Origin: Bacteroidaceae bacterium
GTDB lineage: Bacteria; Bacteroidota; Bacteroidia; Bacteroidales; Bacteroidaceae
Direction of reading: 5' to 3'
Length of the DNA: 32,467 nt
Assembly (NCBI GenBank): GCA_017958545.1
Contig: JAGDCM010000113.1
Location: forward strand, 1 to 32,467
In this document: piece after piece, positions 1 through 32,467 of the stretch
Layout: each line of letters starts with the position of its first letter
How positions within the stretch are numbered: position 1 is the first letter of the stretch
Program-made: the position numbers and the translations under genes
Notes under the pieces: model-generated
Seen by the model: the letters and a program-made list of their open reading frames with translations, nothing else
What the model was told of the DNA's origin: nothing
The model's database searches: none

Positions 1-2
1 AC

Positions 3-1520
3 GTTCATGCACGCGGTGCCGGACTCGGTAATATGCAGGAATACTGGGACCTCATCGAGGGTTCCACGGCTGGTATCGGAGCATGTATCTGGGACTGGGT
101 GGATCAGGGTATCTTCGACCCTGCCGACCTCAGTGGTGTGGACCCCGACGACGAGAGTACATGGCCCCGACAGAACGGTTTCCTGAAACTCAAGGCCGGC
201 TACGACTTCCCGGGGCCCGATCAGAGCGATATTGAGGGCAGTCTCAACGACGGTATTGTGACAGCAGACCGTGCGTGGTCGGCAGAATTGAATGTGGCAA
301 AGCACATACATCAGTTCATCAGGTTCACAGCCTATGATGCCCCCACAAAGACAGTTACCTTACAGAACAAATACAACTTCCTCAACCTCGATCTCTTCAC
401 GCTCCACTACGAAGTGCTCGCTGACGGAGTCGTAGTTGAGAGTGGAGATACCGACATACCCTCCACCGCTCCTGGAGCCACAACAGAGGTGGTTTTGCCA
501 TCAGAATACTCTGAATACTCAGAAAACTCCGAGATATTTCTCCATGTCGAAGCCCGTCTGAAGGCTGCTACCACCTGGGCAGAGGCCGGTTACGTGATGG
601 CTTGGCAGCAGTTCACCGTTCAGGAGCGCAGTGCCACACTTCCCGCCATTGACGATGCCTCAGAAGATGCTCTGCTCGAAAAGAGCGAGACAGACGAGGC
701 CTACACCATCACGGGTAAGAACGTCACACTCACCGTCACAAAGGAAGGCACAGTGACTGCCATGCAACTTCATGGTCGTAATATACTGACCTCCGACGGC
801 TCACCCACCTACAGCAATTTCCGCTATATTGGTAACGACCACCAAGGCGAGAAGGGCAGTTTCATCACATCAACAAACGTCGATTGCCAGATAGCCCCCG
901 ACCGCCAGACAGCTACCGTAACACTGACACAGGAAGGTACACGATGCGACACGAAACTCGTCTACACCGTATATGCAGCAGGAGCCGTTGACCTAAACAC
1001 CACACTCACACCCGATGCCTCTATGATAGACGGCAACGGACGTTGTATGCTGCGACGCATGGGACTCAAGATGAAGATGCCTGCCGGTCGTGAGCAGGTG
1101 GAATACTACGCACAGGGACCGTGGGAGAGTTTTGTCGACCGCCAGAGCGGCAACGTACTCGGCACCTACACGACGACAGTGAGTGATATGTTCGAACCAT
1201 ATAGTCATCCGCAGACCTGCGGTGGTCGTATGTCACTCAGGAAACTGAAACTGTGGGGCGACGATGTGGAAACAGAAGGCACACTCGTCATCACCACAGA
1301 GGGACAGGTGGACTTCTCACTCATGCATTACGATGAGGAGAGTTTTGCTACCGACAAACTGCATCCGTGGGAACTGACCAAGGAAAAAGCCGTCTATGCC
1401 CGCTTCGATGCATACCAGAGAGGTATCGGTGATGCCACGTTCGGATTGGGAGTGCTCGATAAGTACCGCTGTCTAAAGACAGCGCAGACCTATACCCTGC
1501 GCTTCGAACTAGTGCCGTAA
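3..1520 (+). CDS. GH2 beta-galactosidase, C-terminal part (cut by left edge)
   Basis: This is the 3' part of a LacZ-like glycoside hydrolase family 2 beta-galactosidase; the frame is open from base 3, so the gene begins left of the window. The first residues (HARGAGLGNMQEYWD) match the stretch just after the LacZ nucleophile motif (ILCEYAHAMGN), so the catalytic Glu lies just outside. The CIWDWVDQG motif is equivalent to the substrate-pocket FVWDWVDQ of E. coli LacZ. An immunoglobulin-like domain follows, then a beta-galactosidase small-chain domain from about residue 225 (YYAQGPWESFVDRQSGN corresponds to the LacZ GPQENYPDR region). It hydrolyses terminal beta-galactosides, probably from plant polysaccharide in the periplasm. 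A low-complexity stretch (SEYSEYSENSE) sits in the linker. It ends 4 bases from the convergent hydrolase gene, and no clear terminator was seen between them. Confidence 0.92.
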   Translation, partial: VHARGAGLGNMQEYWDLIEGSTAGIGACIWDWVDQGIFDPADLSGVDPDDESTWPRQNGFLKLKAGYDFPGPDQSDIEGSLNDGIVTADRAWSAELNVAKHIHQFIRFTAYDAPTKTVTLQNKYNFLNLDLFTLHYEVLADGVVVESGDTDIPSTAPGATTEVVLPSEYSEYSENSEIFLHVEARLKAATTWAEAGYVMAWQQFTVQERSATLPAIDDASEDALLEKSETDEAYTITGKNVTLTVTKEGTVTAMQLHGRNILTSDGSPTYSNFRYIGNDHQGEKGSFITSTNVDCQIAPDRQTATVTLTQEGTRCDTKLVYTVYAAGAVDLNTTLTPDASMIDGNGRCMLRRMGLKMKMPAGREQVEYYAQGPWESFVDRQSGNVLGTYTTTVSDMFEPYSHPQTCGGRMSLRKLKLWGDDVETEGTLVITTEGQVDFSLMHYDEESFATDKLHPWELTKEKAVYARFDAYQRGIGDATFGLGVLDKYRCLKTAQTYTLRFELVP

Positions 1521-1524
1521 AGAG

Positions 1525-2454
1525 TCATTTCCCCAGAAATGCTCTGACGCGGCTGATGTACTCGTCCCTGTGATTCCTATACGAGAGGGCGTGAACGGTG
1601 TTGGACGTAATCCACAGTTCCTTCTTTGAGGACTTTGCCTCATAGAGACGATACACCATCTCCGTCGGCACAAATGTGTCCCGGTCGCCATGGATGAAAA
1701 GCATCGGATAATCGGAGCGCTCCACCTGTTTAAGAGCGGAAGCCTCCTCGAAACTCCACCCGTAGAGCGCCTTGCACAAAAGACTGCCGGTGTACATCAT
1801 CGGGAACTCCGAGAGACCAAACTGCTTCTTCAGTTCCCCCACGAACTCATCCCACACACTCGTATAACCGCAATCATCGATGAAACGGACATCTTTTATG
1901 CCTTCCGGCATCTCTTCACCCGACATCATCATCGTTGTGGCACCGCCCATCGACACCCCGTGAACAGCCATCGTATCAGTCTTGAATAGTTCGAGCCAAT
2001 GAAGCATATCCAACCTGTCTAGCCAACCCATTCCGATAGCGTCACCGTCGCTCAAGCCATGAGCATGGAGATCAGGCACCACCACGTTGTAGTCCAAATC
2101 GCGCTCGTACATTCTGGCCAGGAAGAGAAAATCAATGGAACAACCGCGCCAACCGTGTATCACGAGAGCTGTCCTGGGGCTGCCCTTCCACACATACAAC
2201 GCATGATGACGCTCGCCAGTGGGCATGGTGACAAAGGTGTCTCTGAGGGCATTGATACTCCGCAAACTGTCCACCCAGGACTGCGTCTCGGGGTATTGCT
2301 CGAAGAGGCGCGTGTAACTGCCCTCTGTGTCCGTTCTGTTGGGATTCGGCCCCAGAGAATACTTCAACATGAACACGCTGCCACCCGCCACAAGGATGAC
2401 AATTGTCACCAAAACAATAAGCCCGAAATACGCTATTATACGCTTCTTTTTCAT
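1525..2454 (-). CDS. Membrane-anchored alpha/beta hydrolase
   Basis: A 309-residue serine hydrolase of the alpha/beta fold. A single hydrophobic segment (about residues 7-30) should anchor it in the inner membrane with the catalytic domain outside the cytoplasm. The nucleophile elbow is HGVSMGG (Ser168), an oxyanion-type HGW lies at 100-102, the acid is in HGDRDTFVP (probably Asp259) and the base is His288 (TVHAL). This is the layout of Bacteroidetes proteins annotated simply as alpha/beta hydrolase; the substrate cannot be told from sequence. The start is supported by AAAAAGGA directly before ATG and a TAnnTTTG promoter about 30 bases upstream. It is transcribed divergently from the lipoprotein gene. 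Confidence 0.85.
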   Translation of the reverse strand: MKKKRIIAYFGLIVLVTIVILVAGGSVFMLKYSLGPNPNRTDTEGSYTRLFEQYPETQSWVDSLRSINALRDTFVTMPTGERHHALYVWKGSPRTALVIHGWRGCSIDFLFLARMYERDLDYNVVVPDLHAHGLSDGDAIGMGWLDRLDMLHWLELFKTDTMAVHGVSMGGATTMMMSGEEMPEGIKDVRFIDDCGYTSVWDEFVGELKKQFGLSEFPMMYTGSLLCKALYGWSFEEASALKQVERSDYPMLFIHGDRDTFVPTEMVYRLYEAKSSKKELWITSNTVHALSYRNHRDEYISRVRAFLGK

Positions 2455-2485
2455 TCCTTTTTCAATATTTTTCGCAGTAAATATA

Positions 2486-2493
2486 CAAAATTA
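2486..2493 (-). promoter_or_regulatory. Bacteroidetes-type -7 element for the hydrolase gene
   Basis: On the minus strand this reads TAATTTTG, a match to the TAnnTTTG -7 element. It lies about 30 bases before the hydrolase ATG. No good TTTG sits at the usual 19-21 base distance, so the -33 half is weak. It is divergent from the lipoprotein promoter at 2525-2556. Confidence 0.5.
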
Positions 2494-2524
2494 TCGAAGA
2501 TAAAGTGTTAAATCCTTCCAAATT

Positions 2525-2556
2525 TTTGCCCATATCTGAGGATTGTTGTAATTTTG
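2525..2556 (+). promoter_or_regulatory. Bacteroidetes sigma promoter for the lipoprotein gene
   Basis: A -33 element TTTG (2525-2528) and a -7 element TAATTTTG (2549-2556) are separated by 20 bases, an excellent match to the TTTG-N19-21-TAnnTTTG consensus. Transcription should start near 2563, so the usable start codons are the ATGs at 2597, 2603 or 2606. Confidence 0.75.
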
Positions 2557-2605
2557 CGCCCAGTATAGACGAAAATAGATGTTTGTGACAGAAAAGATGT
2601 TTATG

Positions 2606-3796
2606 ATGAAAAAGTTTTTCTTCCTTTTCGCTCTCGCCGCACTTCTTGTCGGCTGTAGCGATGACACTACTGAAAACAGGTTTGAGGTGCCCGACGTAAA
2701 TGTTGAGAGCAATCTGCCAGAGACCGAGGTCTTTGTTCAGGGTCAGTCTCTGCGCTCCAGCAACACGAGTTCCAAAGTTGCCGTGACAAAGGGTGACTAC
2801 AAATGGCCGAATGTCAACGAAGAAGAAGGTTGGGAATGCGCACGATTCTCAATACGTGCCGACGGTTATATTCCCGGTTATATCGACCAGAGTTCTGCAC
2901 TTTATTTCGGTCGCGCTCCCGGTAAGGTGGGCAACAACAAGGGCAAGGTATACAGCCTGTTCCCCTATGGTCACTACAACGACCGCGACCTCGACTACTA
3001 CAAGAAGGATAAGAAGACGGGCGAGAACATCGGCCTCTTCCGCTATGTCCTCGATGTAGACGGAATGCAGACACAGCGTGCTATCATGGAGGCTCCTCTC
3101 GTAGTGGATATCCTGGGGGATGAGAAGACCGATCTGGAAGCAGCCATTGCCAAGGGTCAGAATGTTACGAAGAACCTGGCAAGCCTTGACAAACTGAATG
3201 ACATGTTGGCTCTGGGCAGCGACTATTTGGAGTCACACGTGCTGTGGTACGTTGTCAAGGAGGTGGGTATGAAGAACGGCTGGCACGTGAACGGCGTTAT
3301 CAGCGAAAACGAAGTACCCAAATACACCGTAGGCATCGTTCCCAACGAAGTTGAGGTGGATGTTCACCAGCAGATACATCAGGACTGGAACGAAATTAAG
3401 ACCTCTGTACATATCCGCGACAATGTGGAGTCTATCACCATCAATATCCCTCTCAATCAGGCAGACATCATCGAGAAGGACGACTTCGCCATCCGTGTGT
3501 ATGACTTCGACTATTCAGAGTATCACGTCACCCACACCATCACTCACGACGAGAAGGGTATCACGATTGTTATTGACAATATCCCGGCTCAGCTCATCAG
3601 TGACTTGAAGAGCACCATTGGTGACGGTCTCACCGTTGAGATTCACAGCTATTGCACCACAGAAGATGTCTGGGAGCAGCTCAAGAACAGCCGCGTGATG
3701 ACAACCGGTTCGCCCACAACCGTGAAGGGACAAATTCACTGTGCTCTGCATCCGGAGACGGAAACGGATCCCGTTCCCATCTTCGTCAACAAGTAG
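2606..3796 (+). CDS. Putative surface/periplasmic lipoprotein, unknown function
   Basis: A lipoprotein of 396 residues when read from the ATG at 2606. The frame is open from 2579, but the start that gives a proper signal peptide is MKKFFFLFALAALLVGC, ending in a lipobox Cys followed by SDD, which in Bacteroidetes can favour surface export. The mature protein is rich in Asp, Glu and Tyr. It has a central segment that looks secreted and globular (SALYFGRAPGKVGNN, KVYSLFPYGHYNDRDLDYY) and a C-terminal beta-rich part (TSVHIRDNVESITINIPL, then AIRVYDFDYSEYHVTHTITHD). I do not recognise a named domain; resemblance to LruC/DUF4842-type Bacteroidetes lipoproteins is only an impression. It has its own promoter and terminator, so it is monocistronic. 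Confidence 0.75.
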   Translation: MKKFFFLFALAALLVGCSDDTTENRFEVPDVNVESNLPETEVFVQGQSLRSSNTSSKVAVTKGDYKWPNVNEEEGWECARFSIRADGYIPGYIDQSSALYFGRAPGKVGNNKGKVYSLFPYGHYNDRDLDYYKKDKKTGENIGLFRYVLDVDGMQTQRAIMEAPLVVDILGDEKTDLEAAIAKGQNVTKNLASLDKLNDMLALGSDYLESHVLWYVVKEVGMKNGWHVNGVISENEVPKYTVGIVPNEVEVDVHQQIHQDWNEIKTSVHIRDNVESITINIPLNQADIIEKDDFAIRVYDFDYSEYHVTHTITHDEKGITIVIDNIPAQLISDLKSTIGDGLTVEIHSYCTTEDVWEQLKNSRVMTTGSPTTVKGQIHCALHPETETDPVPIFVNK

Positions 3797-3823
3797 CAAA
3801 TATAGTTTTTCCGCTATATAAGC

Positions 3824-3857
3824 AAAAGGGGCGTCACATCATAGTGGCACCCCTTTT
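3824..3857 (+). terminator. Intrinsic terminator after the lipoprotein gene
   Basis: A 14-base inverted repeat (AAAAGGGGCGTCAC / GTGGCACCCCTTTT) with a 6-base loop, containing one G-U pair and one C-A mismatch. The T-rich 3' arm serves as the U-tract. It lies 28 bases after the stop codon. Confidence 0.7.
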
Positions 3858-3935
3858 CGTTGTATTGGGAATCATAAACCGTAAATGATATAAATCAAGA
3901 AAAAGACATTATATAGCAGGTTGGGGAAATAAATA

Positions 3936-3966
3936 TTTGCAATTCCCGAAAATTGCAGTACCTTTG
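3936..3966 (+). promoter_or_regulatory. Promoter of small RNA copy 1
   Basis: TTTG at 3936-3939 and TACCTTTG at 3959-3966 are separated by 19 bases, fitting the Bacteroidetes -33/-7 consensus. The predicted start is near 3973. The -7 element belongs to the 43-base block shared with 23724-23766. Confidence 0.7.
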
Positions 3967-4000
3967 CACCGTGTTTTTCATGGTATTAGATTTAAGGTTA
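3958..4000 (+). repeat. 43-base exact repeat, copy 1 (promoter -7 plus RNA 5' part)
   Basis: Identical base for base to the minus strand of 23724-23766. It begins in the -7 element (GTACCTTTGCACC), covers the predicted transcript start and runs through ATGGTATTAGATTTAAGG to GGTTA. After this the two copies diverge, except for the hairpin loop region (TGTCGTGA). Confidence 0.9.
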
Positions 4001-4040
4001 ATGGAAGTAAGGCTGTCGTGATGACAGCCTTACTTTTTTT
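3973..4040 (+). ncRNA. Small terminator-capped RNA, copy 1 (~68 nt)
   Basis: A predicted independent transcript running from the promoter start near 3973 to a strong intrinsic terminator. The terminator has a perfect 12-base-pair stem (AGTAAGGCTGTC 4006-4017 with GACAGCCTTACT 4023-4034), loop GTGAT and seven Ts ending at 4040. The 5' part is identical to copy 2 at 23684-23751. The downstream genes run the other way, so this unit is not the leader of any gene here. It contains a 13-codon frame (3980-4021, MVLDLRLMEVRLS, stop in the hairpin loop), which could be a leader peptide or chance. I do not know a family name for it. The hairpin may also stop transcripts arriving from the ECF-like gene on the other strand. 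Confidence 0.65.
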
Positions 4041-4060
4041 ATCGCCTTAAAATCACTGAA

Positions 4061-4540
4061 TTAAAGCCTCTTGGCAATGAGCGGAGCCACAATGCTCATA
4101 AGCACCAGACCCGGGATGCCCGTAACGAAGTCCTGAAAAGCATAAGCAGCACCCGTGAAAGGCCACTCCACAAGACCGGCCACCGCCCATGCCGCTACAA
4201 CAGCCAGCACAGCGGAATGAATCCTGATGCCCCAGAGACGCACCGTCAGGGCTGCAGCCACACACAGGAGGATGCCCTTGAGCAGCATGTCGGGCAGCAT
4301 CACACTGGCAGGAGCACCGAAAATCAGGTAGCCCAGGAGAGGAGACATAACGGCTGCATAGATGCCTGTCAATACACCGTAGCGCATGACACCCACAAGA
4401 GTGAACCAGTAGATGGGCAGGAAAGCGATACCACCACCCGGCACAAGATGGAAGAGATGGGGCAATGCAAGGTTTGCCGCAACGAAGAGAGCACAGCGCA
4501 GACTGCCGAGGCTGATACTCTGAGTCTTTGTCCTATACAT
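4061..4540 (-). CDS. ECF-transporter S-component-like membrane protein
   Basis: A small, very hydrophobic protein with about five or six membrane segments and a short Arg/Lys-rich N-terminus. The pattern (LVPGGGIAFLPIYWFTLVGVMRYG, then LLGYLIFGAPASVMLPDMLLKGILL, ending in LVEWPFTGAAYAFQDFVTGIPG) resembles the substrate-binding S components of energy-coupling-factor vitamin importers, but no substrate can be assigned. I prefer the ATG at 4540 (159 residues) over a GTG at 4573 (170 residues), because the GTG abuts the stop codon of the upstream lyase gene. It is probably co-transcribed with the lyase. Neither an A-component ATPase nor a T component lies nearby; group II ECF S components share these with others elsewhere in the genome. 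Confidence 0.55.
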   Translation of the reverse strand: MYRTKTQSISLGSLRCALFVAANLALPHLFHLVPGGGIAFLPIYWFTLVGVMRYGVLTGIYAAVMSPLLGYLIFGAPASVMLPDMLLKGILLCVAAALTVRLWGIRIHSAVLAVVAAWAVAGLVEWPFTGAAYAFQDFVTGIPGLVLMSIVAPLIAKRL

Positions 4541-4573
4541 AATATTATAAGGTATTCGGTTGAGGTTAGACAC

Positions 4574-6586
4574 TTAGAACTGCCAGCCGCGGAACTTGCG
4601 ACCGCTGCCCTGCAACTCGGCTCCGATGAAGAAACCGACACCCGTAGGCTGGTTGTAAGCCACATTCTGCGCAGCCACAGAGGCGCGATAGACGGGATCG
4701 TGGAGGAAGCAGTGGAAACGATAGGGCGTGGGCAGAGGAGAGATATAAACACGCAGGAACTTGTTGTCGGCGGTGCGTGTCACCACCTCTTCACGCCAGT
4801 CGCCGATGACATCGCAGCAGAGCGAGGGATTGGACTTGGTGCCGTTGTTGAACATACAGCCCTCCATCTGGAGCAGCGTCTCGGGACGCACATTGGAATT
4901 GGGATTGATGGTGAGCTCGAGCTTGGCCTCGGGGTCCTCCTCTCCCACCCCGGCCTGAACGGCAGCAGAGGGGCGGTGGTATTTGGTGATGGCCTCGTGG
5001 TCGAGCAGTTCGCGGCAAAGGTCGCCGTCCCACCAGATGGAGAAGTTGATGCTCACGCGTGTGACAGAGTCGATGAGATTGCCGTGATAGTCACGTATGC
5101 CGCGGGTGTTGGACGCCCACATCTCCCAACCGGGATTCTCGGGGTCGATATCAGCAGCAAGACCGCGACCCACGTCGTCGTTGTGGGGCAGTTTCCACAG
5201 CACCTCACCCGTCTGCGCATCACGGAACTCGCTCCAGTACTGGTCCTCATGCACATCCCACACATAGAGATGCTCGGAGAGGGGCAGCATGGGAGAGAGG
5301 TGTATGGCGTCGCCGTGACCGAGGTGAGTATTGTAGAGGCCGCGTCCGTCGTCGTCGACACACATCGAGCCGTATGTTATCTCATCACGTCCGTCGCCGT
5401 CGATATCGGCCACGCGCAGGTTGTGGTTGCCCTGACCGCCCCATCCCTTCCACTCGGGAGCGGCCGAGTCGAACACCCAACGCTGCTTCAGCTGCTTGCC
5501 GTCCCAGTCCCAGGCGGCGAGCACGCTGCGCGTGTAGTAGCCGCGGCACATCACTGCCGAGGGGTGCACGCCGTCGAGATAGGCCACGCAGGCCAGATAG
5601 CGCTCGGAGCGGTTGGCATAGTTGTCGCCCCAGGCCTGGAGATCGCCCTGCTGGGGCACGTAATCCACGGTGCAGAGCGCCTTACCGGTCTTACCCTCGA
5701 AGACGGTGAGATACTCGGGAGCGCCCTTGATGAAACCGCCGCGCCTGCCCTTCTGGTCCTTGCGGAAACGCTCTGAGGGATAGCGGTTGGCAGTGTAGTG
5801 GGAATCAGTCTTGTCGCCCATACCCACACGGTAGTCGGCATTGGCATCGCCTATCACATTGCCCACACCGTCGCGTGTGCCGTCACCGGTCTTCAGCACC
5901 AGTTCGCCCTTACCGTCACCGTCGAAATCGGCAGCCATCATCTGCGTGTAGTGCGCTCCGGAACGTATGTTGTTGCCCATGGCGATGCGCCACATGCGAT
6001 GGGTGCCGTCCTTGGAGGGCTTGCCGCCCAGTTTGTAGGCATCGATGTAGGTCTGGTTGGTGACACCGCTCTGCGAGTTGTCGCGCGAATTGGAAGGGTC
6101 CCACTTGAGGATGAGTTCCATCTCGCCGTCGCCGTCGAGGTCGGCCATCGTGGCATCGTTGGCATTATACACCACGGGCTTGCCGTCGTAGTCCACCTCG
6201 TCGGCAGGCTGGTCGAGAGGTATAGAGAGATAACCGATAGGAGCACCGGCCTCTACAGTCCACTCACCCTTTATCTTGCCATCCACGGGACGCACACTAT
6301 AGGTGGTGGATTTTGTCACGGAGTTTTCGTCAATATATGTAGTAGATTCCTTCGCAGTGCGCAGGCCTATCTTCTTGCCATCACGAAGCACTTCGAAGCA
6401 CACATCCTCCGGGTCGCTCTCGAGATAGCGCCACGAGATGAGAACATGGTCGGCATCGGTGCGCATTGCCACCACACCGCGACCCAGCTTCTCACGCTGC
6501 ATCTTGGAATAATCATAGGCCGTCTGAGACGATACAGACAGACTCATCATGACACATAACAAGGTCAAAAAGAAGACTTTCTTCAT
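4574..6586 (-). CDS. Rhamnogalacturonan lyase, polysaccharide lyase family 11
   Basis: A secreted pectinase that cleaves the rhamnose-galacturonate backbone of rhamnogalacturonan I by beta-elimination. The true start is the ATG at 6586 (670 residues), giving the signal peptide MKKVFFLTLLCVMMSLSVSSQ; the frame is open further upstream, but that would run through the promoter. PL11 features include an N-terminal Ig-like part (GRGVVAMRTDADHVLISWRYL). The beta-propeller has repeated Ca-binding loops: DLDGDGEMELILKWDPSNS, DFDGDGKGELVLKTGDGTRDG and DIDGDGRDEITYGS. The conserved NTHLGHGDAIHLS and the C-terminal FHCFLHDPVYR are also present. Length matches single-domain PL11 enzymes. It has its own promoter between comF and this gene. 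It lies near no SusC/D pair, so it is not visibly part of a polysaccharide utilisation locus here. Confidence 0.92.
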   Translation of the reverse strand: MKKVFFLTLLCVMMSLSVSSQTAYDYSKMQREKLGRGVVAMRTDADHVLISWRYLESDPEDVCFEVLRDGKKIGLRTAKESTTYIDENSVTKSTTYSVRPVDGKIKGEWTVEAGAPIGYLSIPLDQPADEVDYDGKPVVYNANDATMADLDGDGEMELILKWDPSNSRDNSQSGVTNQTYIDAYKLGGKPSKDGTHRMWRIAMGNNIRSGAHYTQMMAADFDGDGKGELVLKTGDGTRDGVGNVIGDANADYRVGMGDKTDSHYTANRYPSERFRKDQKGRRGGFIKGAPEYLTVFEGKTGKALCTVDYVPQQGDLQAWGDNYANRSERYLACVAYLDGVHPSAVMCRGYYTRSVLAAWDWDGKQLKQRWVFDSAAPEWKGWGGQGNHNLRVADIDGDGRDEITYGSMCVDDDGRGLYNTHLGHGDAIHLSPMLPLSEHLYVWDVHEDQYWSEFRDAQTGEVLWKLPHNDDVGRGLAADIDPENPGWEMWASNTRGIRDYHGNLIDSVTRVSINFSIWWDGDLCRELLDHEAITKYHRPSAAVQAGVGEEDPEAKLELTINPNSNVRPETLLQMEGCMFNNGTKSNPSLCCDVIGDWREEVVTRTADNKFLRVYISPLPTPYRFHCFLHDPVYRASVAAQNVAYNQPTGVGFFIGAELQGSGRKFRGWQF

Positions 6587-6611
6587 AGCATAAGATTTAT
6601 GTTCTGCACGG

Positions 6612-6619
6612 CAAAGATA
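6612..6619 (-). promoter_or_regulatory. -7 element for the PL11 lyase gene, with adjacent inverted repeat
   Basis: The minus strand reads TATCTTTG, matching TAnnTTTG, 25 bases before the lyase ATG. Directly upstream lies a perfect 6-base inverted repeat with a 6-base spacer (ACATAT 6621-6626, ATATGT 6633-6638). It occupies the space between the -7 and -33 positions, a possible operator. No TTTG at -33 is evident, which fits a promoter needing an activator. Confidence 0.5.
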
Positions 6620-6641
6620 CACATATTTTTTTATATGTACC

Positions 6642-7259
6642 TCATTTCCCAGCCCATGCAAGAGTAAAAATACTGATTTTTATATCAGGACGCACTTTTT
6701 TGAGCGTAAGAGCGCATACGGAAAGCGTTGTACCCGTGGTGGCAACGTCATCGACAAGAAGCACATGACAACCTTCCGGCAAGAGTGCGATATCGTGCCC
6801 GACAGCAAACGGCAGTCCCTTGATATGTGTACGTTCCACACCTCCGGTGCGTGACTGACGGCGTCCGCTCCCACGCTTCAACACATGGCGCATCTCTTTT
6901 AAGGAACACGCACGGGCTATCTCATCGGAAAGCAACTGGGCAGGATTGTAGCCCCGAATCCAGCGTCGCCACCATGTGGTGGGCACAGGAATGACAACAC
7001 TGCACTGGCCAAAGAAATCCGCATAACCCTGCTGACGCAACAGGTAACGCATCGTACCCAAAGCGAGTTGTGGACGGCGTGCATATTTCATCTCATGCAC
7101 CACACGAGAGAAAACAGAGGAGCCACGGTGGAACATTCCCACCATGGCTCCTTCTATGTCTACCCTGCTCCAAAGACTGCGAAGCAGGTCGTTGTCCTTG
7201 CCACCCGATGTCCAGCAGACAAAGGGGAAATACCTATCCCAGGAAGCTGATGAGTACAC
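6642..7259 (-). CDS. comF: ComF-family phosphoribosyltransferase-like protein, lacking the N-terminal zinc finger
   Basis: ComF/GntX-family proteins carry a phosphoribosyltransferase domain and are linked to DNA uptake or purine metabolism. The PRPP-binding signature VLLVDDVATTGTT is clear at about residues 166-178, and the preceding VIPVPTTWWRRWIRGYNPAQLL (110-131 region) and RTGGVERTHIKGLPFAV fit ComF. Family members usually start with a Cys4 zinc finger; here the frame opens only two codons before a GTG at 7259 (a TAG precedes it), so at most about 205 residues can be made and no CxxC pair is present. The start is therefore uncertain. It overlaps the 3' end of the decarboxylase beta gene by 26 bases and is probably translated from the same mRNA. 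Confidence 0.75.
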   Translation of the reverse strand: MYSSASWDRYFPFVCWTSGGKDNDLLRSLWSRVDIEGAMVGMFHRGSSVFSRVVHEMKYARRPQLALGTMRYLLRQQGYADFFGQCSVVIPVPTTWWRRWIRGYNPAQLLSDEIARACSLKEMRHVLKRGSGRRQSRTGGVERTHIKGLPFAVGHDIALLPEGCHVLLVDDVATTGTTLSVCALTLKKVRPDIKISIFTLAWAGK

Positions 7260-8490
7260 CTGCAGCTACAGCAGAACCGATTACACCGGAGATATTGCTA
7301 CTCATGCAGTAGTTCAGCACATGATTCTTCGGGTCGTACTTTGTCGAGATACCGTTACATACACGTGATGCCATAGGCACAGCCGACAATCCCGTTGCAC
7401 CGATGAGCGGATTTATCTTCTTCTTGGCAAAGAGGTTCCATATCTTAACCATGCAGATACCGCTGGTGATAGACAATGCAAAGGCACAGAAACCACCTGC
7501 CACGATACCCAGAGTCTGCACATTGATGAAGGCATCCACTGTCATTGTGGCACCCACACAGAGTCCGAGGAAGATGGTGGCGGCATTCATGATACCGTTG
7601 GCAGCAGCGTCGAAAAGGCGGGCTGTGTCGTTACCGATCTCCTTGAGCAGATTACCGAACATGAGCATACCCACAAGGCTCACTGCCGTAGGTACGAAGA
7701 TAGCCACGATAGTGGTCACTGCGATGGGGAAGATAATCTTCAGGGCACGCATATTCTTTATCTCCGTAGCATCGGGATAGAGCTTGTCCATCTCCTTCAT
7801 ATTAATCATCAGTTCCTTCTTCGAACAGGTGAGTTTCACCACAAGAGGTATGATGACGGGCACGAGTGCCATGTAGCTATAGGCAGCAATGGCAATAGGA
7901 CCCAGCAGATGGGGAGCCAGCTTGATGGTGGTGAAGATGGCAGTGGGACCGTCGGCACCGCCAATGATACCGAGAGAACCTGCCTCCTGAGGTGTGAAAC
8001 CTACTAGAAGAGCCACCAGCAACACTGCGAAGATACCCATCTGGGCAGCAGCACCGAAAATAGCCAGTTTGAGGTTGCGCAACATAGGACCGAAATCGGT
8101 CAGGGCACCCACACCCATGAAGATGATGGGAGGCAGCAGACCGCTCTTGATGAGAGCGTAGTAGAGATAGTTCATCAGACCGAGGTCGTGGGCTATCTCA
8201 TGCAGAGGCATGGAATAGATGTTCTTCCATTCCGTAACACCGTTGACGGTGACGGGTACCAAACCCTCGGAGTTAGCCTGCAGGACACCCATTCCGCCAC
8301 CAGGAAAGTTGGCGATGAGCACACCGAAGGCAATGGGTACGAGCAAGAGAGGCTCGTACTTCTTCACGATGCCCAGATAGAGCAGCACGAAGGCCAAGAG
8401 GTACATGACAATGAACAGGGGATTCTCACCGATGGCAGAGAATGCCGTCATGTCGTACAACTTGGACAGTATATCGTAAAGCATTTCCAT
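7234..8490 (-). CDS. oadB: Na+-translocating oxaloacetate decarboxylase, beta subunit
   Basis: An integral-membrane subunit of 418 residues with many hydrophobic segments. It decarboxylates the carboxybiotin carried by the alpha subunit and couples this to Na+ export. Family hallmarks are GVGALTDFGPMLRNLKLAIFGAAAQMGIF, GIIGGADGPTAIFT and the C-terminal IGATGLSAVPMASRV with GSAVAAGVLISFLG. The Asp in GGADGPT corresponds to the essential Asp of Klebsiella OadB. It follows the alpha gene with a 3-base gap in the order gamma-alpha-beta. In Bacteroidales the complex probably contributes to Na+ gradient formation and to C4-acid fermentation leading to succinate or propionate. Confidence 0.93.
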   Translation of the reverse strand: MEMLYDILSKLYDMTAFSAIGENPLFIVMYLLAFVLLYLGIVKKYEPLLLVPIAFGVLIANFPGGGMGVLQANSEGLVPVTVNGVTEWKNIYSMPLHEIAHDLGLMNYLYYALIKSGLLPPIIFMGVGALTDFGPMLRNLKLAIFGAAAQMGIFAVLLVALLVGFTPQEAGSLGIIGGADGPTAIFTTIKLAPHLLGPIAIAAYSYMALVPVIIPLVVKLTCSKKELMINMKEMDKLYPDATEIKNMRALKIIFPIAVTTIVAIFVPTAVSLVGMLMFGNLLKEIGNDTARLFDAAANGIMNAATIFLGLCVGATMTVDAFINVQTLGIVAGGFCAFALSITSGICMVKIWNLFAKKKINPLIGATGLSAVPMASRVCNGISTKYDPKNHVLNYCMSSNISGVIGSAVAAGVLISFLG

Positions 8491-8493
8491 AGT

Positions 8494-10326
8494 TTAAGCC
8501 AACTTCATGATGGGATCGTCTTCTTCTACACTGTCACCGGAATTAACCAGGATGGCTGTGATGACACCTGCCTTGTCGGCACGGATGGCATTGAAAGTCT
8601 TCATTGCCTCAATATAACCGAGAGTGTCACCTTCCTTAACGGCATCACCCACCTTCTTGGGGGTCTCGCTACCGTCCTTCACGAGGTAGAACTTACCCTC
8701 CAGAGGAGCCAGAAGGTCCTCACCCTCACCCACGGGAGCAGTAGCGGCTGCAGCTGCGGTAGGAGCAGGAGCGGCATCACCGTATGCGATGTTCACCTCG
8801 TAGGTCTGACCGTTCACACTTACCGTAATCTTATCGGGCTGAGCTGCACCTGAAGGAGCATTCTTCTTGGCCTTGCGTTCTGCAAGGTCCTTCTCGAAGT
8901 CAGCCTTGGCCTTACCGCTCTTATAGGCACGATACTGCTCAGGGTGCATAGCAAGCTCGAAGAGTTCCTCGTTATCCTGACCGAGTTCCCAACCGTTAGC
9001 TTCCATCTCCTGCTTAAATTCATCGAGTTTATCGGGATAGTAGCTCTGGGGATCCTTTGTCTCAAACTCACGGCCCTCAGCCTTAGCCATATCCTTGAGT
9101 TCCTGAGCCACAGGACCAGGCAGCTGACCGCTCTTACCGAGAATCATGTCCCAGATATTGTCGGCAATCATGGACCAGCGCTCCTTGCCCTTCTCCATCT
9201 GGATGACGTTCATCAGGGCGAGGTTCTTCACGTACTGTGAGAAAGGCGTTACAAGGCAGGGATAACCAACCTTGGGCCATACATAAGCCACCTCGTCGAA
9301 GAGCTTCACGAGAAGCTGGTCTGTGGTAAGCTCGGGCTGACCGTTCTTCACCTTCCACTTGTTAAGGCTGCGAAGATTGTCCTCGAGGTCGGTCATCAGA
9401 GAACCCATCATACCACCTGGAAGACCGGGCTTAACAAGCAGTGAGTTGTTGATGTGGTTGAGCTCGGGGATATAGTAACCGAGGAAGTCGTCGCACATCT
9501 CCTGAATCTGGGTGCGCACTTCCATATAAGCCTCCATATTGATGTCCTTCACCTTGAAACCGGCATCCTTCAGCATCTCCTGAACAGCAATGATGTCGGC
9601 ATGTCCTGTACCCCACGCAAGAGGAGCCACAGCTGTGTCGATATAGTCGCATCCTGCCTTTGCCACCTCAAGGATGGAAGCCATGCAGAAACCGGGACCT
9701 GCGTGAGAGTGATACTGGATGACGATATCCTTCTTGTAAGCCTTGATACCGGCGACAATCTTACCCAAGCTTACAGGACGACCGATACCGGCCATATCCT
9801 TCAGGCAAATCTCGTCGGCACCTGCATCGATGAAGCACTTAGCCAGGTCAACGTAATACTCAACAGTGTGGATGGGGCTGTAGGTGATGCAAAGAGCAGC
9901 CTGGGCAATCATACCGGCAGCCTTGGCATATTCGATACTGGGCAGCACGTTGCGCTTGTCGTTCAGTCCGCAGAAGATACGGGTGATATCGGTGCCCTGA
10001 GCCTTCTTCACTTTATAGAAGAGACGACGCACATCCTTGGGACACGGACTCATGCGCAAACCGTTGAGAGCACGGTCGAGCATATGGGTCTGAATGCCTG
10101 CCTCGTGGAAGGGTTTCGTCCACTCGCGCACGCTCTTGTTGGGGTTCTCACCATAGAGCAGATTCACCTGCTCGAAACCACCGCCGTTTGTTTCTACACG
10201 GTCGAAGCACCCCATGCGGATGATTGCGGGTGCCACCTTTACCAACTGGTCCACACGAGGCTGGTACTTGCCAGCACTTTGCCACATGTCACGGAAGACC
10301 AGTGAAAATTTTACTTCCTTAGCCAT
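8494..10326 (-). CDS. oadA: Oxaloacetate decarboxylase alpha subunit (carboxyltransferase plus biotin carrier)
   Basis: A 610-residue protein transferring the carboxyl group of oxaloacetate to its own biotin. The N-terminal HMGL-like TIM barrel shows a metal ligand Asp13 (FRDMWQS), the probable carbamylated Lys176 (CLKDMAG) and the metal ligands His206/His208 (YHSHAGPG). A conserved carboxylase domain follows. A linker rich in Ala and Pro (about 525-545) leads to a biotinyl domain with the EAMKT motif, Lys576 being the biotinylation site. Biotin carrier and catalytic domains are thus in one chain, as in Klebsiella OadA. The TIM-barrel type argues against methylmalonyl-CoA decarboxylase, whose alpha subunit has a crotonase fold. 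The first motif (FRDMWQS) departs from the usual LRDGxQS. Confidence 0.93.
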   Translation of the reverse strand: MAKEVKFSLVFRDMWQSAGKYQPRVDQLVKVAPAIIRMGCFDRVETNGGGFEQVNLLYGENPNKSVREWTKPFHEAGIQTHMLDRALNGLRMSPCPKDVRRLFYKVKKAQGTDITRIFCGLNDKRNVLPSIEYAKAAGMIAQAALCITYSPIHTVEYYVDLAKCFIDAGADEICLKDMAGIGRPVSLGKIVAGIKAYKKDIVIQYHSHAGPGFCMASILEVAKAGCDYIDTAVAPLAWGTGHADIIAVQEMLKDAGFKVKDINMEAYMEVRTQIQEMCDDFLGYYIPELNHINNSLLVKPGLPGGMMGSLMTDLEDNLRSLNKWKVKNGQPELTTDQLLVKLFDEVAYVWPKVGYPCLVTPFSQYVKNLALMNVIQMEKGKERWSMIADNIWDMILGKSGQLPGPVAQELKDMAKAEGREFETKDPQSYYPDKLDEFKQEMEANGWELGQDNEELFELAMHPEQYRAYKSGKAKADFEKDLAERKAKKNAPSGAAQPDKITVSVNGQTYEVNIAYGDAAPAPTAAAAATAPVGEGEDLLAPLEGKFYLVKDGSETPKKVGDAVKEGDTLGYIEAMKTFNAIRADKAGVITAILVNSGDSVEEDDPIMKLA

Positions 10327-10333
10327 ATTCTGT

Positions 10334-10594
10334 TTAAATCTTTTTTACTGATGTGATTCTTCCTTTACCTTGAGTGAGCTGTTTTACCACCTCACTGAGT
10401 ACGGCCATCGTGGAGGGATCCACGTTCCCGCTCTGCTCAGCAACTGTCTGCTTGGCGGCCTTAACTTCTTCGGGAGCAATGCGATTCACCACCTTGATGA
10501 GCAACTTGCCGCCATTGATGACAATGAGCAGAATCAAGAAGACGGTGCACATACCCACAATCATGAGTTCGAAGCCAATACCTAAGTTCTCCAT
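10334..10594 (-). CDS. oadG: Oxaloacetate decarboxylase gamma subunit (OadG family)
   Basis: A small subunit of 86 residues with one membrane helix (about 9-30, ELMIVGMCTVFLILLIVING) and a short charged cytoplasmic tail, as expected for OadG/sodium-pump decarboxylase gamma chains, which hold alpha to beta. It is first in the operon, 7 bases before oadA, with a TAnnTTTG promoter about 40 bases upstream. Sequence in this family is poorly conserved, so position and topology carry most of the weight. Confidence 0.85.
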   Translation of the reverse strand: MENLGIGFELMIVGMCTVFLILLIVINGGKLLIKVVNRIAPEEVKAAKQTVAEQSGNVDPSTMAVLSEVVKQLTQGKGRITSVKKI

Positions 10595-10632
10595 AGACTA
10601 TCGTTTTACCTTAAAATTCACAAAATTCGCGG

Positions 10633-10640
10633 CAAAAGTA
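10633..10640 (-). promoter_or_regulatory. -7 element of the oad operon promoter
   Basis: The minus strand reads TACTTTTG, matching TAnnTTTG, 38 bases before the oadG start. The -33 region has no clear TTTG. The 156-base gap between oadG and folB (10595-10750) otherwise holds only AT-rich sequence, and I could not identify a convincing terminator for folB in it. Confidence 0.5.
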
Positions 10641-10750
10641 TCACTTTTTTCTCTTTTAACCGTTCTACACGTGACATTTTTTTGCTCTTTCTCGCGTTAT
10701 GCGCACGAAAAAGTTACAATTACACCACAAAGAAACCGCGTTTTGAGAGA

Positions 10751-11119
10751 TTACTCGCCCCGTGAAAGCTCTATTTCCACTCCGACAGCATCAACAAGCA
10801 TGCCCATCGGAGGCATCTGTTTGTCGATACGCAAGCGAAGACTGGCAATGCGGGGCTGCTCTGTCAAAAGCCGACATCCTATGCGATATGCCACATGTTC
10901 CAAAAGATTGGACGGCTGGAGCATTTCCTGACGTATGCTGTCACAGAGCGCTGCATAGCTCACTGTACCTGCGAGGTTGTCGTCCTCCAACGCAGAAATA
11001 TCAGCATCGATGGTAGCAGTAAGACTTACAAAAAAATCTGCACCAACGGCACGCTCCTGCGGCAACGCTCCGTGATTGGCATGCACTGCAAGACGATCAA
11101 TTAGTATCCGTGTCAACAT
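10751..11119 (-). CDS. folB: Dihydroneopterin aldolase
   Basis: A 122-residue folate-biosynthesis enzyme that converts 7,8-dihydroneopterin to 6-hydroxymethyl-dihydropterin plus glycolaldehyde; it works in the cytoplasm as a multimer. FolB signatures are VHANHGALPQER (with Glu22), TVSYAAL (Tyr55), the pterin-binding Glu74 in LLEHVAYRI and the catalytic Lys100 in RIDKQMPPMG. The ATG at 11119 lies inside the end of the nitroreductase-fusion gene (23-base overlap), so it is translated as part of the dnaA operon. Confidence 0.9.
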   Translation of the reverse strand: MLTRILIDRLAVHANHGALPQERAVGADFFVSLTATIDADISALEDDNLAGTVSYAALCDSIRQEMLQPSNLLEHVAYRIGCRLLTEQPRIASLRLRIDKQMPPMGMLVDAVGVEIELSRGE

Positions 11120-12308
11120 CTGTTTGGTTGGGCAAATAACGCTTCAATGCACGGGCCACACCGTCCGTCCAGGAGTTGATATTGTCGTTGTCGAGAGTAA
11201 GAGATGTAATCAGCTTGATGACACTCTCCAATGGCATACCATAACGCAATACACCGGATATGAGTTTAGCATAGTTCCAGTACTCCGGGTCAAACTTGCC
11301 CGAGAGACCTTCGATGGTAATCTTGTACCCGCGCTTGTTCTCAAACTGGAAATCATAGCGGTGCGAACCGTCACGATTGGTCTGACGTATGATACAACCT
11401 TGAGATATGCTCTTGGGAAGCATGATACCCTCGTCTTCATCCATGAGACCTGTGAATATCTCGTAAGGACGTCCTTCCCACAATCCCACAAATGCCACCC
11501 AGCGGTCTTTCTTGTTTTGGAAGCGTACCACATCGCACTCCAATGCCTCCGGACGCTTCTGTGTCATCTCCAGCCCAGGCTCGCAGAGAGAGAATCCCTG
11601 ACGACGCAAAACATCGATGAAACCACGAGAAAGTTGCTCGTTGGCATCTCTGGTGTAACGGCAGTCGGTGAATACCTGAGCCAGAGTTTCCTTTTCGTTG
11701 ATGCGGCAGAACTCCTGATTCTCCTCCAACGCCTCCTTCACACTATATAAAGCATTTATACGTTCCTCCGTGTATGGCTCGTAACGTTCCTGATGAACAA
11801 AAGCATCAAGGGGCAGGCGGTCGGTTTCCTTCGGATCTTCATCCGGCCATCCGACAGTGAGCGTTGCCACCGGCATAGTGAGCTGTGGCAGAGAGAGCAC
11901 ATCAATGATTGTCTGCGGATTGTATATCGTGGTACCAAGGAAACACATGCCCAATCCCTCTCTTTCCAAGAGGAGCGACAGTGTCTGTGTGTAGAGCAAG
12001 GCATCGGTGGCGGCATTGAGAAACGAAAGGAAATTACCGTAACCCGGTACGGCTTTGCGCTGCAAACACCAGTCGCTGGTGCGACGGAAATCAGCCACAA
12101 CAGTGAGCACAACCGGAGCCGCAGTTACCATCTCCTGATTGAAATGCGCTGAAGCCAAACGGGCTTTCTGCTCTGCATCGCGTGTCACCACAACGCTGTA
12201 TAACTGCAAATTACCCATCGTCTGCGTGCGGGCAGCCTCATCCAAGAGACGCTGTAAAAGGGCTTCCGGAACTTCGCGGTTCTGGTACTTCCTTATTGTC
12301 TTTCTCAT
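11097..12308 (-). CDS. Nitroreductase-family protein fused to a ribonucleotide-reductase C-terminal-like domain
   Basis: A 403-residue two-part protein. Residues 1 to about 238 form an NfsA/Frp-like flavin nitroreductase (RKTIRKYQNREVPEALLQRLL, FLNAATDALLYTQTLSLLLEREGLGMCFLG, then RYEPYTEERINALY). It ends in the ETLAQVFTDCRYTR and FIDVLRRQGF segment with which such proteins of about 240 residues usually finish. Residues from about 252 to 394 (KRPEALECDVVRFQNKKDRW, PYEIFTGLMDEDEG, YDFQFENKRGYKITIEGLS, YWNYAKLISGVLRYGMP, GVARALKRYLP) strongly resemble the tail of Bacteroidetes adenosylcobalamin-dependent ribonucleotide reductase (TSCPD-type domain). They stop just before that enzyme's Cys-rich end. 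The ATG overlaps the dnaA stop by 4 bases. Substrate and function of the fusion are unknown. Confidence 0.8.
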   Translation of the reverse strand: MRKTIRKYQNREVPEALLQRLLDEAARTQTMGNLQLYSVVVTRDAEQKARLASAHFNQEMVTAAPVVLTVVADFRRTSDWCLQRKAVPGYGNFLSFLNAATDALLYTQTLSLLLEREGLGMCFLGTTIYNPQTIIDVLSLPQLTMPVATLTVGWPDEDPKETDRLPLDAFVHQERYEPYTEERINALYSVKEALEENQEFCRINEKETLAQVFTDCRYTRDANEQLSRGFIDVLRRQGFSLCEPGLEMTQKRPEALECDVVRFQNKKDRWVAFVGLWEGRPYEIFTGLMDEDEGIMLPKSISQGCIIRQTNRDGSHRYDFQFENKRGYKITIEGLSGKFDPEYWNYAKLISGVLRYGMPLESVIKLITSLTLDNDNINSWTDGVARALKRYLPNQTDVDTDTN

Positions 12309-13690
12309 AGCATTTTCTCTGCTTTGTTCTTCAGTTCTTCATTATCCTCAATCACATCGATGCCATGAAGCACTGTGGCATGGGAACGTCCACCCAGCAG
12401 ATTGCCGATGCGCGTAGTAGAGAGGTCTGTGTGGCGCGAGGCCAGATACATCACCATCTGACGAGCCATAGCCACCTCGGCACGACGCCCACGCCCGAGA
12501 ATGCTGCTCACATCCACATTCATCTGTTCGGCAACACGGTCGAGAATATAGTCAAACGTGGTACGTTTACTCTTAGGCTGCGGTTTCGTTATGGCATTCT
12601 TTTCAAGGACATTACGCGCGAAGTCTATCGTGATGTCCGCATTCTCAACAATACTGTAGGCCTGCAAGGAATGAATGGCACCTTCCAGTTCGCGCACATT
12701 AGTCTTTATCGTGCGTGATATATAACGGACAACTTCTTCAGGAATACGCAAACCGCTCCTGCGTATCTTGCTCATCAATATATCGTAGCGCAACTGTTCC
12801 TCCGGACGCTCCATCTCCACTGTCATGCCCCAACGGAAACGGGAGAGCATACGCTCCTCCATACCGGTAAGTTCCGAAGGCGGACGGTCGCAAGTGAGAA
12901 TTATCTTACGCCCGTTTTGATGAAGATGATTGAATATATGGAAGAATGCCTCCAATGTCTTCATCTGGGACGTGAACTCATGGACATCGTCTACAATGAG
13001 TATCTCGATAGACTGATAAAACTGGATGAATTCGTTGAATTTGTTATTACGACGGCTATCCGTGAACTGCACAAGAAAATCATGAGCCGGGATATAAAGC
13101 ACTCGCCTTGCCGGATACAGTTTCTGCAGTCGCACACCAAGAGCATTTACCAGATGAGTCTTACCCACACCGCTCGGTCCCCAGATAAAGAGCGGATTGA
13201 ACGTCTGTTGCGAGGGATGATTCGCAATGGCCTGAGCTATCGCAAGGGAGAGTTTGTTGCTTTTGCCCTCAACAAAATTCTCAAACGTAAGAGCGGGATT
13301 GAGTCCCGGGTTGAATCCACGCGGTTTGGAATTATCCACCACAAGTTTCGGAGCTAGCGGCCTGCCGTTTTTTCCCTCACGGCCCTCTACACCAGTGGAA
13401 GCTGTCTCTATCGCCGCATCCTTGATTCCCTTAATAATGACAACTTGATAGAAAATCTTGGTAGGATTGTGAAACACACGATATACTGCAGCGTGGATGA
13501 GCGTACGGAAGTTCTGTTCCAGATACTCGATAAAGTACTGAGAAGGAACTGCAAGCACCAATTTGAACTCCTCGTCATCATAACTCTTGGGACGGATGGG
13601 CTTAATCCATTCCATCTGCTGCGCACTCAGTTTGGTACGCAACAAATCAAGACACTGGGTCCACCGTTCTTTAAGAGTATTATCGCTCAT
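12305..13690 (-). CDS. dnaA: Chromosomal replication initiator DnaA
   Basis: A 461-residue AAA+ initiator that binds DnaA boxes and opens oriC. Domain I spans about 1-85. The AAA+ module has Walker A GPSGVGKT (171-178), Walker B ILIVDDVHEF, and the SRFRWGMTVEMERPEEQLR box VII region. Domain IV carries the DNA-binding signature GGRSHATVLHG near the C-terminus. Length and order are normal for Bacteroidetes. It is first in a three-gene operon (dnaA, nitroreductase fusion, folB) joined by overlaps. I saw no cluster of TTATCCACA-type boxes in the 165-base divergent region upstream, so this window shows no evidence that oriC is adjacent. Confidence 0.97.
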   Translation of the reverse strand: MSDNTLKERWTQCLDLLRTKLSAQQMEWIKPIRPKSYDDEEFKLVLAVPSQYFIEYLEQNFRTLIHAAVYRVFHNPTKIFYQVVIIKGIKDAAIETASTGVEGREGKNGRPLAPKLVVDNSKPRGFNPGLNPALTFENFVEGKSNKLSLAIAQAIANHPSQQTFNPLFIWGPSGVGKTHLVNALGVRLQKLYPARRVLYIPAHDFLVQFTDSRRNNKFNEFIQFYQSIEILIVDDVHEFTSQMKTLEAFFHIFNHLHQNGRKIILTCDRPPSELTGMEERMLSRFRWGMTVEMERPEEQLRYDILMSKIRRSGLRIPEEVVRYISRTIKTNVRELEGAIHSLQAYSIVENADITIDFARNVLEKNAITKPQPKSKRTTFDYILDRVAEQMNVDVSSILGRGRRAEVAMARQMVMYLASRHTDLSTTRIGNLLGGRSHATVLHGIDVIEDNEELKNKAEKML

Positions 13691-13711
13691 CTTTTAGGAA
13701 CAAATCGCGAG

Positions 13712-13719
13712 CAAAATTA
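13712..13719 (-). promoter_or_regulatory. dnaA: -7 element for dnaA
   Basis: The minus strand reads TAATTTTG (TAnnTTTG consensus), 21 bases before the dnaA ATG, which implies a very short 5' leader. The -33 half is not obvious. Confidence 0.5.
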
Positions 13720-13824
13720 CAAAAAAAGTCAAGAGGTAAAACTGAAAAGTCATTTTTTATAGAGAAAAAGCATGAAAATTGTTTTTTTTTGTTTGCTCTC
13801 ATCGTGCAACTCTCAACTTTTTTG

Positions 13825-13832
13825 TATCTTTG
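13825..13832 (+). promoter_or_regulatory. -7 element for the ABC transporter gene
   Basis: TATCTTTG matches TAnnTTTG and lies 23 bases before ATG 13856. Because transcription would start near 13839, the upstream in-frame ATG at 13772 cannot be the main start. The -33 half is weak. Confidence 0.5.
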
Positions 13833-13855
13833 TGCCCGTATACATACGCACACAC

Positions 13856-16756
13856 ATGGTAAACGACATCGTACTTTCCGGTCTCATCAATCTATTTGCC
13901 CTGTTCGGGGCAAAGGCGGGCATTGATGCCGAGACCTCAAAGGGTGTGCTGTCTACATATCTGAAACGACACTTCGGCATACGCTCCCTGGACGAATACC
14001 TCGGACTCTACGATGACCTAGCCGGGCTATATGAGGCAGAGCCCGATATCGACAAGGAAATGATTATCGAGGGCATCTGCACAAAACTGCGCAGCGAGAT
14101 ACCGCAGGAAGAGCAGTTGCTGATACTTCTACGTCTGATGGAGTTCTGCCATCTGGAGTCCACTTGCTTCCACGATGACGATGATATTTTCCAACATGTC
14201 GCTCATCACTTCAATGTGAACAAGCAGCTGATGGAGAACTTCCACACCTATGTGAAAGGAGAAACGAACAAACACGTTCTCGTACAGCAGTTCCCACATT
14301 GGAAAGGCGGAATAAAGACCCTGTGGATGGAGGATGAGAATATTCTCGTATTCACATACATGGGTGAAGACGAGGTACTCATGAACGACATCCCTGTCGT
14401 ATCGGGCATCTTCCAGGTGTGGCAGCAAAGCGGAGTCCTTAAGTCGCATTACGGAGCGCCGCTCTACTTTCCTACAATACTGGAAGCTTATCGCCAAAGA
14501 AAGAATCGTCACACCATACATTTCCAGGGGCGCAACATTAATTTCCTATATCCCAATTCCGGGAACGGGTGCCACAACTTCTCCTTCGACCTTGAAAGCG
14601 GGCAGCTTGTAGCTATTATGGGCGGTAGCGGTTCCGGAAAAACCACACTCCTTTCCCTGCTCAACGGCAATCTGAAGCCGCAATCCGGAAGCATCACTAT
14701 CGACGGACACGATATCTCGGAAGATGACGCAAGAAGTCTCATCGGCAACGTGCCGCAGGACGACCTCCTTGTAGAGGAACTCACCGTGTGGCAGAATCTT
14801 CTGTACACAGCACGCTTCTGTTTCGAGGGACTTGACGACAAGGAAATAGACTCGCGCATCACACAGGTGCTGAAAGATTTGGATCTCTACCAGGTGAAGG
14901 ATCTTGTGGTGGGCAGTCCGCTGAAGAAAACCATCTCTGGCGGACAGCGAAAGCGACTGAACATCGCCTTGGAACTGTTGCGTGAACCTGCCGTACTTTT
15001 CCTCGACGAACCCACCAGCGGTCTCTCATCGGCAGATACCGAACGCGTGGTACTGCTGCTGAAGGAACAAGCCCGGAAAGGCCGTCTTGTCATTACCAAT
15101 ATTCACCAGCCGTCAAGCGATATCTATAAGCTTTTCGACCGTCTGTGGCTGTTAGACCAAGGCGGATATCCCGTCTATGACGGTAACCCAATTGATGCCA
15201 TCACCACATTCAAGACGGCAGCCAATTATGCAGACTCGCAGATGAGCATGTGTCCCACTTGCGGTGCAGTGAATCCAGAGGTGATACTTAATATCATCGA
15301 TGAAAAGGCCTTGTCGAAAAGCGGTAAGCAAACAGATAAACGCAAGGTAACACCGAAGGAATGGCATGAAATGTACCTTTCCAGGAAAGAAGGCTTAAGC
15401 GAAGTAGAGGTTATTGAACTGCCACCCAACGAACAACACCGGCCCAACCTTTTCCGACAGTTCTGCATATTCCTCGAACGCGACCTTAAATGCAAAGCCA
15501 CCAACGCGCAATATATCCTAATCACGCTCTTGGAGGCTCCACTTCTGGCTCTTGTCTGTGCGTGGCTTACGCACTATGCCCCGGAGACGGGTTACACGCT
15601 GATGGACAACAAAAACTTTGTGTCCTATCTCTTCATGGCCGTTATCGTGGCAACATTCATAGGAATGAGCGGTTCGGCAGAAGAAATCATCCGTGACAGG
15701 AGTCTGCAGAAGAGGGAGAAGTTCCTGCGTCTCTCCTATAGTTCCTACATCTGGAGCAAAGTGGTATATTCCGTGATGGTGAGTCTCTTGCAAACGGCAT
15801 TGTTCACGCTTGTTGGCGGATTTGTAATGGGGCTCATGGGAACTCTCTCAATCTGGTGGCTCGTATTGTTTGTTACGGCATTCCTTGCCCGACTGACAGG
15901 ACTGATTCTCTCACAGTGGCTCAACTCTGTGGTGAACATCTATATCAGCATTCCCATTCTGCTTATTCCACAGATACTGCTCTGCGGACTGGTTGTCTCT
16001 TTCTCCGATCTTACACCACGAAGCACTACCGGTAATGTGCCCTTAATCGGAGATGTAATACCGTCACGATGGTCATTCGAGGCCTTGGCTGTTTCACAAT
16101 TCAGCAGCAACCGCTATGAGGCCCCGCTTTTTGAGGTGCAACGCGAACGTTACCGTCTGCAATACGAACAATGGGGTGTCATCTACCAGATGAAAAGCGA
16201 ACTGGAAACGATGAAGGACGAACAGAGAAGGGGCATTGAAGTAAACCCTGAGCACAAACAGGTTATCTTTACAGAACTGCCGCGACTCACAGCTCTCTGC
16301 GAGTTGGCCCCATATAAGGGTGACAGTTCCTACCAAAGCATCAAGGACTATCTCCTTGAGTTGGAGGATGTGGTTAAAACACGCAGCAACCGATGGACAC
16401 TCCTGGAAGACCGCATCACAACAGACAGAATCAAAGAACTCGGAAAGGACGGACTGCGACAACTCAAACGGGACAATTACAATATCGCTTTGCAGGATTT
16501 CGTCACCGGTGCCGATCAGACATCGCTTAGCAAGATTGTTGACGGACACATCGTGGCAAAAGCAGGAGCTGTATGGCTGCTGCCGAAGAGCAAATGCGGC
16601 AGGGCTCCGTTCTATTCCTCCGTCAAACTCATCGGAAATCACAGCATACCCACATTGCTATACAATATGATGGTTCTTTGCCTTATGGCATGTGTGGCCA
16701 TTATACTGCTACTTATGAATATTCCAGAAAAATTACGTAAAAATATTAACCCTTAA
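13856..16756 (+). CDS. Large ABCG-like ABC transporter (ATPase fused to permease)
   Basis: A half-transporter of 966 residues with the ATPase before the membrane domain. Residues about 1-100 form a helical TerB-like region, followed by a linker of about 100 residues. The ATPase has Walker A GGSGSGKTT (about 256-264), signature SGGQRKRLN, Walker B VLFLDEPTSGLSSADT and switch NIHQPSSD, all intact. The C-terminal ABC-2/ABCG-type domain has about six membrane segments. It carries a large polar, partly coiled-coil loop of about 200 residues (SNRYEAPLFEVQRERYRLQYEQW to KSKCGRAPFYSS) before the last helix. I chose ATG 13856 because the promoter lies between it and the upstream ATG. The substrate is unknown. 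The lipoprotein gene follows 16 bases later. Confidence 0.85.
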   Translation: MVNDIVLSGLINLFALFGAKAGIDAETSKGVLSTYLKRHFGIRSLDEYLGLYDDLAGLYEAEPDIDKEMIIEGICTKLRSEIPQEEQLLILLRLMEFCHLESTCFHDDDDIFQHVAHHFNVNKQLMENFHTYVKGETNKHVLVQQFPHWKGGIKTLWMEDENILVFTYMGEDEVLMNDIPVVSGIFQVWQQSGVLKSHYGAPLYFPTILEAYRQRKNRHTIHFQGRNINFLYPNSGNGCHNFSFDLESGQLVAIMGGSGSGKTTLLSLLNGNLKPQSGSITIDGHDISEDDARSLIGNVPQDDLLVEELTVWQNLLYTARFCFEGLDDKEIDSRITQVLKDLDLYQVKDLVVGSPLKKTISGGQRKRLNIALELLREPAVLFLDEPTSGLSSADTERVVLLLKEQARKGRLVITNIHQPSSDIYKLFDRLWLLDQGGYPVYDGNPIDAITTFKTAANYADSQMSMCPTCGAVNPEVILNIIDEKALSKSGKQTDKRKVTPKEWHEMYLSRKEGLSEVEVIELPPNEQHRPNLFRQFCIFLERDLKCKATNAQYILITLLEAPLLALVCAWLTHYAPETGYTLMDNKNFVSYLFMAVIVATFIGMSGSAEEIIRDRSLQKREKFLRLSYSSYIWSKVVYSVMVSLLQTALFTLVGGFVMGLMGTLSIWWLVLFVTAFLARLTGLILSQWLNSVVNIYISIPILLIPQILLCGLVVSFSDLTPRSTTGNVPLIGDVIPSRWSFEALAVSQFSSNRYEAPLFEVQRERYRLQYEQWGVIYQMKSELETMKDEQRRGIEVNPEHKQVIFTELPRLTALCELAPYKGDSSYQSIKDYLLELEDVVKTRSNRWTLLEDRITTDRIKELGKDGLRQLKRDNYNIALQDFVTGADQTSLSKIVDGHIVAKAGAVWLLPKSKCGRAPFYSSVKLIGNHSIPTLLYNMMVLCLMACVAIILLLMNIPEKLRKNINP

Positions 16757-16772
16757 CAAAAAAAACAAGAAC

Positions 16773-17570
16773 ATGAAAAAAATTCTTTTTCTCGCTGCAG
16801 CATTCGTCCTCACAGTGGCATCCTGCGGCAACAAGCAACAGTCTGTTTCCGAAGATCAGGACAGCGTAAAGGCATTTGAGCAAAGCCAGATTGAGGCAAG
16901 CATCAAGATTCAGCTCGACTCTCTCGCTGCTGAAGCAAAGCGTCTCAAGGGCATCCCTGGTATCCAGAACATGAAGGACGGCATCCAACTGACCGATGAG
17001 GAGAAGATGGTAAAGCCCACTTATCTGATGGATCCAGCAGAAGTTAGCGACCTGCAGACCCTGAGTGAGAAATATCGCGCACTCGCCATGCTTTTCGTTG
17101 ACAAGAAGGTTGCTGAAGCTTACGATATGGACCTTACCGCCTATGACGAGGCTATCTCCAAACTGCTCGCTGAAGTGAACGACCCTGCTTTGGGTGCGTT
17201 GAACTCCAATACGAGCTACGAGGAGAATATCTCTACTCTCTATGATGCAGAGAATGCTGCCGGTCGTATCAACCTCTTCTGGGAAATGACAACAGCATCT
17301 ACTGTTGAGCAGGTGTACGTTCTTTGCCAGAACATTGACAAATACATCACTGCTATCGACGATGAGGCTGCCGAGAACATGACTTTCCGCATGATTCTGC
17401 TGACAGACGCCATGGATCGTCTCGCTGATTATGACAGCAATGTGGCTGAACTCAACGATGCAATACAGCCTCTCAAGATATTGGATGCCCTGACTGTTGA
17501 TCAACTCAAGGCTCAACTTGAGGAACTCAAGGGTGACATCGATGTCGTTCGCACTTCTCTGCTGAAGTAA
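16773..17570 (+). CDS. Lipoprotein of unknown function
   Basis: A 265-residue lipoprotein with signal peptide MKKILFLAAAFVLTVASC followed by GNKQQ. The mature part is almost entirely acidic and helical (QSQIEASIKIQLDSLAAEAKRL, then YRALAMLFVDKKVAEAYDMDLTAYDEAISKLLAEVND), without recognisable domains. It follows the ABC transporter closely and ends in a strong terminator, so the two probably form one unit and it may be an accessory protein of the transporter; this is inference from position only. Codon use looks like that of highly expressed genes (many aag, ctc, gct). Confidence 0.75.
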   Translation: MKKILFLAAAFVLTVASCGNKQQSVSEDQDSVKAFEQSQIEASIKIQLDSLAAEAKRLKGIPGIQNMKDGIQLTDEEKMVKPTYLMDPAEVSDLQTLSEKYRALAMLFVDKKVAEAYDMDLTAYDEAISKLLAEVNDPALGALNSNTSYEENISTLYDAENAAGRINLFWEMTTASTVEQVYVLCQNIDKYITAIDDEAAENMTFRMILLTDAMDRLADYDSNVAELNDAIQPLKILDALTVDQLKAQLEELKGDIDVVRTSLLK

Positions 17571-17591
17571 GTACGGGCTATACCTATCATA

Positions 17592-17650
17592 CAATACTCC
17601 TTTCGGACCCGGAAAACGTCCTGGCACGAAAGGAGTATTGTTCTTCATTT
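17592..17650 (+). terminator. Strong intrinsic terminator
   Basis: A perfect 14-base-pair stem (CAATACTCCTTTCG 17592-17605 with CGAAAGGAGTATTG 17627-17640) is followed by TTCTTCATTTTT. It lies 22 bases after the lipoprotein stop and separates it from the kinase-like gene. Confidence 0.8.
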
Positions 17651-17687
17651 TTAGCGCAAATCCATACACCTGACATCTTTTAACACT

Positions 17688-18329
17688 ATGGAAGAAAAGA
17701 AATTCATCATTACAATCAATCGCGAATACGGTACCGGAGGACGCACAATTGCTTACAAGCTGGGCGAACTGCTGGGAGTGAAGATTTACGACAGAGCAAT
17801 ACTTGAGAAACTGTCAGAACATTTTCAGTTAACTGCCGATGAGATGGAAATGCTCAAGGGACGTAAGTCTCACTGGTGGGACGAGTTCTTCTCTCTGTAC
17901 AGTCAGTATGATATTGCCGGTCGAATCACCATGGAGGTTCCCGCTTATGTCACATCACAGCAACTGTATGATGCAGAAGAGCAACTGTTGCGCGGTCTTG
18001 TATGTCAGGAATCGTGCATCATTGTCGGACGCACAGGTTTTCATATTTTCAAGGACGACCCAACAGCTTTTAAGATAATGCTCATCGCATCGGAAGAGAA
18101 GCGTCTGAACCGTATCATGCAGAAGTTCGATATCAACAAGAAAGAGGCGCTCCGTCGTATGGAGGAAATAGACAAGGCACGCGAAAACTTCACTCAGACG
18201 TTTGCCGGAGTATCGCGCTACGATGCCCGCAATTATGACATTGTCTGGAATATCGGCAATCTCGATGATGCCGAATCCACTGTCGAAATACTTGCCGACG
18301 TAATCCGCAAGCGCTACAATCTAAAATAG
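17688..18329 (+). CDS. Cytidylate-kinase-like family protein
   Basis: A 213-residue P-loop protein of the cytidylate-kinase-like family (Cmk relative, not the essential Cmk itself). The nucleotide loop is REYGTGGRTIAYKLGELLG (about 12-30), followed by the conserved KIYDRAILEKLSE and the LID-like SEEKRLNRIMQKFDINKKEALRRMEEIDKARENF. In the family the C-terminus often contains the pattern YDxxxNIGNLDDAE, seen here as YDIVWNIGNLDDAES. True substrates of this family are not established. It is convergent with the GH97 gene, whose stop is 6 bases away; no terminator was visible between them. Confidence 0.85.
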   Translation: MEEKKFIITINREYGTGGRTIAYKLGELLGVKIYDRAILEKLSEHFQLTADEMEMLKGRKSHWWDEFFSLYSQYDIAGRITMEVPAYVTSQQLYDAEEQLLRGLVCQESCIIVGRTGFHIFKDDPTAFKIMLIASEEKRLNRIMQKFDINKKEALRRMEEIDKARENFTQTFAGVSRYDARNYDIVWNIGNLDDAESTVEILADVIRKRYNLK

Positions 18330-18335
18330 CTTGTC

Positions 18336-20390
18336 TTAGAAAAGCACTGCGCCACTTTTGGGGGCAACAGTGAGTTTCAATATACCCTTTTTATCAGCAG
18401 TAATCGCTATTTGAGACGGGCTCTTGCCGTCTGCTCCGTCGTTTATCATCTGCCACTTGCCATGAGCGGCATCGCCATTTGGCAATTGTGATGATGATGT
18501 CGAACCTTTCAGAAGATTAAGGTTCAGTGTTATTGTGCGTGGATTCTGGTCTGCATTCATGACAGCAACGTACCACTTGCCGTCCATTGCCTGACGAGCC
18601 AGCACACAATACTTGCCGGGATAACCCTCCAAGAACCTGGCATCCTGCCACTGTGTGGGCACTTGCTTCATGAAATCAATCTCAAATGCCGGGGCTGTTT
18701 CCAAATCCAAGGGAGTAAGTGCGAAATTCTGCACGATATTCTGGAAAGCAATGGCTGTTGCCAACTCAAATGCATCTCCCACAACACGTACTCTGCCACC
18801 CTTGCCGCTACGTGTCAAGTGACGCTGCAGAACGGTACCACCGAACTCCATACTTCCGACAGCATTGCGGATGAAGGGATGCAAGCACGCATTCTGTCCT
18901 TCCATATCGTCAAAGTGCTGGTTAAATACCAGATTTTCTGAAGCAAGGACCGCTTCACTTCCCACATAATTGGGATACATGCGCTCCCATCCTCTGGGCA
19001 ACGTGCATCCATGGAAAATCACTTGGATACCGTAGTCATTCGCATCGGACAGTATCTGCTCGTAGAGTTTTATCGTCTCCTGCTTGTCACCACCGAAGAA
19101 ATCCACCTTGATGCCCTTCACTCCGTGTTTGGCAAGCCATGCCATCTCTTTCTTGCGAACGATGGGAGAATACATCCTGTTCTTGGCACACTGAGGAGCA
19201 TCGTTCCAACCGCCGTTGGAATTATACCATACAAATGGAGCCACTCCTTTTTCCTTGGCATAGGCAAAAAGCTGTTCCATACGCTCTCTTCCTATATTGG
19301 TCTCCCAACCGCCGTCTATGAGACAGTATTCCCATCCCAGCCTTGCTGCAAGATCGATAAATGTCACCTGATCGTCGTAGACAATACTCTCATCCTGCCA
19401 AATAATCCAACTCCATGTGCTGCGTCCTCCTTTATATTCCTGTGACGGTTCATAAAGTTCCTCTACAACATCCCATGTCACGGTAGATTCCACTATCGGA
19501 GCCAGATTCGGAGCCAATGATACGGTACGCCATGGTGTAGTGCCCGGTAAACCGATTTGAGCTCCCGTACTGCCGAATCCGTTATTCTCCTCCGGCATAG
19601 GGAAAGCTATCGTAAAGAGGCCGTCATGAGAACCCTCCGAAAGATGTGAACCGCAGTAGCGTCCGTCCAAGCCAGTCTCAGAAATTTCAACCCATCCCTT
19701 CTGTCCTACACGGAAAAGACACGGAAATGTCCATCCATGACCGTATTTAGACGGTGTACCCATAGGGGCATCCAACACATATTCCTCTTCGTAAGAAGGT
19801 TTCGTGCGCTTCCATCCAATAAGGGCATCGCTTTGCGGGCAAATAAACGATGTTGCCTCGTCCGGCAGATTGAAACCGGTAACTTCGCCGTTTACCACCA
19901 AAGCGGCACATTCGCCCTGCATCGGTACAAGATAGCGGAAAGCAATCTTGCAATCACCCACCCAGAGTTCCAGAGTCATGCGTCTGCCACCTTCCGCTTT
20001 CAACGGAAATAGCGCAGTCGTATATTCCGTGTCTACATTCGCCTTTTTGCTCTGTCGCACAGTATAGGACACCTGACGTTTCGAAATCGTCGGTTCACCC
20101 ACAGCTTCCAGATTACGAGAGAAGTCGCCTTCATTAGTATAAAGACCTAAAGGGCTCGACTCCAACAGTTCTACATATTCGTTCTTTTTCCCTTTTTGGA
20201 TGTAACCTGCCTCGTATGTCAGCAGTCCCCTATTAAGACTTACCGTTACTCTTGTCTGGCTGTCAGGACTTTCAACAGTCCATGTGGCATCATTCAACTC
20301 TCTTCTTTCCTGTGCTCCGCAAATAGCGACAAACACAAGCAAAAAAAGGACCATGAACGAGCCCCTGTTTGCAATCACTTTGTTTTTCAT
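18336..20390 (-). CDS. Glycoside hydrolase family 97 (probable alpha-galactosidase/alpha-glucosidase)
   Basis: A secreted 684-residue GH97 enzyme. I chose ATG 20390 because it gives the signal peptide MKNKVIANRGSFMVLFLLVFVAICGA; the frame is open upstream, but only into the previous gene. The order is N-terminal beta-sandwich (WTVESPDSQTRVTVSLNRGLLTYE), catalytic barrel (STWSWIIWQDESIVYDDQ, YCLIDGGWE, GVKGIKVDFFGGDKQ) and C-terminal beta domain. The Asp in KVDFF sits where retaining GH97 alpha-galactosidases carry their nucleophile, so I favour a retaining enzyme over an inverting SusB-like one; this is inference. The start overlaps the upstream RecQ-tail gene as ATGA. No SusC/D or regulator lies beside it, and it shares an operon with rpoD. 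Confidence 0.9.
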   Translation of the reverse strand: MKNKVIANRGSFMVLFLLVFVAICGAQERRELNDATWTVESPDSQTRVTVSLNRGLLTYEAGYIQKGKKNEYVELLESSPLGLYTNEGDFSRNLEAVGEPTISKRQVSYTVRQSKKANVDTEYTTALFPLKAEGGRRMTLELWVGDCKIAFRYLVPMQGECAALVVNGEVTGFNLPDEATSFICPQSDALIGWKRTKPSYEEEYVLDAPMGTPSKYGHGWTFPCLFRVGQKGWVEISETGLDGRYCGSHLSEGSHDGLFTIAFPMPEENNGFGSTGAQIGLPGTTPWRTVSLAPNLAPIVESTVTWDVVEELYEPSQEYKGGRSTWSWIIWQDESIVYDDQVTFIDLAARLGWEYCLIDGGWETNIGRERMEQLFAYAKEKGVAPFVWYNSNGGWNDAPQCAKNRMYSPIVRKKEMAWLAKHGVKGIKVDFFGGDKQETIKLYEQILSDANDYGIQVIFHGCTLPRGWERMYPNYVGSEAVLASENLVFNQHFDDMEGQNACLHPFIRNAVGSMEFGGTVLQRHLTRSGKGGRVRVVGDAFELATAIAFQNIVQNFALTPLDLETAPAFEIDFMKQVPTQWQDARFLEGYPGKYCVLARQAMDGKWYVAVMNADQNPRTITLNLNLLKGSTSSSQLPNGDAAHGKWQMINDGADGKSPSQIAITADKKGILKLTVAPKSGAVLF

Positions 20391-21040
20391 AGTGTTTTCC
20401 AAAGGTAATGTATCAACCGTAATTCCTGTGTCTTGTACACATCGCCCCATTCCTCGATACATAGTGCCATGTCGTCACCGTTTTCATCGAAGAAATCCAG
20501 TATTTCCTGTGTATCTTGCTTTTCAATCACTTCATCCACAAAATATCGGATGTTAAAACGGTGTCCCATTGACAGCATCTTGTCCAATTCGTCCAATACC
20601 GTGTCGAAATCCAGATGCTCCTGTTCTGAGAACTCGTCCAATGCTATCTTGCGGTCAATCGCCTTGATGAGTTTTATCTGCAATCGGGTGTGTTCGCTGC
20701 TGACATGCGCAAAATCTCCACTGCCGCGTCTCTGAGACAGGACAATGCTCAGTTTCATCGACAGTTCGTCATCCGAATTCGCATCCTCCGTATGTACTTC
20801 TATGGGTGTCGGTTCCTTGCGGAATTTCCTGCCTACAGGGGTTATTGCAACAGTCTTGCTTTTTGCCGGTTTGGTCTTCACAAAACCCTCATGAACAGCC
20901 TTCTCTGTCATCACCAACCAGAAATTGTCTTCCTCTCCTGCCAAACTCGTCATCTGGGCAGCCAACTCCTGACGTGATTTGGGTTCTGCCGACTCCGCCA
21001 GAACATCCAACAGTTTTACTATATAGCTACTTATTTCCAT
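20387..21040 (-). CDS. Stand-alone RecQ C-terminal-like protein (winged helix plus helical tail, no helicase)
   Basis: A 217-residue protein read from the ATG at 21040, which follows AAAAAGGA and begins 7 bases after the stop of the transferase gene; a TTG at 21061 is the alternative. Residues about 1-80 (LLDVLAES, EEDNFWLVMTEKAVHEGFVKT, VAITPVGRKFRKEP) resemble the RecQ RQC winged helix, in which DDRFW, a helix and LT..G.KFL occur in the same order. Residues about 120-217 (LIKAIDRKIALDEFSEQEHLDFDTVLDELDKML, NIRYFVDEVI, EILDFFDENGDDMALCIEEWGD, ELRLIHYLW) resemble the acidic helical tail of Bacteroidetes RecQ. No helicase domain is present. It may be a DNA-binding adaptor; function unknown. 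Confidence 0.65.
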   Translation of the reverse strand: MEISSYIVKLLDVLAESAEPKSRQELAAQMTSLAGEEDNFWLVMTEKAVHEGFVKTKPAKSKTVAITPVGRKFRKEPTPIEVHTEDANSDDELSMKLSIVLSQRRGSGDFAHVSSEHTRLQIKLIKAIDRKIALDEFSEQEHLDFDTVLDELDKMLSMGHRFNIRYFVDEVIEKQDTQEILDFFDENGDDMALCIEEWGDVYKTQELRLIHYLWKTL

Positions 21041-21047
21041 TTCCTTT

Positions 21048-22724
21048 TTATTCTTGAACAAACATGCCCCTTTGTTTCATCACCTCGATATCTATGGGCT
21101 CTAAGACATCTTCCAGACGCATCATCTTATTGTGGTCGTTAAGATAGGTACGCTGTGCTTTACTCTTATAGTTAGCATCCGCCAATGACAACTCTGTCTG
21201 CCCGTAATTACATTTGATACCCATAAGTGACAGCAGAGTGGGATATACACAATCCGACTGGAGAGGATCTTGCTGACGTGAAACCATCATACCCACACGA
21301 TCCTCGTGCAACGCATTATAACTGTCGCTCGTCCAACATATCAACGGCACGTGGAGCTGATAGTACGAAGGATACGGAGATGCATGCATATATAGTTTTC
21401 TCGCATCATCGTAAAGGTCTTCGCCATGATCGCTGATATAGAGCATCGCAGCAGGACGCCCGGTTGAATCAAGCTCCGCGATGAACGACGAGAGAATCCT
21501 GTCCGTCATACGTATGGCATTGTCGTAGGCATTCATTATTATATCACGGTTCGCAGCTGTCGGTTTCACGGCCAAGTCCGGCGTGAAATAAGCCTCCTCA
21601 CGTGTGTAGCGGTCACTGTATGTGGGATGTGAGCCATATGTGTGAATCACCATAAACAGACGCTCTCCTTTGTGTCTTTCCAACGCATCCCGGAGCAATG
21701 GTATCAGCAAATCATCCATTGGAGAACCGTGCAGCGAATCACGCTGAAAACGCACCTCCTGTGCCTGCTCCCCGATGAAATCGTTGAATGAGTGGTTGCG
21801 AGGCTCATTGGAGATAAACACCGTTGACCATCCCGCCTCATCTGCTGCAGCAATAATTCCTTTGGAAGTGTACAATACATCGAAATCCTCTGCCGTAGCC
21901 CTCGTCAGGATGATGGGCACACTCTTGTAAGTCGCATTCGACTGCGACATACAGTCCTTAAATACCAGCAGATTTGACTGCTTGGACAAATTCGGATTCG
22001 TATCACGGTCGTAACCGTTAATATTCCAGTTCGTGCCTCTCGACGTCTCTCCTACCACCATCAATACGACCTCCGGTATAGTGTCGCTGTCAGACTCCGT
22101 CACACCAAAGCGGAACTTCTCACATGCCTCCTTATATTTCGCGCTTGCATGCGCACGCGCGACGGCCAGTTTGAAATTATAGCATACATTAACTGGGAAA
22201 AAATCATCCAGAAAATGATAATCCTCGTTTCTCAAAGCCATCGCTGTGGGAATCACTGCAAAAATGAAAGGCAGTACGCCAATTATGCGCATATTCCTCC
22301 GGAACGACTTCTCGTATGGCTTTTCGCGCTTAACATGCCAGATTGCATAACCTATAGACGGCAGATAAATAAGACATACAGCAACGACTGACGGATATAT
22401 CTGTGTCAGCATCTCTCCAGCTTCATTAGGTGAAGTGGTCATCAGCGTAAGCCACATGTCCGTACCTATCACCCCTCGTCCGTAAAGATACCCCAATACT
22501 ATCTGGAAAGCACCGAGGAAAGCAAACGGAAACGCCCACAAGAAAGCCTTCGAGGGTTTCTTGAATGCCAGGAGGAAGAACCAGTAGAATGCCAGCGGTA
22601 GCAGAATCAGAACCACCTTACCTATTCCCACCATTCGCTCAGTGACGCAGACATCCACCTGCGGAATGAGCAGAATGAGGAGATAGATAAAGAAGAGCCT
22701 CCTTGCTGTCATAGCCGTCGACAT
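21048..22724 (-). CDS. Phosphoethanolamine transferase (EptA-like, sulfatase fold)
   Basis: A 558-residue inner-membrane enzyme that transfers phosphoethanolamine from phosphatidylethanolamine, most likely to lipid A or another envelope glycan; in other bacteria this lowers polymyxin sensitivity. Four or five membrane helices lie within residues 1-165. The sulfatase-fold catalytic domain has the nucleophile Thr227 in VVGETSRG with Glu226 as metal ligand. HTYGSHPTY and the metal site SDHGED are present, together with CMSQSNATYKSVPIILTRA, which fits the family's substrate region. It starts one base after the rpoD stop. The C-terminal tail (DHNKMMRLEDVLEPIDIEVM) is longer than in EptA. Confidence 0.88.
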   Translation of the reverse strand: MSTAMTARRLFFIYLLILLIPQVDVCVTERMVGIGKVVLILLPLAFYWFFLLAFKKPSKAFLWAFPFAFLGAFQIVLGYLYGRGVIGTDMWLTLMTTSPNEAGEMLTQIYPSVVAVCLIYLPSIGYAIWHVKREKPYEKSFRRNMRIIGVLPFIFAVIPTAMALRNEDYHFLDDFFPVNVCYNFKLAVARAHASAKYKEACEKFRFGVTESDSDTIPEVVLMVVGETSRGTNWNINGYDRDTNPNLSKQSNLLVFKDCMSQSNATYKSVPIILTRATAEDFDVLYTSKGIIAAADEAGWSTVFISNEPRNHSFNDFIGEQAQEVRFQRDSLHGSPMDDLLIPLLRDALERHKGERLFMVIHTYGSHPTYSDRYTREEAYFTPDLAVKPTAANRDIIMNAYDNAIRMTDRILSSFIAELDSTGRPAAMLYISDHGEDLYDDARKLYMHASPYPSYYQLHVPLICWTSDSYNALHEDRVGMMVSRQQDPLQSDCVYPTLLSLMGIKCNYGQTELSLADANYKSKAQRTYLNDHNKMMRLEDVLEPIDIEVMKQRGMFVQE

Positions 22725-22725
22725 A

Positions 22726-23586
22726 CTAACCGAGATAGCCTCTCAGGAGACTGTTCTTGTTAGCAGCACGAAGTTTACGGATGCTCTTTTCGCGTATTTG
22801 TCTTACGCGCTCGCGAGTCAGTCCGAACTTATCGCCAATCTCCTCCAGAGTGAGTTCGCTACCGTCAATACCGAAACTCAGTTCGATGATTGCACGTTCG
22901 CGCTCGCTCAGACAATCCAGCGCACGACTTATCTCCTTCGAGAGAGATTCGCGCATCAGTATGTTGTCCGCTGTGGGAGAATCGGGGTTTGTCATCACAT
23001 CCAGAAGGCTGTTGTCCTCACCCTCCACAAACGGGGCGTCAACGCTGACGTGGCGACCGCTGGCGCGCAGTGAGTCAGCAATCTTATCGGGCTGCTCGTC
23101 CACCAGTTCTGCAAGTTCCTCTGCAGAGGGTTTGCGCTCGTGCTCCTGCTCGAACTTCGTAATCGCCTTGGAAATCTTGTTCACAGCGCTCACCTGATTG
23201 AGGGGCAGACGCACGATACGCGACTGCTCGGCAAGAGCTTGCAGGATTGTCTGACGAATCCACCATACAGCATAAGAGATGAATTTGAAGCCTCGCGTCT
23301 CATCAAACTTTTCGGCAGCCTTTATCAGTCCCACGTTTCCCTCGTTAATCAAGTCCGGCAAGGAAAGTCCCTGGTTCTGGTACTGCTTTGCCACACTGAC
23401 CACAAAACGCAGATTGCTCTTGACCAACTGATCTTGAGCTTCACGGTCACCGCGGCGGATACGCTGCGAGAGCTCCACTTCCTCCTCCACTGTGAGCAAC
23501 TGCTCGCGACCTATCATCTGAAGATAACGGTCCAAAGAAGCCGAATCACGGGAGGTGATACTTTTGGTAATTTTAAGCTGTCTCAT
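22726..23586 (-). CDS. rpoD: Primary sigma factor RpoD/SigA
   Basis: A 286-residue housekeeping sigma factor of the short Bacteroidetes type, lacking the long region 1.1 of E. coli. Region 1.2 is [17 protein letters not shown]. Region 2 contains [27 protein letters not shown] and the -10 recognition/melting segment [15 protein letters not shown]. Region 3 contains [14 protein letters not shown] and [16 protein letters not shown]. Region 4.2 is the helix-turn-helix [28 protein letters not shown]. Bacteroidetes RpoD recognises the TTTG/TAnnTTTG promoters found throughout this window. It has its own consensus promoter at 23633-23664 and heads an operon with eptA-like, RecQ-tail and GH97 genes. 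Confidence 0.96.
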
Positions 23587-23632
23587 GCTCTATAATATAG
23601 TCTTCTTCTATTATTTTTTCAATTTCGCGCGG

Positions 23633-23664
23633 CAAATGTATAACATTTTTCTGAACCGACCAAA
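23633..23664 (-). promoter_or_regulatory. rpoD: Consensus promoter of rpoD
   Basis: On the minus strand TTTG (23664-23661) and TACATTTG (23640-23633) are separated by exactly 20 bases, a full match to the Bacteroidetes consensus. It lies 46 bases upstream of the rpoD ATG and just downstream of the terminator of small RNA copy 2. Confidence 0.75.
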
Positions 23665-23683
23665 TTTTATGCAAAAAATACAT

Positions 23684-23751
23684 AAAAAAAAAGAAGGTTG
23701 TCTCACGACAACCAATCTTTTACTAACCTTAAATCTAATACCATGAAAAAC
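23684..23751 (-). ncRNA. Small terminator-capped RNA, copy 2 (~68 nt)
   Basis: The minus-strand counterpart of the unit at 3973-4040. The predicted start is near 23751, and the end is a 7-base-pair hairpin (GGTTGTC, loop GTGA, GACAACC; plus-strand 23696-23713) followed by TTC and nine Ts. Compared with copy 1, the third stem pair changes from C-G to U-A on both sides, a compensatory change. A 13-codon frame at 23744-23703 reads MVLDLRLVKDWLS with the stop again in the loop. It lies between the TonB receptor stop and the rpoD promoter, pointing towards rpoD, but rpoD has its own promoter beyond the terminator. It may also end read-through from the receptor operon. Confidence 0.65.
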
Positions 23752-23766
23752 ACGGTGCAAAGGTAC
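23724..23766 (-). repeat. 43-base exact repeat, copy 2
   Basis: Reverse complement identical to 3958-4000. It covers the -7 element, start region and 5' portion of the small RNA. Confidence 0.9.
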
Positions 23767-23787
23767 GGCTTTTTTTCAAATCTGCAA
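23758..23787 (-). promoter_or_regulatory. Promoter of small RNA copy 2
   Basis: On the minus strand TTG (23787-23785) and TACCTTTG (23765-23758) have 19 bases between them, the same geometry as copy 1, although the spacer sequence is unrelated. Conservation of promoter geometry argues for real transcription. Confidence 0.65.
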
Positions 23788-23864
23788 GCATTACACGTGT
23801 TTTTATTTCCTTATATGCATTTTTATTGATAAAAATCAATTTTTTGATACTATAATTTCTCATT

Positions 23865-26531
23865 TTAGAACTCAACACCCACTTTCCCGACCACAGAGAT
23901 GCTCTGCGCCGGAATATAGCTGTTGAGCAAACTTCCGTACTTGTAGCTCGAATTTGTGACGTTGTATACATCCACGGAAAGCATCAGTTTCTTGTCGTGT
24001 TTCTTCGGACGGTACTTTATTCGCCAGTCAGCACCAAGATTCAGCATCACCTGCGGACCATTGTCATAGAACGAGTCCATATGTGTCTTCTCTCCGATAA
24101 TGGCATCAAGCAGTTTTTCTATATTCGCGCCGTCCTCCGGTGCTTCCCGTTTCAGTTGAGCCATGAACATCCTCAAACGCATCTTCTCTTCTGCTGTTAA
24201 CAATCTCGCGAGATCCTGTGCCGTTGCGTTAATGAACGTATCCCAAATGCGCATCACAGTCTGACGCACCGTCTCATCCGGGAAATTTTCCATCACATTC
24301 TGCATACTGTAAATAGCGTCAGCGTAGTCATCCCTTGTCAAAGTCATCATCCCTTCCGGCACCATCGACGAGAGATGGTTCTGCACCAACGGCGTCGCCG
24401 TCATGAAACTCACGTTTCCTCTCAGCCACAGTTCTCCGCCACGTCTTGAATTCACCACACGTTGTCCGGCAATAATGTTCATAATGAACTCCGGTATGTT
24501 GCCGATACGCATCCCCTCTGTCGAACCGTAGTTCTCCAAGCGGAAGGCTTTCTGGTACGTAGCATTCATGTTGATGTAAGTACCCCTGTCCTTCGGAGCC
24601 CATTCACCCACAATTTCCACACCTCCGACATTTACATGTCCGGCATTGTAGAAGGGAGAACCGCCGTTCTTCAGCGTCTCCGTGGGAGAATATACCACCT
24701 GGTTCTGCGACATATTGAAGAAAGCATTCAATTCCAGACGCAGTCCGAGGTCTTGGCGCGTCCATGCACCTGTCAGCGAGAAGGCGTCCATCGTCTGCGA
24801 CTCCATCTTGTCGCTACCCGAGAATAACGAGAGTTTGGAAGCCCGGTAGAAATACGGAGCATCCACGTAGGCACGCGAGTAACTGAGTCGTGTGCTCCAT
24901 TGCGGCGATGGCAGATATATCAATGCTGCACGCGGAGAGAACGTGTTCGTCGTATAGTCGTCGAAACGTCTCTTGTGGTCATATCGCAGACCACCGTTGA
25001 ACACCAACTTGTTCGGTATGAAATAATGCTTCAACTGCACGATACCGGAAGCCGTGAAGTCCTTTCCCCTCTCCACAATATCATTGACCGCGTAGTGTAT
25101 CTTTTCGTAGTCGTAGCCCAACTGCAGACGGCTGTCCGTGAGAAACATATGTTCATACTGCAGACCTGCCAACACAGTTCCGTGCTGCCCCTCATCGTTG
25201 CCGTAGTTCCACGAACCGTTAGCTCCGATACCGAAGACGAAGTCCTTACAGTTCAGCGTTTCCCAAAGACCCTCCGTTTTCACATCGTCCAACCATTCGA
25301 GAGACAAATCCGGAAGATTGAGAGATTTCAGCATCAGATATGACACACCATACGGCACCTTGTCTCCCAATACATTATAAATCTGACGCTTCTCATAGCG
25401 TGCGAAGGCATTTGCCGACAGAGAGAAGCGCCCCCACGTGTGGTCGTAGTCCATATCGATATTTATCGCGGTACGCGACTGTCCCGGCTTCTCTCCCTCG
25501 TTCACCGTGTATTTATCGTACGTGTAAGGGGTATCGAAATTCAGAATCATGTAGAAAGGCACCGGTTTCGAGTGGTTTCCCGTCACTGTGATTCTGAAAT
25601 CGTTCCAGCGCGCCTTCAGACCGAGGTCGAAAGCCGGCAGACCGCAGAATCCTCCGACCGTGAATTCGTGCCCGTTCACGTTGATTTTCTCTCCGGAGAC
25701 ATTAGTGAAAGCAGCCCAAAAGGCGAAATCCTTAAGCATATCTCCCTGTCCGTACATATACGAGGCACCCACAGTTCCGTGCATACCGCCTCTCACCCTC
25801 ATTTCGCTACCCGAGAGTCTCGCACCGCTCTTCGTGAAGATATTCACTACGCCCGAAAGCGCCACGTTACCGTACAACGATGATGCCGGACCTCTCAACA
25901 CCTCTATGTGATCTATCTTGTCCACCGAGAGATCGTAGTCCATCGCCTCGCCGTTGGTGGCTCCCGAGTTGAGTCTGTGTCCGTCCTGCATCACGAGGAT
26001 ATTCTCCTGCGCATACCCGTACATTCCTCTCAGAGCCACGTTCGATTCCGTGTCTTCAATTCTCACCATACCCGGCACGAAAAGGCAAAGCAGTTCTCTC
26101 ACCGTGTGACATCCCGAGATGCGTATCATCTCCTCCGTGATGATTGTGACGGGCACGGGTGCCTCATCCAACGACTCAGCCTGCTTTGATGCCGTCGATA
26201 TTGTGGTTCCCTTGCGGAGATTGTCCAGCATGTCCTGGAAACGCGGATCTTCTCCGTATGCCTTGAAATACGGGTCAATGGTCAGAAGTCTCTTACACCA
26301 TTGCTCCGACTCCGCAAACCTGTCCTGATAGAACGCCGAGAGAGCCAACATACGGTATGCCCCCACGAGTTCCTGCCCCTTGAGTCGTCCCAATTCGCTC
26401 TTGAGCAGAGAGTCCACCTCCTCGAAGCGCCCCCTATCGAAGTTCTCGGAGCTCGTACTCATTACCTGATTCTGCGCCAGCATTATCGTGCTGTGCAGAC
26501 AGATGAGACATATGATTGTTTTCAGACGCAT
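23865..26531 (-). CDS. TonB-dependent receptor with TPR-like N-terminal extension
   Basis: An 888-residue outer-membrane receptor. The signal peptide (about 1-19, ending LAQ) leads not into the usual carboxypeptidase-regulatory-like domain but into a helical TPR-like region (about 25-110: ENFDRGRFEEVDSLLKSE, YRMLALSAFYQDRFAESEQW). The plug follows (PVPVTIITEEMIRISG, VALRGMYGYAQENILVMQDGHRLN, IEVLRGPASSLYGNVALSGVVNIFTKSG), then a 22-strand-type barrel. Near the C-terminus a helical insertion of about 105 residues (720-824) interrupts the barrel, before the final strands ending in GKVGVEF. Its ATG is one base after the histidine kinase stop, so it is the last gene of the signalling operon. The ligand is unknown; the context suggests that uptake and sensing are linked. 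Confidence 0.88.
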   Translation of the reverse strand: MRLKTIICLICLHSTIMLAQNQVMSTSSENFDRGRFEEVDSLLKSELGRLKGQELVGAYRMLALSAFYQDRFAESEQWCKRLLTIDPYFKAYGEDPRFQDMLDNLRKGTTISTASKQAESLDEAPVPVTIITEEMIRISGCHTVRELLCLFVPGMVRIEDTESNVALRGMYGYAQENILVMQDGHRLNSGATNGEAMDYDLSVDKIDHIEVLRGPASSLYGNVALSGVVNIFTKSGARLSGSEMRVRGGMHGTVGASYMYGQGDMLKDFAFWAAFTNVSGEKINVNGHEFTVGGFCGLPAFDLGLKARWNDFRITVTGNHSKPVPFYMILNFDTPYTYDKYTVNEGEKPGQSRTAINIDMDYDHTWGRFSLSANAFARYEKRQIYNVLGDKVPYGVSYLMLKSLNLPDLSLEWLDDVKTEGLWETLNCKDFVFGIGANGSWNYGNDEGQHGTVLAGLQYEHMFLTDSRLQLGYDYEKIHYAVNDIVERGKDFTASGIVQLKHYFIPNKLVFNGGLRYDHKRRFDDYTTNTFSPRAALIYLPSPQWSTRLSYSRAYVDAPYFYRASKLSLFSGSDKMESQTMDAFSLTGAWTRQDLGLRLELNAFFNMSQNQVVYSPTETLKNGGSPFYNAGHVNVGGVEIVGEWAPKDRGTYINMNATYQKAFRLENYGSTEGMRIGNIPEFIMNIIAGQRVVNSRRGGELWLRGNVSFMTATPLVQNHLSSMVPEGMMTLTRDDYADAIYSMQNVMENFPDETVRQTVMRIWDTFINATAQDLARLLTAEEKMRLRMFMAQLKREAPEDGANIEKLLDAIIGEKTHMDSFYDNGPQVMLNLGADWRIKYRPKKHDKKLMLSVDVYNVTNSSYKYGSLLNSYIPAQSISVVGKVGVEF

Positions 26532-26532
26532 A

Positions 26533-27354
26533 CTATTTCAGTCGGATTGGAATACGTATTGTGAATGTGGTGCCTTCTCCTTCCTTTGAGGTGAACGACA
26601 GCTGACCGCCGTGTCTCTCCTGCACAATCTCCCTTGTTATTGGCATTCCCAGTCCTGTGCCTTTTCCTATCGGTTTTGTAGTGAAGAATGCCTCGTAGAG
26701 TCCGTTCTGCACTTCCTGCGTCATACCCATACCGTTGTCCGCTATAGACACGACGAGTTCTTCTCCCTCACGATGCACGTCCACATTGATTGTCGGCATA
26801 TATCCTTCCTGTCCCAGGGCCGAGCGCTCCTCCACCGTGTAGCAGGCATTGTTCATCAGATTAAGCACAGCACGCGAGAAGTCCTGCGGAATCACCATCA
26901 TCTGGGGCATCTGCTCCTCATACTTCTCCGTGATGCTGATGTTGAAGTCTTTGTTGCTCGCCCTCATGGCGTGGTACGAGAGCCACACGTACTCATGCAC
27001 CAGATTTGCCACGTTGGTGGGCAGGAACTCACCCTCTTTGCCGCGACTCTGCATAAGAATACTTCTTATTATGTCGATGGCACGCTCTCCATGCTCCTCA
27101 ATTTTCTTGAGGTTCTCCTTGAGGTCTTCGGCTATTTCCTGCATCTCCTCCGCATCTTCTTTCTCCAGCCTGTCGATGGAATCTTCGATTATCGACATCA
27201 GGTCGGACAGCAGTTTGCCCGACATCTTCGAGAAGTTGATGACGAAATTCAGCGGGTTCTGTATTTCGTGTGCAATACCCGCGGTGAGCATTCCTATTGA
27301 AGCCATTTTCTGCTGCTGGTGCAACTGCTCCTTGAGTTTTTCAATCTCGGTCAT
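26533..27354 (-). CDS. Soluble sensor histidine kinase
   Basis: A 273-residue kinase without membrane segment or sensor domain: a short coiled coil (EIEKLKEQLHQQQKMASIG) runs straight into the H box GIAHEIQNPLNFV, phosphoacceptor His29. A long dimerisation helix follows. The ATP-binding domain has N box LNLMNNACYTVEE, G1 VVSIADNGMGM, F box EAFFTTKP and G2 GKGTGLGMPITREIV, all intact. It is paralogous to the C-terminal half of the upstream propeller protein, with the same helical spacing and shared motifs (ENLKKIEEHGERAIDIIRSIL against QNLEKIEQHGLSTTRILKAME). Its ATG overlaps the stop of that gene as ATGA. It probably acts in a complex with it. No response regulator is visible in the window. 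Confidence 0.9.
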   Translation of the reverse strand: MTEIEKLKEQLHQQQKMASIGMLTAGIAHEIQNPLNFVINFSKMSGKLLSDLMSIIEDSIDRLEKEDAEEMQEIAEDLKENLKKIEEHGERAIDIIRSILMQSRGKEGEFLPTNVANLVHEYVWLSYHAMRASNKDFNISITEKYEEQMPQMMVIPQDFSRAVLNLMNNACYTVEERSALGQEGYMPTINVDVHREGEELVVSIADNGMGMTQEVQNGLYEAFFTTKPIGKGTGLGMPITREIVQERHGGQLSFTSKEGEGTTFTIRIPIRLK

Positions 27355-30080
27355 AGCGTTATGGTGAATTCCGTATATTTATATTTTTCCGATGTCACGG
27401 TGATATTTCCGCCGTGGTCCTGAATTATCTGTTGTGCCAGGTAGAGTCCCAGTCCGGATGCCTCTGCCGTTGGTTTTGTGGTGAAGAACGGGTCAAACAC
27501 CTTCTCTATCACAGCGGGCTCGATACCCATACCGTTGTCCCACACACGTATGCTGACATGCCCGTCGGGCAGACTCTCCAGAATGAGTGCCAACCTGGGT
27601 TCGTAAGAGTACGGTTTCTTCGGCGTGGCAGCCTCTTTCTCCATCTCTATTCGACGTCGCAGGGCGTATGCCGCATTCCCGAGCAGCGATGTCACCACGT
27701 GCGATATCTGTTCGGCATTCACATTCGCCATCACAGCTGTATCCGGACGCTTCCAGTCGCATTGCACGTGTCCTTTCTCTATATCCTCTTTATAATAATT
27801 ATAGAGCATATCCACATCCTGCTGGCATATCACGCAGAGGTCCGTCTCCTTTCTGTCCTGACTGCGCTCTTTCAGCACCTCCTCCATAGCTTTCAGTATT
27901 CGTGTGGTGGAGAGTCCGTGCTGCTCTATCTTCTCCAGGTTCTGGTCCATCATGTTGAGGATGTCCTCTGCGTCCTCGTAGCTTTCTGCCGACATTGCCA
28001 CGCGCTCTGTCTCTATATCCTCTCTCAGGTCGTTGATGAGTCCGCGGGTGAGATGCGAGAAGTTGCCCACATAGTTCATCGGGTTGAGTATGCGGTCGAT
28101 GAGTCCCTTCGTCAGTTTGCCCACAGTTGCCTCGCGCTCCTGTCTGAGCAGCGCGTTCTGGGCTTCGCGCAGGTCGCGCGTGCGTTCCGATACTATCTGC
28201 TCCAGTTTCAGCTGCCGCTTCACCATCACACTCACACGCCATCTGTACAGCAGGTATATTATCACCAGACCCACCACGATATACATCGCGATGGCATATC
28301 CGCTCTTCTCAAACGGCGGACGAAGCACCACGAGCATCCTGTCGCTCTCCACCACGTTGCCATACGGGGTCTTCGCTCTCACCTGTATTGTGTGGCTGCC
28401 ATATGACAGATTATAGAAGTCCAGTTCCTGGTCTTCACCCCACGGACTCCAGTTGTCTGTGAGACTGAGTCGGTAACTGTATTGTGTCTTACCTATGAAA
28501 TCAGTTTTATCCGTTGCCACAGAAATAGACAGACTGCGTCCGTGCTGCTTGCGCGTCCGGATATACACTTTCGGCATTATCGGACGGAGTTTGGCGGCCT
28601 CCTTCAGGTCCATACGTATCAGTCCGAAGGCTCCTCCCAGCCATGCCACATCTCCGTCCACCATGATGTTCTGCACGCTGGTATTCTTCAGGGCGCCAAG
28701 CCATTCCGTCTGTATATTGCTCAGCGTGGAGTCCACATCCACAAGTCCCATGTCGTTAGGCAGACACTTCCAGTGGCGTCCGCTCTTGTCCCTGTAGTCC
28801 AGCAGCGGTGAAATGTCCTTGTTGTCCTTCTGCACGAAAGCCGTTCTGCCTCCCTCCGACCAATAGGTCTTTCTGTATGTATCCGTAATCCACAGACTGT
28901 CGCCCTTTCCCTCGGTGAAACGGTACACATACGGGATGCTGTCCACCATCTCGGCCTTCCTGCCGTCGAAATATCCCTTGTATATTCCGTCCACTGCACC
29001 GAAGAGGAAACTCTCCTCGTCCAGCACGTGGAGCGACAGAGCGTAGAGGTCGCTATACATCTGTCGGACGTTTCCGTCCTCGTATATGAACACGCCCTCT
29101 GCTGCTGCTATCAGCGGTTTGCCGTCGGTCGTGAGCACCAGTTGCTGGCACGACTGGTTGATTTGCGGCAGACGGGAGAATCTATCCCCCTCCCTCACGT
29201 AAAGACCCTGCAGAGTACCCACAAAGAGGCGATCCTGACTCTGCAGCACCGTGTTCACCTGTCCCTTCAGTCCGTCCAGTTCCGAGAACTGAGTATATAC
29301 CTTCGATGTGGAGAAATTGAACAGACCGTTCTCCGTAGCGCCCCACACCGTGCCTTTTCCGTCGTAGCACAATGCCACCACGCTGTTGGAGCACAGTCCC
29401 GTCGATTCGTCCAGCTGCCATATCTTCTCCCTCATCCTGTCGAGCGCCACCACACCGCATGTCACAGTGGCCATCAACGTCGTTCCGTCGGGAAGCACCA
29501 GACGTTCGTGCACTTCCGCATCGCCCCAGCGGTCCACAGCATTCGAGGGTCGCGCTCCTCTCTGTTCGTTCGCCACGCGCAGTCTTCCCTTCTCCATATC
29601 CACATGGTAGACATCGCCCGCACTCGTCACAATGCCCACGCCGTGCTGGTCCTCATAGAGGCGCGCCACTTCACCGAAGCGCTGGCTCTCCACGCTGTCG
29701 CTCACTACGTAGTGCACGCTGATACTACCGTCGTGACGGGCTTCCACCCACCCCAGCAGGTTCAGTCCGCCCACCCAGATACGGTCTTCCTTGTCGCTCA
29801 GCAAACTCGTAAAACGACTCTTTCTGGGCGAATATATCGTGTTCCATTCCACACCGTCCCACACCACCAGGCCTTCGAAGTTGGCCACATAGATGCGACC
29901 CTCCTTGTCGGCGATGATATCCATGCTCTGGTTGTGCGCCTTGAAGGTGCTGGCCGGTATGTTGTGGAAGAACGGCAAAGCCACACTCTCTCCCGAGATC
30001 TGCGCCGCAACCCTCTCCGCCTGCCCCGCGAGGAGCATGCACAAAAGGCAAAGCATCTGTATGACTCTCACTTTCTTCAT
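27351..30080 (-). CDS. Reg_prop beta-propeller sensor with degenerate histidine-kinase core (Asp for His)
   Basis: A 909-residue membrane sensor. A signal peptide (about 1-27) is followed by two-component regulator propeller repeats (IIADKEGRIYVANFEGLVVWDG, LLSDKEDRIWVGG, ALCYDGKGTVWGATENGLFNF). A Y_Y_Y domain (YSYRLSLTDNWSPWGEDQELDFYNL), one membrane helix (about 595-614), a coiled coil, and dimerisation and ATPase domains come next. The H box reads GLIDRILNPMNYV: Asp662 (codon 28095-28097) replaces the phosphoacceptor His. The ATPase motifs look complete: Asn802 in GNAAYAL, Asp848 in DNGMG, FFTTKP and GLGL at 876-879. There is no HTH output domain, so it is not a hybrid two-component system. 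It probably senses a periplasmic signal and works through the intact kinase encoded next. Confidence 0.88.
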   Translation of the reverse strand: MKKVRVIQMLCLLCMLLAGQAERVAAQISGESVALPFFHNIPASTFKAHNQSMDIIADKEGRIYVANFEGLVVWDGVEWNTIYSPRKSRFTSLLSDKEDRIWVGGLNLLGWVEARHDGSISVHYVVSDSVESQRFGEVARLYEDQHGVGIVTSAGDVYHVDMEKGRLRVANEQRGARPSNAVDRWGDAEVHERLVLPDGTTLMATVTCGVVALDRMREKIWQLDESTGLCSNSVVALCYDGKGTVWGATENGLFNFSTSKVYTQFSELDGLKGQVNTVLQSQDRLFVGTLQGLYVREGDRFSRLPQINQSCQQLVLTTDGKPLIAAAEGVFIYEDGNVRQMYSDLYALSLHVLDEESFLFGAVDGIYKGYFDGRKAEMVDSIPYVYRFTEGKGDSLWITDTYRKTYWSEGGRTAFVQKDNKDISPLLDYRDKSGRHWKCLPNDMGLVDVDSTLSNIQTEWLGALKNTSVQNIMVDGDVAWLGGAFGLIRMDLKEAAKLRPIMPKVYIRTRKQHGRSLSISVATDKTDFIGKTQYSYRLSLTDNWSPWGEDQELDFYNLSYGSHTIQVRAKTPYGNVVESDRMLVVLRPPFEKSGYAIAMYIVVGLVIIYLLYRWRVSVMVKRQLKLEQIVSERTRDLREAQNALLRQEREATVGKLTKGLIDRILNPMNYVGNFSHLTRGLINDLREDIETERVAMSAESYEDAEDILNMMDQNLEKIEQHGLSTTRILKAMEEVLKERSQDRKETDLCVICQQDVDMLYNYYKEDIEKGHVQCDWKRPDTAVMANVNAEQISHVVTSLLGNAAYALRRRIEMEKEAATPKKPYSYEPRLALILESLPDGHVSIRVWDNGMGIEPAVIEKVFDPFFTTKPTAEASGLGLYLAQQIIQDHGGNITVTSEKYKYTEFTITL

Positions 30081-31645
30081 TTCAGTTTCAAAAATTTCAC
30101 ACGGTTACCCACATAGTGATTCCACTCGCTCTCACTAAGACCTTCCTTCAACTTGTCGCGAGTGGTCTTCGCGAGCTTCTCCACAGAGAGTTCCCATTGC
30201 GTTATCTTACCCGTCGACATGCCGCACAGCATCTTGCTTCCCACAGCTTCGATACACATCGGCCACACGTCGAACCTGTAACTCGTGGAGACGACATTGT
30301 TCACCTTGTCCAACCTGTCGAGATTCCACATATGCAATTCCTTGTCGCGCCCGATAGACAGCAGCAGATTCTCCTTCGTCACGAGCGTCAGTCCCGTGAT
30401 GGCCGCCTTGTGACCCACGAGCATCTTATACTGCACACCGCCCTCCTTCATCACTGCGATATTGCCCGACGAGAATCCTACGTAGAGCATATCCGTGCGT
30501 CTGTCGAACTGCGCCGCTGTGACGATGTCCGTCGACGGCGGTGCCAGAGTGAGGTAGCGTCCCGTCGAGAGTTCCGTGCCTCCCACCGTTCCGTCGCTGA
30601 AGAAATAGAGCACTTCGTGACTCGTGATAGCCATCACGTTGAATCTCTTCTGAAGTTCCTCCCTCACAACAAGGGGCACGCGCTTCTGCACATCGAACAT
30701 CACCACCCTGTGACGGGCGCAGGCCATCAGTTTGCCGTCGGACAGTTGCTTCAGCATGAAATACTCCGTCCCGGGCAGCGTGTATTCCTCCATCTTACCA
30801 GTGTAGGTAAAGTGACACAGACTGCCGTTGAAACTCAGGGCCCAGAGACCGTCCGGCACCTGCGCCATACCTCTCCAGTCGTATTTCTTGTCGGAAAAGA
30901 CGGTAGTAATGTCTTTTTCCTTCCAACTTAATATCTCACCGTATCCAGTACATATCATAAATGACTTCCCGTCGTACGACGTATCGATGTCGTAGATGGC
31001 GCTGTGACTCGGCACCATCGTTTCCACGGTTTCATCGCTCACAAGGGCGCGGAACACCTCCGACTGATACTCGTCGTCGCCGTATTTCTCCTGGAAGTAC
31101 CACGATGTCAGAGCCAGTTTGCGTGCCAGGTTGACATTGCCGTTCTCGCGGGCCAGCACCGAGGCATTGCCCAGTGTGCGTGCCAGGTTCCTGTAGCCCA
31201 GTGTGTCGGCATCGTTCTTCGAGCGCAGCGCCTCCATCTCCTTCCGCTCCGCTTTTTCGCGCTCTTGCTGCGCCTCCTGTGAGGCGGCTTCTGCCTGCTG
31301 TCGTGCTGCGTTGGCCTTTGCCTCCGCCGCGCGTGCCAGTTCGCTCTCGCGCTCCGCCTCGCGGGCATACTGTTCTGCCAGTTCGCGCTGCTTCTCCGCG
31401 CTGTCGCGCTGTGCATCCGACATCATACGCTGGTCGCGGGCGATTTCCCCCATCTGCTCCGCTACGCGCTTCGCCACAGAGGCTTTCTCCTCGCCCTCCT
31501 TCAGTCGCTGGAGCTCTGCCTCCATCTCGCTGATACGCTGGGCATCTTCGTTCTCACCTCTCATCGTACCCACATAGTATGCCGCCGCAAGACCCAGTCC
31601 TGCGACCACAATTCCTATCAGCACTATGAGATGACCTCTCTTCAT
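30077..31645 (-). CDS. Membrane-anchored coiled-coil/WD40 beta-propeller protein
   Basis: A 522-residue protein with one N-terminal membrane helix (about 5-25) and a long Ala/Glu/Arg-rich coiled coil (about 33-145). A helical stretch follows (DTLGYRNLARTLGNASVLARENGNVNLARKLAL). A WD40-like propeller then runs from about residue 190 (HSAIYDIDTSYDGKSFMICTGYGEILSWKE to HKAAITGLTLVTKENLLLSIGRDKELHMWNL). The end (TTRDKLKEGLSESEWNHYVGNRV) matches the tail motif LT..EW..Y found in bacterial WD40 signalling proteins. It is probably a scaffold holding the phosphatase and kinases together; this is inference from architecture and from operon position (ATGA overlap with the sensor gene, 24 bases after the phosphatase). 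The coiled-coil DNA is markedly GC-rich. Confidence 0.8.
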   Translation of the reverse strand: MKRGHLIVLIGIVVAGLGLAAAYYVGTMRGENEDAQRISEMEAELQRLKEGEEKASVAKRVAEQMGEIARDQRMMSDAQRDSAEKQRELAEQYAREAERESELARAAEAKANAARQQAEAASQEAQQEREKAERKEMEALRSKNDADTLGYRNLARTLGNASVLARENGNVNLARKLALTSWYFQEKYGDDEYQSEVFRALVSDETVETMVPSHSAIYDIDTSYDGKSFMICTGYGEILSWKEKDITTVFSDKKYDWRGMAQVPDGLWALSFNGSLCHFTYTGKMEEYTLPGTEYFMLKQLSDGKLMACARHRVVMFDVQKRVPLVVREELQKRFNVMAITSHEVLYFFSDGTVGGTELSTGRYLTLAPPSTDIVTAAQFDRRTDMLYVGFSSGNIAVMKEGGVQYKMLVGHKAAITGLTLVTKENLLLSIGRDKELHMWNLDRLDKVNNVVSTSYRFDVWPMCIEAVGSKMLCGMSTGKITQWELSVEKLAKTTRDKLKEGLSESEWNHYVGNRVKFLKLK

Positions 31646-31669
31646 ATATTATAAACAGTAAACCGTAAA

Positions 31670-32467
31670 CTACTTTCTCTTGATCACCAACACCGTGATA
31701 TCATCGCTCTGAGGAGCCTCGCCCACGAAGTTCTGCACCTGACTGCGGATGCCTTCCACCATTCCTGCTGCAGAGGCTGTGACGTAGTTGGGCAGGAGTG
31801 CCTCCAAAGCCTCTTCTCCGAACTGCTCGTGCGATTCGTTCTCGGCCTCCGTCACACCGTCGGTATATGTCACCAAGATGTCGCCGGGTGCCAGCGTCAC
31901 TTCGCCGCTCGTGTAGGGCAGTCCCTCAAAAGCTCCCAGAGCCATATTCCCCTGTGTGGGCAGTTTCTCCACCGCTCCGTCGGGATGCAGCACGTAGGGC
32001 TGGTTGTGACCCGCATTGGTGTAGTCGATACGACCGGTCTCCAGGTCCATCACGCCATAGAACACGGTGACGAACATGCTGTCCAGACTCTCCGAAGCGA
32101 GCATATTGTTGGCCTCGCTCATTACGGCTGCCGATGACAGGTTGTGCATACCGGTGGCTTTGATGAGAGTGCGACTCACCGCCATGAAGATGGCTGCCGG
32201 AATACCCTTGCCGGACACATCGGCCATCGTGAATCCCAGATGTGTGTCGTCGATGCGGAAGAAATCGTAGAAGTCGCCGCCCACATCCTTTGCGGCCTCC
32301 ATCGAGGCATTCAGGTCTATCGTGTCGGCAAGCGGCATCTTCAGACGGAACTCGCGCGGCAGTATGGCGTGCTGTATCTCGCGTGCCACGGAGAGGTCGC
32401 TGTGCAGGTCGCGCAGTTCGCCGCGCTCCTTCTCGGCCTCCGTCACGTAAGCTATCTGCTCCACAGC
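31670..32467 (-). CDS. SpoIIE/RsbU-type PP2C serine phosphatase (cut by right edge)
   Basis: The C-terminal 265 residues of a PPM-family serine/threonine phosphatase; the frame continues past base 32467, so the N-terminal part, probably a sensor or membrane region, is missing. A coiled-coil linker (RGELRDLHSDLSVAREIQHAILP) is typical of RsbU/SpoIIE proteins. The catalytic motifs are complete: KDVGGDFYDFF, MADVSGKGIPAAIFMAV, NAGHNQPYVLHPDG, LVTYTDGVTEAEN and SDDITVLVIKR, containing the metal-binding Asp residues. Such enzymes usually dephosphorylate STAS-domain anti-anti-sigma proteins; no STAS or RsbW-type gene is in the window. It is upstream of, and presumably co-transcribed with, the WD40, sensor, kinase and receptor genes. 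Confidence 0.9.
   Translation of the reverse strand, partial: AVEQIAYVTEAEKERGELRDLHSDLSVAREIQHAILPREFRLKMPLADTIDLNASMEAAKDVGGDFYDFFRIDDTHLGFTMADVSGKGIPAAIFMAVSRTLIKATGMHNLSSAAVMSEANNMLASESLDSMFVTVFYGVMDLETGRIDYTNAGHNQPYVLHPDGAVEKLPTQGNMALGAFEGLPYTSGEVTLAPGDILVTYTDGVTEAENESHEQFGEEALEALLPNYVTASAAGMVEGIRSQVQNFVGEAPQSDDITVLVIKRK

Follow-up and report, generated by a model that had tools for sequence, protein, structure and literature searches.

Results

Two FopS loci in the window

The window, the whole stretch of 32,467 nucleotides that was analysed, belongs to a MAG of 1,903,888 bases (78% complete) and harbours two short loci on opposite strands, each with a promoter, a seed and a terminator. 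By direct comparison, the 43-mer at 3958-4000 is the exact reverse complement of 23724-23766, a repeat already recorded in the initial annotation and one that chance cannot account for within 32 kb. The annotation's placement of TTG 19 nt ahead of TACCTTTG in both copies was likewise confirmed when positions were checked. A comparison with Rfam, which it had recommended, matched both copies end to end with FopS (RF04319), at scores above the gathering score of 56 bits, and the two loci are thus known in kind. Within this catalogued sRNA family they are nothing out of the ordinary.

3937..3966, plus strand: copy 1 promoter of the sigma-ABfr type, TTG (3937-3939), 19-nt spacer, TACCTTTG (3959-3966)
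3971..4043, plus strand: copy 1 FopS sRNA (RF04319), cmscan 77.7 bits, gathering score 56, model positions 1-71 of 71
3971..4000, plus strand: copy 1 R1/R1' seed, first 28 nt predicted unpaired in the fold, identical to copy 2
4011..4040, plus strand: copy 1 terminator GGCTGTC-GTGAT-GACAGCC followed by a T run, fold z -5.46
23758..23787, minus strand: copy 2 promoter of the sigma-ABfr type, TTG (23787-23785), 19-nt spacer, TACCTTTG (23765-23758)
23683..23753, minus strand: copy 2 FopS sRNA (RF04319), cmscan 82.8 bits, gathering score 56, model positions 1-71 of 71
23724..23753, minus strand: copy 2 R1/R1' seed, first 32 nt unpaired in the fold, identical to copy 1
23684..23713, minus strand: copy 2 terminator GGTTGTC-GTGA-GACAACC followed by a T run, fold z -2.11 (7 of 200 shuffles fold as well)

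In the predicted folds of both copies the 5' R1' seed is single-stranded, and a lone Rho-independent terminator hairpin comes after it. As its reverse complement the copy 1 seed reads ...CTAATACC ATG AAA AAC. The transcripts of about 68 bases first predicted, with 5' ends at 3973 and 23751, need a small correction, as the Rfam 5' ends lie two bases earlier (3971 and 23753) and the matched spans are 73 nt for copy 1 and 71 nt for copy 2. The stems GGCTGTC/GACAGCC (arms 4011-4017 and 4023-4029) and GGTTGTC/GACAACC (arms 23713-23707 and 23702-23696) are separated by one compensated pair, the C-G to U-A swap on both arms that had been noted at first. The loop GTGA, described as common to the two, is found as such in copy 2 (4 nt), while copy 1 has GTGAT (5 nt).

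The expectation of a larger dispersed family of regulatory RNAs holds in that FopS is such a family, but not within this genome, where only two FopS were found in a search of the 78%-complete assembly, both inside the window. The promoter word GTACCTTTGCACC, with which a whole-genome search had been suggested, was rejected as a family marker: it is a generic promoter that occurs at 18 places in the genome, and only the two in the window are FopS.

Genomic neighbourhood and synteny

Copy 1 faces no gene, as had been noted, the next long ORF being convergent and ending at 4061. Copy 2 lies between a receptor gene and a sigma factor gene.

22726..23586, minus strand: RpoD-type sigma-70 factor, downstream neighbour of copy 2 (Pfam Sigma70_r1_2, r2, r3, r4)
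23633..23664, minus strand: separate promoter-like site of the downstream sigma gene, TTTG-20-TACATTTG (sequence reading)
23865..26531, minus strand: TonB-dependent receptor, upstream neighbour of copy 2 (Pfam TonB_dep_Rec_b-barrel and Plug)

The relative G030 keeps both copies, copy 2 ahead of rpoD and copy 1 with the same pair of neighbouring genes, and the compensated stem variant of copy 1 is common to its G030 orthologue. The arrangement of copy 2 and rpoD, which share one strand with 96 nt from the end of the sRNA to the start codon, is preserved also in the relative G033, and could suggest that copy 2 acts in cis on the rpoD-type gene, as its leader or attenuator, with the seed mattering for read-through control. 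This is improbable. Past the copy 2 terminator the sigma gene is preceded by a promoter-like site of its own, which argues against copy 2 being just a leader of that gene, and copy 1 is the same RNA with no gene downstream. The link to rpoD is moreover local, since among 29 other loci (contig ends shorten a few of them) only 2 have rpoD (tblastn) next to FopS.

At the far end of the window (27351-32464, minus strand) there is a cluster of signalling-type genes, among them a two-component-type propeller/histidine kinase and a WD40-like repeat protein (Pfam); the gene at 31670-32464 (minus strand) presumably encodes a protein resembling SpoIIE/PP2C-type phosphatases.

Conserved anatomy of FopS copies

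Altogether 48 FopS copies, mostly best matches and including the two of the window, were read from 47 loci (L019-L049 and L073-L088). They were picked by a TTAGATTTAAGGTTA-type word, and the constancy of that word is therefore due to selection. The 30-nt seed was unchanged in 42 of the 48 copies and the inner stem GGTTGTC/GACAACC was present in 36. TAnnTTTG upstream and a stem of at least 7 pairs were found in all 48, the latter compared with 121 of 480 shuffled controls, which excludes the refutation named in the initial annotation, that the block is only the end of a mobile element with neither promoter nor stem conserved elsewhere. Conservation follows the transcription unit, as proposed there: it covers the transcript, with its near-constant seed and maintained stems, and not the flanks.

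A GNRA loop was rejected as a fixed feature of FopS, since 47 of 48 copies had one only with a scoring that favours such loops, and 30 of 48 without this bonus. Under the unbiased scoring a GNRA loop, with or without one extra base, was still seen in these 30 copies against 1 of 480 shuffles, and together with the constant inner stem it may perhaps reflect a protein or tertiary contact.

Distribution of the family

FopS matches at E<=1e-3 were present in 33 of the 37 genomes of the genus sample (over the cut-off in 26), with 1-5 matches each, and in 8 of 24 genomes from other families in the same search. A sample of the order, for which at least 90% completeness was requested and to which the host genome was added, had matches at E<=1e-3 in 45 of 198 genomes and 33 of 147 genera; 37 genomes were over the cut-off and up to 14 matches were found. 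The family thus spans many genera of Bacteroidales. FopS-like DNA was also found in 16 plasmid-collection records (Bacteroides 8, Parabacteroides 3, Phocaeicola 3 and Prevotella 2). The full-length pattern of the form common in the genus matched 15 stretches in named records, and the four for which an animal was named were from ruminants; we infer that the host probably represents an uncultured, ruminant-associated genus of Bacteroidales.

Spread by viruses was considered and rejected: 8 viral contigs contain the 27-base seed without a mismatch, but only one of them (L068) is over the FopS cut-off. A separate observation is that the Bacteroides phage BX-TP2 (PQ571285.1, L108:974-1043) carries a full FopS of 78.9 bits, over the cut-off and near the end of the induced phage genome in a stretch without annotated genes.

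Predicted pairing at translation starts

The seed was compared by RNAduplex with 293 start regions from the window and 20 further stretches (391 kb), a non-random sample of 22% of the genome in which the first ATG of each ORF was called mechanically. At <=-16 kcal/mol, a line chosen among five printed thresholds, 41 start regions were predicted to pair with the seed. Among 60 dinucleotide-shuffled seeds the mean was 12.9 (sd 4.8), and among 60 controls that kept the anti-start 5' part it was 21.1 (sd 7.0); no shuffle of either kind reached 41. At -14 kcal/mol the real count was reached by 0 of 60 full and 7 of 60 part-kept shuffles, and at -12 kcal/mol by 2 of 60 and 22 of 60, respectively. 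The excess over shuffles is thus confined to strong predicted pairing, and much of it stems from the anti-start part alone (21.1 versus 12.9). Leaving out five stretches, four of which had been picked for holding candidates or SusC genes, gave 28 of 238 start regions at -16 kcal/mol, compared with 9.2 (reached by 0 of 60) and 14.8 (reached by 2 of 60) in the two controls. In-frame internal ATGs had predicted pairing at -16 kcal/mol in 11 of 281 cases and equalled the start regions at -12 kcal/mol (118 of 281 versus 118 of 293). By a simple hydrophobicity rule, signal-peptide-like genes made up 20 of the top 41 as against 60 of 293 overall (Fisher p 9e-6). The third-ranking site lies at the start of a lyase gene in the window itself.

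4574-6586, minus strand: family 11 rhamnogalacturonan lyase gene (Pfam RGL11_C)
6566..6621, minus strand: predicted FopS pairing site in the translation start region of the RGL11 lyase (RNAduplex -22.0 kcal/mol, rank 3 of 293)

Only two SusC-family genes were over the cut-off in the host's 78%-complete assembly (G000:C41:417-13724), and their predicted pairing was -19.9 and -16.2 kcal/mol, in a stretch that was chosen for them. Two SusC genes are few for a gut Bacteroidales, and the target class known from Bacteroides is accordingly small here.

With up to 3 mismatches allowed to the 18-base complement of the seed, the host genome contained 4 non-FopS sites, compared with 2 for the same pattern read backwards. 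Each of the four is an ATG with which an ORF of at least 426 aa begins within the fetched DNA. One of these ORFs encodes an OAD beta subunit (Pfam) and a second, without a Pfam match, presumably an outer-membrane-like protein; the remaining two we take to encode GH3-like and DUF1680-like proteins. Across 41 genomes of the genus the seed-complement pattern had 167 matches, against 84 for the backwards pattern and 67 for one shuffled pattern; FopS copies account for an estimated 58 or so of the 167 and another RNA for at least 10, so that the excess over the genus as a whole is weak. The OAD beta subunit, the RGL11 lyase and both SusC genes offer testable targets in an uncultured, SusC-poor lineage.

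Both loci could alternatively be mobile-element ends, or decoys for promoters or sigma factors, with no base-pairing function; the copies are dispersed and promoter-bearing, and the FopS of BX-TP2 lies near a phage end. We consider this very improbable, since conservation spans the transcript and not its flanks, with a near-constant seed and maintained stems, both copies are syntenic in G030, and strong seed pairing at start regions exceeds that of shuffles. The decoys suggested in the initial annotation also fit poorly with a seed that resembles the antisense of start codons, and with FopS being reported to repress translation by pairing (Ruttiger et al. 2025, PMC11697453).

Absence of RRM matches from the genus

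The same source describes RbpB, an RRM-1 protein of B. thetaiotaomicron, as binding FopS and acting as its antagonist (PMC11697453). The corresponding domain, RRM_1 (PF00076, the RbpB fold), was sought in six frames and found neither in the 78%-complete host genome nor in any other of the 37 genus genomes, while 16 of the 24 genomes from other families in the same sample had it. Incomplete assembly is an unlikely explanation for so uniform a lack in 37 genomes of one genus; an RRM that has diverged strongly could account for it.

In the order sample RRM_1 was found in 140 of 198 genomes, those absent from this list being counted as without it in the cross-tabulation. Among the 45 genomes with FopS at E<=1e-3, 28 had an RRM match and 17 had none, and for the 37 with a best E<=1e-7 the numbers were 22 and 15. 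The host genome is among these 15, of which 14 are at least 90% complete, and up to 6 FopS matches occur in them. Genomes without FopS at E<=1e-3 were divided into 112 with and 41 without RRM. There was thus no positive association of FopS and RRM in the order sample (odds ratios 0.60 and 0.53; Fisher p 0.19 and 0.11), where the sampled genomes are related and the counts therefore are not independent events. In each of the lineages f22, f26, f42, f65, f102 and f103, both FopS-bearing genomes seen were without an RRM match; in f83 one had a match and the other none, and G093 and G185, of another genus in the host's family, had both RRM and FopS.

FopS apparently persists without an RRM partner. 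In this genus, where the protein was not found, FopS presumably does without RbpB or relies on an unrelated protein, and the published circuit of FopS and RbpB cannot be assumed to be universal. In literature on RRM proteins and Prevotella, including PMC12119571, no statement was found that RRM proteins are missing there, most subscription papers lying outside the searchable text.

A longer R1-bearing RNA in part of the genus

A seed complement with one mismatch that recurs in ten genomes of the genus was rejected as a conserved target, as it proved to be the strand opposite to a longer RNA that has a promoter to itself. This RNA, of about 300 nt or more (L148-L157, e.g. L157:1677-2049, and L168-L181), has a promoter, an internal FopS-like R1 block and a terminator-like hairpin. 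Read in ten genomes, it displays a TACCTTTGCA promoter, the R1-like block (at least 42 invariant bases in nine aligned), a hairpin about 300 nt further on and, in most, a T-rich tail; its fold z was -3.73 (L157). A model of the R1 part matched 14 of 49 genus genomes (G011 weakly, at 41.5 bits), with no match in the host genome and none in 32 genomes from other families. No Rfam family matched at its gathering score in the two sets of loci searched (ten and six), the sub-threshold matches in the set of ten being CsrC (24.7 bits, E 0.00088, cut-off 61), L20_leader (27.9 bits) and BTnc231 (31.8 bits, cut-off 80.4), and the RNA may be an uncatalogued R1-bearing sRNA. In its central hairpin 58.7% of cells were paired, a figure that was equalled or surpassed when the partner was shifted by one column, probably owing to loop gaps set in the wrong place in the alignment.

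Discussion

We are highly confident that both loci are FopS genes, each presumably transcribed alone into an RNA of about 70 nt that consists of seed and terminator and would pair at mRNA starts. What the sequences show is family membership, the promoter and terminator, their conservation and strong predicted pairing in excess at start regions, most of all at those of signal-peptide-like genes. Each gene would be transcribed from a housekeeping promoter of the sigma-ABfr type into an RNA with an unpaired 5' seed of about 30 nt and an intrinsic terminator hairpin. Being antisense to a generic start region (CTAATACC-ATG-AAA-AAC), the seed most likely binds the opening codons of mRNAs that encode secreted and outer-membrane proteins of glycan use. 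Pairing over the start codon would block initiation and could keep ribosomes off until substrate is present, while the two copies would add dosage. Transcription, translational repression and the conditions under which they would operate are here drawn by analogy from B. thetaiotaomicron.

A further proposition, for which we see an even chance, is that an entire uncultured genus, along with several other Bacteroidales lineages, runs FopS control with no RRM protein at all, that RbpB is a lineage-specific addition (and reported antagonist) instead of a needed partner, and that in some members of the genus the R1 seed has passed into a longer structured RNA or been retained there. If so, RRM-less lineages would be natural RbpB-less backgrounds in which FopS is either unopposed or served by another RNA-binding protein. 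It is the RRM-less setting that merits a specialist's time.

Relation to known systems

That the copies are GibS or another R1-bearing sRNA instead of FopS is hardly conceivable: R1 is common to GibS and FopS and copy 1 weakly matches GibS (38.7 bits) and BTnc231 (27.2 bits), but these scores are far under the gathering scores of 115 and 80.4, and copy 1, matched end to end by the FopS model, is 73 nt long where the two other models have 142 and 154 positions.

FopS was described by Ruttiger et al. 2025 (PMC11697453) in B. thetaiotaomicron, where 14 paralogous members of about 65-70 nt have canonical promoters and are induced by bile salts; by pairing at their start codons, its 5' R1' seed stops translation of SusC-like and glycosidase mRNAs, and its conservation is described within Bacteroidaceae. 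The present setting differs from that of Bacteroides in three respects. Two copies are found here compared with 12-15 in the Bacteroides species named there (PMC11697453), the RRM_1 protein was not found in the genome or in the 37 genomes of the genus, and the whole 78%-complete assembly has two SusC genes over the cut-off.

GibS (RF04182; PMC7366714) has the 5' R1 seed in common with FopS. It differs by a second seed, R2, and a different promoter type (PMC11697453), and by a model of 142 positions against which copy 1 falls well below the cut-off. BTnc231 (RF04180) resembles copy 1 in a similar 5' start and in a GUCGUGAGAC-like hairpin in the alignment, and differs from it in the 154-position model and in the low score of copy 1. 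The closest likeness is to FopS of B. thetaiotaomicron (PMC11697453), with which the two loci share length, a canonical promoter, the R1' seed, a single terminator hairpin and occurrence in more than one copy.
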